Origin: an uncultured bacterium
Lineage (GTDB): Bacteria > Bacteroidota > Rhodothermia > Rhodothermales > UBA10348
DNA: 64,000 nucleotides
NCBI GenBank assembly: GCA_943788505.1
Contig: CALSQR010000001.1
Location: 992,001-1,056,000 of the forward strand
Direction: 5' to 3'
How positions within the stretch are numbered: position 1 is the stretch's first letter; the number at the start of each line of letters is the position of its first letter. A program made the translations under genes and the position numbers. Shown here one piece after another: positions 1 to 64,000 of this stretch. The notes beneath the pieces are model-generated. The model was not told the DNA's origin, did not search any database, and saw only the letters and a program-made list of their open reading frames with translations.

Positions 1-618
1 CCTTCCCGGCCATTTAGGGTACTCTTTTTGAGCAATATGTTCATTGAGAAAGGATGGGAAGACGTATTAGAAGCGGCCGCGATCATGCGTCGAGGGTCAG
101 CCCGTAAATCTGGCCTTGCCATGACGATGGTCTTTGCTGGAGCCTGGCCATCAGCAACGATTGAATACCGATTTACCAGTCAGGTTGAGCGGCTTCAGCT
201 TCAAGACTCGGTGATTCACCTCGGTGCACTTAGAGATCGGCGTCAGATTCGCGACAATCAGCTCAAGGCTGATGTGTTCGTATTGCCCTCCTGGTTAGGA
301 GAAGCCCAGCCACTTTCTATTCTTGAAGCCATGGCTGCCGGTACCCCGTGCATTGTCTCTGATGCGGGCGCTATGCCGGACATGATTGGTGGTGACGAAG
401 CTGGACGCGTCGTACCCGTGAAGGACCCTGCAGCGATTGCAGAGGCCATAACGACCATGATGGACCCTGAGGAATGGGGAAAATGCGCTTTGGCCGCTCG
501 AGAAAGGTTTGAATCACACTATAACAACGATGTTATACGCGAAAAATGGATGGCACTGCTCGAGAGCATCGACCAAGAGAAGACTGTGATCGAGCCTCGC
601 GTCGGGGGCCCCTCATGA
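1..618 (+). CDS. Glycosyltransferase family 4, C-terminal part (runs off left edge)
   Basis: The reading frame is open from base 1, so this is the 3' part of a longer gene. It begins inside the classic start of the GT4 C-terminal Rossmann domain (VLFLSNMFIEKGW, a strand followed by the K-G loop) and contains the donor-binding E-x7-E region (SWLGEAQPLSILEAMAAGTP). GT4 enzymes transfer a sugar from a nucleotide-sugar to a lipid or glycan at the cytoplasmic face of the inner membrane. The stop codon overlaps the next gene's start (ATGA at 615-618), so the two are probably translationally coupled. With the flippase behind it, this is the end of a surface polysaccharide cluster. Acceptor and sugar cannot be read from this part. 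Confidence 0.9.
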   Translation, partial: PSRPFRVLFLSNMFIEKGWEDVLEAAAIMRRGSARKSGLAMTMVFAGAWPSATIEYRFTSQVERLQLQDSVIHLGALRDRRQIRDNQLKADVFVLPSWLGEAQPLSILEAMAAGTPCIVSDAGAMPDMIGGDEAGRVVPVKDPAAIAEAITTMMDPEEWGKCALAARERFESHYNNDVIREKWMALLESIDQEKTVIEPRVGGPS

Positions 619-1853
619 GCAGCAAGATCCTCAAGAACATGAGCTGGCTCACGGTCTCTAACCTGGCCGTTAAGCCACTCTGGTTCATTTTTATAACGTA
701 CGGCTGCATCTACTACATGGGACTGGCCCAGTATGGTGTGATGACGGCGGCTCTTGCCTTGATGAGTATCTGCGATGGATCCCTCACCCTCGGATCCTCT
801 CCCTACACTATTCGAGAATTATCTCGCACGCCCGAGCGCTCATCGGAATTCTTCTCCAACCTACTACTTTCTCGCATTGGTATGTCGTTGATCGCGGTAA
901 TACTGGGCCTCGTGATTCGGATCATGCTGGGAACAGGGGCGCTGGATGTCGTTCTCTTTGCTGGCGGTTATGTGTTGGCGCGCAACGTGTTGGAGTATTG
1001 CAGAGCCCTCTTCCGCGCACATGAGATTTTCCAATACGAAGCGTGGTCGACCATGCTTGAAAAGGTATTAGTCATCGGCGCCGGTATGTGGGCGCTGACA
1101 GTTACTCCCTCAGCGGCATCGGCCCTTATGGGCATGAGCCTCGGTATGGCGGTCACTTTCCTACTTACGTTCGCCTGGGTGACACGTGGACTGGCGCCTT
1201 TCAACTGGCATCTTGTATCTGGGAAGTTCTTCCGTGAAGCGCTACCGCAGGCCGTCCCGCTAGGACTCTCTTCGATATTTGTACTACTGTATTATCGTAC
1301 CGACAGCATCATGATCGAAGCGTTTGACGGGGATCTCGTCACGGGCCAGTACGGTCTAGCGTTCCGAATCACAGAGGCGATGGTGCTTCTTCCATATATC
1401 GTAACGTCTGTCTTGCTCCCACGTCTGTCCTCTTTATATGCTTCAGACGGCGCTGCATTTGGCCGACTATTCAAGCAAGGAATAGCCGGGATGGCACTGA
1501 CAGCAGGGCTCGCGGGGTCTGCTGTCTATTTGCTCGCGCCATGGGGTATACCACTGATTGATTCTAGCGTTGATGCGCTTCCAGCCATTCCTCTTCTGCG
1601 TATTTTGGTGATTTCTTTTGTCATCAGTGCGATTAACCAGATGATGATCACGCACCTGACAGCAACGAATCAGCAAAACCGTTTGGCAGTGATTCTAGCG
1701 ATTGCAGCGGTTCTGAACATCGGACTGAATTTGCTTCTTATCCCTCGGTTTTCGGCTCAAGGAGCTGCGTTTGCCACCGTTGCCACCCAAATCCTGCTGG
1801 GGCTTCTTTTCTTTGCACAGATGCAACGCGGGCCAACAAAACGTACGGCTTGA
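615..1853 (+). CDS. Wzx-like polysaccharide flippase (MOP/MATE superfamily)
   Basis: A 412-residue polytopic membrane protein with roughly 12 hydrophobic segments and the usual oligosaccharide-flippase pattern: an N-terminal NLAVKPLWFIFITYG-like first helix, a central half-repeat (LPQAVPLGLSSIFVLLYYR), and a C-terminal pair of helices with scattered Asn/Gln. Such proteins move undecaprenyl-linked glycans across the inner membrane. I chose the ATG at 615 because it overlaps the upstream stop (ATGA) and the frame upstream of it (from 546) is hydrophilic and lies inside the glycosyltransferase gene. The family is clear; the substrate is not. No gene follows in the same direction for 197 bp. Confidence 0.88.
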   Translation: MSSKILKNMSWLTVSNLAVKPLWFIFITYGCIYYMGLAQYGVMTAALALMSICDGSLTLGSSPYTIRELSRTPERSSEFFSNLLLSRIGMSLIAVILGLVIRIMLGTGALDVVLFAGGYVLARNVLEYCRALFRAHEIFQYEAWSTMLEKVLVIGAGMWALTVTPSAASALMGMSLGMAVTFLLTFAWVTRGLAPFNWHLVSGKFFREALPQAVPLGLSSIFVLLYYRTDSIMIEAFDGDLVTGQYGLAFRITEAMVLLPYIVTSVLLPRLSSLYASDGAAFGRLFKQGIAGMALTAGLAGSAVYLLAPWGIPLIDSSVDALPAIPLLRILVISFVISAINQMMITHLTATNQQNRLAVILAIAAVLNIGLNLLLIPRFSAQGAAFATVATQILLGLLFFAQMQRGPTKRTA

Positions 1854-2050
1854 TAGTCCAACCTGTGCTAGCCGCCAAGAGGGTTTGTCCAGACAGGTAG
1901 CAGGCAGGTAGCAGCCGATAGTGTGTAACCGTTTGGCAGCCTGAAACGTACCTGCGGAAACAACATGGTTCTCCCGCCAACTAGTGGCCAGTATTTGGTC
2001 AGAAAATGGAGGTCCGAGAATCAACACATTGAGGGAATCCGCCAAGCAAC

Positions 2051-3778
2051 ATGAAAAAGTCAGTTACCGCCCTGTTCATCCTGAGCCTATCGCTCATCTT
2101 CGTCCATCCGACGTTTGCCCAAGATGAACCATCAAACCGTGTCCCTGCTGAATATGAAACCGTCGTTTCAGCCGTCCAGCAAGTCATGGGGCTGTTGCAG
2201 GACGTCACGCAGAGGCACGCAAAAGAGCCGATCAACGATCAGATCCTGAGCATCAGCGACCGACTGGCAATGAACGGTCCGGTCACCGGAGGCTTCCGTG
2301 GTATGCCCGAAGAAGACCTGGTAGAGATGCTTCGTGATATTGAAATTGAGCTCGAAAGTATCTCACGTTCGCTTGAGCGGAGAGGTGAGGATGACCTTGC
2401 TCGCCGTCTCGATAGCGTTCTCAGAGAATTAAGCTCGGCCATTCAGGAAGCAGATCACGATAATGTCCGCATCCGAAAGGATTCGCCTTACCGGTATGAA
2501 ATTAAGAATGGAAGGGAGCGCGTGACTATTCGTACTAGTGATGGGGACTGGTGGGACGACGACGATCGCTGGGAAGAAAAGCATGGCGGTCGAGATGAGC
2601 GCTGGCGCGATCGCCGAGATGATTGGAGTGATTCATGGAATGGTGGCAGTTCTGACTGGGTAACCTCGTCCGAATCTGTATTGGGCGAATGGAATCATCG
2701 CTGGCCATTCCAGCAGTATTCCCTGTATCGCAACATCCCTTCGTTTCGCTACAACCGGGTTGAAGGCCTTTTCTTAGGCGTTACACGCGCTCCGCTCGAT
2801 TGGTCTAGCTGGGACCGAGGTCGGATATATGGCCAAGGTGGCTATGCCTTCGCGATGAAAAAATGGCAGTATAAGGTCGGCGCTGAAACGCGCTTCGGTG
2901 ACCGTCAGAGAAATCAAGAGGTTGATCTCAAGATTGGCGGCGCTTACCAGCGCAATACGGACACGGATGATCTGTGGAAAGCTTCCTGGGCTGAAAACAC
3001 AGCCGCCGCTTCTCTATTCCGTCATGACTTTTTTGACTATCACGGCACAGAAGGCTGGACCGCGTATGCTGTAGCTCGTCTGACTCGGTTTGCCCAGTTG
3101 AGTGCCGGATACCGGGATGAAGAGTACTCGAGCCTTCGAAATGAGACTAATTGGTCCCTGTTCGGCGGAAGTGACTTCCGTCCCAACCCTGGCGTTAACG
3201 AAGGCCAAATGAAATCATTCGTGCTCTCGTTTGAAGGTGGAAGCATCCGCTCGCTACAGAGCCGCCCACGTGGCGCTGCCTTCAGACTGGAGGCTGAGCT
3301 AGGTCAGGGACTGGGAGGAGATTTTGATTTCTCGCGCTATCTGGGTGATGTCCGCACCTATGCTCGCCTCACTCGAAATGCCGGTCTGAGTCTTCGTTTC
3401 CGCGGTGGTTTTACGGAAGGCACCGTGCCGGTTCAAAAAGCATTTACGCTTGGCGGCATTGGTTCGGTTCGTGGATACGAGCAGAACGAGTTCATCGGAA
3501 CGCGAATGATGCTGGCGAACGCTGAGCTTTCATTGTACGAGCCAGATCTTATGGACTGGATCCTCGATGACATCACGCTCTTTGGCACATTCGATGCCGG
3601 ATGGACGAACTTGCAGGCTGGTCAGGATGCGTTCGACATGAACGATGTAATCCCATCTGCAGGATTTGGGTTAGCCTTCGATGATCGCTTGGTGCGAATC
3701 GAGGTGGCATGGCCACTGCGCGACCTGGGTACTGGTTTGGAACCATCAGTCTGGTTCCGTATCAACCCGACGTTCTAG
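2051..3778 (+). CDS. Omp85/BamA-like outer-membrane barrel protein without POTRA domains
   Basis: 575 residues with a Sec signal peptide (ends near A22-Q24). After it comes a helical, coiled-coil-like stretch (about 30-130), then a low-complexity linker rich in Trp, Asp and Arg (about 165-205, for example GDWWDDDDRW), then a beta-rich C-terminal half ending in Phe. Around residues 467-480 is GGIGSVRGYEQNEF, matching the VRGF/Y motif on loop 6 of Omp85-family barrels (BamA, TamA, FhaC, surface antigen D15). Amphipathic strands and the terminal F fit an outer-membrane barrel. No POTRA repeats are seen; the helical domain may replace them (inference). The gene is alone, with its own 197-bp leader and a strong terminator after it. 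Function (secretion, insertion or lipid handling) is unknown. Confidence 0.8.
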   Translation: MKKSVTALFILSLSLIFVHPTFAQDEPSNRVPAEYETVVSAVQQVMGLLQDVTQRHAKEPINDQILSISDRLAMNGPVTGGFRGMPEEDLVEMLRDIEIELESISRSLERRGEDDLARRLDSVLRELSSAIQEADHDNVRIRKDSPYRYEIKNGRERVTIRTSDGDWWDDDDRWEEKHGGRDERWRDRRDDWSDSWNGGSSDWVTSSESVLGEWNHRWPFQQYSLYRNIPSFRYNRVEGLFLGVTRAPLDWSSWDRGRIYGQGGYAFAMKKWQYKVGAETRFGDRQRNQEVDLKIGGAYQRNTDTDDLWKASWAENTAAASLFRHDFFDYHGTEGWTAYAVARLTRFAQLSAGYRDEEYSSLRNETNWSLFGGSDFRPNPGVNEGQMKSFVLSFEGGSIRSLQSRPRGAAFRLEAELGQGLGGDFDFSRYLGDVRTYARLTRNAGLSLRFRGGFTEGTVPVQKAFTLGGIGSVRGYEQNEFIGTRMMLANAELSLYEPDLMDWILDDITLFGTFDAGWTNLQAGQDAFDMNDVIPSAGFGLAFDDRLVRIEVAWPLRDLGTGLEPSVWFRINPTF

Positions 3779-3819
3779 TCAGACCTATTAGCTGAACGAT
3801 CAAAGGACTGAAAACTCGA

Positions 3820-3852
3820 GAGGGGCGCACGATCTACGATCGTGCGCCCCTC
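3820..3852. terminator. Bidirectional intrinsic terminator between convergent genes
   Basis: A near-perfect hairpin: a 14-bp arm gaggggcgcacgat (3820-3833) and its complement (3839-3852), extendable to 15 bp with a 3-base loop. It lies between the stop of the outer-membrane gene and the stop of the convergent peptide transporter (3880) and can serve both strands. Confidence 0.85.
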
Positions 3853-3879
3853 TTCACTTCTTGCTATTCCCGAATCAGT

Positions 3880-5370
3880 CTATTCAACGCCTCCGGTAAA
3901 GCGTTTCAATGGGAAGGCCAGTAGAAGCGCGACAACACCTGCACCGGCGCTGATCATAGCTACCTGTGAGAAGAGACCGTCGAATCCAAGATTTCCAATG
4001 TCTCCTGCAACCAGACCGGCAATGAGATTACCAAGTGCAGTAGCAACAAACCAGATTCCCATCATCTGCCCTACACGTCCCTCAGGGGCGAGCTTCGTGA
4101 TGGAGGACATTCCAACTGGTGACAAGCAAAGCTCACCAACCGTGTGTAGGAAATAGGTTACGATCAGGAAGGTGATACCAACGCTTCCAGGCTCAGCATT
4201 AGCCGCGCCCCACGCAATGACGAAAAAGCCTGCACCCAGTCCGAGAAGACCAAGGGCAAACTTTACTAGGAAGGATGGATGCTTCTTAATCCGTGCGAGT
4301 GTGATCCATAACGAACCAAAGATCGGCGCAAAAATGATGATGAATGTCGAATTGACTGACTGTAGCCAGCTCGCTGGCATTTCCCAACCACCAAATTCAC
4401 GATCTGCCATGCGATCAGCGAAAAGGTTCAACGACGAACCGGCCTGTTCAAATCCTGACCAGAAAATGGCAGCAAGAATGAAGAGCCAGAAAATGATCCC
4501 AAGTCTCTTTTTCTCGAGCGCATTGTGTCCAGCGAAAAAGATCAGGTAGATGAAATACACGGCTACAATAATCAGAATGCTCGACCCGAGGCCCTCAGCG
4601 ATATCTGTCAGGGTCAAATCAAAGACGCCGCTCGAAACCAAAAATCCGAACAAGACCAATACAGCCGCGCTGGCTCCTGAAATGAGGTAGAATTTTCGCG
4701 TCTTCGAAGCAATGGCGTCTTGTGAATCCGTCGTCTTTAGCGCTCCAGCAGCCCCAAGATATTTCGTACCCATCCGGTACTGAATCAATCCCAGGACCAT
4801 TCCAAAACCAGCTAAGGAAAACCCATAATGCCAGTTGATGCCCTCTCCAAAGTATCCACATGCAATTGGACCTAGGAAAGCGCCAATGTTAATTCCCATG
4901 TAGTACACCGAAAATCCGGCATCGCGAGCGGCACCGCCTTCAGGATACAACTCACCAACAATCGTGGACACATTCGGCTTCAGCAGTCCCGTTCCAAGAA
5001 CGATCAGAATCAAGCCGAAGAAGAACATTTCCGTCATGGGAACGGCCATACTAAAGTGACCGGCTGCAATGATTACACCACCCACAAAGACCGATTTCTG
5101 TTGACCCCATATTTTATCCGCAACCCAACCGCCCGGCAGAGCGAGCAGGTAGACAAGACTCGTATAGAGCCCATATATGGCCGCTGCAGTGCCGTCGGTC
5201 AGACCCATCCCGGGATTATCACCCGTTACTGCTGCAGTCATGAAAAGAATCAAGAGAGCGCGCATGCCATAGTAGCTGAAGCGCTCCCACATCTCCGTAA
5301 AAAAGAGTGTCGCTAGACCGCGCGGGTGACCAAAAAAGGTGCCGCCGGGTAACGAGGCTGTTTGGGACAT
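3880..5370 (-). CDS. POT/PTR2 family proton-dependent peptide transporter
   Basis: 496 residues, 12-14 membrane segments. The N-terminal helix carries the ExxER(F) proton-coupling motif of the family (residues 26-30, EMWER followed by FSYYGMR). The second signature (VYYMGINIGAFLGP) and GTGLLKPNVSTIVGELY are the usual PTR2 patterns. These inner-membrane symporters import di- and tripeptides with protons. The gene stands alone and points toward the terminator at 3820-3852; its promoter must lie in the 142-bp divergent gap shared with aspS. Length and motifs are complete. Confidence 0.93.
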   Translation of the reverse strand: MSQTASLPGGTFFGHPRGLATLFFTEMWERFSYYGMRALLILFMTAAVTGDNPGMGLTDGTAAAIYGLYTSLVYLLALPGGWVADKIWGQQKSVFVGGVIIAAGHFSMAVPMTEMFFFGLILIVLGTGLLKPNVSTIVGELYPEGGAARDAGFSVYYMGINIGAFLGPIACGYFGEGINWHYGFSLAGFGMVLGLIQYRMGTKYLGAAGALKTTDSQDAIASKTRKFYLISGASAAVLVLFGFLVSSGVFDLTLTDIAEGLGSSILIIVAVYFIYLIFFAGHNALEKKRLGIIFWLFILAAIFWSGFEQAGSSLNLFADRMADREFGGWEMPASWLQSVNSTFIIIFAPIFGSLWITLARIKKHPSFLVKFALGLLGLGAGFFVIAWGAANAEPGSVGITFLIVTYFLHTVGELCLSPVGMSSITKLAPEGRVGQMMGIWFVATALGNLIAGLVAGDIGNLGFDGLFSQVAMISAGAGVVALLLAFPLKRFTGGVE

Positions 5371-5512
5371 GAATCAAACCGGTTAATGAACGGATCGAGG
5401 CAAGATAGAGAACCAAGCTCTTCCAGTCTAAACCAATTTTTCAGCCTTCGCCGTGCGGCGTTCCCCTATCTTTTCCACTCTGCCTGAAAAAAACCCAACC
5501 CTGTACGGGATT

Positions 5513-7369
5513 ATGTCTGTTTCCCAGTTCCAGATTGACTCTCACGGTAACCGCTCCCACACGTGTGGCGAGTTGCGCGCCGAGCACGCCGGCCAAACGG
5601 TCGTACTCAAAGGTTGGGTCGACACCCGCCGCGACCTCGGTGGTCTAATCTTCGTCGATCTACGCGATCGATATGGCATCACACAAATTGTCTTTAATCC
5701 GGAAAACCACCCGGATGCGACCAAGATTGCCGAGTCCCTACGATTCGAATTCGTCATAACCGTCAGGGGCACCGTAATGCAGCGCGAGGTAGCGGCAAAG
5801 AACGCTGACCTGCCGACCGCGTCCGTCGAGATTGCCGTTGAGGATATCATCATCCTTAACACATCCGATCCTCTTCCCTTTATGGTTTCTGTTCATGAGG
5901 GCAAACAGTCGAACGCCTCGGATGACCTTCGCCTCAAGTACCGCTACTTGGATCTGCGGCGTCAGGAGCTGAAAGAAAACGTTTTGCTACGTCACCGGGT
6001 CTATCAAGCAGTTCGCGGATTTTACGATGCTGAGGACTTTGTGGAGGTTGAAACGCCCGTCCTGATGAAGTCCACTCCGGAAGGCGCCAGGGACTACTTA
6101 GTGCCAAGCCGCGTGCATGCCGGTAAGTTCTTCGCACTTCCACAGTCCCCACAGACCTACAAGCAGATTTTGATGGTAGCAGGCATGGACCGCTACTTCC
6201 AGATCGTGAAGTGCTTCCGGGACGAAGACCTTCGCGCAGATCGTCAGCCAGAGTTCACGCAGATCGACGTCGAAATGACGTTCGCAAACGAGGAAATGAT
6301 CTACACGACGGCTGAGGGCATGCTCGCTAACATATGGCGACAGGTCAAAGGTACAGAATTGGACCTTCCTTTTCCGAGGATGAGTTACGACGACGCCGTC
6401 AAGAAATACGGCTCAGATAAGCCGGATCTTCGCTTCGATATGCAGCTGCACGATCTCAGCGATGCTTTCAACGGCTGCGGTTTCCGAGTATTCGATTCTG
6501 TGATCAATGAAGGAGGCGCTGTTGTAGGTATCGTCGTGCCGGGTGAAGGTGATTCGGGTCGTGGCAAACTAGACAAATTGGATAAAGACTTTGTCCGTGG
6601 CCGCCTTGGAGCCGGTGGACTGTTTCATTTCCGCCTACCATCTGATGGCTCTGAAGTATTGTCCAGCGTAAAGTCCGATGTATTGCCAACCAGCTATGTC
6701 CAGAAAGCCATTGATGCGTGTGGAGCCAATCAAGGTGATCTCGTTCTGGTCTTGGCAGGCCCGGCACCGAAAGTGTTTCATCAGGTGGGAGACCTTCGCC
6801 TTAAAATGGGTCGTGACCTGAATCTGATTTCTGATTCATCTGATGGTCCCTGGAAATTCCTTTGGGTCACCGACTTCCCGTTGCTAGAGTACAACGAAGA
6901 CGAAGGCCGCTTCTTTGCCATGCACCACCCCTTTACGTCTCCCCACGCGGAAGACATGGGTATGCTCGGCACGGATCCAGGCGCTGTTCGCGCGCAAGCC
7001 TATGACGTCGTACTGAATGGTAGCGAGATCGGCGGTGGCTCGATTCGTATTCATCGCGCAGACGTTCAGCGCCAGATGTTTGACGCTCTGGGGATCGATG
7101 AGGAAGAAGCGCAGACTCGCTTTGGCTTCCTTTTGGATGCCTTCCGCTTCGGCGCACCTCCGCACGGTGGCATTGCCTTCGGATTGGACCGCATCGTGAT
7201 GTTGCTTGCCGGCGCGTCATCGCTACGCGACGTAATCGTCTTTCCGAAGACTCAAAGTGCACAGGAGCCCATGGTTCAGTCTCCCGACGTAGTAGATGCC
7301 CACCAGCTAAGAGATTTGCATATCCAGCTCATTACGCCGGACGACCACGACGACTATGACGATGAGTGA
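5513..7369 (+). CDS. aspS: Aspartyl-tRNA synthetase
   Basis: A 618-residue class II synthetase of the bacterial type: N-terminal OB-fold anticodon-binding domain (GWVDTRRDLGGLIF), catalytic core with motif 2 (FRDEDLRADRQPEFTQ), a GAD insertion domain in the middle, and motif 3 near the C terminus (GIAFGLDRIVML). The start at 5513 matches the usual beginning of the OB domain; a possible upstream extension from 5453 is Pro/Arg-rich and not family-like. A Leu in RRDLGG, where non-discriminating enzymes tend to have His, suggests a discriminating enzyme (inference). The 3' end overlaps the pyrophosphatase-like gene. Confidence 0.97.
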   Translation: MSVSQFQIDSHGNRSHTCGELRAEHAGQTVVLKGWVDTRRDLGGLIFVDLRDRYGITQIVFNPENHPDATKIAESLRFEFVITVRGTVMQREVAAKNADLPTASVEIAVEDIIILNTSDPLPFMVSVHEGKQSNASDDLRLKYRYLDLRRQELKENVLLRHRVYQAVRGFYDAEDFVEVETPVLMKSTPEGARDYLVPSRVHAGKFFALPQSPQTYKQILMVAGMDRYFQIVKCFRDEDLRADRQPEFTQIDVEMTFANEEMIYTTAEGMLANIWRQVKGTELDLPFPRMSYDDAVKKYGSDKPDLRFDMQLHDLSDAFNGCGFRVFDSVINEGGAVVGIVVPGEGDSGRGKLDKLDKDFVRGRLGAGGLFHFRLPSDGSEVLSSVKSDVLPTSYVQKAIDACGANQGDLVLVLAGPAPKVFHQVGDLRLKMGRDLNLISDSSDGPWKFLWVTDFPLLEYNEDEGRFFAMHHPFTSPHAEDMGMLGTDPGAVRAQAYDVVLNGSEIGGGSIRIHRADVQRQMFDALGIDEEEAQTRFGFLLDAFRFGAPPHGGIAFGLDRIVMLLAGASSLRDVIVFPKTQSAQEPMVQSPDVVDAHQLRDLHIQLITPDDHDDYDDE

Positions 7370-7754
7370 TTTGGCCAATCCTGGCGGTGTGCCGGGTTGG
7401 GTAGATTGGGAGCAATGGGAAAATCTGATTCGTATCAAGGGCATCACCATTGATCGCCCTATCAATAAGCCACACCCTAATTATCCCGACATCATTTACC
7501 CCATAGACTATGGTTATGTAAATGGGACAGACAGTGTTGACGGATCAGGTGTTGATGTCTTTGTAGGAAGTGCAGATAATGGTCTGGTAGCCGCCATATT
7601 TACGAATGATTATCGTCAAGGCGACGTAGAGTGCAAGCTCATTTACAATTGTATTCCGAAGGAAATCTACTTGGTCAATGGGTTTATAAACTTTGCTCCC
7701 ACGCTAATGAATGGACGTTTGTTGATGCGAAGGCAAATGAAATCATTGTTTTGA
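7356..7754 (+). CDS. Small inorganic pyrophosphatase-like protein
   Basis: About 132 residues, similar in pattern to the short inorganic pyrophosphatase-like family: an N-terminal RPINKPHPNYPDIIYPIDYGYV segment corresponding to the PPase ERP..H..YP..YGY block, then VDGSGVDVFVGS corresponding to the DGDP(L)D metal-binding region with its acidic residues partly kept, and an LLMRR tail. True PPases keep DxDPLD; here it is DGSGVDVFVG, so activity on PPi is uncertain. It overlaps aspS by 14 bp; a second ATG at 7362 shortens the overlap to 8 bp (ATGAGTGA). Co-transcription with aspS, whose reaction releases PPi, makes biological sense (inference). Confidence 0.75.
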   Translation: MTMSDLANPGGVPGWVDWEQWENLIRIKGITIDRPINKPHPNYPDIIYPIDYGYVNGTDSVDGSGVDVFVGSADNGLVAAIFTNDYRQGDVECKLIYNCIPKEIYLVNGFINFAPTLMNGRLLMRRQMKSLF

Positions 7755-7927
7755 GAACATTGACAGTCATTTCCCCCTCACTAGCGCGTCAAATGAACGC
7801 GTTTTGATCAATAGAATGAGTGTTTTTTAGTTATCCGTTCTCACCGAACCTTCAACAGCTGAAATTTGGTGTGTCAGGGCAAGGATTCGTAATTTCTGTG
7901 TCTTGCCGGATATCATTTCCGGCCGGC

Positions 7928-8000
7928 GATCCCGTAGCTCAGCTGGCAGAGCATCTGACTTTTAATCAGAGGGTCCCAGGTTCGAGCCCTGGCGGGATCA
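7928..8000 (+). tRNA. tRNA-Lys (anticodon TTT)
   Basis: A full cloverleaf: acceptor arm GATCCCG/CGGGATC, D arm GCTC/GAGC, anticodon stem TCTGA/TCAGA with loop CTTTTAA (anticodon TTT), T arm CCAGG/CCTGG with TTCGAGC loop, discriminator A. CCA is not encoded. A terminator follows directly. Confidence 0.97.
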
Positions 8001-8003
8001 CAG

Positions 8004-8039
8004 AAAGAGCCCCGATTGCATTAGCAATCGGGGCTCTTT
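8004..8039 (+). terminator. Intrinsic terminator of tRNA-Lys
   Basis: Sixteen-base inverted repeat (8004-8019 and 8024-8039, core gagccccgattgc) with a 4-base loop, T-rich on the right. It begins 3 bases after the tRNA. Confidence 0.9.
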
Positions 8040-8183
8040 CTTTTCTACCCGAAACCGAGGGATCAAGAGATGTCATTTCTAAAAGACATCGTCCTGTTAA
8101 AAAGACATCCCCAATCTAAAAGTTCGTATCACCCTCTGGTCCCGGTGCAAAAGATGATCCCGGATGAACTTCCGATTTATTCA

Positions 8184-8504
8184 CTACACGCCAGCTTGCT
8201 CCCAAGAAAACTTCAGAAGAACACCTATGGAGCTTGCTGCTGCTAGAGCCGCTGCATTTCCGAGAATGGCAGTTAGATACTCTCCAGCTACAGGAATTGC
8301 ATCAAGTGCACCAGCAGCAACAGAAAGTCCAATTGCAATTACAATTGTCCTGATTAGGTCTCCTGAATCACGTTGGAGACCCGTTGCGAGACCAAGCACT
8401 GCTATGATTACAGCAGCATAAGGAACTTCAACAAAGGCAGCCAAAATGATAAAGACAAAAGCAACACGTAACGTCGTCTTCAGATAATCCATTGATTCTC
8501 TCAA
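8184..8504 (-). CDS. Small membrane protein of unknown function
   Basis: 106 residues with three to four hydrophobic segments (about 10-30, 30-45, 50-70, 78-98) and very few charged residues between them; I do not recognise the family. ATG starts exist at residues 1 and 5 (MDYLKTTLRVA), and the second is equally plausible. It stands alone between two tRNA genes on the opposite strand. Amphipathic N-terminal Lys/Arg and a Glu/Trp C-terminal tail give it a normal inner-membrane protein profile, so it is probably real although nothing in the context suggests a role. Confidence 0.6.
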   Translation of the reverse strand: MRESMDYLKTTLRVAFVFIILAAFVEVPYAAVIIAVLGLATGLQRDSGDLIRTIVIAIGLSVAAGALDAIPVAGEYLTAILGNAAALAAASSIGVLLKFSWEQAGV

Positions 8505-8775
8505 TATGTGAGTGTACTGGATAGCAGCCTAAGCCACCATTCTGAATTTTATGTGTTTCAATGGTTAAAATTAAATTTTTTCGACCATTGTGAATAAGTT
8601 TTTCTTCTTTTCGCTCAAAGCGGCTTAAAAACACCGATTACCGTTGTGGTGTATTCTCCTCACTCCCCAAAAAAGGTATTGAATTCCTCCCTACTACGCG
8701 TTTTGAAGTGTCATTGAAATGTGGGGTGCCTCTATTCGATACCGTAACTAATTGTTCTATATTTTCGACCCACCC

Positions 8776-8859
8776 GCCCAGGTGGTGAAATTGGTAGACA
8801 CGCCATCTTGAGGGGGTGGTGTCCGAAAGGACGTGCTGGTTCGACTCCAGTCCTGGGCA
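8776..8859 (+). tRNA. tRNA-Leu (anticodon GAG)
   Basis: An 84-nt class II tRNA: acceptor GCCCAGG/CCTGGGC, D arm with GGTAGACAC, anticodon stem CCATC/GGTGG with loop TTGAGGG (anticodon GAG), a long variable arm (GTGTCCGAAAGGACGT) and a T arm with TTCGACT loop. Discriminator A, no encoded CCA. Confidence 0.96.
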
Positions 8860-8897
8860 CTCAGAAAGGCGGGTATTCTCGCCTATTAATGTTGAAT

Positions 8898-8930
8898 GGC
8901 CCCCAGTCTTGTCTGGGGGCCTTTTTATTT
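8898..8930 (+). terminator. Intrinsic terminator of tRNA-Leu(GAG)
   Basis: Nine-base stem ggcccccag/ctgggggcc (8898-8906, 8913-8921) followed by ctttttattt. Classic hairpin plus U-tract about 40 bases after the tRNA. Confidence 0.9.
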
Positions 8931-9041
8931 TTCAGTCCGGTATTCGAGAAAGATAGAATTTGATCTGCGTAACTCTCTTCTATCACAACCTCCCGAATAA
9001 ATACAAACTCAAGCTTTGCGCGGATAGAAGGACCTCGACAT

Positions 9042-9590
9042 CTAATCGATAAGCAGAAATACCGTGTCCACTACGTGCACGACGCCGTTGGCCGCTTCCA
9101 CCGTGCCCAGGATCTTCGCCCCGTTTACATACATGTCGCCGTCCCGCTCTTCCACGTCAACGTAGTGACCGGTGGCCAGGTAGATCTTCATGCCTGCCTT
9201 CAAGCTTGGTCCGGTGAACGTGCCTGGTGAGGCGTGCGATGTAACGATGAGCTGCAGTTTGCGCTGGTTTTCAGGCTTGACCAATTCATCGACTGTCCCT
9301 TCAGGCAGTTTGGCGAAAGCAGCATCGTTGGGCGCAAAGACCGTAAGTGGACCGGCGCTGACCGGTGTGGGCTCCATCTCGGACGCCTTGATCGCTGCCG
9401 CGAGCGTTTTGTGGTCCGGTGATTCGGCAGCAATCTGGAGAATACTAGGCTTGGTATTCCGGCTGAAATCGTACGGATCGGGCTGGTTGAAAGCGGCTGT
9501 AGTTGGCTCTGAGACTGTCTGCTGACAGGCACTGAGAGGCAGAAGTATTGTTAGCACTACTAGGAGTACTGGAAGTATTCGAGTTTTCAT
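9042..9590 (-). CDS. Fasciclin (FAS1) domain lipoprotein
   Basis: 182 residues beginning MKTRILPVLL with lipobox LSAC, so it is predicted to be lipid-anchored. After a short Thr/Glu/Pro linker comes one FAS1 domain with both hallmark blocks: GPLTVFAPNDAAFAKLP (H1 box) and a C-terminal ANGVVHVVDTVFLL (H2 box). FAS1 lipoproteins act in adhesion or matrix contacts at the cell surface. I chose the ATG at 9590 because a TTG further upstream would put charged residues before the signal peptide. Alone in its direction, between tRNA-Leu and the amidohydrolase pair. Confidence 0.9.
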   Translation of the reverse strand: MKTRILPVLLVVLTILLPLSACQQTVSEPTTAAFNQPDPYDFSRNTKPSILQIAAESPDHKTLAAAIKASEMEPTPVSAGPLTVFAPNDAAFAKLPEGTVDELVKPENQRKLQLIVTSHASPGTFTGPSLKAGMKIYLATGHYVDVEERDGDMYVNGAKILGTVEAANGVVHVVDTVFLLID

Positions 9591-9802
9591 TGTCTTGGAC
9601 AGTGTTGTGGTCAAGATCGTTAGACGCGATATACGACAAAAGAGTATGTTGTCCTTTTTGAAATATCAACGAAATGATGGCCATGAAACCCATCGTCCCC
9701 GCTTCGTGCTTTGCGGTGTTCTTTTCGTTTGGTGGCCTCCGTGCTTTTTTTTTCTGGCAATAGGCTCGTATTCTGCGTGCCGCTACAAACACACCCGGAC
9801 TT

Positions 9803-11107
9803 ATGCGAAAACGATTATTTGCTGGACTCGCGGTACTGCTACTTTCAGCTGCCCCTACGCTTGCACAAACCCACGCCTTTACCGGCGCCCATATCATTCC
9901 CATCGACGGTCCGGAGATCGAAAATGGAACCCTCATCATTGAAGATGGCCGCATCGTGGATGTTGGACCTGCCGGCCAAGTCGACGTCCCTCGACGCGCC
10001 GAGCGACACGACGTCAAAGGCATGGTAATTATGCCTGGGCTTGTTGATACTCACAGCCACATTGGGGATGGCTCAGGTGCAGACCGCAGTGCGCCTATTC
10101 AGCCGGATGTTCGGGTGATGGACTCTATCAATCCACGCGATTCCGGTTTCCAAAAAGCGCAATCGGGTGGCGTCACGACAGCCAACATTATGCCTGGCTC
10201 GGGTCACTTACTATCCGGACAGACGTTATACGTCAAATACCGTGATGCAGATATCATCGATGATCTCCTGATCTTAGATGAAGACGGCAATTGGTTAGGC
10301 GGCATCAAGATGGCCAACGGTACCAACCCTCGCGGGGCTTCCCCTTTCCCTGGTACTCGTGCTAAAGCGGCCGCCCTTGTGCGCGCTGAATACATAAAAG
10401 CGCGAGAGTATGGCGAGAAAAAAGCGACGGCTGCTGAAGCGGGCGAAGACACTCCGCCCATCAACCTGGGGTACGAAGCCCTACTCGATGCGATGTCTGG
10501 CAAAAAAGTGGTCCATCACCACACCCATCGCCACGACGACATCTTAACGGTGCTTCGTCTCGCAGAGGAATTTGGGTTCCGAGTTGTGCTTCAACACGTG
10601 TCGGATGCATGGAAAGTGGCAGACGAAATTGCCGCCTCTGGTGCATGGGTCTCATTAATCTCTGTGGATAGTCCCGGAGGTAAGCTTGAAGCGATGGATA
10701 ACCATTTTAAGTCAGGACGCATGCTCGAACGGGCAGGGGCTAAAGTTGGCTTCCACACGGATGACGGTATTACTGACTCCCGTTTTTTCCTTCGGCAAGC
10801 TGCCCTTGCGGTTCGTGCCGGCATGAGCCGCGAAAAAGCGCTCTATGGCATGACGATGGCAGGTGCCGAGATGATCGATCTCGACGAGCGCGTCGGGTCA
10901 CTCACGCCGGGCAAGGACGCTGACTTCATTATCCTATCAGGCGATCCGCTCAGCGTGTACACACACGTTCAGGAGACCTGGATCGACGGCGTTCGGGTAT
11001 TTGACCGCTCAAACGAGGAGGATCGCAAGTACGCGCTCGGTGGATACGGCGCCAGCAACGATCAGGCTATGCACCTTCACCACATCGAACTGGAGGCGGG
11101 TCAATGA
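9803..11107 (+). CDS. Secreted metal-dependent amidohydrolase (imidazolonepropionase-like)
   Basis: 434 residues with a Sec signal peptide (cleavage near A21). The amidohydrolase fold shows the N-terminal beta-sandwich, then GLVDTHSHIG with the metal pair H84-x-H86, a second His block (HHHTHRHDD, near 238-246), Q264-H265 and H318-T-D320, all expected for the two-metal centre, and a C-terminal NxGxxxPGKDAD-like GSLTPGKDADFIIL. The substrate is unknown; this is a periplasmic or secreted hydrolase of C-N or C-O bonds. It overlaps the paralog by 4 bp (ATGA), so the two are translationally coupled. Confidence 0.92.
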   Translation: MRKRLFAGLAVLLLSAAPTLAQTHAFTGAHIIPIDGPEIENGTLIIEDGRIVDVGPAGQVDVPRRAERHDVKGMVIMPGLVDTHSHIGDGSGADRSAPIQPDVRVMDSINPRDSGFQKAQSGGVTTANIMPGSGHLLSGQTLYVKYRDADIIDDLLILDEDGNWLGGIKMANGTNPRGASPFPGTRAKAAALVRAEYIKAREYGEKKATAAEAGEDTPPINLGYEALLDAMSGKKVVHHHTHRHDDILTVLRLAEEFGFRVVLQHVSDAWKVADEIAASGAWVSLISVDSPGGKLEAMDNHFKSGRMLERAGAKVGFHTDDGITDSRFFLRQAALAVRAGMSREKALYGMTMAGAEMIDLDERVGSLTPGKDADFIILSGDPLSVYTHVQETWIDGVRVFDRSNEEDRKYALGGYGASNDQAMHLHHIELEAGQ

Positions 11108-12279
11108 GAAACGTATTTCTACTGGCTATTGCAGCCCTATTCTTTTCAGTTCCTGCCTCCCAAGCTCAAATTGCCGTTAAAGGAGATCTCGTCTACACGA
11201 TGGCCGGCGATCCAATTGAAAACGGCGTCGTGCTGGTCCGCGACGGCAAGATTGAGCGCGTTGGCCGCTTCGCTGTCCCTTCCGGATATGACGTGATGGA
11301 AGCAGCCGTCGTCACTCCTGGATTGGTGGACGCGCACACAGTGGTCGGACTAGCTGGATACCTGAATCAAGCACATGATCAGGATCAGGTGGAGCGGTCA
11401 TCACCCATGCAGCCTGAACTGCGTGCTATCGATGCCTACAACCCTCGAGAAGCGCTCGTCGAGTGGGTACGCGGATTTGGCGTTACCACGATGCATACGG
11501 GCCATGGCCCTGGCGTTCTGGTATCTGGGCAGACCATGATCGTGAAGACGGTCGGCAACGATGTATCCGAATCTGTCATCAACCCAGCTGCCATGGTGGC
11601 TGTTACACTTGGCAATGGTGGCCGTGCGAACAGTGGATCGCCCGGTACTCGGTCCAAAATGATTGCAATGCTTCGCGGCGAGCTACTTAAAGCACAGGTT
11701 TATGATGCGGAAAAAGGTACGGACCTTCGCATGGAAGCATTCAAGGCGGTTCTTGATGGCGATATGCGACTTCTCGTCACAGTCGAGCGTTCTTACGATA
11801 TCCTGACCACCCTTCGCCTGGCAGAGGAGTTTGGTATCGACCTCGTCTTGGATTCAGCGTCAGAAGCCTATTTGGTGACGGACCAGATCAAGGCAGCTGG
11901 CGTCTCTGTCATAACTCATGCGACGATGGCGCGGCATGGTGGCGAACGGGCAAATGCAACCTTTGAGGCAGCCGCCATTCTTCGCGACGCAGGCATCCCG
12001 TTTGCGCTGCAGAGCGGCTTCGAGGCCTATGTGCCCAAGACACGGGTTATCCTGTTCGAAGCGGGCGTTGCAGCAGCCAACGGCCTTTCGTTCGAAGAGG
12101 CGCTTGCCTCTATCACGATCGACGCGGCAAGGCTATTGGGCGTTGATCATCGCATTGGATCGCTAGAAGTTGGCAAGGATGCCGATATCGCGCTTTACGA
12201 TGGCGATCCGTTCGAATACACGACGCACGCGATTGGTGTCATCATTGATGGCAACGTGGTCAGCACAGAGGTCCGCTGA
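11104..12279 (+). CDS. Amidohydrolase-like protein with lost metal ligands (probable pseudoenzyme)
   Basis: 391 residues, signal peptide, same architecture as the upstream paralog and the conserved C-terminal GSLEVGKDADIALYDGDPF. By alignment to that paralog each metal-site position is changed: HxH becomes H78-T-V80, the HTHRH block becomes VERS (E228, S230), QH becomes DS (250-251) and H-x-D becomes QSG (303-305). The fold is kept and the gene is co-translated with the intact enzyme, which argues for a non-catalytic partner rather than a decaying gene. Alternatively it binds metal differently or not at all. A role in the same complex is inference. Confidence 0.85.
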   Translation: MRNVFLLAIAALFFSVPASQAQIAVKGDLVYTMAGDPIENGVVLVRDGKIERVGRFAVPSGYDVMEAAVVTPGLVDAHTVVGLAGYLNQAHDQDQVERSSPMQPELRAIDAYNPREALVEWVRGFGVTTMHTGHGPGVLVSGQTMIVKTVGNDVSESVINPAAMVAVTLGNGGRANSGSPGTRSKMIAMLRGELLKAQVYDAEKGTDLRMEAFKAVLDGDMRLLVTVERSYDILTTLRLAEEFGIDLVLDSASEAYLVTDQIKAAGVSVITHATMARHGGERANATFEAAAILRDAGIPFALQSGFEAYVPKTRVILFEAGVAAANGLSFEEALASITIDAARLLGVDHRIGSLEVGKDADIALYDGDPFEYTTHAIGVIIDGNVVSTEVR

Positions 12280-12312
12280 TCTTCCTACTGACACCAACGG
12301 TCAAAAACAGAA

Positions 12313-12344
12313 CGGGCGCGGCGGGATTCATCCCGCCGCGCCCG
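12313..12344. terminator. Bidirectional terminator between amidohydrolase pair and nhaA
   Basis: A 14-bp GC-rich stem (cgggcgcggcggga/tcccgccgcgcccg) with a TTCA loop, between convergent stops at 12279 and 12373. On the minus strand it is followed by gttctgttttt, a U-rich tail, so it can serve nhaA as well. Confidence 0.85.
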
Positions 12345-12372
12345 ATTCATATCAGCTGAACTGAAATCAGTC

Positions 12373-13713
12373 TCAGGCATCCTTTGACGGCAAGGGAGCC
12401 GTTTTAAGCAAGAAGTACCCCAGCAGACCCGCTGCAAACGAGGCAACCAAGATCCCCGTCTTTGCCCGATCCAACACTTCCGGATCGTCAAACGAGAGCC
12501 CCGCAATAAACAGCGACATCGTAAACCCTACCCCAGTGAGGATGGCCACTGCATACAACTGACGCCAGGTCACATCTTTGGGCATCTCAGCAACGTTCAG
12601 CTTGATGGCCAACCACGAGAAGATGGCAACGCCAACTTGCTTCCCAATAAAAAGGCCAGCGATAATACCGAGCGCTACAGGATGCATCAGTGCGTCAAGA
12701 ATAGAGACGCCCCTCAGATCCACACCAGCATTAGCCAACGCGAAAACGGGCATAATGAAAAAGGCGACCCAACCATGCAAGGCATGCTCCATCCTGGTTA
12801 GCGGCGTTTCTGCCCCTTTGGACAGGACTTCAAGGGCATGAATGGCTTCCTGATTGTTGCCCACGTCTGGATCATCTTTCGACGTCTGAGGACGAATGGA
12901 TGTCAGGAAGGACATCGCTTTGTCTTTAAACGAGCCTGCATCAAGCCGACGGCGCGCGGGAATAGTGAGTGCCAACAACACACCAGCAATGGTTGCATGA
13001 ACACCTGACTTTAGAAAGGCCAACCAAAGTAAGATGCCAAAAACCACATAGAAGGACGTCTTCTGGATCCTCAAACGATTTCCTAGTGCTAAAACGGCTA
13101 AAAGACCAAATCCAATTATGAGCGCACCGAGTTTAATCGTCGAGGTGTAGAAAATGGCAATAACTAGTACAGCGCCTAGATCATCAATGATGGCTAGGGC
13201 CGTCAGAAAGATTTTGAGAGAAACCGGAGCCCGACTGCCAAGCAATGCTAGAATCCCTAAGGCGAAGGCAATATCGGTTGCCATAGGGATACCCCAGCCT
13301 CCGACAAACGGCGTTCCACCGGTCACTAGCACATAAAACCCAGCAGGAATAACCATTCCACCTACGGCAGCAATGATGGGTAGCAGTGCTTGTCGAGGTG
13401 AAGACAGCTCTCCGGTCAGAACTTCCCGCTTTATTTCGAGGCCTACCAGAAAGAAAAAGATGGCCATCAAACCATCATTGATCCACAGGAGTAATGGTTT
13501 CTGGATCAAAAGGCTACCAAAACCAAACGTTAGTGGAATATCCAGCGCTTCGAAATACGATGTAGAGAGGGTCGTATTCGCCAGGACGAGTGCTAACACC
13601 GCCATGAGAAGCAAAAGGACGCCGGAGGATGCCTCTAATCGGATAAACTTGTTGATTGGGCTCAGAATGCCGTCAACCGGCCGATCTTCAGGCAGTAAAG
13701 AGGGAGAAGCCAT
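12373..13713 (-). CDS. nhaA: Na+/H+ antiporter NhaA
   Basis: 446 residues, about 12 hydrophobic segments. Hallmarks of NhaA are all present: the ATDIAFALGIL segment (D147) and the ion-binding LAIIDDLGAV pair (D177-D178), plus the conserved pattern of the C-terminal half with FALANAGVDL. It exchanges intracellular Na+ for protons, in line with a marine or saline habitat. The C-terminal extension beyond the core is short. It is monocistronic. A tandem repeat of three 15-bp units lies 38 bp upstream of the start codon. Confidence 0.95.
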   Translation of the reverse strand: MASPSLLPEDRPVDGILSPINKFIRLEASSGVLLLLMAVLALVLANTTLSTSYFEALDIPLTFGFGSLLIQKPLLLWINDGLMAIFFFLVGLEIKREVLTGELSSPRQALLPIIAAVGGMVIPAGFYVLVTGGTPFVGGWGIPMATDIAFALGILALLGSRAPVSLKIFLTALAIIDDLGAVLVIAIFYTSTIKLGALIIGFGLLAVLALGNRLRIQKTSFYVVFGILLWLAFLKSGVHATIAGVLLALTIPARRRLDAGSFKDKAMSFLTSIRPQTSKDDPDVGNNQEAIHALEVLSKGAETPLTRMEHALHGWVAFFIMPVFALANAGVDLRGVSILDALMHPVALGIIAGLFIGKQVGVAIFSWLAIKLNVAEMPKDVTWRQLYAVAILTGVGFTMSLFIAGLSFDDPEVLDRAKTGILVASFAAGLLGYFLLKTAPLPSKDA

Positions 13714-13750
13714 TTCTGTATTCGTTTATAAAGTTGATTATCTGCACAAC

Positions 13751-13795
13751 CAAGTATTCTGCTAGCAAGTATTCTGCTAGCAAGTATTCTACTAG
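13751..13795. repeat. Three tandem 15-bp repeats upstream of nhaA
   Basis: Three direct copies of caagtattctgctag at 13751-13765, 13766-13780 and 13781-13795 (the last has one change, a in place of g). They begin 38 bp upstream of the nhaA ATG on the minus strand, where a promoter or operator would lie. The unit length of 15 bp is not a helical-turn multiple (about 1.4 turns). Its role is unknown. Confidence 0.85.
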
Positions 13796-14089
13796 GTGCT
13801 GCCGAATGCTCCCGTCTTCCGAGAAAATGTTGACCGGGCGCTGACATCACAGTAACGTCAACGGAAGGCTCCCTTGCCATGATCCGTCATAAAAGTGAAA
13901 TCGGATTCACGAATGCATTCACCAAGATGGGATCGGTCTACGTGAAGAGAGGGCGCCAGCTGATACAGCGTTAGCTGATTCAACGCAAAGAAGTAAGACT
14001 ACCAATCCTCGACGAAAGCTTCGGAAGATCATCATATATTTGCATTTCACTGACCCAGCCCTCTACGGGTGTTCTCCGCCAACTGTACG
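13796..14089. other. Stretch between nhaA repeats and the GT2 gene: nothing recognised
   Basis: No coding pattern, RNA gene or strong hairpin was seen. Both flanks (repeats on the left, glycosyltransferase debris on the right) look rearranged. Confidence 0.4.
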
Positions 14090-14884
14090 ATGAATCCTGC
14101 ACCGCCTAGAGTTGTCGCATTAGTTCCAGCCTTCAATGCCGCAGCGTTTGTTAAGCAAACCCTGGATTCTCTCGCTGCACAAACGTATCCGAACCTGCAT
14201 GTTCTGATTTCTAATGATGCGTCAACCGATGAGACGGGAAGCATCTGCGATGAATATGCTGGGAGAGACCATCGGTTCAGTGTTCAACATCAGGCAAAAA
14301 ATCTCGGGTGGATTGGGAATGTAAATACACTCCTGCCTCAGGTTGACGGTTATTTTTTCTTTTTTGCAGCTCATGATGATGTGCTACGACCGGAATATGT
14401 CCAGATATTAGTCGAGGCGCTTCAGGACAATCCCCAATGTGTCTTAGCGTTTTCAGACATTGACTACGTCATGAGTGATGGGAATATTACCGTCCTTTCT
14501 TATCCAAACCTAGATAGTATTACCGATCGATTTGAGCGCTGCTGCACAAACATTCGCCTAGGTAAAAACTGGTGGATTCCATTCAGAGGAATCGTGAGAT
14601 CCGATGTCCTACGTTTGATTGGTGGCTTACGCCGGAATGTAGGAGGCGAACACATGGCAGACTGGCCATGGATTCTTGAGCTACTGACTTACGGACCTTT
14701 TATTCGATGCCCAGAAATCCTCTATCAAAAGACGTGGCGCGCCTCCGGTGTTTCAAATGCGTGGAAATACAACCCACTTTCTAGTCTGGCGGTAGTCCTT
14801 TCATGCGCCCGGGTAGAGAACGCGTGCTGCGTCTTCCTTCAGATCCGGCACGACGGATCGAACCGCGTCCAACGTGAACTTTGA
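14090..14884 (+). CDS. Glycosyltransferase family 2, C-terminal end overlaps an opposite gene
   Basis: 264 residues of GT-A fold: nucleotide-binding start PRVVALVPAFNAAAF, SNDASTDET, and the metal-binding acidic motif AAHDDVLRPEY. This family adds sugars to surface glycans. The ATG at 14090 is chosen over a GTG at 14069 (which adds MFSANCT-like residues without a family match). The last ~28 codons (14801-14884) run antisense to the opposite glycosyltransferase fragment and do not look like a natural GT2 tail (…CCVFLQIRHDG). It may be truncated at the junction near 14800 (see findings). Probably a surviving piece of an old polysaccharide cluster. Confidence 0.75.
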   Translation: MNPAPPRVVALVPAFNAAAFVKQTLDSLAAQTYPNLHVLISNDASTDETGSICDEYAGRDHRFSVQHQAKNLGWIGNVNTLLPQVDGYFFFFAAHDDVLRPEYVQILVEALQDNPQCVLAFSDIDYVMSDGNITVLSYPNLDSITDRFERCCTNIRLGKNWWIPFRGIVRSDVLRLIGGLRRNVGGEHMADWPWILELLTYGPFIRCPEILYQKTWRASGVSNAWKYNPLSSLAVVLSCARVENACCVFLQIRHDGSNRVQREL

Positions 14885-15382
14885 GTTCACCAAAATCAGG
14901 TCTGCTAATTTAAAAGATCGCGCCTCAATCCAATCCAACGGAGCCCGGTAGAGCCCGTACCACCCTGATTTTTCCCGACTTGACATCAGCTGATCAGGGT
15001 AATGGCAATACAAAAGATGCGGGATGCTAGGGCAAAGCACTTTTGAGGACATGATAGCGTGGGGTACCAAGTCGGACACCAGCAAATTTATCTTTTCTCG
15101 GGTGATGGCAATGCGGAAAACAATCCAAGCCGTCCATATAATTTGAAAGAACAACTCAAAGCGGCCAATCAATTTCGGCGTGATAGCTCGTCCCCGAATG
15201 ACAAATTCGATTCCATTCCCTTCCGTCATTTCCTGAAATGCGGTATCCAATCGTCTGGTGTGAATTGAAACGCGATGACCGGCACGCGCACAAGCCACAG
15301 CGGCTTGTCCAATTAGGCGCTCTGCGCCACCGATCCCCATTTCAGGATGAATGAATACAATATGTAGGAGCTGATTTTTCAG
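14801..15382 (-). pseudogene. Glycosyltransferase family 4 (ALG2-like) N-terminal fragment
   Basis: The reading frame encodes the acceptor-binding N-domain of a GT4 enzyme: LHIVFIHPEMGIGGAERLIG at the start, SDLVPHAIMSS, LLYCHYPDQLMS, and ends at RVLYPGA followed at once by a stop. A complete enzyme would continue with another ~180 residues holding the sugar-donor site. The conserved beginning (LHIVFIHPE) lies upstream of the only ATG (15340), and no ATG, GTG or TTG is found in frame before the upstream stop, only a CTG at 15382. So both ends are damaged, and I call it a pseudogene. It overlaps the GT2 gene by 84 bp tail-to-tail. Confidence 0.7.
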
Positions 15383-15558
15383 GACAGCTTGGGCGTAATT
15401 TTTCGGGTCTTACTAAAAGACAATATCCTCCATATTTGAATGACATGCCGTGAAAAGTCGTTCAATGAAAGGTAGTCGGAAAACAACGTTTGACCGCTGT
15501 GGCGTTGGAAAGAAATGAAAGGATTACGACCTTCACTTCTCAACTCAACCCCGGACCC

Positions 15559-17892
15559 ATGCGATACGTATTGCTTCTTTTGATTTCATTTTCTTTTACG
15601 TTCTCTTCAGCTGCCCGGCAATTCAGTACCGTGACGTCGGCATCGAACGACCAAGTCTTTGTTGGCGATGCTCAGCAGCCCGCCATTCCAGGCTCAGTTT
15701 ACGTCTTTGGTGATGCTGGTTCTGGCGCGTGGACAGAACTACAGCGCCTTTCAGCGGGCATGCTATCCAAAGTGGGAGATCGATTTGGAGCCTCCGTATC
15801 CGCAAGCGGAAACGTCATGGCCATCGGCGCCCCGGGAGAAGGATTCATCATGACCTTTTCTCGCGAAAGTGATGGCACATGGCGCGAACAATGGGTTGTC
15901 CGCGATGCGAGCCCCGACTTTGGGTCGTCAGTGCATGTATCTGGCGATCTGCTCCTGATTGGCATCCCGGGTTCTGACAGCACTTCAGCCGGCGTTCGGG
16001 TGTACCGAGCCGGCAATGATTCTTGGATGTTGGATCAGTCCCTGGAGGCCTCTGATGAAGAATCAGGCAGTGGTTTTGGCTCAACACTTCTTGCTTCAGA
16101 CCAGGAAATCCTTGTAGGAGCACCCGGAGCCAGTGAAGGCGCTGGGACGGTGTATCGATTTACCCTCGACTCGAATAACGAATGGCAACCCTCAGGCCAA
16201 ATTACACCGCTTTTTCCGGACGAAGGGGCCTTGTTTGGATCTGCCTTATGGTGGAATAGAACAAGCCTTGCCGTTGGGGCTCCTGGCGCCCTTAACCGCA
16301 CGGGGGCCGTTTCTTTGTTTGACCGCAATCAGGATGGATGGAGCTTTGCGGAACGACTCCTGCCCTTCGGATCCGGCCGGGGCGAACAGTTCGGCACAGC
16401 GATTACCAGCCTAGGGTCGACACTTTGGGTAGGCGCTCCTGGGCATGGCAACTCAGGAACGATCTACAGTTTTGATCTTGACCAGGCCGACGATGGTTCC
16501 TCAAGTTCTACCGGCGTTCGACGCGTACCCTCCCCTGCTCTGCAGTCTGGAGCTCGTTTTGGAGAAACCCTTGCTTCACCCGATGGTGGTGTTATTGCAG
16601 GTGCACCGGGTACTGATAATCGAGCTGGCGTAGCGTTTGCCATCAAAATGATCGATGAGACGACAGATGGAACTATGAACTGGTCAGCTCCACTCATGAA
16701 CGAGATCTTTGGCTACGACTCCATGGCTGGCGATCCGATTGAGTGCACAGATAATCAAGCCGGAGATTTCCCGTGCAAGGATGTGGATATTCAGTCTTTT
16801 GTTTCGATGGCCGACCTGGGCGCTGATCGAGGCATCCGCACGAATGACCTGTGGGGATGGGAGGATTCTGAAACAGGACGAGAGTATGCTATCGTAGGTC
16901 TTTCCAATGCTACCTCATTTGTGGACGTCACTGATCCAGCCCACCCGATCGTACTTGGAACGATGAGAATGACCAGCACGGCCCGCATCAGTGTCTGGCG
17001 GGATATGAAAGTGTATCGTAATCACGTCTATATCGTCGCTGACGGAGCCGGACAACATGGCATACAGATCTTCGACCTGACCCGATTGCGTGACGTCAAG
17101 GACGCTCCTGTCGAGTTTGAAGAGACATCGCACTACGGTGGCATTTTCAGCGCGCACAATATTGTGATCAATGAAGACACCGGGTTTGGCTATTCGGTCG
17201 GAAGCAGCGCCGGTGGCGAAACGTGCGGAGGTGGTTTGCACATGCTAGACCTGCGCGATCCAGCCACTCCTGTCTTTGCAGGATGCTTTTCGGATGGAGA
17301 GACCGGTCGACGCGGGACGGGCTATTCCCACGACGCTCAATGTCTGACGTATAGTGGTCCAGACGCTGATTACCAGGGACGCGAAATTTGCATAGGATCC
17401 AACGAAACGGCGATTTCAATTGCTGATGTAACGGACAAAGCAAATCCTGTTTCTGTGGCCATCGCAACCTATCCGAGTGTTGCCTACGCTCACCAGGGAT
17501 GGTTTACGGACGATCAACGATATTTCTATTTGAATGACGAGATTGACGAAGCAAATGGGTTTGTTGATGGCACCCGGACACTGATTTGGGATCTAATGGA
17601 CCTTGACGACCCTATTCTGGCTGGAGAGTACATTGCCGAAACAACGGAAACTGATCATAATCTGTATGTCAAAGGCAACTTGATGTATCAGTCGAATACA
17701 TCCGCTGGATTGCGCATTATTGATATCACGGATCCCGAAGCCCCATTTGAAACAGCCTTTTTCGATACATCACCTGTCGGCGGGCGCGGTGTTTCTTGGA
17801 GCAATTATCCGTATTTCAAGAGCGGCAACATCGCTGTCACGGCGGGACACTATGGTCTATTCCTTCTGAAGAAGCGCGAAGTAGACATTTAG
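15559..17892 (+). CDS. Secreted FG-GAP/LVIVD 'choice-of-anchor B' family protein
   Basis: 777 residues from an ATG that starts a clear signal peptide (MRYVLLLLISF…SSAARQ). The first ~370 residues are five to seven FG-GAP-like repeats (for example FGSTLLASDQEILVGAPG and FGTAITSLGSTLWVGAPG), which build a beta-propeller. Residues ~440-777 carry LVIVD-type beta-propeller repeats (DVTDPAHPIVLGTM, DITDPEAPFETAF). Such proteins are exported, surface-attached exoproteins of unknown substrate; no T9SS tail is seen. Its stop is followed 24 bp later by the truC start, but it has its own leader. A GTG/ATG choice earlier at 15490 would lack a signal sequence. Confidence 0.85.
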   Translation: MRYVLLLLISFSFTFSSAARQFSTVTSASNDQVFVGDAQQPAIPGSVYVFGDAGSGAWTELQRLSAGMLSKVGDRFGASVSASGNVMAIGAPGEGFIMTFSRESDGTWREQWVVRDASPDFGSSVHVSGDLLLIGIPGSDSTSAGVRVYRAGNDSWMLDQSLEASDEESGSGFGSTLLASDQEILVGAPGASEGAGTVYRFTLDSNNEWQPSGQITPLFPDEGALFGSALWWNRTSLAVGAPGALNRTGAVSLFDRNQDGWSFAERLLPFGSGRGEQFGTAITSLGSTLWVGAPGHGNSGTIYSFDLDQADDGSSSSTGVRRVPSPALQSGARFGETLASPDGGVIAGAPGTDNRAGVAFAIKMIDETTDGTMNWSAPLMNEIFGYDSMAGDPIECTDNQAGDFPCKDVDIQSFVSMADLGADRGIRTNDLWGWEDSETGREYAIVGLSNATSFVDVTDPAHPIVLGTMRMTSTARISVWRDMKVYRNHVYIVADGAGQHGIQIFDLTRLRDVKDAPVEFEETSHYGGIFSAHNIVINEDTGFGYSVGSSAGGETCGGGLHMLDLRDPATPVFAGCFSDGETGRRGTGYSHDAQCLTYSGPDADYQGREICIGSNETAISIADVTDKANPVSVAIATYPSVAYAHQGWFTDDQRYFYLNDEIDEANGFVDGTRTLIWDLMDLDDPILAGEYIAETTETDHNLYVKGNLMYQSNTSAGLRIIDITDPEAPFETAFFDTSPVGGRGVSWSNYPYFKSGNIAVTAGHYGLFLLKKREVDI

Positions 17893-17915
17893 GCTGCCAG
17901 AAACAGGCTAAAAAG

Positions 17916-18647
17916 GTGCCCACGCCTCTGACGATTCTTTTCCAGGATGACGTCCTAATTGCCATCGATAAACCGGCGGGCATGCTTGTACACCGTACCA
18001 AGCTCGATGCGTACGCCACTCGATTTGCAATGCAGACACTGCGAGATCAAATCGGCGAGCGTGTGTGGCCCATTCATCGCCTCGACAAACCGACGTCCGG
18101 CATTCTTGTTTTCGGCCGGTCTCGGGAAGCGGCCCGGCAGCTTTCATCGATTTTTGAGGAGCGCCGCATTGAGAAAGGTTATAGAGCCGTAGTGCGGGGA
18201 TGGACGGATCCTCAGGACACTATCAATTATCCGCTCAAGGAAGTTCTGGACAAGACCACAGATAGGAAAGCTCAGCAAGACAAGCCTGCACAAGAAGCGC
18301 TTACGCGCTTTACGACCGTAGCTCAATGTGAAGTAGATGCACCTGTTGGCCGATACGACACAGCTCGATATTCCTTGGTGGACGTCCAACCTATAACAGG
18401 GAGAAAGAACCAAATAAGGCGCCACTTCAAGCACATATTCCATCCAATACTCGGTGATCGAAAATTTGGGGACCGCGCTCACAATTCCTTTTTCAGAGAC
18501 ACCTTAGGGGTTGAGCGAATGCTTCTAGCCGCAATTTCCCTTTCATTTGAGCATCCTGTCACCGGGGCGGCCCTTCGTATTGAGGCAGATTCAGGATTCC
18601 CGTCAGCCGTTTCTTCCCTTTTTCAGGAGTCTAAAGAGATTCAATAA
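17916..18647 (+). CDS. truC: tRNA pseudouridine(65) synthase TruC (RluA family)
   Basis: 243 residues from a GTG start. The RluA-family catalytic motif HRLDKPTSG has the essential Asp57, and the N-terminal IDKPAGMLVHRT plus the C-terminal GRYDTARYSLV and TGRKNQIRRHFKHIFHPI match TruC rather than RluC/D. TruC makes pseudouridine 65 in tRNA(Ile/Asp). GTG at 17916 was chosen because it gives the standard start (VPTPLTILFQDD) and because an ATG at 17796 lies inside the previous gene. Its 3' end overlaps the convergent MscS gene by 7 bp. Confidence 0.92.
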   Translation: MPTPLTILFQDDVLIAIDKPAGMLVHRTKLDAYATRFAMQTLRDQIGERVWPIHRLDKPTSGILVFGRSREAARQLSSIFEERRIEKGYRAVVRGWTDPQDTINYPLKEVLDKTTDRKAQQDKPAQEALTRFTTVAQCEVDAPVGRYDTARYSLVDVQPITGRKNQIRRHFKHIFHPILGDRKFGDRAHNSFFRDTLGVERMLLAAISLSFEHPVTGAALRIEADSGFPSAVSSLFQESKEIQ

Positions 18648-19699
18648 GCGGTAGAGTCGTCTGATTCATCTTCCTCAGGTTCTTCTTGAACACCGCTGGC
18701 AGTTTGATCACCTGGCGTGTCAGCCGGACTGGGAGGCGCCACCCGATAGGTAGACGCTGTCGCCTCTTCTTGGATTACGCGAAGTGTTCGCTGTGGAAAT
18801 GGAATGACAATACCTTCACGATCGAATGCCTGTTTGAGCATTCGTCTGAGTTCTCTTTCACTATTCCACTGTTCACCCGGGATCATCTTGATTACGATTC
18901 GGGCATTGACAGAACTGTCAGCGAATTCGGTTATCGCCTGGACAATGGGCTCCTCGTCCAGCAAGATGTCGGGATGTTCTGCAGCGAACTGATCCGCAAC
19001 CTTTTGCATCACCGTCATGATTTTGTCAACATCCTGATCATAGGATAGCCCGACTACAACAATCGCCCGCACGAATCCCATACTTCTGTTTGCGAAGGTC
19101 CGCAAATCGCCCGCAGGCACCATCAGCAGCTCACCGTTGAAGCGCCTGACCTTAATGATTCGGACACCGATATCTTCTACCATCCCTTCCTCGGTTCCAA
19201 TACGCACGATATCACCAACATGGATAGAGTCATCAAACAACAACAGGATGCCTCCAATCATGTCTTTGACGAGGGACTGAGCACCAAATCCGATTGCAAT
19301 ACCCGCAATTCCGGCCGTAGCAATGAGCGCACCGACGTCGATATTCATGATACCTAGAATCATGATTAGGACAACGGTCCATGTGGCATATCGTACCGAA
19401 GAGGTCAGTAGGGTACTGATAGTCAGCGCGCGTTGGCGGTGAGGATCAATCGCGGGAAGGTCCTTGAATCGCTTCGTCCACATCTTCATGGCGCGATCAA
19501 ACAACCTGATAAGCAGCCAAGCAATGACTACTAAGGCAATACCTTTTAGAAGGCCTATTGCGATCGTCTCGACTGGAATCACAGAGTCCATCAATTCTCC
19601 GAAGTCTGAAGTCACTTCGTCGAAAACGGACGGTCCGGACAGAGTGTCCGCTACCACTTCTTGCGTGGGATAATCAAGCACCGCAAATGGCATGTTCAT
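18641..19699 (-). CDS. MscS-family mechanosensitive channel (first of two)
   Basis: 352 residues. N-terminal helix, then the conserved pore helix and beta domain: GIAIGFGAQSLVKDMIGGI followed by LFDDSIHVGDIVRIG and the EDIGVRIIKVRRFNGELLMV block. A Ser/Glu/Asp-rich cytosolic tail (about 320-352) is unusual. MscS channels open on membrane tension to release solutes on osmotic downshock. It starts one base after the corA stop on the same strand, so the two form an operon; the ATG at 19699 could also be the third residue's Met. Confidence 0.92.
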   Translation of the reverse strand: MNMPFAVLDYPTQEVVADTLSGPSVFDEVTSDFGELMDSVIPVETIAIGLLKGIALVVIAWLLIRLFDRAMKMWTKRFKDLPAIDPHRQRALTISTLLTSSVRYATWTVVLIMILGIMNIDVGALIATAGIAGIAIGFGAQSLVKDMIGGILLLFDDSIHVGDIVRIGTEEGMVEDIGVRIIKVRRFNGELLMVPAGDLRTFANRSMGFVRAIVVVGLSYDQDVDKIMTVMQKVADQFAAEHPDILLDEEPIVQAITEFADSSVNARIVIKMIPGEQWNSERELRRMLKQAFDREGIVIPFPQRTLRVIQEEATASTYRVAPPSPADTPGDQTASGVQEEPEEDESDDSTAY

Positions 19700-19700
19700 G

Positions 19701-20789
19701 CTACAACCAGTTCCTTCGTTTGAAAAATAGCGTCAGACTAATACCCGTTATGATCATTATGCCCCAGACGGCAGCATAGCCGTATTCCCATGATAGTTCG
19801 GGCATAACGGCGAAGTTCATACCATAAACACCTGCAATGAACGTCAGCGGAATGAAAATACTCCCAATGATGGTGAGTACCTGCATTACTTCGTTCATGC
19901 GCTGGCTGAGTGAGGAGAGATAGAGATCCGTCAGACCCGACAACTGGTCCCTGTATGTCTCCATAAGGTCAATTATCTGAACCACATGGTCGTAAACGTC
20001 TCGCAAATACGTAGTCGTCTTTTTTCGCACCAAACCAGATTCATCTCGAATCATAGCGGATACTAACTCCCTGACAGGCCAAATATCTTTTCGATATCCG
20101 ATGATCGTTTGCTTTGCCGTGCGGATGGATCTAATCGTCTGCTTACTAGGATCATCCATAACCTCCAACTCAAGGTCTTCGACCTCGGTACCCAATCGCT
20201 CTAGTAAAACAAAATAAAAGTCTACAATAAGGTCGAGAAGTGCATAGGCTAGGTAATCGGCGCCCATTTTTCGAATGATGCCTTTTCCTACCCTCAGCCG
20301 CTCACGGACTGGATCAAACACATCGCCGGGCAGCTCCTGGAATGAAATGATATACGATTTGCCCAGAATGATCGATATCTGCTCTTCCTGTATTGCTCCA
20401 TCATCACCGACGTGCAGCATCCGGGCCACGATGTACATCTGGTCGTCAAACATCTCCATTTTCGGGCGCTGATTCGGGCTCGCAATATCCTCCATTATCA
20501 GTGGATGGATGTTTAAGTGATGCCCGATCTCCTTAATGACTTCAACCTCATGTATTCCAGAGACGTCAAGCCAAGAAACAGAGTCTGGTGAGGGGAGGCG
20601 CATCTGCCATATGTCGTCTACATCAACAACTTCCTCAAAGTGATTCTCTTTGTAGTCGATCAACGTAAGCCGGATATCGTGGTCACGTTCCCGGCCAGTA
20701 TATACCATCGTGCCAGGCGCCGAACCTGGCTTTTTCATAGAAACAGATTGCTGGCGTGAAGTGGGCTTAAATAAGCGCGGTCTTGGCAT
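19701..20789 (-). CDS. corA: CorA-type divalent cation (Mg2+/Co2+) transporter
   Basis: 362 residues with a large cytosolic N-terminal domain and two C-terminal transmembrane helices; the invariant G-M-N signature is at 323-325 (YGMNF). CorA forms a pentameric Mg2+ channel in the inner membrane. An upstream extension from 20897 is Cys/Tyr-rich with no family likeness; the ATG at 20789 (MPRPRLF) gives the standard length. Operon partner of the MscS channel downstream (1 bp gap). Confidence 0.95.
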   Translation of the reverse strand: MPRPRLFKPTSRQQSVSMKKPGSAPGTMVYTGRERDHDIRLTLIDYKENHFEEVVDVDDIWQMRLPSPDSVSWLDVSGIHEVEVIKEIGHHLNIHPLIMEDIASPNQRPKMEMFDDQMYIVARMLHVGDDGAIQEEQISIILGKSYIISFQELPGDVFDPVRERLRVGKGIIRKMGADYLAYALLDLIVDFYFVLLERLGTEVEDLELEVMDDPSKQTIRSIRTAKQTIIGYRKDIWPVRELVSAMIRDESGLVRKKTTTYLRDVYDHVVQIIDLMETYRDQLSGLTDLYLSSLSQRMNEVMQVLTIIGSIFIPLTFIAGVYGMNFAVMPELSWEYGYAAVWGIMIITGISLTLFFKRRNWL

Positions 20790-21024
20790 TTTTATGGTAT
20801 GGGCATTTTGAATCCAGATGTAGCAATAAAGAGTGCTGCATCGGATTGTACAATAGGAGATACCGCTCATCGAGCGGATATTTTGTAACTCAGTCATCCT
20901 CTATTCAACACAGATCGAAGCGACATGAAGAAGGATGTCTGCATGTCAGTCATTCGACGGTTTTTGTCGCAACGATCGATGCACGTCTTCGATCATTATC
21001 ACCCTCTTCACCAATCTACCTACC

Positions 21025-21417
21025 ATGAAATTTCTCCCCATCATTGGCCGTGTTCTGTTTGTCGTTCCTATGTTGGTGTTCGGTTTCGGACACCTAGGAG
21101 ATGCCTCCGCGATGAGCGGTATGGTGCCTTCATTCCTACCTGCTCCAACTCTCTTCGTGTATTTGACCGGTTTACTCCTGATCGTTGCTGGTGGAGCTAT
21201 CGCTGTTGGGTACAAAACCAAACAGGCTGCGCTTTTCCTAGCGGTTTTCCTCGCCAGCACCACGTTCATGGTGTGGGCTCCCATGTTGAGCTCCGGTGAT
21301 CAGACGGCTTTTGGAATGTTCATGAAGGATCTAGGCTTGACGGGTGCTGCGCTCTTTATTGCATGGGCTGGCGCCGGTCCGATGAGTATGGACAACAAAG
21401 GTGAAAGCGACGACTAA
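21025..21417 (+). CDS. DoxX family membrane protein
   Basis: 130 residues with four predicted membrane helices: MKFLPIIGRVLFVVPMLVFG start with GHLGDAS, a central LTGLLLIVAGGAIAVGYKT and a C-terminal helix. This is the DoxX-like quinone/respiratory-associated membrane family, of mostly unknown function. The ATG at 21025 is chosen because the upstream extension (from 20935) is not hydrophobic. It is followed 8 bp later by the DUF1295 gene, so the pair is probably an operon. Confidence 0.85.
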   Translation: MKFLPIIGRVLFVVPMLVFGFGHLGDASAMSGMVPSFLPAPTLFVYLTGLLLIVAGGAIAVGYKTKQAALFLAVFLASTTFMVWAPMLSSGDQTAFGMFMKDLGLTGAALFIAWAGAGPMSMDNKGESDD

Positions 21418-21425
21418 GACAGATA

Positions 21426-22319
21426 ATGTCTGACTCAACTACTACATCAAGAGGTGCGGCATGGGGCGTCTGGTTGACCACACCGGCCCTATTTGTCGTA
21501 GCAGTGATTATAGCCTTCGGGGGCGGGTCGCAGATCCGCCCCCTATGGGATTCAATACCCATCCTGATAACGGGATGGGCCTTCGCGGTTAATATCGTGG
21601 CATGGGTACCTGCTTGGTTAAATCGCAGTGAGCGCTTCTATGACGCGGTCGGTAGTATCACCTTTATCAGTTCTATTCTGATTATCGGCATAATGACGCC
21701 TGACCTTGGAGCTCGTGTTCTCGTGATGCTCTCATGTGTTGGGCTCTGGTCACTAAGAATGGGGTACTTTCTCATAACTAGGATCCGGAAGGCTGGGCAG
21801 GATGGCCGATTCGACGACTTCAAAAAGCACCCCATCAGATTCTTAAACGTGTGGGCCATGCAAGCACTCTGGGCTGTGTTGTGTCTTGCGCCAGTTCTAG
21901 CCCTCGCCGATGGTTCACCTGCAGCAGGCCTTGATATCTGGGCGCTAGTAGGCCTTGCATTGTGGGTTGGCGGCTTCCTCGTAGAGGTCGTAGCTGATCA
22001 GCAGAAGAGAACCTTCCGCGATAATCCTGCAAACCAAGGCCGATTTATCCAAACGGGACTTTGGGCTATCTCCCGTCACCCCAACTATTTGGGAGAGATC
22101 ATGTTATGGGCAGGCCTCAGCGTAATCGCCTTTCCGCTCCTAATGGGCTGGCAGCTTATCACTTTGATCTCCCCAGTCTTTGTGTACATCCTGCTCACCC
22201 GAATCAGTGGCATTCCATTGCTAGAAGAGCGCGCTGATGCGCGTTGGGGCGGACAGAGCGACTACGAAACGTACAAACGCGATACACCCGTGCTGATACC
22301 GTTCACAAAAGGGGGCTAG
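21426..22319 (+). CDS. DUF1295 membrane protein (steroid 5-alpha-reductase-like fold)
   Basis: 297 residues with seven or more hydrophobic segments and the DUF1295 signature near the C terminus (GRFIQTGLWAISRHPNYLGE), which corresponds to the reductase/methyltransferase nucleotide-binding loop of this fold. Substrate and activity are unknown. The gene lies 8 bp behind DoxX and overlaps the convergent lhgO stop by 4 bp (22316-22319), with no room for a terminator. Confidence 0.9.
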   Translation: MSDSTTTSRGAAWGVWLTTPALFVVAVIIAFGGGSQIRPLWDSIPILITGWAFAVNIVAWVPAWLNRSERFYDAVGSITFISSILIIGIMTPDLGARVLVMLSCVGLWSLRMGYFLITRIRKAGQDGRFDDFKKHPIRFLNVWAMQALWAVLCLAPVLALADGSPAAGLDIWALVGLALWVGGFLVEVVADQQKRTFRDNPANQGRFIQTGLWAISRHPNYLGEIMLWAGLSVIAFPLLMGWQLITLISPVFVYILLTRISGIPLLEERADARWGGQSDYETYKRDTPVLIPFTKGG

Positions 22320-23509
22320 AATCGTTGGGCCGCATGATCCATTATGTGCTCCCCGATCGCAAGGCACGCTGTGGCAGCTGGAGACGGGGCATTACACACG
22401 TGGACCATGTCATCCTGATCGGCGATGACGAAGTCATCTACCATCGACCCATCGGGCCGCACAGCTTGGGCGCGAATGCCTGACCGGCATGGGACGAGGT
22501 CATCGACCGATACTGACGGCACCAACGTGGTCAACGCTTTGAGGTAGGCAGACCGAGATACCGTGCGATGCATCTCCAAAAGCCCCTTTCGCCAGTGATT
22601 CGCGGCCAAATGTCGGAAACCCTTATATCGCACGGCCTCGATCAAGTCACCAGCGTTCCACGTTGAAAGCGAATACCCTTCCCGGGCCATAGCCAATACT
22701 GCGTTGGGCCCAACCTCTACGCTGCCATCGATCATACGCGTGAAATGGACGCCAAGAAATGGATAGGCTGGGTCAGGCACGGGATAAATCAGGTTACGGC
22801 ACAGTGCACGTGCCGCCGGACGGAGTTCGTAGTACACACCACGGAATGGCACGATCATCATCCCGGGGTCTGCGCCTGCCATCCGAGCAATCCGATCTGA
22901 GTACAGCCCTGCGCAATTGATAACCAAGTCTGCCGCTACCACGTTATTCGAACTGCACACTTGGACGCCTTGCGATGTGCGCTCGAAACCTTGAACATCA
23001 AATCCTTTTTCGATGCGCCCGCCAGCTTCTGTAATCAATTCTCCCAGCTTCTGCGCAACACCTGGATAATCGACGATACCCGCATCGGGCACGTGGATGG
23101 CCGCGACTCCTTGCGCAGCAGGTTCTAGCTCCCGAAGCCCAGACGGATCGACTATTTCGCAACGAATTTCATTCTCTTGACCCCGAGAATAAATGCCGTG
23201 GAGTCGTTCAACCTCATCCTCAGACGTTGCGACAATGACCTTTCCACACGTGTCATAGGCTACGTTTTGCTCTTCGCAGAAAGAAACAAGACTAGCTCTC
23301 CCTTCGCGGCAAAGGGTGGCCTTTAGTGAGCCCGGCGTATAGTAGATGCCGGAATGAATAACGCCTGAGTTGCGACCGGATTGATGTGCGGCCACGGTGT
23401 CTTCCTTCTCTAGGATCGTAAGTTGTAAATGAGGATACCGCAGAATTAGAGCACGAGCGGTTGCAAGTCCTACCAAGCCTCCTCCAACAACAGCAATACG
23501 TTCGATCAT
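22316..23509 (-). CDS. lhgO: L-2-hydroxyglutarate oxidase LhgO
   Basis: 397 residues. N-terminal FAD-binding VVGGGLVGLATARAL (GxGxxG), then the family block SGRNSGVIHSGIYYTPGSLKA and the C-terminal GIRAQAVRPDGSMVDDF. LhgO oxidises L-2-hydroxyglutarate to 2-oxoglutarate at the membrane, passing electrons to quinone. Its start overlaps the stop of the PLP enzyme in the ATGA arrangement (23506-23509), so the two are co-translated. Chosen start MIERIAVVGGG fits the family exactly. Confidence 0.94.
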   Translation of the reverse strand: MIERIAVVGGGLVGLATARALILRYPHLQLTILEKEDTVAAHQSGRNSGVIHSGIYYTPGSLKATLCREGRASLVSFCEEQNVAYDTCGKVIVATSEDEVERLHGIYSRGQENEIRCEIVDPSGLRELEPAAQGVAAIHVPDAGIVDYPGVAQKLGELITEAGGRIEKGFDVQGFERTSQGVQVCSSNNVVAADLVINCAGLYSDRIARMAGADPGMMIVPFRGVYYELRPAARALCRNLIYPVPDPAYPFLGVHFTRMIDGSVEVGPNAVLAMAREGYSLSTWNAGDLIEAVRYKGFRHLAANHWRKGLLEMHRTVSRSAYLKALTTLVPSVSVDDLVPCRSGIRAQAVRPDGSMVDDFVIADQDDMVHVCNAPSPAATACLAIGEHIMDHAAQRF

Positions 23510-24822
23510 CCCTCAGAGATGTATTTCGACGGCAGTCCATTATTGGCCAGGTACTCCATCGCATCGCAGAAGCGTTCCAACTCCTCCATTGTCGTATAGA
23601 CGTTCGCCGTTACGCGAGCTCCTTCAAATTCAGGATGTTTGATCGGTGTGATGATGATGCGATGCTCATCCCACATGAATTTACCCACAGCGGACGTGTC
23701 GATACCGCGGATTCCAACGTTTCCAATACAGCAGGAAAACTCCGGCTTCTGGCTGGTGTTCAGGTAAATCCGGTCATGCTGCAGCAGACGATCTGCCCAG
23801 TAATCCCTCAAGTAGCGAAGGCGAGCTTCCTTGCGAGCCGCTCCAATTCCCTGATGGAAGGTCAGCGCTTCCGAAATTGCGATTTGATTCGCCTCTGGGT
23901 GGGTACCGATTTCCTCGAACTTGCGGATGTTATCGTCTTGTGTTTCCGAACTAGCTTGCATCGGCCACAGATCTTTGATCTTTTCCTTGCGCACGTACAA
24001 CATACCGGTGCCAATCGGAGCAAGGAGCCATTTATGGAGGCTTGTAGCAAAGTAATCGCAGTCCAGATCCTCGTGCTTGAATTGGAAATGGGCAAACGAG
24101 TGAGCCCCATCTACAATTACGGGAATGCCTTTCTTGCGCGCCATCTGCACCACCCCTTTCACTGGCAGAATCTGGCCCGTGATATTGACGATGTGGCACA
24201 TGAGGATCGCTTTGGTCTTCGGAGTGATGTTCTGTTCGAACAACCGTACGATTTCATCTGGATCCTCAGCTGGAATCGGAAGGGGGAATTGTTTGAGTAC
24301 AATGCCGTCACGACGCTCACGCTGCTTGAACGTGTTGATCATACGACCATAGTCCTGCGTTGTCGTTAGCACCTCGTCTCCCGGTTCGAAATCGAACCCG
24401 TTCTGACAAATCTGCAAACCCTCGCTCGCATTTCTAGTAATGGCAATTTCTTCGGCCGATGCACCGAATTCGCGCGCTAAACGCTGACGGACTCCTTCTG
24501 CCTGTGGCTGGAGCACCTGCCACATGGTATAAACCGGCGCTTGGTTCATGTAGTCCAGGTGGGCTTTCATAGCCTGCTGGACGATGGCCGGAGCCGGACT
24601 GACGCCACCATTGTTGAGGTTCACCAAGGAACGATCAACGGTAAATGCCTGCTGAATCTCGTGCCAGAAGGTCTCGTCTCGTGCAACGATTTCGGGCGCC
24701 CTCGTATCGGACGCGATATGCTCGAGATAATCCGAAATAGATGACGGATTGAAGAACGGAGCTACGAAGGATGCGGCAACTGGAGCAGAAGCACGGCGGA
24801 GAAAATGGCGACGGGACAGCAT
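23506..24822 (-). CDS. Tat-exported class V PLP-dependent aminotransferase/epimerase-like enzyme
   Basis: 438 residues. The N terminus is a twin-arginine signal (SRRHFLRR with a following hydrophobic core). The fold is class V (isopenicillin-N-epimerase/cysteine-desulfurase type): PLP-binding VIVDGAHSF (D238) and Schiff-base Lys264 in ATSLHKWLL. A Tat signal means it is folded with PLP in the cytoplasm and exported; the substrate is unknown. It is translationally coupled to lhgO. Product assignment by name would be a guess. Confidence 0.88.
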   Translation of the reverse strand: MLSRRHFLRRASAPVAASFVAPFFNPSSISDYLEHIASDTRAPEIVARDETFWHEIQQAFTVDRSLVNLNNGGVSPAPAIVQQAMKAHLDYMNQAPVYTMWQVLQPQAEGVRQRLAREFGASAEEIAITRNASEGLQICQNGFDFEPGDEVLTTTQDYGRMINTFKQRERRDGIVLKQFPLPIPAEDPDEIVRLFEQNITPKTKAILMCHIVNITGQILPVKGVVQMARKKGIPVIVDGAHSFAHFQFKHEDLDCDYFATSLHKWLLAPIGTGMLYVRKEKIKDLWPMQASSETQDDNIRKFEEIGTHPEANQIAISEALTFHQGIGAARKEARLRYLRDYWADRLLQHDRIYLNTSQKPEFSCCIGNVGIRGIDTSAVGKFMWDEHRIIITPIKHPEFEGARVTANVYTTMEELERFCDAMEYLANNGLPSKYISEG

Positions 24823-24902
24823 GGGATCTCTTTGCTATGGTGAGCGATCCCGAAATGTAGTAGAAATCAGCCGGTTTTCAAGAGTCCTTTTGCAATCGCT
24901 GA

Positions 24903-25172
24903 TTAACGCCGTCCTTGCAATTCGATTTGACCATCCATCACAACGGGCTGATAGTATCCGTCGACGATACGTCCCAAATAGAAAATGGCAATCATCGTGA
25001 TGACGAAAACGAGTGTCGCAACGACTGGAATACGGAACGAGTCCTCCATCCGGGTTTCGGCCGGTATCAGCTGCTCCCGTTTAACACGATGGCGTGTAAC
25101 CATTTCCTGTTGACCCATGGCTTCGGTAGCCGTCAGTGGCATGGATGGATATGCTTGGCGTGTTTCAGGCAT
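24903..25172 (-). CDS. Small single-pass membrane protein of unknown function
   Basis: 89 residues from the ATG at 25172 (a TTG at 25223 would add 17 residues). Hydrophilic N-terminal half rich in Gln/Glu/Arg, then one transmembrane segment (VATLVFVITMIAIFYLG) and a short tail ending QGRR. No family recognised. It lies between the Tat aminotransferase gene and the FxLYD lipoprotein gene, both on the same strand. Confidence 0.5.
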   Translation of the reverse strand: MPETRQAYPSMPLTATEAMGQQEMVTRHRVKREQLIPAETRMEDSFRIPVVATLVFVITMIAIFYLGRIVDGYYQPVVMDGQIELQGRR

Positions 25173-25320
25173 GAAATGGGGACGATCAGTTCGTTTTCGA
25201 GTCTTTTGTCCGAAACTGGACAAGGAAAGGGCTCCGTCCTAACTATGAACGACAATTTTCTGCCTAATTGCGATCCGACAACTATTTCAGAGCACGTTCA
25301 GATGGGCAAACTTTCTGTTT

Positions 25321-25695
25321 TCAAGGCAAGAGAACCGATTTAGGTCTAACTCCCCTAATATCAAAATCGCTTTGAACCGCTTCCCTGAAGAATACCCGAC
25401 CGCCAGCCGGCACACTACGAACGACGATCCCCATGGAATCCACTCCTCGATTATCTGCATCAAAGAGAGAGAATTGGATTTGAGCAATCAAAATCTCTTC
25501 ATCTGACAAGTTTTCTAGATAGCCTGTCAGAATTCTAGCTCCGCCGGGGAGTTCTTCTAGTGCAACCTCGGATACCTTTACTCGATCTGTTGTGAGCGAT
25601 ACCTCGCTTTCGCAGGAGACGAACAGAATGGATATGAGCACCCCTAGAATTAGCAGGACGCTCACCCTACCGGCATTAACGTGCGTCTTCGTCAT
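25321..25695 (-). CDS. FxLYD-domain lipoprotein
   Basis: 124 residues; signal peptide with lipobox FVSC, then a single FxLYD-type beta-sandwich (ILTGYLENLSDEEI…FSLFDADNRGV…SVPAGGRVFFREAV). Proteins with this fold are lipid-anchored and of unknown function. Start at 25695: its ATG shares the A of the upstream gene's TGA stop (TGATG), so the genes are translationally coupled. Confidence 0.75.
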   Translation of the reverse strand: MTKTHVNAGRVSVLLILGVLISILFVSCESEVSLTTDRVKVSEVALEELPGGARILTGYLENLSDEEILIAQIQFSLFDADNRGVDSMGIVVRSVPAGGRVFFREAVQSDFDIRGVRPKSVLLP

Positions 25696-26570
25696 CAATC
25701 AAAGTGCAAGGTGAAAGCTAGCCAAGGAAGCACCGGAAACCCCCCTTCGTCAAGCAAGGAAGACTCTGTAACACCTCCAAGGTCGGTGGTCAGGCGACCA
25801 CCAATAAACCGGACCGCAAAACTAAGTAATGCGCCTCCAGTCTCGGTTGGCATGGCATAATTTTCCGTCAATAGTTTGACGCGCGACGAGAGTTGCTTCT
25901 GGCCACCCAGCATGATGATGGGGGAATCGTGCACCTCTCCGCCTCCGAACAGGAAGCCGGTCCCTACTGAAAGCGATTGATCGGGAGGCCCAAAGGTACC
26001 TACCCCGTACAGAATTCCACCGTATCCGGAAACTCCAGTTATCGTGCCCACCATGAATCCGACGGCAAAGGCTCGATTTTCCCGTTCGTGCACGGTGAAC
26101 TTTGGGGCGATGAACACCAGCTGCTCGGGTGCGCCCGGGATGATGGATGCACCTCCCATTAATGTCAGCTTCCCACCCAGGCCGACCGCACCTGAAAGGA
26201 AAAACAATTCATGTGCTGCCAGATAGCCTGAACCGGCTGATAAGGCTTTTGCAGTGGGTCCAAAAAGTAAACGAGTAGCGTTCGGATCGAAGGTCACAAA
26301 CTTTTCGTCACTCATTCGACCCGACACTTGACGACGACGAACCACGTCAGTGACGGCAACTTCAACCGTAATACCAGTGAGTGTTTCGAAGACGATAATA
26401 GAGTCTGTCTCGCTGACAATACGACCCCGTAGGATCGATCCGTCTCGCAATTCTATTTCATCCACCACCTGCGCAGAACTATCCACCAAATCTTGTGCGA
26501 GTCCTGTGCTAACGCCAGGCACTCCGTGCAAAAGAAGCAAAGCCAAAAACAAGACTAAGATGCGTGCCAT
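25695..26570 (-). CDS. Signal-peptide protein with an SH3-like N-domain and a barrel-like C-part
   Basis: 291 residues, signal peptide (MARILVLFLALLLLHG). Residues ~35-75 (DGSILRGRIVSETDSIIVFET) look like the SH3-like small domain found in many Bacteroidota envelope proteins. The rest is Gly-rich, alternating hydrophobic and aromatic, compatible with an outer-membrane barrel. I do not recognise a named family. ATG at 26570 is chosen over 26591 because the signal peptide then starts properly. Coupled to the FxLYD lipoprotein. Confidence 0.6.
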   Translation of the reverse strand: MARILVLFLALLLLHGVPGVSTGLAQDLVDSSAQVVDEIELRDGSILRGRIVSETDSIIVFETLTGITVEVAVTDVVRRRQVSGRMSDEKFVTFDPNATRLLFGPTAKALSAGSGYLAAHELFFLSGAVGLGGKLTLMGGASIIPGAPEQLVFIAPKFTVHERENRAFAVGFMVGTITGVSGYGGILYGVGTFGPPDQSLSVGTGFLFGGGEVHDSPIIMLGGQKQLSSRVKLLTENYAMPTETGGALLSFAVRFIGGRLTTDLGGVTESSLLDEGGFPVLPWLAFTLHFD

Positions 26571-26625
26571 TGGAATACCTCGCAGATCCAATTGATTGGG
26601 CTACAAAGGTACACGTTGGAACGCA

Positions 26626-29286
26626 TCAAGCAAGCTCTTCGAGGGACGCTTTTAAACGAACGAGTTCAGCCTTTATCTCTTCAGCTTTGTCTTTTTCTTT
26701 CTGGACCACAGCATCCGGGGCTCGCGAAATGAACTGCTCGTTCAGTAGCTTTCCTTCAGTGCTCTTCAGGAAGCGTGTCTTCTCGTCGATTTCCTTACGG
26801 ATTCGATCTCGCTCGATCTCCAAGTCGATCATTCCTTCGAGAGGAACGAAGACCGTGTTCTTCCCAACTACGGCCGATGCAGCTGCTGGGGGACGCGAAC
26901 CATCTGGGGAAATTGTTAGGTCAGTCGCTTTTGCAAGCTTGGCGAAATACGCTCTGTGCTCCTCTACTGGTTTGACAAGGCCTTTCTCGAGCTGCAGCAC
27001 CACAGATACTTCCTGGCCTGGAGACACAGCATACTGCGCCTTGATATTGCGGATACCTGAGATGAGGTCCTGCATCGTAGCAAAGTGGCCTGCCAGATCC
27101 GCATCGATCTCTTGTGCGTTTGATGCTGGCCAAGAGCTTGTCATACACAAATCTCCTTCTTCCCTTGGCCGCACGTGCGCCCAGAGTTCTTCGGTAATAA
27201 ATGGCATGAATGGATGCAGCAACTGGAGCATTTTCTCGAATAGCTCGATAGCCAAGCCAATCGTTTCTGGATCCATCGGGTTACCATCGGTAGGCTTGAT
27301 CAGCTCTAGGTACCAGTCGCAATAATCGCCCCAAAAGAGGGTATAGATTTTTGTGATGGCCTCGTTGAGACGATACCGGGCTAGATCCTCTTCAACCTCA
27401 AGAATAGTCTGATTGAGGCGCGTCACCATCCATTGCTCAGCGAAATCAAGATCTTTGAAAGAACGCTGTCGGCTATACTGCTGACCCGTTTCCATAAACT
27501 GACCGAATACGTTGAATGCATTCCAGATCTTGTTCGCGAAGTTGCGACCCATCTCAAACTTGGTAGGGTCCAGCTTGATATCCTGTCCCTGAGCGCAGAG
27601 AATGGTGAGGCTAAAGCGGACGGCGTCAGCTCCATACTCCTCCGTCATTTCCAAAGGATCGATGCCATTACCAAGCGACTTTGACATCCATCGCCCCTGC
27701 TTGTCCTTGATCATCCCCGTGATGAAGATATCTCGGTACGGAATCTCTCCCATAAAATGGATGCCAGCCATGATCATACGGGCAATCCAGAAGAATAGAA
27801 TGTCGTAGCCCGAAACAAGAACCGCACCGGGGTAGAATTTGGCGAGGTCCGGTGTTTTCTCAGGCCATCCTAGCGTTGCAAACGGCCACAACCAAGAAGA
27901 GAACCAGGTGTCGAGTACATCCTCGTCTTGGACCATCCCTTCTTCGGGTTGTTCGATAGAGACTTTGAACCCCTTGGTTTCATCAATCTCGCCCTCTGCA
28001 TCCAACCAGTACCAGACTGGGATACGGTGCCCCCACCAAAGTTGGCGTGAGATCGTCCAATCTCGAATATTCTCTAGCCAACGGTAGTACTCGTTTTCCC
28101 AGCGTTTAGGATAGAATTTGATTCGCCCATCGCGAACGGCCTCGAGGGCTGGCTCCGCCAAAGGTTTCATCTTAACGAACCACTGCCTTGAAATGAGTGG
28201 TTCGATGATGGCTTTTGACCGATGAGAAATCGGCACGGTGGAGGCATACTCTTCGACCCGAACCAATAACCCTTCTGCCTCAAGGTCTGCTACCACTTTC
28301 TCACGAGCATCGAAACGATCCATCCCCTCATACGCGCCTGCATTCTCGTTTAGCGTGGCATTAAGGTTCATGATATTGATTGACTCGAGATGGTGCTTTT
28401 GACCAATCTCAAAGTCATTCTTGTCATGCGCTGGCGTGACCTTTAGAGCGCCCGCACCAAATTCGCTTTTGACATAGTCGTCCCCAATAATTGGAATCTC
28501 ACGATCGGTGAGCGGGAGTTTGACCTTTTTTCCAATCAGCGCAGTGTAGCGCTCGTCTTCAGGGTGCACAGCAATCGCCGTGTCTCCAAACATGGTTTCT
28601 GGCCGGGTCGTTGCAATTTCAATGTGACCACTTCCATCAGCCAGTGGATAGCGGATGTACCATAGGTGTCCTTTGCGCTCGACGTTATCGACTTCTTCGT
28701 CAGAAATAGCCGTCTGATCGACTGGGCACCAGTTCACCAAATAGCTACCGCGGTAGACCAGTCCCTCTTCGAATAACTGTACAAAAACACCTTGGACTGC
28801 TCTTGAAAAGCCATCATCCATGGTGAATCGCTCTTTGGACCAGTCACACGAATCGCCAAGGCGACGTTTCTGTTCGAGGATGATGCCACCATATTCCTCT
28901 TTCCAATCCCAAACCTTCTCTACAAAGGCCTCACGGCCAAGGTCGTGTCGGTTTTTCTTTTCCTCCTTCTTGAGGGTTTTCTCGACCACATTCTGGGTCG
29001 CAATCCCAGCATGATCCATGCCTGGCACCCAGAGAGCTTCAAATCCTTGCATCCGGCGCAATCGCGTCAAGGCATCCTGCACCGTGTCTTGGAGCGCATG
29101 CCCCATGTGTAGACGGCCCGTCACGTTTGGGGGCGGCATCACGATAACATGAGGTTCTTTATCCGACGAAGCGTCCGACTTGAACAGACCATTTTCCTCC
29201 CAGTAAGTATACCAGGAAGATTCAATGCTGGCAGGATCGTATTTGCCCCGATCAGCGGGAGAAATTTTACGGGCTGTAGGCGCCAT
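26626..29286 (-). CDS. valS: Valyl-tRNA synthetase
   Basis: 886 residues, complete class I synthetase: HMGH (60-63) in PPPNVTGRLHMGHAL, editing domain with TTRPETMFGDTAIAV (225-238), and the KMSKS loop at 532-536, here WMSKS (first Lys replaced by Trp, catalytic second Lys kept). The C-terminal coiled coil (about 805-886) is Lys/Glu-rich. Start MAPTARKISP has no rival. The gene faces the deoxynucleoside kinase across a 222-bp divergent gap. Confidence 0.96.
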   Translation of the reverse strand: MAPTARKISPADRGKYDPASIESSWYTYWEENGLFKSDASSDKEPHVIVMPPPNVTGRLHMGHALQDTVQDALTRLRRMQGFEALWVPGMDHAGIATQNVVEKTLKKEEKKNRHDLGREAFVEKVWDWKEEYGGIILEQKRRLGDSCDWSKERFTMDDGFSRAVQGVFVQLFEEGLVYRGSYLVNWCPVDQTAISDEEVDNVERKGHLWYIRYPLADGSGHIEIATTRPETMFGDTAIAVHPEDERYTALIGKKVKLPLTDREIPIIGDDYVKSEFGAGALKVTPAHDKNDFEIGQKHHLESINIMNLNATLNENAGAYEGMDRFDAREKVVADLEAEGLLVRVEEYASTVPISHRSKAIIEPLISRQWFVKMKPLAEPALEAVRDGRIKFYPKRWENEYYRWLENIRDWTISRQLWWGHRIPVWYWLDAEGEIDETKGFKVSIEQPEEGMVQDEDVLDTWFSSWLWPFATLGWPEKTPDLAKFYPGAVLVSGYDILFFWIARMIMAGIHFMGEIPYRDIFITGMIKDKQGRWMSKSLGNGIDPLEMTEEYGADAVRFSLTILCAQGQDIKLDPTKFEMGRNFANKIWNAFNVFGQFMETGQQYSRQRSFKDLDFAEQWMVTRLNQTILEVEEDLARYRLNEAITKIYTLFWGDYCDWYLELIKPTDGNPMDPETIGLAIELFEKMLQLLHPFMPFITEELWAHVRPREEGDLCMTSSWPASNAQEIDADLAGHFATMQDLISGIRNIKAQYAVSPGQEVSVVLQLEKGLVKPVEEHRAYFAKLAKATDLTISPDGSRPPAAASAVVGKNTVFVPLEGMIDLEIERDRIRKEIDEKTRFLKSTEGKLLNEQFISRAPDAVVQKEKDKAEEIKAELVRLKASLEELA

Positions 29287-29508
29287 GACCGTCTTGAGAA
29301 AGTGTCGTTTTCAAGGAAAAAGTGAAGATAAGAGGTTTACTCGCTTCATCCGGAAAGGAAACGCGAATAATGGGTTAGATCTAGGACGTACATCTTGTTT
29401 CCGAAAGATCACACATTGTAAACGAGTCACTCGTGGCGACTATGTGCTCATGCCTTAGATTAGGGCTCACCATCTGGCCCTAGAAACGACCATAGATCTT
29501 CAATTAGC

Positions 29509-30147
29509 GTGCCCCGTACTGGAAAGAAATACGTAGCCGTCGCCGGCAACATTGGAGCTGGTAAAAGCTCTTTGACCCGCATCCTCTCGGACTATTTCAA
29601 GTGGGAGGCGTACTTCGAGCGGGTTGATGACAACCCGTACCTCGAGGATTTCTACGAAGACATGCATCGTTGGTCCTTCAACTTGCAAGTCTTCTTCCTA
29701 TCCAGTCGGTTTGAGCATCAGCGCCTGATCGAGGAGGCACCCCATTCGGTTGTGCAAGATCGGTCTATTTACGAGGATGCCGAGATCTTTGCCCGCAACC
29801 TCAATGAGATGGGACTAATGTCAGCCCGGGACTATGAGAATTATCAGGACCTGTTCAAAGTAATGACGTCCTATTTGAGACCGCCCGATCTCCTCGTCTA
29901 TCTCAAGGCAAGCGTACCCACCCTAGTTAGCCACATTCAGTCCCGTGGACGAGAATTTGAATCGACGATTCGAATCGAATATCTACAGCGCTTAAATAAG
30001 CACTACGAAGACTGGGTGGACCGATATGATTTAGGGCCAAAAGTGATTATTGACGTCGACGAACTTGATTTCGTGAACGTTGAAAAAGATCAGTCTCACA
30101 TCATTTCGAAGGTCGAGGCTCGTCTCTTCGGTCTTTTTCCGGAGTGA
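29509..30147 (+). CDS. Deoxynucleoside kinase
   Basis: 212 residues from a GTG start. P-loop YVAVAGNIGAGKSSLTRIL (Walker A), the ERVDDNPYLEDFY substrate block and DRSIYEDAEIFA (D-R-S lid) are typical of dCK/dGK-type kinases. The enzyme phosphorylates purine or pyrimidine deoxynucleosides for salvage. A single gene with an OMP gene 4 bp downstream, so probably co-transcribed. Confidence 0.92.
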   Translation: MPRTGKKYVAVAGNIGAGKSSLTRILSDYFKWEAYFERVDDNPYLEDFYEDMHRWSFNLQVFFLSSRFEHQRLIEEAPHSVVQDRSIYEDAEIFARNLNEMGLMSARDYENYQDLFKVMTSYLRPPDLLVYLKASVPTLVSHIQSRGREFESTIRIEYLQRLNKHYEDWVDRYDLGPKVIIDVDELDFVNVEKDQSHIISKVEARLFGLFPE

Positions 30148-30151
30148 GGAT

Positions 30152-32053
30152 ATGATCTCGTACCGGTATGGATTGCTCGCCTTACTGGGACTGCTCCTGT
30201 TCACTGGACCTGCCCGTGCCCAAGAAGCGGCCGTTGACGACCAAGAGCTCGTGGCGATGAAGGAAGATTCAACAACGACGCCGGACAGGCTGCCGTTGCA
30301 GCACACAGACCCTTCACCATCAACGATCCTGACCCATCAACCGGGCGTTTTTGCGTGGACGTTCGGAGCAGCCGGGTGGCCAGATGCCCCCGCTCCTTTT
30401 GGCACCGACCCGAATCGTGTTCAGCTCAGGTGGGACGGTCAAAGCATGGATGACTTGCTGACAGGACGTCCTAGATACGATTTGGTGCCTGTTGGACTGG
30501 CGCAGGTTGGTAATTGGCTGAGCGATGGCTCGGCTGGGTTTAAGGCGGATCCACTGGAAACTCAGACTCCAGAAACCCGCATCCGATATGCTTCGGCTAG
30601 CGACGGCCTTCAGGGTATCTATTCGGTACACGTCCAGAACCGGTCCTTTGGCACGGATTCAACACGCTCTCGTCTTCAGACGGTTTTCGGATATGCTGGG
30701 GCAGGCGCCAGCGGGGAGTACAGTGGAAGTCGGCTGAGGAGAGCGCGAGAAATAGCGTTCATAATTCGTTGGGAGACAACTCGTTACACAATACAACTAG
30801 ATGAAGTAGCTATTCGGCGCTCCATCGGGGCTCATACGGGGGTCGAACCGTTTGGGACTGATCCGGAGTCTATTTACCAACGACTTGGGGCAATCGTCGG
30901 AGACGAATCAGCCCGGCGCCGAACCATCCGCAACGATTTGCGCCTGCGTGGTGACACGCGCGTCCGAGGCATCGAGACACGCCTTAATCTTGAGCGTCAT
31001 TCTCAGACACATGATTTTACGGGCGAATCCTTGGCGATGCGCTCTATCATGACACGATGGAAGGGCTCTTTTGAACAGAATAAAGACGTTAGAGCCGTCG
31101 ACCTCAGTTGGAGCGCATTCCACCAGCGAGATATCGCGAACAAGGGTAGTGCATGGACTGAACTTCCCAAAGCTCGTTCACTTTCGGGTGCCACACTTAG
31201 CGGTATTTGGCAACGGCGCAGTGCAACCATCCGTGTAAAGGCCGGACCAAGAGTGGATGAGAACCGGACTTGGGTAGACACAGAGTTACACGCCACAAAA
31301 AAGATAGGAACACTCTCACTTCGATCGTCGGCTCTACAGACGGGTCGTCGTCTTTCATTGATGGAGAGTGCTGGCATGGGTGATCTTGCGTCCCGGGTAC
31401 TATCTCATGAAGGTACAGACCTTCGTCGGCTTCAACTGGGAGCCGATTGGAGGCATAGATGGCTATCAGTGTACGTGGACGGGATGATTCAGACCGAAAC
31501 AGATCCGATTGTCCATCAGCTTGACCCTGATGGCTATTCTCTCTCCACTACTGCCTTGCGAGGAGCTCAGCGGACATCTGCCGTCTCAGTCATTATTGGC
31601 ATCAGGGACGATGCACAACGTGGCCTTTACGCCCGCTTGAACCCAGTCTTTCGAAAAGCCAAAGCCAACAATTCTGAGATAGTTCAGACCTTATGGGAAC
31701 GAGCGGCACCGGATTCCTGGTTGTCGGCACGTTTCGGTGTCAGAGCCCTTCTTTTCAAATCAGACTTGGACTTGGACGCTTTCGTTCGCGTGCGTGGTTG
31801 GAACGGCATGTCTGGTAGGCGCCTGCACTCTGTCACGGGGCTGCTAGTCCTGCCAAGTGACGGGGCTGACGTCGATTCAGACTGGATGGTAGACTTGGTG
31901 GCAGAAGGTGGTGTTCGTGGCGCGACGCTGTTTTTGGCCCTCGAAAATGTCTTATCTGGCACCAACCTGCAGATAGGCAACTTGTTGGTACCAGATTACC
32001 CGTTACCTCAGCAACGCTTGCGCTTCGGTGTATACTGGCCTATCAAAAACTGA
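30152..32053 (+). CDS. Outer-membrane beta-barrel protein, TonB-plug-like N-domain
   Basis: 633 residues, signal peptide (GLLALLGLLLFTGPARAQ). The first ~130 residues (RVQLRWDGQSMDDLLTGRPRYDLVPV) resemble the plug segment of TonB-linked receptors; the last ~450 residues alternate like barrel strands, ending with the PLPQQRLRFGVYWPIKN type of closing strand. It is much shorter than typical TonB receptors and has no named family. ATG at 30152 is preceded by GTGAGGA as ribosome-binding site, 4 bp after the kinase stop. Confidence 0.7.
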   Translation: MISYRYGLLALLGLLLFTGPARAQEAAVDDQELVAMKEDSTTTPDRLPLQHTDPSPSTILTHQPGVFAWTFGAAGWPDAPAPFGTDPNRVQLRWDGQSMDDLLTGRPRYDLVPVGLAQVGNWLSDGSAGFKADPLETQTPETRIRYASASDGLQGIYSVHVQNRSFGTDSTRSRLQTVFGYAGAGASGEYSGSRLRRAREIAFIIRWETTRYTIQLDEVAIRRSIGAHTGVEPFGTDPESIYQRLGAIVGDESARRRTIRNDLRLRGDTRVRGIETRLNLERHSQTHDFTGESLAMRSIMTRWKGSFEQNKDVRAVDLSWSAFHQRDIANKGSAWTELPKARSLSGATLSGIWQRRSATIRVKAGPRVDENRTWVDTELHATKKIGTLSLRSSALQTGRRLSLMESAGMGDLASRVLSHEGTDLRRLQLGADWRHRWLSVYVDGMIQTETDPIVHQLDPDGYSLSTTALRGAQRTSAVSVIIGIRDDAQRGLYARLNPVFRKAKANNSEIVQTLWERAAPDSWLSARFGVRALLFKSDLDLDAFVRVRGWNGMSGRRLHSVTGLLVLPSDGADVDSDWMVDLVAEGGVRGATLFLALENVLSGTNLQIGNLLVPDYPLPQQRLRFGVYWPIKN

Positions 32054-32107
32054 CGGCTGAACGTGGTGTAGGGACAACCTTTCGTCAATGCTCCGTATAA
32101 GCATGCC

Positions 32108-32968
32108 ATGAATCAGCATCGACACAAACCTTCAGCGTACGAAACCCAGGTCCTGGAAGAGATCCGGGCATGGCGTAACCCTCCTGAATCGGTCTTTTCA
32201 TGGGCATCCCAAAAGGTATCTGAGTCATGGAATGCCGTTACCGACCTAGCCCATAAGATTCCAGGCATGGAATGGGCGATGGAGAATGTGGTGACGGGTG
32301 TCCTGGAATTGACGAATGAGATTACCCAAGATTCTGTGTGGACGGAGGCGGTGTTGAAGGACTTCCATCAGCGAGGTCACCTCATCAATGACCTCCCCGA
32401 TATTCACGGACTAGACCTGGCTCACATCGATGAAGTCATGTTTGGCCTAGACCGAAAATATGTTGGCCTGGCCTCGGCTGAAGGTGTAGCTACTGGGGCT
32501 GCTGGCGCAGCGGGAATCGTCCCTGACCTAGTCGCTTTAGTTGCCATCAATTTGAGGGCATCGGGCGAAATGGCAACGTATTGTGGATTTGATATCACCG
32601 ATCCGGCCGAGCGTGTTTTCGCGCTGGAGATCCTCGACCTTGTTGCACGACCTGGCAATAACACGAAGAGCGTGACACTAGCTCCCGCCGTTCGAACAGC
32701 TTCGCGGGTAGCGCGGCAGCACGGAACGCAGATCTTAGAACAGGTCGGGGTAGGCAATGTCATCGAAGGAATCGTGCGCAGATTAGGCATGAACCTGACC
32801 GAGAAGAAACTCGCGCAGATGGTACCCGTCACCGGTGCCCTATTGGGAGGAGGCCTGAACTACCTCTACACTACCAAAGTGTGCAGAACGGCTAGTTATT
32901 TGTATCGGGAGCGTGTGCTCGAGGCGAAATATGGAGCGCAGTTTGTTGCCCGGGTTGATGACAACTGA
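32108..32968 (+). CDS. EcsC family protein
   Basis: 286 residues matching the EcsC family: conserved DIHGLDLAHIDEV, the Gly/Ala-rich GAAGAAGIVPDLVAL segment and the C-terminal FRxNR-like LGMNLTEKKLAQMVPVTGALLG. EcsC-type proteins are membrane-associated and of unknown biochemical role. It lies 54 bp downstream of the barrel gene and ends 19 bp before the convergent methyltransferase. Confidence 0.88.
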   Translation: MNQHRHKPSAYETQVLEEIRAWRNPPESVFSWASQKVSESWNAVTDLAHKIPGMEWAMENVVTGVLELTNEITQDSVWTEAVLKDFHQRGHLINDLPDIHGLDLAHIDEVMFGLDRKYVGLASAEGVATGAAGAAGIVPDLVALVAINLRASGEMATYCGFDITDPAERVFALEILDLVARPGNNTKSVTLAPAVRTASRVARQHGTQILEQVGVGNVIEGIVRRLGMNLTEKKLAQMVPVTGALLGGGLNYLYTTKVCRTASYLYRERVLEAKYGAQFVARVDDN

Positions 32969-32986
32969 TCTCATTCCTTGGCAAGT

Positions 32987-33979
32987 TTAGCGTTTGCTCT
33001 CAGCTTTGAACTTAAGGGGAGGATTTGAGGACGTCTTTTTCACGAATCGACACACAAAGAACCCCTCCATTCTCTCGGACGGAATAAGTCGACAAGCGCC
33101 ATCGACCCGTTTATCGATCACATGCCGCCCCACGGATCGAAGCACGGGAATGCGTTCCGGCGCATCCCATTCGATTGGAACGACGTCGAGACAGTCAGAA
33201 AAGATGCTCAATGCATGATGAACGACCCCTTCGTTCTCTTCCGGAGCCAACGAGCATGTTGAATAGACGAGGGTCCCTCCCGGCTTCAACGTATGGATAG
33301 CCGAAAACAGCAGACGACGCTGCTTGCGAACCATCTCTTTCGTCTTGGAACGCGTCCAAAAAGAATAACTCTCCGGATCATGAAAACGGAATCGGCCTTC
33401 ACTTGAGCAGGGCGCGTCAAGCAGAACCTTATCAAAATGTTCGGGGCGGTATCGCCAAACCTTGGTTCCATCCTGAAGGAATACTTTCACGCCTTCGGCC
33501 CCGTGCCTGGCTAAATTATCTTGCAGCCTGAATTTGCGTTTCCGCACGATTTCTACGGCCGCGATGTCTGCCCCAGGCGCCGCAGCTGCCAACTGCAGTG
33601 TTTTGCTGCCCGGTGCTGCAGCCAAGTCTAGCACAACATCTTCCTGAACAGGCTCAAGCACTCGAACAGGTAATTGACTGGCCAGTCCTTGCACATACAC
33701 TTTTCCCGAAGAAACTTCAGATGACGCAAGAAGCATAGCTCGTTTTGACTCTGGCACCCACCCCGCATCATTCCATTCTTTTGATCGATGCACCGTTTGA
33801 CCGCCAGCCGCAAGGGCGTCGAATACGGCTTCATTTCCTCCAGCAAGTGGATTTACCCGAAACCAGACTTGGCGCTCAGTTGCCATTCCTTCTAGTATTC
33901 TGGTCTTGGTTGTGGTGTCAAAAAGAGTCTCAATACGTTCCAAGAAAGGGATTGGAAACGACTCAGGGGGCGTTGTCAT
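32987..33979 (-). CDS. RsmB/RsmF-type rRNA (cytosine-C5) methyltransferase
   Basis: 330 residues. SAM-binding LDLAAAPGSKTLQLA, catalytic cysteine in DAPCSSEGR and second cysteine in STCSLAPEENE, the hallmark of the NOL1/NOP2/sun family. Members methylate 16S rRNA cytosines (RsmB C967, RsmF C1407); the exact target is not decided here. It lies 19 bp after the convergent ecsC gene. Confidence 0.9.
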   Translation of the reverse strand: MTTPPESFPIPFLERIETLFDTTTKTRILEGMATERQVWFRVNPLAGGNEAVFDALAAGGQTVHRSKEWNDAGWVPESKRAMLLASSEVSSGKVYVQGLASQLPVRVLEPVQEDVVLDLAAAPGSKTLQLAAAAPGADIAAVEIVRKRKFRLQDNLARHGAEGVKVFLQDGTKVWRYRPEHFDKVLLDAPCSSEGRFRFHDPESYSFWTRSKTKEMVRKQRRLLFSAIHTLKPGGTLVYSTCSLAPEENEGVVHHALSIFSDCLDVVPIEWDAPERIPVLRSVGRHVIDKRVDGACRLIPSERMEGFFVCRFVKKTSSNPPLKFKAESKR

Positions 33980-34075
33980 GGGAAACAGTAAGGGTCTGAT
34001 GGGTTCAATGAGCTAGGATCCATTCAAGGTTGCGTCAAACAATCGTGCCATAAGGTTAAGAAAGGATTTAAGGGA

Positions 34076-34104
34076 TTGTACAAACGGTGCGATATATGTA
34101 CTAT
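34076..34104 (+). promoter_or_regulatory. Candidate promoter of clpX
   Basis: TTGTAC at 34076-34081 and TACTAT at 34099-34104 are separated by exactly 17 bp, a -35/-10-like pair (4/6 matches to each consensus) 65 bp upstream of the clpX ATG. A short GCCC/GGGC hairpin with a T-run lies between. Confidence 0.35.
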
Positions 34105-34169
34105 GACGCGCCCGCTCAGATGGGCTCGTTTTTGTGCGACAATGAACTTTCTGAAGCGATAAATCCACC

Positions 34170-35444
34170 ATGAGCAATCTGCGCGACGACGATGTAATCC
34201 GGTGTTCCTTCTGTGGACGTACTGCCCATGAGGTAACGTCCATGGTGGCTGGTCCGGAAGTCTACATTTGTGACCGCTGTATAGACGACGCCTCAGGCAT
34301 CGTAACCAGCGACGTAGCCGCGCCCTCAGCGCCAGCTGCCCCTCGCCCCAAGCGCACTACTGCGCCCAGCGAGCGAATGACCCCTCTCGAGATCAAGTCG
34401 TCCTTGGATGAATATGTCGTAGGGCAGGATCAGGCAAAGAAAGCACTTTCTGTTGCCGTGTATAATCATTACAAGCGCATCGATTCGTCTGAATACTTCA
34501 GCGAATACGAAGATGTCGAACTCGAAAAATCGAACATCCTCCTTCTTGGTCCTACTGGAACGGGAAAGACCTTATTGGCTCGGACGCTCGCCAGGGTCCT
34601 CGATGTGCCTTTTTCCATCTCTGACGCTACGGCATTGACCGAAGCTGGCTATGTCGGAGAAGATGTCGAATCAATTTTGGCCAACTTGCTCCACGCAGCC
34701 GACTTTAATGTCGAGCGCGCGGAGCGCGGCATCATCTACATAGATGAGGTCGACAAAGTGGCGCGCAAATCAGACAATGCTTCCATCACGCGGGATGTCT
34801 CGGGCGAAGGCGTGCAGCAAGCCTTGTTGAAAATACTGGAAGGCACGGTTGCCGGCGTCCCACCAAAAGGTGGACGTAAGCACCCAGAACAGAGCCTCAT
34901 TAACATTGACACCTCGAATATCCTCTTCATTTGTGGCGGTGCCTTTGATGGCCTGAGTGATGTTATCGCGAGTCGTATTTCGTCTAGCTCCATCGGTTTT
35001 ACAGCCAGTCAGACGGACAAAATTGACAAATTCGACCCTAAAATCTTCCAACACGTTGAACCAGACGACCTGATTCGTTTTGGACTGATTCCCGAATTGA
35101 TCGGACGTCTTCCCGTCATTTCGGCGCTGGACAACTTGTCCATCGAAGCCATGCGTAATATCCTTCTCGAGCCGAAAAATGCGCTCCTGAAGCAGTACAA
35201 GAAACTGTTTGCGATGGATGGTATGGAGCTTCACTTTGATGAAGGTGCCATCGACGCCGTCGTTCACAAGGCGAAAGCCCTCGGAACAGGAGCTCGCGGT
35301 CTTCGCGCCGTGCTCGAAGATGCCATGCTCGAAATCATGTTCGACGTGCACTCCAAAAACAATATTGCGCGCTGCATCATTACTCGAGAAACGGTAGAAT
35401 CAAATGCGGAGCCGATTTTCGAACCGAATAAGGCAACTGCCTGA
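34170..35444 (+). CDS. clpX: ATP-dependent Clp protease ATP-binding subunit ClpX
   Basis: 424 residues. N-terminal zinc finger with C12, C15, C34, C37 (CSFC…CDRC), Walker A GPTGTGKT (127-134), Walker [10 protein letters not shown], and the pore and sensor blocks of AAA+ unfoldases. ClpX feeds substrates to ClpP; no clpP is in the window. A single gene with a textbook terminator 32 bp after the stop. Confidence 0.97.
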
Positions 35445-35476
35445 CGAATCGTTCCGCATCGCATGAACGTCCTTTT

Positions 35477-35513
35477 AGTGGGCGCGGCCGCAGGCCGCGC
35501 CCACTTTTTTTAT
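35477..35513 (+). terminator. Intrinsic terminator of clpX
   Basis: A 13-bp stem (agtgggcgcggcc/ggccgcgcccact, 35477-35489 and 35493-35505) with a 3-base loop, followed by a run of T residues. Confidence 0.95.
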
Positions 35514-35628
35514 GCATTGCCAATCATGAGGTGATATTTAATCTCACACCGAAGACATCCCTACATCTTTCACTATTGCTATGCCTTCACTGCTTTCATC
35601 CAAGATGCATTCGAAGTAAGTTGACGCT

Positions 35629-36633
35629 ATGGATTGGAGGGAGAAAAGCATCAGAATGATTGCGCTGCCGAGGTATTACCTGCGGGGGCTCACCAAAGAA
35701 CTCTATCGGCGGGACGTCTTCCTTTGGGCACAAGCGATCGGCTTTAAGGTGCTCATAACTGTAGTTCCGATCATCGTCCTCGCCACCGGTCTTGCCGGTG
35801 CATTACTGCGGCAACAGCGTCCGTTCTCCATTATCGAAGGTCTGATCCGGGATTTCCTTCCCTCGTATCAATCAGACCAAATCGTGAACTTTCTCAGTCA
35901 GCTTCAATCTGCCTCCGGTACGCTGACTCTTATTGGGGCAGCGGCCCTTGCTCTGACCGCAATCACGCTGTTTACGACGCTTCGGACAGTGATAGCCAAC
36001 GTATTCGCCGAAGAATGGCACGAGCATAGAAGCCTCCTAATGGGATACTTATTTGACCTGCGTATGGCGCTTCAAGTTGGCCTCTTTTTCCTTGCTTCAA
36101 CCCTTATAACGGTCGCACGAGAAACCATCAATGAACAGTCTGTGGCACGGCTTCAGTCTCTGGGTCTTGACTATCCGTGGCTTCAGGAAGGATGGCAAGG
36201 AGCGCTAGACTCGTTTGGGTTCATCCTACCCCTTCTGTTAAGTATGGCCATGTTTTACCAGCTCATCTGGTTTACGCCTCTGCCCCGCCCTCCTTGGCGT
36301 AGCGCCCTAACCGGGGCATTCTTCACAGGTCTCCTCTGGGAGCTCGGTAAAGTTGCCTTTTCGGCGTATGCATCGGGATATGCAAAATTTGAGGAGGGCG
36401 CTCTTGCTGCCCTTGGCGATACCTTTGTTCTTGTCATTGTCATCGTTTTCTGGGCCTATTTCTCTGGCTTAATCCTTACCATGGGTGCAATCGTTACCCT
36501 GCTCCATGAACGCAAGCATCGACGCCCAGAACTCATGAAACGGTATTACCCATCGGACATACCAGATGAGCTAGAGGACATTTCTTCTGTTTCTGATAGC
36601 ATTCAAGCACAGATCAACGAGGAAGTGGAATGA
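35629..36633 (+). CDS. YihY/BrkB family membrane protein
   Basis: 334 residues with about six membrane helices, matching the YihY/virulence-factor BrkB family (LWAQAIGFKVLITVVP and the GFILPLLLSMAMFY…PRPPWRSALTGAFFTG block). Function in this family is unresolved (lipid or membrane-organisation candidates). The stop overlaps the mlaE start by ATGA, so it is translationally coupled to the lipid-transport genes. Confidence 0.88.
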   Translation: MDWREKSIRMIALPRYYLRGLTKELYRRDVFLWAQAIGFKVLITVVPIIVLATGLAGALLRQQRPFSIIEGLIRDFLPSYQSDQIVNFLSQLQSASGTLTLIGAAALALTAITLFTTLRTVIANVFAEEWHEHRSLLMGYLFDLRMALQVGLFFLASTLITVARETINEQSVARLQSLGLDYPWLQEGWQGALDSFGFILPLLLSMAMFYQLIWFTPLPRPPWRSALTGAFFTGLLWELGKVAFSAYASGYAKFEEGALAALGDTFVLVIVIVFWAYFSGLILTMGAIVTLLHERKHRRPELMKRYYPSDIPDELEDISSVSDSIQAQINEEVE

Positions 36634-37415
36634 GTACGCCGAAACCTTCTCTTACGATGGAGTTCTTGGCCAACTTCGGTGATCTCACCCGATTCATAGG
36701 TCATTTTTTCGTTCGATTCTGGAGACGACCTTTTGAATGGAAAGAACTGGGACGACAGCTCGATGAGGTCGGCTCGAAAAGCTTTTTGCTGACGGCCGTC
36801 ACAGGGTTGTCAATAGGTGTCGTCCTTGCAATGCAGAGTCGCGGCACACTGGTTCGTTTTGGTGCAGAGGCCGTCCTGCCCAGTATGCTCGCCTTGTCGG
36901 TTTTCAAGGAAATTGGGCCCGTCATTACATCACTTGTGCTTGCCGGGCGGCTCGGAGCCGGTATGGGAGCAGAAATTGGCTCGATGCGAGTCACTGAACA
37001 AATTGATGCGCTAGAGGTCGCGGCCCTCAAACCGTTCCATTTCCTGGTCATCACTAGGGTGGTCGCCTGCATGATCATGTTTCCCATTCTGACCCTTTGG
37101 ACAGATTGTTTGGCCATGTTTGGGGGATATCTGGAATCATTGATGGCCTCGGGGATGGACTATCGAATCTTTCTTTCGACGGCGTTTGAAACCATTCGGA
37201 TTTCAGACATTCTGGTGGATACCGGCAAAACTGCTGTCTTTGGATTCATCGTGGGTATTGTCAGTTGCCATCTCGGATTTAACGTACGTGGTGGAACCCG
37301 CGAAGTAGGTCAGGCTGCTATGCGTGCGGTGGTAGGTTCTTCTCTACTGATTCTGCTCACTGACGTCATCATCGTGCGTCTGTCCCTCCTCATTTTTGGA
37401 GATGTCGGATCATGA
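36630..37415 (+). CDS. mlaE: MlaE-family ABC transporter permease
   Basis: 261 residues, six helices, with the MlaE hallmark AGRLGAGMGAEIGSMRVTEQIDAL. Together with MlaF and MlaD it forms the inner-membrane MCE complex that moves phospholipids between membranes. Coupled by ATGA overlap to YihY before it and MlaF after it. Confidence 0.92.
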   Translation: MSTPKPSLTMEFLANFGDLTRFIGHFFVRFWRRPFEWKELGRQLDEVGSKSFLLTAVTGLSIGVVLAMQSRGTLVRFGAEAVLPSMLALSVFKEIGPVITSLVLAGRLGAGMGAEIGSMRVTEQIDALEVAALKPFHFLVITRVVACMIMFPILTLWTDCLAMFGGYLESLMASGMDYRIFLSTAFETIRISDILVDTGKTAVFGFIVGIVSCHLGFNVRGGTREVGQAAMRAVVGSSLLILLTDVIIVRLSLLIFGDVGS

Positions 37416-38161
37416 GCGAATCCCCTGTCATACGATTGGTTGATGTTCACAAGGGCTTTTCTGGCGTTGACGTTCTAAACGGAGTCAGCCTGGACGTTTC
37501 CAAAGGGAGCTCCTCTGTGGTAATGGGTGGCTCTGGTTCCGGTAAGAGCGTCCTGATCAAGCACATTGTAGGACTTCTCAAACCGGATAAAGGCGAGGTA
37601 TGGGTAAACGACCGCAGAGTTGACGAGCTGCGGGGAGACTCGTTGGATTCGGTCCGCTTATCTATTGGATATCTGTTTCAGTCGGGCGCTTTGTTTGATT
37701 CGATGACTGTCCATGAAAACCTGGATTTTTTTCTGGACCGGCACAGCAAGCTGGATAAAAAGGCGCGCAACGAGAAGATTGCGGAGTCCCTTTCCTGGGT
37801 TGGACTTCCCGAGAAAGAAGATCAATTTCCGGCTGAACTTTCAGGAGGGCAAAAAAAACGAATCGCATTTGCCCGAGCCATCATCCTGGAACCTGAAATT
37901 CTTTTATATGACGAACCAACAACCGGATTGGACCCCGTTTCTGTTCGAAGCGTATCGGAATTGATCGTGCGACTGCGAGAGGAGAAAGGAGTGACTTCGA
38001 TTGCCATTACTCATGACCTTCTTTGTGCTGAAATCATAGCCGACGACGTCCACTTCCTACATGAGGGAGTAATTCTTCGTTCTGGAACGCTCGACGATGT
38101 TCGGCACGATACTCATCCAGCACTCGATCTCTTTTTTGGAGCAATCGAATCAGCCGGGTGA
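37412..38161 (+). CDS. mlaF: MlaF-type ABC transporter ATPase
   Basis: 249 residues. Walker A GGSGSGKS (39-46), signature LSGGQKKRIAFARAI, Walker B ILLYDEPTTGLDP. It powers the MlaE permease. The ATGA overlap with mlaE keeps subunit stoichiometry. Confidence 0.93.
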   Translation: MSESPVIRLVDVHKGFSGVDVLNGVSLDVSKGSSSVVMGGSGSGKSVLIKHIVGLLKPDKGEVWVNDRRVDELRGDSLDSVRLSIGYLFQSGALFDSMTVHENLDFFLDRHSKLDKKARNEKIAESLSWVGLPEKEDQFPAELSGGQKKRIAFARAIILEPEILLYDEPTTGLDPVSVRSVSELIVRLREEKGVTSIAITHDLLCAEIIADDVHFLHEGVILRSGTLDDVRHDTHPALDLFFGAIESAG

Positions 38162-38290
38162 TTTCATGCTTGCAAATACCCTGAGTATTGCCGCGGTGTA
38201 AGCCATCAGGCAGTCTCCACTTTTAGAACGTATTTTAGGTGCATCCTGACCGATGCCAAACGACCTGCGGGTCGCATCAAGACAGTTCAC

Positions 38291-39382
38291 ATGAACCGCT
38301 CCGCCCGACTGGGCATTCTCATCATAACAGCCTCCGCCCTGCTGCTGGTCGTGCTGTTCCTTATCGGGAGCCGCACGTTCCTATTCAGCAGCACGATGGA
38401 GGTCAAGTCCCGCTTTAATCAGGTAGCGGGTCTTCAGTCTGGTGCGCCTGTCCAGTTTCAAGGAGTCAACGTTGGACGCGTTCAATCTGTAGCGCTTCCC
38501 GGAGCGCCAGGTGAGCAGATTGTCGTGACGATGTCCATTTCTCAAAAGGCATCACACCTGATTCGCAAAAATACCGTCGCCAGTATCAAAAGTGATGGAC
38601 TTGTTGGGGAGCAGATCATTGTCCTTGTGAACCCCGTCACCATTGATGACCAGGCGGAATCTGATGATTTTTTACCGGGACAAGATCCCTTCGATCTCTT
38701 TGAAATAACGGACCGAGCCTTGTCATCCGTTCAGACTTTCGAACAGGCAGCCATCGCTTTCGAGACGATCATGCTAGATGTTCAACGCGGCGAAGGTACG
38801 CTCGGCAAAATCGTATATGACTCCACGCTCTACGTCGAGCTCGTACAGACGACAAACGAATCTCGTCGCATCATCTCATCCCTTGCTAATTCGGCCGAAA
38901 CAAGCGCCCAATTACTCGTCGATATGGCAGCAGAGGCGACAGCAGGAATCGAACATATTCTTGCCAAGGCTGATTCGGGCAACGGCACGTTAGCCCGATT
39001 CATTAACGACCCGGCACTGTACGATGGCCTGCTTTCAGCCACCGATTCGCTACAGGTTATCGCCGGAGACTTACGCTCCGTATCGCAATCTGCAGAAAAT
39101 GCCGCTTTTTGGGGCGAGCTTGGTGCGTATCGCATGTCTGAGTTGATGGAAGCAGCTAAGCACAATTGGTTGTTCCGGCGCTATTTCGAAGAGCGAGGTA
39201 GTATCGAGGCTGCACCATTCGAGGTGCGGGAACGTGCCATTTCGGAATCATTTCGCCAGATCAGCGATCGAGAGCGAGAGTTACTACAATGGGAAGAACG
39301 CCTCAAGGCACTAGAGGCCCGTTTGCAAGCTGCTGTTGATACGACTGGTACTCCCTCAGGCACTGGCAGCCTGCCCGAATAG
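38291..39382 (+). CDS. mlaD: MlaD-type MCE domain protein
   Basis: 363 residues with an N-terminal membrane anchor and one MCE domain (VKSRFNQVAGLQSGAPVQF, GVNVGRVQSV). It is followed by a long helical tail with two G-x-GTL-type repeats (GEGTLGKIVYDSTLY, GNGTLARFINDPALY). MCE proteins form hexameric rings in the periplasm that bind lipid. Separated from mlaF by 129 bp, and no mlaB/mlaC genes follow. Its stop lies just before the tgt start. Confidence 0.9.
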   Translation: MNRSARLGILIITASALLLVVLFLIGSRTFLFSSTMEVKSRFNQVAGLQSGAPVQFQGVNVGRVQSVALPGAPGEQIVVTMSISQKASHLIRKNTVASIKSDGLVGEQIIVLVNPVTIDDQAESDDFLPGQDPFDLFEITDRALSSVQTFEQAAIAFETIMLDVQRGEGTLGKIVYDSTLYVELVQTTNESRRIISSLANSAETSAQLLVDMAAEATAGIEHILAKADSGNGTLARFINDPALYDGLLSATDSLQVIAGDLRSVSQSAENAAFWGELGAYRMSELMEAAKHNWLFRRYFEERGSIEAAPFEVRERAISESFRQISDRERELLQWEERLKALEARLQAAVDTTGTPSGTGSLPE

Positions 39383-39407
39383 ACACCAATCGAGAATACG
39401 CGGGCAC

Positions 39408-40535
39408 ATGGAATTTATCCTAGAGCACACCGACCCCTCGGGAGCGAGGGCCGGCCGGATCATAACGGATCACGGCGAGATCGAAACACCCATTTTCATG
39501 CCTGTTGGCACAGTAGGCTCAGTGAAGGCGGTTTGGCCAAAGGAGCTGATGACGGATATAAATGCCGACATCATTTTGGGAAATACGTATCACCTCTACC
39601 TACGTCCAGGTCTTGACGTCCTCTCGGCTGCCGGTGGTCTGCATCCATTTATGAACTGGGAGCGTCCCATTCTCACCGACTCGGGTGGCTATCAGGTCTT
39701 TTCCCTCTCGGACCGGCGCAAATTGACCGAAGAAGGAGCGACGTTTCAGTCCCATATAGATGGGTCCTACCACACGTTTACCCCTGAAAACGTCGTCGAT
39801 ACCCAGCGAACCATCGGATCGGACATCATGATGGTGCTCGATGAGTGTCCTCCGGGGGACTCTACGCAAAAGTATGCATCCGACTCTAATGAACTCACTA
39901 TTCGGTGGGCGGAGCGCTGCAAACGCCGTTTCGAAGAGACAACTCCCCATTACGGAGCATCGCAATCTCTTTTTGGCATCGTCCAAGGTGTTGTATATCC
40001 AGAAATCCGGCGCCGCTCGGCTCGCCAATTAATGGACATCGATTTTCCGGGCTACGCCATCGGTGGCCTATCCGTGGGCGAGCCAGCCGAGCAGATGTAC
40101 GCCATGGTGGATGTAGTTGCCCCCATCCTTCCCAAAGACAAACCACGCTATCTGATGGGAGTCGGAACGCCCACGAACTTGATCGAAAATGTGCATCGTG
40201 GTATCGATATGTTCGATTGCGTAATGCCCACACGCAATGGAAGGAATGGGATGATGTTCACTACGCAAGGTGTGATAAACATCAAGAATGCCAAGTGGAA
40301 GACAGACTTCTCTTGCATCGACCCCGGCCTTGATATTTACGCTTCCCAGGAATTCTCAAAAGCCTACGTTCGCCATCTGTTTATTGCCGGAGAAATACTC
40401 GGACTGCAGCTCGCCTCCATCCAAAACCTGGCTTTCTATTTGTGGCTCATGCGGCAAGCTCGGCAGGCCATCTTGGAAGACCGATTCGAAAGCTTCAAGC
40501 GTGAAATCCTGCCGAGGATAGGTTCACGCCTGTAA
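39408..40535 (+). CDS. tgt: Queuine tRNA-ribosyltransferase (zinc cysteines replaced)
   Basis: 375 residues. The fold and catalytic aspartates are clear: DSGGYQVFSL and the later DMFDCVMPTRNGR. It exchanges guanine 34 for the queuine precursor in tRNA(Asp/Asn/His/Tyr). In E. coli three Cys (CxCxxC) and a His bind Zn; here the site reads GLDIYAS and IQNL, with no Cys or His ligand left. Start MEFILEHTD (39408) was chosen because the upstream frame lies inside mlaD. Confidence 0.93.
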   Translation: MEFILEHTDPSGARAGRIITDHGEIETPIFMPVGTVGSVKAVWPKELMTDINADIILGNTYHLYLRPGLDVLSAAGGLHPFMNWERPILTDSGGYQVFSLSDRRKLTEEGATFQSHIDGSYHTFTPENVVDTQRTIGSDIMMVLDECPPGDSTQKYASDSNELTIRWAERCKRRFEETTPHYGASQSLFGIVQGVVYPEIRRRSARQLMDIDFPGYAIGGLSVGEPAEQMYAMVDVVAPILPKDKPRYLMGVGTPTNLIENVHRGIDMFDCVMPTRNGRNGMMFTTQGVINIKNAKWKTDFSCIDPGLDIYASQEFSKAYVRHLFIAGEILGLQLASIQNLAFYLWLMRQARQAILEDRFESFKREILPRIGSRL

Positions 40536-40647
40536 CAGGACCCGAACACGTCCGACCAATCCGCGTTAACCGCACTCAGAAAAGAAAGGACGGCACTCAC
40601 ACTGATCGTGAGTTTGCTGAATCCTCTGGAAACCTACTTCATCGTTC

Positions 40648-41877
40648 ATGGCCAGACAGTTCGACGTACCAACGTTTTACCGCAGCCCGGTCGTTTCCCG
40701 GATTAAGGAAGCTCGGCGGCTGCAGGATCCTCGCAAAAAGGACCTTAGTCCATCTGTGCTCGATTTTGGTCCGGTGCGCTTTAAGCTAGCGCGTCATTTC
40801 GGGTTCTGTTATGGTGTAGAAAACGCTATCGAGATCGCCTACCGGGCCCTTGATGAAGCCGGTGACCGTCGTGTGTTCCTGCTGTCGGAGATGATCCACA
40901 ATCCACATGTAAATGAGGACTTGCTCTCGCGCGGCATCCAATTCCTGCGTACAACATCGGGTGAACAGCTACTTCCTTTCGATGAACTTCGCTCAGATGA
41001 CATTGTCATCATTCCAGCCTTCGGAACGACACTAGAAACGGAGAAGATACTTTCGGAGAAAGGGGTCGATGTTGAGGCCTACAACACTACTTGCCCGTTC
41101 GTGGAGAAAGTTTGGACCCGATCAAAAAGCATTGGTGCGAAGGACTACACGGTTGTAGTCCACGGCAAACGATACCACGAAGAAACACGGGCTACGTTTA
41201 GCCATGCAAAAGACCGTGCGCCAGTGGTTATAGTCCGAGATCTCGAAGAGGCCCAACGGCTAGCGGACGTAATCCGTGGAAAAATCAGCAAAAGTGACTT
41301 CTTTCGTGAGTTTGAAGACCGCTTCAGCGAAGGGTTTGACCCTGACCGGGACCTAGTACGGTTGGGCGTTGTGAATCAGACCACCATGTTAGCGACGGAA
41401 ACGGCTGAAATCGCTGCACTTCTTCGTCGAGCGCTTGAAGTGAGATACGGCGATGATGGCCTTCAGCATTTTGCCGACACCTCAGATACCCTTTGCTACG
41501 CTACAAACGAAAACCAAGACGCCACTCGGGCCCTGATTGATGATGGTGCCGATGTAGCTGTCATCGTAGGTGGTTCCAACTCCTCGAATACCAGCCACCT
41601 TGTGGAATTGTGCGAGGAGGAGATGCCGACCTATTTCATCACGGGTGATGAAGCCCTAATCGGCCCTGATCGAATCCGCCACTTTGACCTGCACAGTAAA
41701 TCAGTCATCGAAACACGAGACTGGCTGCCTTCGCATCGCCCAGTCAACATTCTCTTGACGGCCGGAGCCTCCTGTCCCGATGTATTGCTAGACCGGGTGA
41801 TGCAAACCATCTGTAGCTGGAATACAGACTGTCGCTCCGAAGAAGAAGCCATCAAACCCTTTCTGATTCTGGAATGA
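40648..41877 (+). CDS. ispH: 4-hydroxy-3-methylbut-2-enyl diphosphate reductase, long form
   Basis: 409 residues, longer than E. coli IspH by an N-terminal extension of about 45 residues and an insert (about 210-235), similar to the cyanobacterial and plant type. Iron-sulfur Cys positions: C54 (GFCYGVENA), C149 (TTCPF) and C283 (TLCYATNENQ). Substrate-binding SNSSNTSHL is present. It makes IPP/DMAPP for isoprenoids. Separated from tgt by 112 bp. Confidence 0.93.
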   Translation: MARQFDVPTFYRSPVVSRIKEARRLQDPRKKDLSPSVLDFGPVRFKLARHFGFCYGVENAIEIAYRALDEAGDRRVFLLSEMIHNPHVNEDLLSRGIQFLRTTSGEQLLPFDELRSDDIVIIPAFGTTLETEKILSEKGVDVEAYNTTCPFVEKVWTRSKSIGAKDYTVVVHGKRYHEETRATFSHAKDRAPVVIVRDLEEAQRLADVIRGKISKSDFFREFEDRFSEGFDPDRDLVRLGVVNQTTMLATETAEIAALLRRALEVRYGDDGLQHFADTSDTLCYATNENQDATRALIDDGADVAVIVGGSNSSNTSHLVELCEEEMPTYFITGDEALIGPDRIRHFDLHSKSVIETRDWLPSHRPVNILLTAGASCPDVLLDRVMQTICSWNTDCRSEEEAIKPFLILE

Positions 41878-41893
41878 TAACAACGAAAGCCAC

Positions 41894-42451
41894 ATGAGAT
41901 ACGGGCTGTTTATAGTGTTGCTTGTCCTTCAGGGCTGCTCTCTTTTCGACACCCGTAGTCCGGAAGATCCATTGGCGGATACCGGATCGTATGTGCAGCC
42001 GGACACACCTGAACAGGTGGTTGAGAATATTACCAACGCCTTAATCGAGCTGAATACCCTGAATTACCGGCGTTCCATGGCCGACGAATTCGAATTCCAG
42101 CCAACGGCGACGGCATCAGCCAGAGAGTCCGTGTTTCTTTCTTGGTCTCGGGCTCAAGAAGAGCAGTATTTCTCCTCGATGGTTGCGGCGGCTGCCCTAA
42201 ATACCGGGCATTCGTTTCAGCTCAATGACCAATCGCTGACGCTGCTGGACGAAAATGAGTTCATCCTCGATGCGACCTATTTCCTGACGATTAATCACCG
42301 CAGGACGGAGGTACCGACACAGGTACAAGGGCGCCTTCAATGGATACTCAAGCAGGACGGTGCGGGGCTTTGGGCGCTCGTAGAATGGACCGATCAAGAG
42401 CTTGGCAACGAGGCCTCCTGGAGTGATTTGAAAGCCGAGTTCATGAAGTAA
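41894..42451 (+). CDS. Small lipoprotein, NTF2-like (first of tandem pair)
   Basis: 185 residues, signal with lipobox LQGC. The mature part starts PEDPLADTGSY and has an alpha+beta pattern (VVENITNALIELN…) like small NTF2-like lipoproteins. The function is unknown. It is 16 bp after ispH and 56 bp before the second lipoprotein, which has a similar layout. Confidence 0.65.
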   Translation: MRYGLFIVLLVLQGCSLFDTRSPEDPLADTGSYVQPDTPEQVVENITNALIELNTLNYRRSMADEFEFQPTATASARESVFLSWSRAQEEQYFSSMVAAAALNTGHSFQLNDQSLTLLDENEFILDATYFLTINHRRTEVPTQVQGRLQWILKQDGAGLWALVEWTDQELGNEASWSDLKAEFMK

Positions 42452-42507
42452 GCGGTATTCGGAGCAAGAATGCTACGGTATTCCTTTCGGATTGCCGATA
42501 TTCCACC

Positions 42508-43035
42508 ATGCGCCGAGCCGTCGTCATACTCCTATTCCCTGCTCTTCTAGCAAGCCTGACTGTTGGCCTTACGGCATGCAATCCGTTTGCTCCCGCGCTG
42601 GAGCAAGGTAATCCATTCGGCGACCTCCTGGGCGATCCGACAACCATCGAAGGCTTTTTTACCAACTTCCGCAACGCCTACGAACTGAGAGATTTGTCAT
42701 TGTATGAGCCCTTGTTGGACTCATCCTTCACGTTCGTCTATCAGGACTTTGACGCGCAAGTAGACCGGGAATGGGGGTTTGCTCAAGATCTTGAAAGCAC
42801 TCGACGACTCTTTCAGAACGCATCTGGAATACGCCTGCAATGGAATCAAATTATTGCGCAAGATGTGCTCATTCCCATCGTTAGCGAGCGTATAGTAAGG
42901 TCATTCAACCTGACTGTCACGCTCGAGCAAGGTGATGTTTTTCGAACAGACGGTAACGTCAACTTCCAACTTGTGCGAGAGGACTCTCTTTCCTCGTGGC
43001 GGCTCAAACGATGGCGCGACGAGTCGGAGCTTTAG
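42508..43035 (+). CDS. Small lipoprotein, NTF2-like (second of tandem pair)
   Basis: 175 residues, lipobox LTAC, then FFTNFRNAYELRDLSLYEPLL as helical start followed by a strand-rich half. It resembles the upstream lipoprotein in architecture (one signal peptide, one NTF2-like domain, length) but with little identity. Function unknown; the pair is probably an old tandem duplication. Confidence 0.65.
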   Translation: MRRAVVILLFPALLASLTVGLTACNPFAPALEQGNPFGDLLGDPTTIEGFFTNFRNAYELRDLSLYEPLLDSSFTFVYQDFDAQVDREWGFAQDLESTRRLFQNASGIRLQWNQIIAQDVLIPIVSERIVRSFNLTVTLEQGDVFRTDGNVNFQLVREDSLSSWRLKRWRDESEL

Positions 43036-43166
43036 TCTTCGGCGGCCTGCCAACCTATTCGTTCCCAAAAGCGAGCCGTAGCGCGTGAAACTGCGCTCTC
43101 GCCGTGCTACCTTGTGGTCCCCGCAATACTGCAGAACCCTTTCTCTCACACCAGCCAGCGAATTCA

Positions 43167-44537
43167 ATGGATAAGGCACTCGCCTACACCGAACAGCATT
43201 TCGACCGATTCGTCGATGAACTCAAGGACTTTCTCCGCATCCCTTCCGTGAGCACGGATTCGCGCCATGCGGGTGATGTCCGAAAAACAGCTGAGTGGCT
43301 AGCGGCCCACTTGAAGGTACTTGGACTAAGCAAAGTCGACATTATGGAGACACCCGGACATCCGATTGTCTACGCCGAACAGATGGTAGATGCCAATGCC
43401 CCTACCATTCTAGTGTACGGTCATTATGATGTGCAGCCACCTGATCCGCTAGAGTTGTGGGACTCAGATCCGTTTGACCCACAGGTACGCGATGGCAACT
43501 TGTATGCCCGTGGCTCTTGTGATGACAAAGGCCAGCTTTTCATGCATGTAAAAGCGGCGGAGTCCTTCTTCAAGACAGGCGGAGCGCCGCCCCTGAACGT
43601 CAAATACATTTTTGAAGGAGAGGAAGAGATTGGATCAAAAAACCTACCCGCCTTCCTCGAACAGCAGAAGCAATTACTCGATGCTGACGTCGCCGTCGTT
43701 TCGGATACAGCCCTTTTCGGGAGCGGTGTCCCCTCCATTACGTATGGCCTGCGCGGGCTTGCTTACGTCGAAGTAACCCTTCAGGGACCTGCGATCGACC
43801 TGCATTCAGGTGTATATGGCGGTGCGATTGAAAATCCTATTAATGCGTTGGCACGCATGATCTCCGACCTGCATGACGATGATCACAGGATTACAGTTGA
43901 TGGGTTTTACGACAGCGTCATCGGCCTCACTCCTGAGGAACGAGCCACGTTTGCAAGCCTCCCTTTCGACGGAGAGGAATGGGTTCGCGAAGTAGGCGCT
44001 CCCCACTCGAAAACGGAAAAGGGATACACAGCGCTCGAGGGTACTACGGCTCGGCCAACACTAGACTGCAATGGTATCTGGAGTGGATTCACAGGGGAGG
44101 GAGCTAAGACGGTTCTGCCCGCAAAAGCCACCGCCAAGATCTCATGCCGATTGGTCCCTGGGCAGACGCCTCAAGAAATCACGGACAAGCTGGAAGCGCA
44201 CTTCCACAAGCATGCACCGGATACGATGAAGCTAACGTTCACCGATCTGCACGGTGGGCACGGGGCACTCGTTCCAACCGACAGTACCGCTATGAAAGCA
44301 GCATCTGATGCTATGGAAGGTGTGTATGGGGAGAAACCATACATGGTCCGCTGCGGCGGATCGATCCCAATTGTGGCTGACTTCAAGCGCATTTTGGGCC
44401 AAGACACTGTCCTGATGGGCTTCGGTCTGGACTCCGACGCAATTCACTCCCCAAATGAAAAATTCGGCCTCGATCGCTTTCGCGCCGGTATCGACTCTAT
44501 TATTCGTTTCATGTCGCTGTACGCCAAGACCAACTAA
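43167..44537 (+). CDS. M20-family metallodipeptidase
   Basis: 456 residues. Di-zinc ligands are visible: H86 (GHYDVQP), D119 (GSCDDKG), E152-E153 (EGEEEIGS), plus the lid domain (TTARPTLDCNGIWSGF). It cleaves dipeptides or N-acyl amino acids in the cytoplasm. ATG 43167 (MDKALAY) was chosen; the longer frame from 43104 has no signal and no match. Confidence 0.93.
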   Translation: MDKALAYTEQHFDRFVDELKDFLRIPSVSTDSRHAGDVRKTAEWLAAHLKVLGLSKVDIMETPGHPIVYAEQMVDANAPTILVYGHYDVQPPDPLELWDSDPFDPQVRDGNLYARGSCDDKGQLFMHVKAAESFFKTGGAPPLNVKYIFEGEEEIGSKNLPAFLEQQKQLLDADVAVVSDTALFGSGVPSITYGLRGLAYVEVTLQGPAIDLHSGVYGGAIENPINALARMISDLHDDDHRITVDGFYDSVIGLTPEERATFASLPFDGEEWVREVGAPHSKTEKGYTALEGTTARPTLDCNGIWSGFTGEGAKTVLPAKATAKISCRLVPGQTPQEITDKLEAHFHKHAPDTMKLTFTDLHGGHGALVPTDSTAMKAASDAMEGVYGEKPYMVRCGGSIPIVADFKRILGQDTVLMGFGLDSDAIHSPNEKFGLDRFRAGIDSIIRFMSLYAKTN

Positions 44538-44543
44538 AAAACG

Positions 44544-45863
44544 ATGCGCATTTCACTTTTTGCCGCCTTTCTTCTCATCCTCCTCGCTGGGTGTTCGGCC
44601 GAATCAGACATGGTTGAATCCCCGTTCACGGGCGATCCTTGGCCAGAGATCAGGGCTGAGCGTATTGCCATGCTGCTTCCGGGCGCCATGGAAGAACAAG
44701 GACTCGATGCTTGGATCGTGATCTGTCGAGAGAACAACAATGATCCGCTGGCCGATCACGTAGGGTGCGAAAACGCGGGTGGCACTGCTGCTTTTATGTT
44801 CTTCCTGCAGGATGGAGATCTCACATCAGTAGCTATTTCCCCGGCAGGAGAAGCCACCTCGTTGGCCGAGACAAAGCGCATGGATGAAGTCATTCAAGTT
44901 GGTCGTGGTGTGGGTCTCTGGAGTACGGTAGCCGAGCAGTTCGAGCGATTTGATCCTGCTTCGATAGGTATCAACACGGGAAGGTCCCCGATCGTCGACG
45001 GTCTTTCGCACACCCAGTATGCCTCCATGATGGACGGGCTTCCTGCGAAGTGGACATCCCGCATGGAGTCTGCTGAAAACATGATTCGGTCTTGGCTATC
45101 TGTCAAAATTCCTCGGGAAGTTGAGATTATGGCGATGGCAGCGGAAGTCACGGCCCAATGGGAGGTCGAAGCGTATGCGGCTGCAGTTGGCGGCGTAACA
45201 ACGGATTTGGACATCGCCAATTTCTTGGAAGCCAAGATGGCAGAAATGGGTGTTGGTGACGGGTGGTCGCCCGAGCAAAATCCTGCTGTCAATTCGGGAA
45301 TGGACCGTGGGCACTCCCACCCAACCGACCGGGTAATCCAGCCGGGGGACTTCATCCAAACGGACTTTGGTATCCGCGTCTACGACAAATGGGTGACGGA
45401 CATTCAGCGCTTCGCCTATGTCCTCGCACCCGGTGAAACGGAAGCACCTGCCGATGCCATTGCCAAATGGGAAGCGGCTCGTGCGGGCAGCCGGGCAGCC
45501 TTTGCGGCAATGAAGCCAGGTGCCACGGGGAATGAGGTGGATCGTGCACAACGGATCATCTTGGAAGAAAATGGAAGCATCCCAGTAATGTGGGGCACGG
45601 GCCATCCAGTTGGTTATTGGGCGCATGACAGTGGCCCTGGACTAAGCGGAGGCCGACTTGGCCAGGAACTTCAACGCCTCCCAACTCAGGTCCTAAAACC
45701 CGGCATGACGTTCGCGTTTGACGGATTCCATTCATGGAACCTGACGGACTCAACGACCAAGACCATTTCAGTCGAAGAAATGGCCGTCATCACAGAAGAT
45801 GGAGCCCAGTGGCTCACGCCTCCTCAAGAAGACCTGATTCTCATATCTACGCCATCGAATTAG
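44544..45863 (+). CDS. M24-family metallopeptidase, lipoprotein (Xaa-Pro type)
   Basis: 439 residues, lipobox LAGC near the start. Pita-bread metal site: D in TDFGIRVYDKWVTD, a His in GTGHPVGYW, and a final Glu in SVEEMAV; the position where most members have Glu (GMxFxxEP) reads GMTFAFDGF, an Asp. The enzyme probably removes N-terminal residues before proline outside the cytoplasm. Six bp after the M20 gene. Confidence 0.88.
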   Translation: MRISLFAAFLLILLAGCSAESDMVESPFTGDPWPEIRAERIAMLLPGAMEEQGLDAWIVICRENNNDPLADHVGCENAGGTAAFMFFLQDGDLTSVAISPAGEATSLAETKRMDEVIQVGRGVGLWSTVAEQFERFDPASIGINTGRSPIVDGLSHTQYASMMDGLPAKWTSRMESAENMIRSWLSVKIPREVEIMAMAAEVTAQWEVEAYAAAVGGVTTDLDIANFLEAKMAEMGVGDGWSPEQNPAVNSGMDRGHSHPTDRVIQPGDFIQTDFGIRVYDKWVTDIQRFAYVLAPGETEAPADAIAKWEAARAGSRAAFAAMKPGATGNEVDRAQRIILEENGSIPVMWGTGHPVGYWAHDSGPGLSGGRLGQELQRLPTQVLKPGMTFAFDGFHSWNLTDSTTKTISVEEMAVITEDGAQWLTPPQEDLILISTPSN

Positions 45864-45872
45864 CCCGGAAGC

Positions 45873-46336
45873 ATGTCTAGAAAATCTATGTATGATGATG
45901 CCGTTTTCGAGGAAGTCCTCAAGCGGCTTTCACGCCTGACGCCTGACTCTCAACCTGAATGGGGTGAGATGATGGTTGCTCAGATGCTGGCTCATTGCGC
46001 GGAAATTGCTGATGTCAGTAATGGCAAACCACTCAATGGCACTCCATTTATCATCAAACTGATCGGTGGTCTCATCAAGAAAAAGGTTGTTTCGGACGAA
46101 CCGTACAAACGAAATATCCGGACACACCCGCAGTATGTGATGTCGAACCCGGAAGATTTTGAATCGCAGCGAAATCGCTTCATCGATTCCCTTCGCACGA
46201 TGAGAGCCCTTGGCACCGTGCCCAGCTTGGCACCGTGCCCAGCAAACATCCCATTTTTGGAATGATGACGGCCGACGAAAAGGGATGGACGATGTACAAG
46301 CACACGGACCATCATCTCACTCAATTCGGCGTCTGA
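45873..46336 (+). pseudogene. DUF1569 (DinB-like) gene broken by a 17-bp tandem duplication
   Basis: The intact frame reads 45873-46265, with a DinB-like beginning (RLSRLTPDSQPEWGEMMVAQMLAHCAE). At 46209-46242 the 17-mer cttggcaccgtgcccag stands twice in tandem, which shifts the frame and yields a false tail ending at 46265. Removing one copy restores the usual DUF1569 ending (PIFGMMTADEKGWTMYKHTDHH…FGV) with a stop at 46334-46336. That is 4 bp before the next gene's start, as in an operon. A sequencing or assembly artefact is possible and not ruled out. Confidence 0.8.
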
Positions 46337-46340
46337 TCGA

Positions 46341-46820
46341 ATGAATGATCCAAGCGAGTGCCTACTGGCAGTGGACCTAGGTTTGCGAACCGGGCTAGCG
46401 GTATTTGACCGCTCAGGCATGCTACTTTGGTATCGCTCGCGCAACTACGGCAACAAGACACGCTTGAGAAAGGCTGCTCGCTCTGTTATCGACGAAGCTG
46501 GCACCGTACACGTAGTTGCTATAGAAGGCGGCGGTGACATAGCTATGCCTTGGATATCAGAAATCGAGCGCAGAGGGTTGGATGTGATTCAATGCCAGGC
46601 TCATGTATGGAGAAGAGATCTTCTACTTTCTAGGCATCAACGTAGCGGTGCCGATGCTAAAAAGCATGCAGACACGTTAGCTCGGAAGATCATTCAGCTA
46701 TCAGGCGCAAAGAAACCCACCTCTCTGCGTCATGATGCGGCAGAAGCGATCTGCTTCGGGCTGTGGGCCGTACGTCGAGCAGGATGGATTGCCCGGTTTC
46801 CTTCGGGGATCGGTACATAA
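46341..46820 (+). CDS. RuvC-fold (RNase H-like) protein, possible Holliday-junction nuclease
   Basis: 159 residues. The pattern is that of RuvC-type nucleases: LLAVDLGLRTG with Asp12 on the first strand, VVAIEGGGD with Glu62, and the C-terminal LRHDAAEA (Asp132 and Glu135) in place of the D-x-x-D of RuvC. It is not the RuvC housekeeping gene (too short, no RuvC-type dimer helix recognised). It starts 4 bp after the restored DUF1569 stop and lies just upstream of the tRNA-Leu integration site. Its substrate is unknown. Confidence 0.7.
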   Translation: MNDPSECLLAVDLGLRTGLAVFDRSGMLLWYRSRNYGNKTRLRKAARSVIDEAGTVHVVAIEGGGDIAMPWISEIERRGLDVIQCQAHVWRRDLLLSRHQRSGADAKKHADTLARKIIQLSGAKKPTSLRHDAAEAICFGLWAVRRAGWIARFPSGIGT

Positions 46821-46984
46821 CCGTGTCCAGTTCTCTCCTAGTAGGTTTTTTTGCCTCTATCTGAACGACTTCGTTTTTGTGGGAAACCCACTAGGACTTT
46901 TGTAATTCAATGGGATCTGAGTGCCGCAATGCCTGACGGTATAAAAACCGGCACGTCGAAAGCGACACTCAGAAAGAGCTACCT

Positions 46985-47068
46985 GCCTCGGTGGCGGAAC
47001 TGGTAGACGCATGCGACTCAAAATCGTATATCCTTACGGGTGTGGGGGTTCGATTCCCCCCCGAGGTA
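46985..47068 (+). tRNA. tRNA-Leu (anticodon CAA), integration target
   Basis: 84 nt: acceptor GCCTCGG/CCGAGGT (G-U at the first pair), D arm GGTAGACGC, anticodon stem TGCGA/TCGTA with loop CTCAAAA (anticodon CAA), long variable arm and T arm with TTCGATT loop; discriminator A. The last 11 bases CCCGAGGTACA (47060-47070) occur again at 49230-49240 after the integrase gene. Confidence 0.92.
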
Positions 47069-47070
47069 CA
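47060..47070 (+). other. Putative attL (tRNA-Leu 3' end)
   Basis: The 11-mer CCCGAGGTACA at the 3' end of tRNA-Leu(CAA) is repeated exactly at 49230-49240. The integrase-bearing segment lies between the two, so the copies are candidate attachment sites (attL here). Confidence 0.6.
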
Positions 47071-47073
47071 AGA

Positions 47074-47109
47074 AAAGCCCCTTCACGTCAGACGACGTGA
47101 AGGGGCTTT
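47074..47109 (+). terminator. Intrinsic terminator after tRNA-Leu(CAA)
   Basis: A 16-bp stem (47074-47089, 47094-47109, core aaagccccttcacgtc) with a 4-base loop. It lies inside the proposed element, so integration has replaced the host's own terminator. Confidence 0.85.
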
Positions 47110-47170
47110 GTGTATCGTAGGCGTTTCGCGATGGCGAATCCTCTTGAGGTCCCAATCCAATCGAGTGAAA

Positions 47171-47338
47171 CTACTCGAAAAGTCGACCAACAAAACCGGC
47201 GATGATTCCGATGACAACCAGCATAGCAATCAGGTGCAGGAAGCTAGGCTGGATGATAAACAGGGTCGATAGAGGGATCATTGGAAAAATGATCATACAG
47301 AACGCCCAGCCGATAGTCTGCTTGAATGAGTTTCTCAT
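47171..47338 (-). CDS. 55-residue two-helix membrane protein in the element
   Basis: A short frame on the minus strand from ATG (47336-47338) to TAG (47171-47173). It encodes MRNSFKQTIGWAFCMIIFP, then a second hydrophobic stretch LIAMLVVIGIIAGFVG and a charged tail RLFE. Two membrane helices are clear; no strong ribosome-binding site is visible, so expression is uncertain. It faces away from the 100-residue gene downstream. Confidence 0.5.
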   Translation of the reverse strand: MRNSFKQTIGWAFCMIIFPMIPLSTLFIIQPSFLHLIAMLVVIGIIAGFVGRLFE

Positions 47339-47532
47339 GACGGAAAGAAAAGCGGAGTGGAAAAATATTCAGAACAGAATGTACGGTTCAAAACCCCTTT
47401 AAATCACATCCCTAGGCAACCTTCCGCGTTTTTTCGAGCAATATGGGGACTAGGTCACTTGCCGACCTAGGGAACGAGAAGGGGGCTCAGCCCATATACT
47501 TAGTAAGTATTACAATTTTAAGAGGTTTGCGG

Positions 47533-47835
47533 ATGGCGTTGTTTATCAACCAAGATGCCAAGCTTGGAGAGCTGGAAGGGAGCGGATACCTTTTTCAGAA
47601 CAAGGATTCGATCGAAGTGTCATACCAGGGCGTCTTTTTTGGGTCAGAGGACAAAGCAGAAGCCATGCAATCCCTCGTAGAACATGAGCCGGTTAAGTTC
47701 ACCGGTGTGCTCTACAAAAAGAACCGTTCTGGAGCTATCAAGAAATCGAAGATTGAGATGGATGTAGATGTCACACAGTTTAGAGAAGTATCCATGGGCG
47801 CCCGAGCGCTACTAGAAGGCATCGAAGAGTCGTAG
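47533..47835 (+). CDS. 100-residue protein of unknown function in the tRNA-Leu element
   Basis: The start at 47533 is preceded by AAGAGG at good distance, so the frame 47443-47835 is read from MALFINQDAK. The protein is strand-rich (GYLFQNKDSIEVSYQGVFF, FTGVLYKKNRSGAIKKSKIE) and hydrophilic, with no signal peptide or known motif. It is the only non-integrase soluble protein of the element; I do not recognise it. Cargo or control protein are both open. Confidence 0.65.
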   Translation: MALFINQDAKLGELEGSGYLFQNKDSIEVSYQGVFFGSEDKAEAMQSLVEHEPVKFTGVLYKKNRSGAIKKSKIEMDVDVTQFREVSMGARALLEGIEES

Positions 47836-47861
47836 GCTGATTAAGAAACACTGAGTGCTTA

Positions 47862-49088
47862 TTAACCTCCCCACAGCCTGTCGATGTGCCCATCAAGAGC
47901 AGGACTGTCGAACCTATCGAGATAATTTTCTGTCTGCTTGATAGATGAGTGCCCGAGTGCATGGGAGATATCGTAAATAGATTCACCTGCTCTACGAGCA
48001 ATGTCTGCGTAGGAGTGCCGAGATGCGTAATAGCTAAAGCTGATTCTGATACCAGCCGTTTCCTTTAGCCTCCGGAGATCTTTGTTTATCAGGGCGTTGC
48101 GCGATTGAATGGCACTCATGAGGCGGTTTTCATCCGACAGATCGTAGCCCACTAGTAGGGGAAAGATGAAACCCGACGACGATTTGGGATCACCATACTT
48201 TTCCAGTATCGCTTGGGCAGGCCCAGCAAGAAGGATAGACTTGTTCCGCTGGGTTTTGGACATGGTATAGTCCAATCTGAGCCGTCCATCGCCTGCAGAT
48301 ACAACATGATCCCATCGCATCAAGCAAAGATCTTTGAACCTGATTCCTGCGCAGTAGATGGAGAAGAGTAGATAGTCACGCGCGCGGCTCACACCTGAAT
48401 CTTGCCGTAGCACCACTGTTTTGATTCGTTCGATGTCGTCAAGCGTCAGCCGGACAATCTTACCCGAGGGATCACCGACTCTAAAATCTGCGAAAGGGTT
48501 GTGACCAGGGCGAACGGCCCCATCATTCCTAGCTCGGTTGAAGATGGCACGAATGGCCTTCAGGTGCGATACCACCGTCGTCTCCTTATTACCTCTCTTC
48601 GCGATTCGATGAGACTTGTAGGATCTCAAAAAGGCAGAGGTGATATCGTCTAGCGAAAGTGGCCCGCCGCAGAAAGTACGCAGGTGCTTAGTCACATTGC
48701 GATAGCGTCGAGCGGTGTACACCTTTCCTTGCTGCTCGAGGTGCCTAATGTAGAGGTCCGCGTGGGTAAAGAAGTCCGCCTTTGCACCGCGCTCGTTCGA
48801 TACGGACTCCTTCAAGCCTCTAGCCGTTATCGGTTGTCGCTCGAGCTTACGCCTCGCTGCCTCCCGTTCTAGCGCAGCTACACGATCGGAAATAATCGTA
48901 TTGACAATCGAGACCCTGTCTGAACTTCCCTTGAGTCGCCCCCTGTTCTCATCCCACTCGTTATCTAGCGCCTTCTCACCTAGTGAGACGAGAGCTCGCT
49001 GACGATTGACCTGTATGCGAATGTAGATAGGTGAGCGACCCTCGCCGTCCCGCTTAGCCGTCCACAATATCGGTGTGATAGTAGCCAC
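47862..49088 (-). CDS. Tyrosine recombinase (Bacteroidota-type integrase)
   Basis: 408 residues. N-terminal arm-binding and SAM-like domains (WTAKRDGEGRSPIYIRIQV, HADLYIRHLEQQGKVYTARR), then the catalytic core: first Arg in CAGIRFKDLCLMRW, then Ser-Arg-His in YASRHSYADIAR, His in LGHSS, and the nucleophile Tyr in TENYLDRFD. The integrase cuts and joins att sites by the tyrosine mechanism. Its 5' end (49088) faces the right att copy at 49230, a usual arrangement. It is the only mobile-element enzyme here, so the element is tiny (about 2.2 kb). Confidence 0.92.
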   Translation of the reverse strand: MATITPILWTAKRDGEGRSPIYIRIQVNRQRALVSLGEKALDNEWDENRGRLKGSSDRVSIVNTIISDRVAALEREAARRKLERQPITARGLKESVSNERGAKADFFTHADLYIRHLEQQGKVYTARRYRNVTKHLRTFCGGPLSLDDITSAFLRSYKSHRIAKRGNKETTVVSHLKAIRAIFNRARNDGAVRPGHNPFADFRVGDPSGKIVRLTLDDIERIKTVVLRQDSGVSRARDYLLFSIYCAGIRFKDLCLMRWDHVVSAGDGRLRLDYTMSKTQRNKSILLAGPAQAILEKYGDPKSSSGFIFPLLVGYDLSDENRLMSAIQSRNALINKDLRRLKETAGIRISFSYYASRHSYADIARRAGESIYDISHALGHSSIKQTENYLDRFDSPALDGHIDRLWGG

Positions 49089-49090
49089 TT

Positions 49091-49184
49091 GACCTCTAAT
49101 TGGTGACGCATTAGGTTACGCACAAAGGTGATATCAAACGACCTATGTGGATATCTTTGGACACTTTTTCAGTCTTTAGAGGTC
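49091..49184. promoter_or_regulatory. Inverted repeat upstream of integrase (candidate operator or arm sites)
   Basis: gacctcta (49091-49098) is repeated in inverted form as tagaggtc (49177-49184), framing the integrase promoter region. Between and after them are three GGTGA-type copies (49102, 49127, 49206). Such repeats can be integrase arm sites or an operator; I cannot tell which. Confidence 0.4.
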
Positions 49185-49229
49185 ATAGGAGCCTTTTTTT
49201 GATTTGGTGATACTATGGGGTTTACTCCA

Positions 49230-49240
49230 CCCGAGGTACA
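49230..49240 (+). other. Putative attR (copy of tRNA-Leu 3' end)
   Basis: Exact 11-mer CCCGAGGTACA, the same as the tRNA-Leu(CAA) 3' end; the eight bases before it (actccacc region) also resemble the T arm of the tRNA but not perfectly. It lies 142 bp upstream of the integrase start, on the far side of the element. Confidence 0.6.
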
Positions 49241-49245
49241 GGATG

Positions 49246-49290
49246 AAGCCCTCTGCTTGTTGCGATACACAACGAGCAGAGGGCTTTTTG
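49246..49290 (+). terminator. Hairpin with U-tract after attR (possible original tRNA terminator)
   Basis: A 12-bp stem aagccctctgct (49246-49257) with its complement at 49275-49286, extended by a GTTG/CAAC inner stem, then a run of Ts. It begins 5 bp after the attR copy, exactly as the terminator after tRNA-Leu follows attL, so it may be the host's own tRNA terminator, displaced by the insertion. Confidence 0.75.
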
Positions 49291-49473
49291 CATCTGGAGT
49301 ATTTCTGGCGATTACAAGGGAGACTGATTGTACTCAGCGTACAAAGCCCTACCCCCGCTATAACCGATCAACGCTCCGGTTGCCATTCGTCGATTCGCTG
49401 CATTCAGTTGAATCCTAAATGTCCCCCTTGAGTTAGGGTGCATTTGGGATTTCATGATGATAGAGGATACTTG

Positions 49474-52400
49474 ATGAAAGTGATATCGGTCTGCGCGTTT
49501 GCGGTCGGTCTTGCTGTAGGGATACTGGCCGTAAAGCCGGGGTTGGCCAACGTCTCCGGTCCGGTGTCTCACGGATCAGAAAAAGCCGAAGGCCATGGAT
49601 TCAGCGCACTGATTTTTTCGAAGACGGCTGGCTTTCGCCATGACTCCATTCCTGCGGGAATCGCTGCTATCGAAGCTCTTGGAGCAGAGCACGATTTTGA
49701 CGTGACCTCGACCGAGGATGCGTCCGTGTTCAATGAGACGAGCCTCGCCCCCTACGATGTCGTCATCTTCCTGAACACGACAGGAGATATACTGGACGCG
49801 GATCAGCAGCTCGCCATGGAGTCTTTTCTGGCGGCTGGAAAGGGGTATGTGGGCATCCATGCAGCAGCGGATACGGAGTATGGATGGGACTGGTACGCTG
49901 ATGTCGTTGGGGCGTATTTCGATAACCATCCGGAGATTCAGTCGGCGGAGCTATTGGTGGAAGGCCGTGTACATCCGGCAACAGCCCATCTGCCGGCTCG
50001 GTGGCAGCGCACCGATGAGTGGTACGCCTTCAGGACAAATCCAAGAGACGATGTCCACGTACTGATCTCGCTAAACGAGAAGAGTTATTCGGGGGGCACG
50101 ATGGGGGCGGATCACCCATGGGCGTGGTGCCGCGAGGTTGAGGGAGGGCGGTCCTTTTATACCAATGGCGGCCATACCCCTGAAAGCTTCTCGGAGCCCG
50201 ATTTTTTGGCGCACCTTTTGGGAGGAATCGAGTGGGCGGCCGGCGCTCAATCAGGCGACTGCGGGGCAAGCATCAAAGAGAACCTTGAGAAAACCATCCT
50301 GGACGACACCACCCAAAATCCGATGGATCTGGTAGTCCTCCCAAGCGGTGATGTCTTGTTTCTCGAGCGCGCAGGCCAAGTACGAGTGATCTCACAGGAA
50401 ACGGGCATTACGAGTACGGCTCTCGACCTGAACGTCGCGCTGGATAATGAGGATGGCCTCTTGGGCATCGTTTTGGATCCTGATTTTGCGCAAAACGGGT
50501 GGATCTATCTGTTTTACTCCCCTGCCGGCACAGTCCTACAGAAAGTATCCCGGTTCACGTTTGATGGTTCACTCCTTGATCCCTCATCGGAAGTCAACAT
50601 CCTGCAGTTCGGGGTGGACCGCAACGAGTGTTGCCATTCTGCAGGCTCGATGGCGTTCAATGCCGATGGGCATCTTTTCATTGCCACCGGCGATAACACG
50701 AACCCGTTCGCATCGGACGGGTTCGCTCCATTGGACGACCGTGCGGGCCGTGCACCTTGGGATGCCCGACGCACCAGTGGAAATACGAACGATCTACGTG
50801 GAAAAATCCTGAGGATCATCCCCCTTGATGACGGCGGCTATGACATTCCCGAGGGAAATCTTTTTTCCGAGGGCTCGGCATTTACGCGGCCTGAAATCTA
50901 TATCATGGGCGTGCGCAATCCGTTCCGAATTGCACTGGATACGCAGAATGGTGCGCTATTCTGGGGCGATGTCGGACCGGACGCAGAGTCAGATAATGGT
51001 GTCCGTGGCCCCCGAGGATATGACGAATGGAACCGCGCGACGGCAGCCGGGAATTACGGATGGCCATTCTGCGTAGCCGACAACAAGCCCTACACGGACT
51101 GGGAATTTGCATCAGGAACCTACTCCGGGCTGTTCGACTGTGCCGCGCCAGAGAACACGTCCTCCTTCAATACCGGCTTGTCTACGCTGCCCTCGAGTGA
51201 GCCGGCGTGGATTTACTACCCTTACGGCGTTTCGATCGAGTTTCCTGCTATTACAGGGGGGCCTGGTCGAACCGCTATTGCCGGGCCGGTATACCGGTCA
51301 TCGGGAGAAGATGTAAGAGGTGCCCTACCCTCCTATTTCTCCGGATCTTTCTTTATTGGCGAATGGACACGCAGCTGGCTGAAGCGGGTCATTATGGATG
51401 ATGACGGCGGCGTCCTGCGCATACTCCCCTTTGCAGATCACTACGATTACCTGCGTCCCATCGCCCTTAAAATGGGCCCAGATGGTGCTTTTTATGGCAT
51501 TGAGTGGGGCTCGGGCTTCGGGGGCAACAACGCAGACTCGCGCATTTTCCGCATCTCCTACGAAAAAGGAAATCGAGCACCTGTCGTGCAGGTCAACACG
51601 TCGGATCTAGCCGGTGCCATACCGCTGGAAATTACCTTTGACGCATCCGAATCAACCGATTCAGACCCAGGAGATCAGCTCTCCTATGCATGGGATTTTA
51701 CGAATGATGGTGAAATTGACGCTACGGACCCCGTCGTTACCCACACCTACGATGTTGAAGGCGACTACACAGTTGTCCTCGAAGTCCGGGACACCTTCGA
51801 TAACGCCGTTACACGCTCCTTCTCGGTGCGCGCGGGGAATACATTCCCAGTGGTAACCATGACGGCCCCAATGGCCGGAACCATGTTCTCCTGGGGTGAC
51901 ACCTTGAATGTTGTGGTCGCGGTTACCGACGCAGAGGATGGATCCACGGCAGACGGTTCCATCGACTGCTCGGAGGTCGAATCTCAGCCCTTCATCGGCC
52001 ACGACGAACATGCACACCCGCTCGATGTCTACACCGGGTGCGACATACAGATCGTGACCCCTGATGGGCACGGCTCCCCAGGCGATCGCATTTTCCTGTA
52101 CCTGGAATCTCGATATCAGGACGGCGGCAGTAATGCGGTTTCCAGCGCGCAAGGACAGACCGAGACTCTTCTCTATCCCCGATCCTGGGAGGCAGAGCAC
52201 TACGACGAGGCCACTGGCATTGAGCTGGAGGATAGTGCCGATCCAACGGGTGGTCGTCGTCATCTGGCTTATATCGACCACGGAGACTGGGTGCTGTACC
52301 GAGATCGCAACCTGGCGGGTGTCAGTCACATTACGTTTCGAGTGGCCTCGGACGGCTCAGGAGGGACCATCAGCCTCAGAGAATCGTCTCCCGCAGGACG

Positions 52401-53334
52401 ATTGCTCGGAAAAACCCATGTGCCGGTTACGGGCGGCTGGCAAAGCTTTGTGGACGTGACCATGGCTGTTGAAGCTCCGAATGCTGCAGAGACCTCCGTT
52501 ACACCTATGGATCTGGCCTTGGTGTTTGAGAATGCCAGTTCAGGTGGCGGCTTGTTCAACATCAACCGAATGCTCTTTGAGGGTTCCGGCGTGGCAGGCA
52601 ACCGCGAGGAGTGGGGTCTGCGTACCGACTTGTATGCAAGCGCAGACTGGAGCGGAGAAGCAGTGGATGAGATCCATCCGGGTGTGAGCTGGTTCTGGGG
52701 AAACGAGAACCCAGTTCCCGGGGCCGCTGTGCGTCCCTTTTCGGCCCGGTGGCAGGGACGGCTGATTGCCCCGATCAGTGGGTCTCTTCGTTTGTTCGCA
52801 CAGACGTGGGGTACGCTTCGGCTAGATATTGACGGAAGTTCTGCCATCGAAGTCCTGTCGGAAGGTACGTCTCCAACGACTTCTTCCCGGCTGTTCAGGG
52901 TCGCGAAGGGCCAGGAGCTGCTACTGGATGCACGGTATTCCGATCAATTAGGGAATGCAGGACTCATACTGTCGTGGGAGGGCACGGGCCTTGTTCGCCA
53001 AACGATCCAAATGAGTGATACGCGCCTTCCGAGTGCCTCAGGTACGTTACGTGAGCGTGCCGATGACCTGCCAAGCGGAAGTGCGCTCTTGAAGGCATAC
53101 CCCAACCCGTTCCAGCAGGCGCTTACCGTTCGTGCGAGCTGCAATGCAGGCTCAACCGTGGAAAGCTCTGTCGTCGACGTGCTCGGAAGGCGTCGGCACC
53201 TCGGAAAGATACCTTGCTCGCATCACGGTCACATCGTGCTGGATGTGAATGCTGACCAGCTGACAGCAGGCGTCTACTTTGTGGTCGTCCACACTTCAAC
53301 CCACCTACTGACGCTACCCGTTACCAAGTTGTAA
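49474..53334 (+). CDS. Giant secreted protein: ThuA, PQQ-type glucose/sorbosone dehydrogenase, PKD, CBM6, PA14 and T9SS tail
   Basis: 1286 residues, signal peptide, ribosome-binding site AGAGGA before ATG 49474. Domains in order: ThuA-like (about 40-265, GYVGIHAAADTEYGWDWY), GSDH-type beta-propeller dehydrogenase (about 280-700, GDVLFLERAGQVRVIS, GNYGWPFCVADNKPYTDW), PKD (about 705-795, ADGSxD-type DASESTDSDPGDQLSYAWDF), CBM6-like (about 905-1040, YIDHGDWVLY), PA14-like (about 1050-1185), and a C-terminal T9SS type A sorting domain (YPNPFQQALTV, VLGRR, GVYFVVV). It is exported through the type IX system, so likely a surface sugar or polyol oxidiser acting on plant or algal glycan. It stands between the integrase element and the relic scar. 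Confidence 0.88.
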   Translation: MKVISVCAFAVGLAVGILAVKPGLANVSGPVSHGSEKAEGHGFSALIFSKTAGFRHDSIPAGIAAIEALGAEHDFDVTSTEDASVFNETSLAPYDVVIFLNTTGDILDADQQLAMESFLAAGKGYVGIHAAADTEYGWDWYADVVGAYFDNHPEIQSAELLVEGRVHPATAHLPARWQRTDEWYAFRTNPRDDVHVLISLNEKSYSGGTMGADHPWAWCREVEGGRSFYTNGGHTPESFSEPDFLAHLLGGIEWAAGAQSGDCGASIKENLEKTILDDTTQNPMDLVVLPSGDVLFLERAGQVRVISQETGITSTALDLNVALDNEDGLLGIVLDPDFAQNGWIYLFYSPAGTVLQKVSRFTFDGSLLDPSSEVNILQFGVDRNECCHSAGSMAFNADGHLFIATGDNTNPFASDGFAPLDDRAGRAPWDARRTSGNTNDLRGKILRIIPLDDGGYDIPEGNLFSEGSAFTRPEIYIMGVRNPFRIALDTQNGALFWGDVGPDAESDNGVRGPRGYDEWNRATAAGNYGWPFCVADNKPYTDWEFASGTYSGLFDCAAPENTSSFNTGLSTLPSSEPAWIYYPYGVSIEFPAITGGPGRTAIAGPVYRSSGEDVRGALPSYFSGSFFIGEWTRSWLKRVIMDDDGGVLRILPFADHYDYLRPIALKMGPDGAFYGIEWGSGFGGNNADSRIFRISYEKGNRAPVVQVNTSDLAGAIPLEITFDASESTDSDPGDQLSYAWDFTNDGEIDATDPVVTHTYDVEGDYTVVLEVRDTFDNAVTRSFSVRAGNTFPVVTMTAPMAGTMFSWGDTLNVVVAVTDAEDGSTADGSIDCSEVESQPFIGHDEHAHPLDVYTGCDIQIVTPDGHGSPGDRIFLYLESRYQDGGSNAVSSAQGQTETLLYPRSWEAEHYDEATGIELEDSADPTGGRRHLAYIDHGDWVLYRDRNLAGVSHITFRVASDGSGGTISLRESSPAGRLLGKTHVPVTGGWQSFVDVTMAVEAPNAAETSVTPMDLALVFENASSGGGLFNINRMLFEGSGVAGNREEWGLRTDLYASADWSGEAVDEIHPGVSWFWGNENPVPGAAVRPFSARWQGRLIAPISGSLRLFAQTWGTLRLDIDGSSAIEVLSEGTSPTTSSRLFRVAKGQELLLDARYSDQLGNAGLILSWEGTGLVRQTIQMSDTRLPSASGTLRERADDLPSGSALLKAYPNPFQQALTVRASCNAGSTVESSVVDVLGRRRHLGKIPCSHHGHIVLDVNADQLTAGVYFVVVHTSTHLLTLPVTKL

Positions 53335-53351
53335 ACGCCGCTGCGGATTTC

Positions 53352-53415
53352 GAGCCGTCAACAAACAGGCGTCATCGCCTGCCGATACAACATGATCCCA
53401 CCTCATCAAGCAAAG
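53352..53415 (-). mobile_element. Remnant of a second integrase gene (43-bp near repeat)
   Basis: Bases 53373-53415 match 48287-48329 in the integrase at 40 of 43 positions (catcgcctgc…gatacaacatgatccca…catcaagcaaag). On the minus strand it encodes LCLMRWDHVVSAGDD, the integrase LCLMRWDHVVSAGDG segment, with mainly silent changes. The match also continues as gagccgtc (53352-53359) after a 13-bp insertion. It is a piece of a related but separate integrase gene, now decayed. Confidence 0.75.
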
Positions 53416-53547
53416 GACGTCGGAGAAGGTACCGGGCTTGGACTGGATATTGCCCATCGCATCGTGGTCCAGCAGCACCGCGGTCAGATTCTGGTCGAAT
53501 CCCAGCCGGGCCGCACGCGATTCAGGGTGCAGCTACCGATAGCCTGA
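53416..53547 (+). pseudogene. Histidine kinase C-terminal fragment
   Basis: 43 codons and a stop encoding the end of a sensor kinase ATP-binding domain: GEGTGLGLDIAHRIV (G2 box), then GQILVESQPGRTRF and a closing QLPIA. Its beginning lies exactly at the edge of the integrase relic. Only the last part of a kinase gene remains, so it cannot work as a kinase. Confidence 0.8.
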
Positions 53548-53549
53548 CT

Positions 53550-54182
53550 CTACTTTCGCACCCACCAACGCAGGCCAAATAGAACGAGCAGGGTCGAGGC
53601 GTAAACGAGCGGTTCGGTTTCTAGTAATTTGGTTTGCCATAGGAAGTGCAGTACCACCAAAACCCCAATCGGATAGATCAATTTGTGCAGCCGGTTCCAA
53701 CGTTTGCCTCCCATGCGTCGAATCCACCCTGTCGTGCTGGTTACCGCCAGTGGGATTAGAAGCAACCAGGCCAAAAAGCCCACTAGAATCCAGTTTCGTT
53801 CGATCACATCTTCGGCAATCGGTCCCAACTGCATACGCTGGTCGAAAATGAAGTAACTGAACACATGCAATGATGCATACAAAAATGAGAATAACCCCAG
53901 CAGTCTGCGAAAACGATTCGCTTTGTTGAACGAAGCCAAACGTCGCACAGGTGTTATGGCAAGTGTTGTCAACAGAAAGATGAGGGACGCCGTGCCAGTC
54001 CAATGTTGGATCAGTTCGACCGGATCATCGACAAAATCCCCGCCCGTATACTGGCCAGATAGAAATATCCGGTCCACAAGAATGGCAATCGGAGCCAAAG
54101 ATACCAGCCATACGGCAATCTTGGCTGCCACCACCCAGTCTTTCTTTTTCGATCGCGGGACGGGAGGTAACGTGTTGGCCAT
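53550..54182 (-). CDS. msrQ: MsrQ, heme-binding membrane subunit of the periplasmic methionine-sulfoxide reductase
   Basis: 210 residues, six helices of the ferric-reductase-like fold, with conserved His in FSYFIFDQRMQ/SLHVFS and LHKLIYPIGVLVVLHFL. MsrQ passes quinol electrons to MsrP. Its start shares the A of the msrP stop (TGATG), so the pair is coupled. Confidence 0.9.
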   Translation of the reverse strand: MANTLPPVPRSKKKDWVVAAKIAVWLVSLAPIAILVDRIFLSGQYTGGDFVDDPVELIQHWTGTASLIFLLTTLAITPVRRLASFNKANRFRRLLGLFSFLYASLHVFSYFIFDQRMQLGPIAEDVIERNWILVGFLAWLLLIPLAVTSTTGWIRRMGGKRWNRLHKLIYPIGVLVVLHFLWQTKLLETEPLVYASTLLVLFGLRWWVRK

Positions 54183-55108
54183 CAGTAATTCTTACGCAAG
54201 TCCATTCCTTCGTACAAGGGAGCTACCTCGTCATAGCCATTGAACATGAGTGTGTCACGGCGAAAAAATTCGCCCAGACGGCGCTCCGTTGCCTGACTCC
54301 ACCGGGGATGATCCACTTCGGGATTCACATTGGCATAGAAGCCATACTCGCTTGGAATGGCTTCAGACCAGGTCGTACGTGGCTTATTTTTGGTGAAGCG
54401 AATTTTGACAATCGATTTCCCGCCCTTGAACCCGTATTTCCAGGGAATGATGAGGCGGATGGGGGCGCCATTCTGCGGGGGGAGTTTCTTGTCATACACG
54501 CCCGTGACCATGAGCGTCAGGGGATGCATCGCTTCATCTATTCGTAGGGCTTCGACATATGGCCACGGCAAAACAGGGCTCATCTGGCCTGGCATTTTCC
54601 GGGTGTCGTACAGGGTAGTGAACTCGACATACTTTGCATCTTGCGTCGGTCCGAGTCGCTCGATAAGGTCCTTGAGCGGGATACCGTTCCATGGCACCAC
54701 CATGCTCCACCCTTCCACGCACCGATGCCGATAGATGCGCTCCTCGACCGTAAAACCGTCGACCAACTCATCAAATGACCACGACCGCGCTTCTTCCACC
54801 TCTCCGTCAACCTTAATTGACCACGGCTCCGTTACAAAATTCTTCGCATAACGAGCAGGATCGTCCTTTCCTGTGCCGAACTCGTAAAAATTGTTATATC
54901 CAGTGACCGTTTCCCACGGTGTGAGATCATCATCCGTGGTTCGCATGACTGGTTTGTCAGAGCCTGTTCGTGTAGCGGCAAGAACGCCTCCGACTGTTAG
55001 CGCGCCACCAATCCCGGCGACAGACGCTTTCGTCATGAACGCTCTTCGGTTCATGAACAGCTTTTCTGGCGTGACTTCCGATGGGTGAGGATGATTTCCT
55101 TGGGACAT
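54182..55108 (-). CDS. msrP: MsrP, periplasmic methionine-sulfoxide reductase (molybdopterin)
   Basis: 308 residues with a twin-arginine signal ([10 protein letters not shown]). The molybdenum-ligand Cys is C130 in [16 protein letters not shown]. It repairs oxidised methionine in the periplasm using electrons from MsrQ. The upstream 212-bp gap should hold the promoter; a single operon with msrQ. Confidence 0.93.
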
Positions 55109-55320
55109 TGTTACTCAGGGTGATCCCTGCTGTGGATAGAATGACGCGGCTAGAATGCAGATGTAGTAATACCTGGATCTATTCTATGTGCGCAAGGAAT
55201 GAGTTCTATTACGCGCTGATCCTGTCAACAGTAACCAACGGGCGCCGAAACGTGTGATTGACAGCGTGAAAAACCATCCACTGCCCGTATTTATCAGAAA
55301 AAGAAGACTAACAACCTAGA
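55109..55320. other. Gap between msrP and the exporter operon: nothing clear
   Basis: No coding pattern or strong hairpin was seen. It should contain the msrP promoter, since msrP reads leftward from 55108. Confidence 0.4.
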
Positions 55321-56487
55321 TTATCGTCGGATTCGAACCCCGTCTGCAATCTCGGATGAAGGGTACCTGATCAGTTCGTCCCCTTCTTGGAGACCATCTA
55401 ACACGTGTGCATCCATCGATGAGCGGGATCCAGGCGTGATAGCCCGGCGCTCGACCAGATCGTCTGCGACAACGAATACGTACCACTGCTCCCCTTCCCT
55501 GAACATCGCGCTCACTGGTATAGTGAGAATATCATTTTCGGACCAAACAACGATATCTGCATCAGCCCTAAAGCCGTCTCCGATTGATTCCGGCAATCTA
55601 TCAAGATCGATGACCACATTGACACGTTGCTCTTCTACTCCCAGGGCTGAGTATTTAGTGAACGCAGCCGGCTCCACATATCTGACTCGTCCAGACACAG
55701 ACATCCCCTCCCCCCAGCCGCTGATATGGACCGTATTTCCTGAACGGATCCGAAGAGCATCCTCGGACAATACATCCACGATCAGTTCCAAGCGCTGCAT
55801 ATCGGCGACATCCATGATGGGTTCTCCGGCTAGTACAGGGCGAGCACTTCGATCGGTAATGCGCAATACGTGGCCAGTAACTGGACTAGAGACATCAATA
55901 CCACCGTTTTCTCGTGTAGCCTCGTTAGTTGGTGCAAGTGCTTTGGCTGACTGCTCTTCCGCTTTCGCAGCCCGCAAGGTCGCTTTCAATACATCGAGGC
56001 GTAGAAAGGATGATGATGCATTCCGTTCAACCTGTTCCAGTTCAGCTGGAGCGACGATATCCTGTTCGGCCAAAGATATCATGCGGGCCAAATCTCTTTC
56101 CGCCTGCTCTACAATCTCTCGAGCCTCGACAAGTTGCCCATCAATTTGCTGAACGCGCGCAGAAGCAGCTTCGAGGCGCGCTTCAGCTACCTGACGCGAC
56201 TGCCTTGTTTCCATGGGAATACTGATTCGAAATAAGCTCACTCCAGCCTCAACTTCGTCCCCAGGCAACAACGAAATACGTTGCAATTGACCTGATACAG
56301 GCGCCGTCATCACGTAACGATCAATGACCCGTGTCATTCCCTCACCGCGAACAGTTACTTCCAGTTCTTGGGATTGCACACGGTAGGTTTCGGCGGTCAT
56401 ACCACCACCTTGCATCACAACCACCACAAATACGGCGATAGTCAGGAGAACGAAAAGGGCCAGGTATAGTCTGTTTCGTCGTTTCAT
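55321..56487 (-). CDS. HlyD/RND-type periplasmic adaptor
   Basis: 388 residues. N-terminal anchor (YLALFVLLTIAVFVVVVM), lipoyl-like domain, central coiled coil (EAREIVEQAERDLARMISLAEQDI) and a beta-barrel part. It links an inner-membrane ABC exporter to the outer membrane or moves its substrate. Third gene of the ATPase-permease-adaptor operon, 4 bp after the permease. No outer-membrane factor gene follows. Confidence 0.9.
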   Translation of the reverse strand: MKRRNRLYLALFVLLTIAVFVVVVMQGGGMTAETYRVQSQELEVTVRGEGMTRVIDRYVMTAPVSGQLQRISLLPGDEVEAGVSLFRISIPMETRQSRQVAEARLEAASARVQQIDGQLVEAREIVEQAERDLARMISLAEQDIVAPAELEQVERNASSSFLRLDVLKATLRAAKAEEQSAKALAPTNEATRENGGIDVSSPVTGHVLRITDRSARPVLAGEPIMDVADMQRLELIVDVLSEDALRIRSGNTVHISGWGEGMSVSGRVRYVEPAAFTKYSALGVEEQRVNVVIDLDRLPESIGDGFRADADIVVWSENDILTIPVSAMFREGEQWYVFVVADDLVERRAITPGSRSSMDAHVLDGLQEGDELIRYPSSEIADGVRIRR

Positions 56488-56491
56488 GGAC

Positions 56492-58852
56492 TCAGTCTCT
56501 TGTTTTCAGGACAGAGATCAGATCATAGCGATTCAGGCGTCTGCGAACGACCCAGCTACTTAACAATGCTGCCAGCACTGTCATGGCGGCCGATGCTAAA
56601 TACGTACCGGAATCAACAACAAATGGAATTCGATAGGTCTCAGTGATCAGACTTTGCACCATCGCAAAAGCCAACCAGTATCCAAGAGCCCATCCAATGG
56701 GAATCGCGATCAGGGTGATCAATCCCTGTTCGCTAAATAGAAGTAGGGCAACTTCTTGTTTCGAAAAGCCCAAAACACGCAAGCTTGCTAGTTCCCGCCC
56801 CCTTTCTGAAAGGGAAATCCGCGCCCCATTATAGATCACGGCAAGAGCAATGATGGAGGAAAAGAGAACCAAGAAGAACACGCCAATGGCAAACCCTTCA
56901 TCCATCTGCTTGCGAAAGGACTCGTACATCGCACGAGGTGAGGATACGTCTGCTACCGCTGGAACGTCGGCCAGCGCTCGGCTGACGGATTCCCTTCGCC
57001 CTGCCTCGACTTTGAGATTCGCACCGTTCACACTCCGTATACCTCCTGCCAACCGGTGCAGTGCATCTATCTCCATGAAGGCAGATACACCTAGAAAATC
57101 ATCCACAACTTCTTGGATCGCTACCTGTCGAACTGGTCGTTGACCTATTAGGACCTCTACATCAAGTATGGAGCCAGCCTCAACTTGCAGGGCATCGGCC
57201 AGAAATCGGCTAATGACAAGCCCTTCAGCAGGCAACCGGACCATCAGCCCGTCCTCCTTTATAATCCGCCTGAGGTCATCGTCTAAATGGCGGCCTGTAA
57301 TGCCCACTTCTTTGCGTCGATGGCCTGAAATGAGTCGCGCAGGAACGCTGCGCCATATTTCTGCCTCTGAAACGCCCTCCAAAGACTGCAATTCATAGAG
57401 GACACTCGGTGAAACAGGTCGTTCAAAAGAGACCGAGAGATCTTCTCGCTGTATCCGATTGAACTGCAGGTCCATCATGTAATCTATTCCATCGAACAGA
57501 AACATGCCGACCACCAAAATGGCTACCGAGAAGGAAACACCAATCGCGGAAAAAATGCTTTTCACGGGTTGGCGTTCAATATTGCGCAGTACCATTCGCA
57601 TGCTCGAGGAAAGGAATCTAGCGAATCCGATCCGCTCAAAGATACCCGGTCGGAACGAAGCGGGTGCTTGCGGTCGCATCGCCTCGGCCGGTGGTAAGCT
57701 CACCGCCTGACGCACGCCTGCCATAGCCCCAATGCCTGCTGCTAGCGCAGAAATAACGAAAGCAAACGACAGGAGCCAGCCGCTCAATCGATACTGCAAA
57801 TCAGGAAATACGAAGAACTCGGTATAGAGCTCGACCATCATGTCTCCCAGCCAATATCCAACTACTGAACCAATGGCAGCTCCAAGAAACACAGCAAAAA
57901 GAGCCATTCGGAGGTAAAATGACCCAACATCAGCGTTGGTGTATCCAAAGGCTTTGAGGACCGCAATTTCCTGTCGTTGTGTTGCGATGAGACGCCGTAA
58001 AACCATATTCAACAAAAAGGCGACGACGGCTAAAAAGACGGCCGGGATGAACGTTCCAGTTGTGCGGTTCTGGCTTAACTCACTCTCTAGAAATTGGTGC
58101 GAGACCTGCAAATCCCGCCCGTGCGCACCAAGACCGCCATAAGGTTTGAGGATGGCGTCCAATTCTGATATCACATGGGCTTCTTTTGCCCCAGCCTGCA
58201 TCGTTAAGGCAACTTGGTTGAACGCACCCTCCATATCTGCCAACTCAGAAAGCGCATTCCGTCCCATCCAGAACACGCCATAGGTCTGGTTATCAGGAAA
58301 AATGGAGCCTGGCGCTAGCGGGTACGTGTGTTCGGGAGATATCCCAATTCCAAGCACCTCCAATTCCCGTAGTTGGCCATTGAGGACAGCGCGTACCGTG
58401 CTGCCCTCGACGAGCTCGTTAGCTTTAGCAAACTGTTCACTTATAACGACTCTGTCTCGTTCGTCTTGTCCTGGTAACCGACCGGAACGTAGATGAAGCC
58501 GCCCAAGCATAACATCTTCCCGGTCAATCGTGGAAAAAAACCCTGTTGCTGGCTTCTCAAGTCCCTCTACTCGAACGGTTGCCATGAAGGAAACGCGTGT
58601 GTCGACGGCAGATACACCGTCCAACCCTTGGATGCCGCTTTTTAGTGACTCCGGCGCCCGCTCCAACGAGGCCCATATATCAGGAAATCGGGACTGCTCG
58701 TAATAGGAATCTCGAGCAATCACCAAGGACTCGTACGTACCGCGCATCGAAAGTACGGTCATAGTAGCGGCTGCCACGACAGCTGCAATCGAGAGCATGG
58801 GGCCTCGATGGTGCCACAAATCACGCAGTAATTTTCGATTCAGTGCCCTCAT
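56492..58852 (-). CDS. FtsX/MacB-type ABC transporter permease (double MacB unit)
   Basis: 786 residues with two copies of the FtsX-like permease unit: helices around 15-40 and a periplasmic domain, then helices near 275-380, a second N-terminal helix near 430 and three C-terminal helices ([18 protein letters not shown] and onward). MacB/LolC-type mechanotransmission exporters have this topology. The ATPase before it and the adaptor after it complete an efflux-type exporter. Confidence 0.9.
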
Positions 58853-58856
58853 TGGT

Positions 58857-59603
58857 TCACCATTCGATTTCCTCGATGCTCAACCTGTGTGTGTTGACAT
58901 CCGAGGATGCTATTCGGCCGCTTCCCATCCGTACCACCCGGTCTCCCATATTGGCGATGGCAGCGTTGTGGGTTATCACGGCAATGGCCGTCTTGAGCTC
59001 ATTATTCACCCGCTCCAAGGCCCGAAGCACGATACGGCCCGTCTCAAGATCAAGCGCTCCCGTGGGTTCATCACAAAGAAGAACATTGGGGCGCTTCGCG
59101 ACCGCCCGAGCAATGGCAACACGCTGCTGCTCACCACCCGATAATTGGGCTGGGAAGTGATCCATTCGATCTGCAAGCCCAACCAGATCTAGCGCTTCTT
59201 CAGGCGCCATGGGATCATCAGAGATCTCTGTTACGAGGGCTACATTTTCTCGCGCCGTCAGACTTGGAATAAGGTTATAAAACTGGAAGACAAAGCCGAC
59301 GTGCTTACGCCGATACGTGGTCAATTCATCTTCATCGGCTTGGCTCAAATCATGCTCGCGGTACCAGACCATGCCTGAAGTAGGCCTATCCAGCCCTCCG
59401 AGAATATTGAGAAGCGTACTTTTTCCACTACCCGAAGCGCCGAGCAAAACGAGTAGTTCCCCCTCGTTTAGATCGAAATCCACATCCTTGAGTGCTTCCA
59501 CGCGGACCTCGCCCATTTCATAGATCTTACTCACGCCTCGGGCACGGAAGATCGGTAGGGGTCCCTTTTTGGCAGAGTCGGATGTCAATTGATCGGATGC
59601 CAT
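58857..59603 (-). CDS. ABC transporter ATPase of the MacB/LolD type
   Basis: 248 residues. Walker A GASGSGKS, signature [14 protein letters not shown], Walker [13 protein letters not shown], with the YxxGxxxVxAL start ([17 protein letters not shown]) usual in LolD/MacB-type ATPases. First gene of the operon with permease and HlyD adaptor (4-bp gaps). Confidence 0.94.
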
Positions 59604-59722
59604 AAACGTCGGGGCTAAGGATCGTTACATCATGGTACGAAAGGACTTCATACAAGTTTGGTTTCGATTGAACGTATCTTCAGGCAGATCGCCTATTCTG
59701 AATTCATTCTTCCGATCCATCC

Positions 59723-61303
59723 ATGACTTTTCTGGGACGCTCACTTATTGGCACCTCTGACGCCGCTGCTTCAGGGCAGTCTTTTCATGCCATGAATCCG
59801 GCTACCGGCACAGAACTGCCTGAACCGTTTTACATTGCGACACCCGAGGACATCGATCGGGCTGCTTCGCTTGCCGCCGAAGCCTTTCCGGTCTACGCCG
59901 CTACCTCCCCCACCGAGCGCGCGGCCTTCTTGCGGGCTATTGCAGACGAAATGGAGGCCTCCCGGTCTGACATTGCCGCCCGCGTGCCACTAGAAACTGC
60001 GCTGCCAGAAGGCCGCGCGAATGGAGAGCTGGGGCGCACGATCGGACAACTCCGCATGTTTGCCGATTTAGTGGAAGAGGGATCTTGGGTGGATGCACGA
60101 CTAGAAACGGCTCTGCCCGATCGTGCGCCGGTCCCTAAACCAGACTTGCGTTCCATGCGCATCCCGATCGGACCAGTCGCTGTATTCGGGGCATCTAACT
60201 TCCCGCTCGCCTTTTCTGTAGCCGGTGGTGACACTGCCTCCGCCCTAGCCTCTGGTTGCCCAGTTGTCTGTGTGGCTCATTATGCTCATCCGGGGGTCAG
60301 CGAATTAGCCGGACGTGCTATTCGGCGTGCAGTTGCTTCAAGTGGCTTGCCCGAAGGTGTCTTTTCCATGCTACAAGGCACGGGACAAGAGGTTGGTGTG
60401 CCATTGGTTGATCACCCAGCCATCAAGGCGGTTGGTTTCACTGGCTCCAGATTTGGTGGGCTTGCCTTGGCGAGACGAGCTGCCGATCGTCCTGAACCGA
60501 TTCCTGTTTTTGCGGAAATGAGTAGCATTAACCCTATAGTGGTTCTGAAAGGGGCTCTTTCTCAGCGCAGTGACGCACTAGCCCAAGGTTTGGCCGGCTC
60601 AGTAAGCATGGGTATTGGTCAATTTTGCACCAACCCGGGCGTTGTCTTAGTGCCTGAAGGCGACGAGGGAGAGGCGTTTTCAGCCTCTTTTGCTGCTCAA
60701 ATGGACGCTTCCAAAGGCGGAACAGCACTGCATGCGGGTATTGCTCGGGCCTACGATGAAGCTACACGTGGGCGAACAGCCCGTGCAGACGTTGATACCA
60801 TTGCATCCACAGATAATGAGTTAATTACGAGCCGCATCAACCCTTGGGTGTTCCGCACCACGGCTGCTGCCTTGTTGTCTGACCAGGATCTTGCATCTGA
60901 AGCATTCGGCCCATCAACCACGCTTGTGACGTACCGCGATGATCAGGAACTCTACCGAGTCCTTTATTCATTGGAGGGGCAACTTACCACTACCATTCAA
61001 TGTGCAGATTCAGATCTACCATTGAACTCCGCCCTCGTCCACGCGCTTCAGCAACGAAGTGGTCGCCTGATCATCAACGGCTTCCCAACTGGCGTCGAAG
61101 TGTGCCAAGCCATGGTTCATGGTGGCCCTTATCCCGCGACCACTGACGGGCGAACAACCTCGGTAGGCACAGCTGCTATCGAACGATTCACCAGGCCTTT
61201 CTGCTTTCAGGCCATGCCGCACGCAGCCTTACCGGCCGCTCTCCAAGATGGAAATCCACTGGGCATATGGCGGCTTGTCGATGGCAAACGGGTAAATGCC
61301 TGA
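59723..61303 (+). CDS. Alpha-ketoglutarate semialdehyde dehydrogenase-type aldehyde dehydrogenase
   Basis: 526 residues with the KGSADH features: PVAVFGASNFPLAFSVAGGD, the Glu in PVFAEMSSINPIVVL, catalytic Cys302 in GQFCTNPG. Enzymes of this group oxidise 2-oxoglutarate semialdehyde to 2-oxoglutarate at the end of L-arabinose, D-xylose or hydroxyproline pathways, with NADP+ as a frequent cofactor. No pathway partners are visible in the window. Its stop overlaps the TauE/SafE start by 8 bp. Confidence 0.85.
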   Translation: MTFLGRSLIGTSDAAASGQSFHAMNPATGTELPEPFYIATPEDIDRAASLAAEAFPVYAATSPTERAAFLRAIADEMEASRSDIAARVPLETALPEGRANGELGRTIGQLRMFADLVEEGSWVDARLETALPDRAPVPKPDLRSMRIPIGPVAVFGASNFPLAFSVAGGDTASALASGCPVVCVAHYAHPGVSELAGRAIRRAVASSGLPEGVFSMLQGTGQEVGVPLVDHPAIKAVGFTGSRFGGLALARRAADRPEPIPVFAEMSSINPIVVLKGALSQRSDALAQGLAGSVSMGIGQFCTNPGVVLVPEGDEGEAFSASFAAQMDASKGGTALHAGIARAYDEATRGRTARADVDTIASTDNELITSRINPWVFRTTAAALLSDQDLASEAFGPSTTLVTYRDDQELYRVLYSLEGQLTTTIQCADSDLPLNSALVHALQQRSGRLIINGFPTGVEVCQAMVHGGPYPATTDGRTTSVGTAAIERFTRPFCFQAMPHAALPAALQDGNPLGIWRLVDGKRVNA

Positions 61304-62081
61304 TTTTCTAAACATCGACCTGACTACGGCGGAATGGCTCCTGTTTCTTGTTGCAGGGGTTGTTACGGGCGTTATCAACACATTGGCTGGGAGCGGATCA
61401 CTCATCACGCTACCCATTTTTGTGTTTGTGTGTGGCCTTCCGGCCCCGATTGCAAACGGCACGAATCGGATTGGCGTGTTGCTGCAAAGTGCCGTCGGGC
61501 TAGCTACCTATCGAAAAAGCGGGGCGATGGACCTCGGTGGATCGAAGTGGATCGTGACGGCCGTCATCATTGGTGCCGTAGTGGGCGCGTTGATCGCGGT
61601 GGACCTGAACGAGGAGGCTATGAACACAACGCTCGGCCTTCTGATGGTATTCATGGCCATCGTGCTACTGCTTAAACCTTCTCGCTGGATCCATGACATG
61701 GAGATAGACAGTGCCCGCTCGAACCATCCTCTCGCCATCGGGACCTATTTTCTTATTGGTGTTTACGGCGGTTTCATCCAAGCGGGTGTCGGCATCTTCC
61801 TGCTAGCTGCCCTCGTATTGATTAGCCGGTATACACTTCGTAGCGGAAATGGCGTGAAGCTACTAGTCGTATTCCTCTACACCATCCCTGGATTGGCCGT
61901 CTTTTTCTGGAATGGCCAGGTTCACCTCGGATATGGCCTCGCAATGGCCGTTTTTCAAGCATTTGGGGCTTGGATCGGCGTTCGTTGGGTAATCCGGTTT
62001 GAAAAAGCCGATGTGTGGATTCATCGACTACTCATTGTTGTGGTTGCCGCCGCAGCCTTTAAATTCCTTTTTGCTAATTGA
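61296..62081 (+). CDS. TauE/SafE family membrane exporter
   Basis: 261 residues, eight-helix layout, GVITLAGSGSL-like N-terminal repeat (GVVTGVINTLAGSGSLITLP) and a second repeat (GVYGGFIQAGVGIFLLA). Family members move sulfite, sulfonates or organic acids out of the cell. Translationally coupled to the aldehyde dehydrogenase. Confidence 0.88.
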   Translation: MPDFLNIDLTTAEWLLFLVAGVVTGVINTLAGSGSLITLPIFVFVCGLPAPIANGTNRIGVLLQSAVGLATYRKSGAMDLGGSKWIVTAVIIGAVVGALIAVDLNEEAMNTTLGLLMVFMAIVLLLKPSRWIHDMEIDSARSNHPLAIGTYFLIGVYGGFIQAGVGIFLLAALVLISRYTLRSGNGVKLLVVFLYTIPGLAVFFWNGQVHLGYGLAMAVFQAFGAWIGVRWVIRFEKADVWIHRLLIVVVAAAAFKFLFAN

Positions 62082-62159
62082 CCCCGTCAAACTACCTGTT
62101 GTCCAAGGTATAGAAAAGTGCGTACCTCCGATCAACTCAATCGACCTGCAAAACCTGTC

Positions 62160-62816
62160 ATGAATCCTTCCTTGCGCCCCGCCCTGCTTGGGTCATTCTT
62201 TGCTATCCTGATAGTTATTGCCACTGGATGTGCTGCATCTGATCCAATCAGAAGTCCTTCCCTGGCGACCATGGCGCAACCAGCACCAGATTCGTTTGAT
62301 GTCCGCATGGCAACCAGCCAAGGAGAAATAGATTTTCGATTCTATCGGGACTGGTCCCCAGCCGGCGTCGACCGAGCATTTTACCTTTTCCGGAATAATT
62401 TTTATGAGGGTGCACGGTTCTACCGGGTAATTAACGGATTTGTCGCCCAGTTTGGCGGGTCGGGTGATGCGGAGGTTGATTCGATTTGGCGCACAATGGT
62501 CATCAATGATGAACCTGTCCGTCAGAGTAATCTCCGAGGAACGATCTCTTTCGCTCGAGCGGGACGTAAAACACGTTCTTTCACGATGTACATCAACCTT
62601 GTTGATAACGCGCGACTGGATTCTCTTGAAGCCGGTGGCGTCATCGGATATCCCCCTATTGGCCGAATTATCAACTCTACCATGACTACAGTAGATAGTC
62701 TGTATTCCGGATATGGTGCCGCACCAATGCGCACTAACCTGTCGGCCGATGTGCTGCGCGAGTCTTATCCGCAGCTGGATTCTATCGCTGTCACCTCGGT
62801 TACCCAGATGTGGTAG
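62160..62816 (+). CDS. Cyclophilin-type peptidyl-prolyl isomerase lipoprotein
   Basis: 218 residues; lipobox ATGC, then the cyclophilin fold (EIDFRFYRDWSPAGVDRAFYLFRNNFYEGARFYRVINGFVAQ, GTISFARAG, SFTMYINLVDNARLD). It folds prolyl-peptide bonds in the periplasm. The active-site Arg of cyclophilin is present in FYRVINGF. ATG 62160 gives a proper signal peptide; a GTG at 62118 would add 14 residues before it. Confidence 0.9.
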   Translation: MNPSLRPALLGSFFAILIVIATGCAASDPIRSPSLATMAQPAPDSFDVRMATSQGEIDFRFYRDWSPAGVDRAFYLFRNNFYEGARFYRVINGFVAQFGGSGDAEVDSIWRTMVINDEPVRQSNLRGTISFARAGRKTRSFTMYINLVDNARLDSLEAGGVIGYPPIGRIINSTMTTVDSLYSGYGAAPMRTNLSADVLRESYPQLDSIAVTSVTQMW

Positions 62817-62853
62817 AGGAAGCGTCCCAACGACTGGTTCAATCGAGATAATT

Positions 62854-63906
62854 TTATTTCAGAGGCTTCCAGTCCGGAGCGGGCGGGGTTGCGCCAGATT
62901 GCCCGGCATTCGGCGATAGCCCTTTGGCTTCGTCGATGAAAAGCTGAAGATGCGGAAATGGGATTTCGATTTTCGCCGCCTTCAGTGCTTTGAAAATCTT
63001 CTCTGTGTACTCTGCTTTAATCGGCACTTCGATGGCCGAATTCCGAACATGGAATCGAAGCACCATATCGACGCTTGAGCTTCCCAACTCTACTACCACT
63101 ACTTCGACGGGGAAATCCGCAGCAATACGAGAGTCTGCATTGAGCAATTCGAGGACCACACTCCGTGCCGCATCAGTAGATTCCTTGTAGGCGATACTGA
63201 ACGGGACCTCGATTCGAAGCAGGCCCATGAGCGTATGATTGACCAGTTTCTGGTTGATCATCAAGACATTGGGCATCACCATGACTTCGTTGTTCAGCGT
63301 CCTGAGACGAGTGGAGCGAAGCGTGATATCCTGCACCGTCCCGTACGTGTCCTGAACAACGACCTGGTCTCCAACTCGAAAAGGGCGATCAATCATGATC
63401 GTGACGCCAGAAATGAAGTTTTCCAAACTGTCTTTGGCAGCGAAACCGAGAGCCAAACCGACGATGGAAAGTCCTGCCAAAAGAGCGCTGACGTCAATGC
63501 CGAACTGCGCCAGAACCATCACCGAAATGAATGCCCAGGCGACGATCGAGGCTGATTTGAGCAGCAAACTTTCCAGACCTGCATCGACATGCCTACTCGC
63601 CTTTAACACTCGGGCAAGGAGTGCGCGGACCACCCGATATACTCCATAGAGAAGAACGAATACCAAGAATGCAGTGATGAATTCCGGGAGTACGTTGTCC
63701 ACGAAATTTATAAAGATCACCTTCATCTGCTGCGAGAAAGAGTAGATGTCTCCTGAAGCAAGCAGATCCACCGCTCTACCCATTTCTTCTCCAGCACCGG
63801 CAACGGTGCCCGTACTATCACTGGCCACTGCAACCGTGTCTTGCACAGACTGCAATGAATCCTGAAAGTCGGCTTTCCCAGATAAGTTTGTCAGCAGAGC
63901 AAGCAT
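62854..63906 (-). CDS. MscS-family mechanosensitive channel (second of two)
   Basis: 350 residues with a helical N-terminal part (~70-170), then the pore helix and beta domain: GLALGFAAKDSLENFISGVTIMIDRPFRVGDQVVVQ, and GTVQDITLRSTRLRTLNNEVMVMPN. Unlike the first channel it has no acidic tail; its N-terminal ~65 residues are a poorly conserved Ser/Thr-rich stretch. It reads toward the cyclophilin gene and lies 38 bp from it. Confidence 0.9.
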   Translation of the reverse strand: MLALLTNLSGKADFQDSLQSVQDTVAVASDSTGTVAGAGEEMGRAVDLLASGDIYSFSQQMKVIFINFVDNVLPEFITAFLVFVLLYGVYRVVRALLARVLKASRHVDAGLESLLLKSASIVAWAFISVMVLAQFGIDVSALLAGLSIVGLALGFAAKDSLENFISGVTIMIDRPFRVGDQVVVQDTYGTVQDITLRSTRLRTLNNEVMVMPNVLMINQKLVNHTLMGLLRIEVPFSIAYKESTDAARSVVLELLNADSRIAADFPVEVVVVELGSSSVDMVLRFHVRNSAIEVPIKAEYTEKIFKALKAAKIEIPFPHLQLFIDEAKGLSPNAGQSGATPPAPDWKPLK

Positions 63907-64000
63907 GAAAGATCTGAGTGAATAGAGGCATCAAGGCCCTGTCCAATAATTACTGGAGCAGAGATGAAATCGTCGCAAGCGCTCATTATACTATCATTAA

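Follow-up and report, generated by a model that had tools for sequence, protein, structure and literature searches.

A probable remnant of tandem integrative elements beside tRNA-Leu(CAA) in an uncultured Rhodothermales bacterium

The locus to the right of tRNA-Leu(CAA) described here, in which the att sites and the integrase family are both genuine, is probably an ordinary decayed tandem accretion that has undergone an unusual later rearrangement. In the window, which is the whole 64-kb stretch of DNA analysed, the order is tRNA, hairpin T1, orf55, orf100, the integrase gene int1, an att copy, hairpin T2, a gene encoding a ThuA protein, an integrase scrap, the tail of a histidine kinase gene and MsrQ (Table 1). 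It would be a decayed piece of a tandem array whose integrative elements used tRNA-Leu(CAA) as attachment site, and the block would have been imported to the right of genes that were already resident. As judged from the comparisons below, the foreign DNA appears to comprise int1, the att copy, the hairpin, the ThuA gene and the integrase scrap, about 47836-53416. Most of it would thus lie outside the att pair, reaching right past the ThuA gene. A first-pass annotation had described an unusually small element with only two cargo genes, a view that finds no support in that form: the two genes are resident by all indications (see below), and the imported DNA is larger and includes the ThuA gene. 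That this gene belongs to the imported DNA had been passed over, as had the integrase scrap psi-int2.

Table 1. Features of the tRNA-Leu(CAA) locus, in window coordinates
Feature	Position	Strand	Basis or detail
RuvC-like gene, conserved to the left of tRNA-Leu(CAA)	46341-46820	+	synteny
tRNA-Leu(CAA), target gene	46985-47069	+	ARAGORN
Left att core CCCGAGGTACA, tRNA 3' end	47060-47070	+	exact repeat
Hairpin terminator T1	47074-47109	+	16-bp arms, no mismatch
orf55, two-helix membrane protein, 55 aa, resident	47171-47338	-	synteny
orf100, 100 aa, resident core gene	47533-47835	+	synteny, structure model
Left junction resident/imported, breakpoint not at att	47836-47861	.	sequence after orf100 unlike all genus relatives
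int1, tyrosine integrase, full length	47862-49088	-	Pfam, 408 aa
Right att core CCCGAGGTACA, T-arm-like context GGGGTTTACTCCA	49230-49240	+	exact repeat
Hairpin terminator T2	49246-49286	+	17-bp arms, 94%
ThuA / glucose-sorbosone dehydrogenase-like / PKD / CBM6 / PA14 protein, element 2 cargo	49474-53334	+	Pfam
psi-int2 scrap, 43 bp of a second integrase	53373-53415	-	93% to int1 48287-48329
Right junction psi-int2/histidine kinase gene	53411-53421	.	aligned junction sequences
Resident histidine kinase, surviving C-terminal tail	53422-53547	+	HATPase_c
MsrQ/MsrP-like gene pair, conserved right flank	53550-55108	-	Pfam, syntenic at 64-78% aa

The 11-mer CCCGAGGTACA consists of the final 10 bases of tRNA-Leu(CAA) and one further base. 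It is found exactly twice in the window, both times on the plus strand, and 0.017 copies per strand would be expected by chance in a sequence of this length. Hairpins T1 and T2 start 3-5 bp past their respective copies, and their fold z-scores against mononucleotide shuffles are -6.4 and -6.8. The exact repeat, the paired hairpins, the integrase with its start near the right copy and the two short reading frames had all been noted in the first-pass annotation, and they are confirmed. A hairpin follows tRNA-Leu(CAA) in most of the relatives, element or no element. It is not a general companion of the att sites, being absent after the right att of G008 and after both att sites of G019, the two related elements described below. 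To the left of the tRNA the RuvC-like gene is syntenic in G001, G002, G005 and G006 (78-79% amino acid identity); it has no Pfam match, and its likeness to RuvC was recognised by eye only. The tRNA of the window is itself identical over its full length to that of G021 and G025, which belong to another genus, and differs from that of most of its own genus at about eight positions, mostly in the 3' half. Possibly, this half was brought by an earlier element.

The int1 protein has the architecture usual for tyrosine integrases of Bacteroidota, with Arm-DNA-bind_5, SAM_5 and Phage_integrase domains all scoring above the Pfam cut-offs, and the gene starts 142 bp to the left of the right att copy. 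Among 60 relatives, two genomes of the same taxonomic family as the window (G008 and G019) encode complete homologues (36-37% identity) located on the same contig as a tRNA-Leu(CAA) with an att repeat. In G008 the repeat is the 13-mer CCCCCCGAGGTAC, with copies 8380 bp apart, and in G019 it is the 16-mer CCCACCCGGGGTACAA, with copies 11738 bp apart; both elements are thus full-sized (8.4 kb and 11.7 kb). In both, the integrase gene is set 140-146 bp in from the right att copy and is read toward the tRNA. Because this layout of tRNA-end repeats and integrase spacing is shared, the earlier reading of the 11-mers as att copies, here of an integrase family that targets tRNA-Leu(CAA), is sound. The G008 element (L109 5620-14012, 8.4 kb) also encodes an excisionase-like HTH protein and a Thoeris-type pair, composed of a ThsB-type TIR protein and an 8xMP membrane protein, which is likely to be anti-phage cargo. 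No relatives of int1 were found in viral contigs (IMG/VR), and the att-T2 sequence likewise has no copy there.

Five of the six residues in the catalytic set R-K-H-R-H-Y are intact in int1 (R250, K278, R357, H380, and Y389). Only position 354 (codon 48027-48029), with which the HxxR catalytic box begins, deviates; it is a tyrosine, and all of the 101 relatives compared have the catalytic histidine in the aligned column. There are tyrosine recombinases that tolerate changes at this histidine position. The enzyme may therefore be impaired rather than dead, and given the substitution it is doubtful that int1 could excise anything autonomously.

The two short genes between the att copies had been taken for cargo. 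Each of the seven genomes of the genus contains one copy of orf55 and one of orf100, the two are divergently oriented neighbours throughout, and their sequence divergence tracks that of the neighbouring core genes (RuvC/MsrQ). These properties argue strongly that they are resident genes and not cargo of an element. Where the contig reaches the tRNA (G001, G002, and G005) they lie on the same side of it as in the window, and in G003, G004 and G006 they have the variable zone on one side and the rhodopsin/MsrQ region on the other. Homologues of orf100 are found in 34 of the 60 relatives. The predicted fold of the protein is mainly β with one helix (pLDDT 85), and neither a significant Pfam or NCBIfam match nor a confident match to a PDB structure in a fold search was obtained. 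The variable part of the locus across the genus is the zone between the tRNA and orf55, which contains only a DUF2721 gene in G002, an amidohydrolase gene in G001 and other genes in G005. In G003 (L103 1349-5600) and G004 (L104 14771-17374) the ThuA gene is found there directly beside orf55 and without an integrase, and in G003 there is no att upstream of it either.

The imported block begins directly after orf100, and neither of its ends is an att site. Its largest gene encodes a secreted enzyme with a weak type IX sorting tail, and the amino acid identity of this ThuA protein is 99.5% to that of G006, 91% to that of G003 and 80% to that of G004. At its end the ThuA gene region is fused to the psi-int2 scrap, which is continuous with a longer psi-int2 in G006 (C63:4391-5155). 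At the right junction the scrap meets the histidine kinase gene in a 6-bp microhomology, CAAAGG. Only the last 41 codons of the kinase are kept, and the window's genome yielded no further close copy of it. After orf100, G005 has a regulator/thioredoxin-reductase fusion, then KefC and the full histidine kinase, and finally the rhodopsin cluster. Judging from this gene order and from the kinase tail, the block occupies, from the end of orf100 as far as 53416, the place in which those genes would be expected. The block, from which the left part of the int1 element is missing, contains no relaxase or conjugation genes, no phage packaging, capsid or replication genes are present in 47070-53416, and no plasmid matched the block. 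The cluster of rhodopsin, lycopene cyclase, blh and MerR genes, which lies beside orf100/MsrQ in relatives, is located on contig 2 of the two contigs that make up the window's genome (L199 7664-11203). The absence of rhodopsin and carotenoid genes from the locus was considered as a sign of deletion and rejected, as the genes are present elsewhere in the genome.

The closest relative of the block was found in G006, a fragmented short-read MAG of the same genus (about 220 contigs and about 3% contamination). Positions 1-4434 of its contig C63 correspond to 48983-53416 of the window at 99.68% identity without gaps, and the mismatches are spread over int1, the spacer and the ThuA gene. This includes the right att junction, which recurs at C63:248; int1 is cut by the contig end. 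The genes flanking the locus share only about 71-75% nucleotide identity between the two genomes. Since the stretch is nearly identical although the two hosts are distant, there is strong reason to believe that int1, att, T2, the ThuA gene and psi-int2 have moved horizontally. In a scan of genome contigs this G006 contig was the only close relative of the block.

Beyond psi-int2, which in G006 carries an in-frame stop and a frameshift and has lost its C-terminus, C63 contains another CCCGAGGTAC at 5298 (att2), followed by a terminator. The ThuA gene here has an apparent terminator of its own, into which psi-int2 is fused. The order att2, terminator and amidohydrolase gene in G006 aligns with the order tRNA, terminator and amidohydrolase gene in G001, and G001 is therefore the empty site for an element, referred to as element 2, of about 5.05 kb. 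It consists of att, T2, the ThuA gene, psi-int2 and att, with att at both ends. Contig C105 of G006 ends with the tRNA joined straight to the sequence found at 49227-49305 in the window, exactly 79 identical bases. The tRNA-T2 junction (C105) and the int1-T2 junction (C63) thus both exist in the G006 assembly, on different contigs. Contig names of the k141 type, as borne by the matching public contig, are typical of MEGAHIT, for which 79 is one of the standard k values. Given these names and the length of the overlap, it looks like a branch in the assembly graph, where the tRNA and int1 are two left contexts leading into one right context.

It had been predicted that a relative would show the tRNA joined directly to the hairpin at 49246, as an empty site in which this hairpin was the original terminator of the tRNA. 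The junction is indeed found in G006, yet this genome has retained orf55 and orf100 to the right of the elements. The role assigned to the hairpin does not hold. In G006 element 2 has T2 after the tRNA and the displaced original terminator at its far end, so T2 came in with element 2 and is not the chromosomal terminator. Element 2 thus provided the G006 tRNA with T2, and the old terminator ended up behind att2. The more general proposal, that integration splits a tRNA from its terminator and supplies a new one, stands, only that it is seen for the neighbouring element 2 in G006. T1 is probably the resident terminator of the tRNA in the window, as it lies beside the resident orf55 and orf100. 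An attempt to trace T1 to the terminator of G002 was dropped when sequence alignment gave no decision.

Taken together, a tyrosine integrase family evidently inserts its elements into the 3' end of tRNA-Leu(CAA), with an integrase gene that is found about 140 bp in from the right att, oriented back toward the tRNA. Element 2 resides in the tRNA of G006, and a second integrase gene, int1, is joined to its left side. The block would be a piece of such a tandem that entered the window's genome and replaced the DNA between orf100 and the histidine kinase tail. The microhomology at the right junction suggests that this occurred by illegitimate recombination and not by clean integration at the tRNA, and the far att2 is gone in the window. 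Replacement by a piece of a tandem array is the simplest reading of where the block lies. Because both att copies now flank the resident genes, a working integrase could in principle excise T1, orf55, orf100 and int1 as a 2.17-kb circle.

It is less likely, though it deserves weight, that an integrase element captured orf55 and orf100 and integrated at the tRNA, between it and the ThuA element, and that a later deletion from psi-int2 to the kinase removed the resident copies. Neither att copy is damaged and their orientation is correct, the segment they enclose follows the layout of the family, int1 included, and G006 likewise has int1 to the left of the same att. This course of events is conceivable because, starting from a gene order like that of G006, one deletion is enough to leave exactly the right junction that is observed. 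It does, however, need more steps, namely capture, integration and a compensating deletion, and orf55 and orf100 are single-copy genes that have diverged like native core genes. Two orf55-orf100 pairs are found in none of the seven genomes of the genus, and in G006 the contig carrying the tRNA continues into T2 without a branch and shows no T1 after the tRNA.

An artefact of assembly is improbable. The orf100/int1 or psi-int2/kinase joins would then be chimeric, or C63 would mix two organisms, and both the fragmentation and contamination of G006 and the assembly-breaking kind of repeats at the locus make such errors conceivable. Against this, the window's genome (G000) is in two contigs, and C63 has its own SNPs in int1 and the ThuA gene and continues rightward into a G006-type chromosome at species-level divergence. 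That the repeat and paired hairpins are a coincidence, the second copy being a chance or relic match, is hardly credible. The hairpins are in themselves no sign of integration, as most relatives have one after the tRNA with or without an element, but only 0.0008 copies of the 11-mer are expected in 3 kb, the same core and integrase spacing are found in G008 and G019, and the tRNA is joined directly to T2 in G006. A tandem piece imported next to resident genes thus remains the preferred explanation. The suggestion that the locus could be a satellite or a decayed island survives in spirit for its second half; for a satellite no phage or satellite gene was found.

It has been described before that a decayed element bearing att can accrete with a further integrase unit (PMC5704250). 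Decayed elements that keep their att sites are known as CIMEs, and their tandem accretion has been reviewed for ICEs and IMEs (PMC5704250), the original description being credited to Pavlovic et al. (2004, as cited in PMC5704250). Composite transfer has been reported for such tandems (PMC5704250). The arrangement in G006, with psi-int2, att at both ends and int1 on the left, corresponds to this pattern: an element with a broken integrase and intact att adjoins an integrase unit that shares its att, at the 3' end of a tRNA. It differs in that no relaxase or conjugation gene is seen, and in that the tandem piece of the window adjoins resident genes with breakpoints that are not at att. The mobilizable elements NBU1 and MTnPi4 of Bacteroidota are also found in the 3' end of a tRNA-Leu (PMC5704250), and they resemble the present family in target and integrase type, the two features compared, but the block described here is without mobilization genes.

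Other integrating elements are known to affect the surroundings of their tRNA. Integration of ICEKp1 at tRNA-Asn displaces the tRNA terminator, leaving the tRNA without one, and int is driven from the tRNA promoter (PMC13023037). The tRNA's own terminator is then located past the distal end of ICEKp1, just as it is found after att2 in G006. Element 2, in contrast, supplies a strong hairpin after the tRNA, and its int is distal and reads back. The 10K genomic island of Riemerella lies beside a tRNA (Arg) and is flanked by direct repeats of 53 bp, which as printed end in a terminator-like hairpin (PMC6764341). It is similar in being a Bacteroidota island at a tRNA with flanking direct repeats; its repeat is, however, long and identical, whereas the locus described here has an 11-bp core and two differing hairpins.

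A fragment containing an integrase gene and an att, imported downstream of resident genes near a tRNA target, might turn core genes into a mobile cassette without any capture. The window would then be a newly formed case and the ThuA element an earlier product, as the place of the ThuA gene beside orf55 in G003, with neither integrase nor att, might suggest; the idea is speculative and rather unlikely. The locus documents tRNA-Leu(CAA) as an integration hotspot in Rhodothermales, with examples of the empty, the occupied and the degraded tandem state, and it provides a case in which a tRNA receives its terminator from an element. Caution is also called for, since an att pair and an integrase are insufficient for calling all of the enclosed genes cargo.
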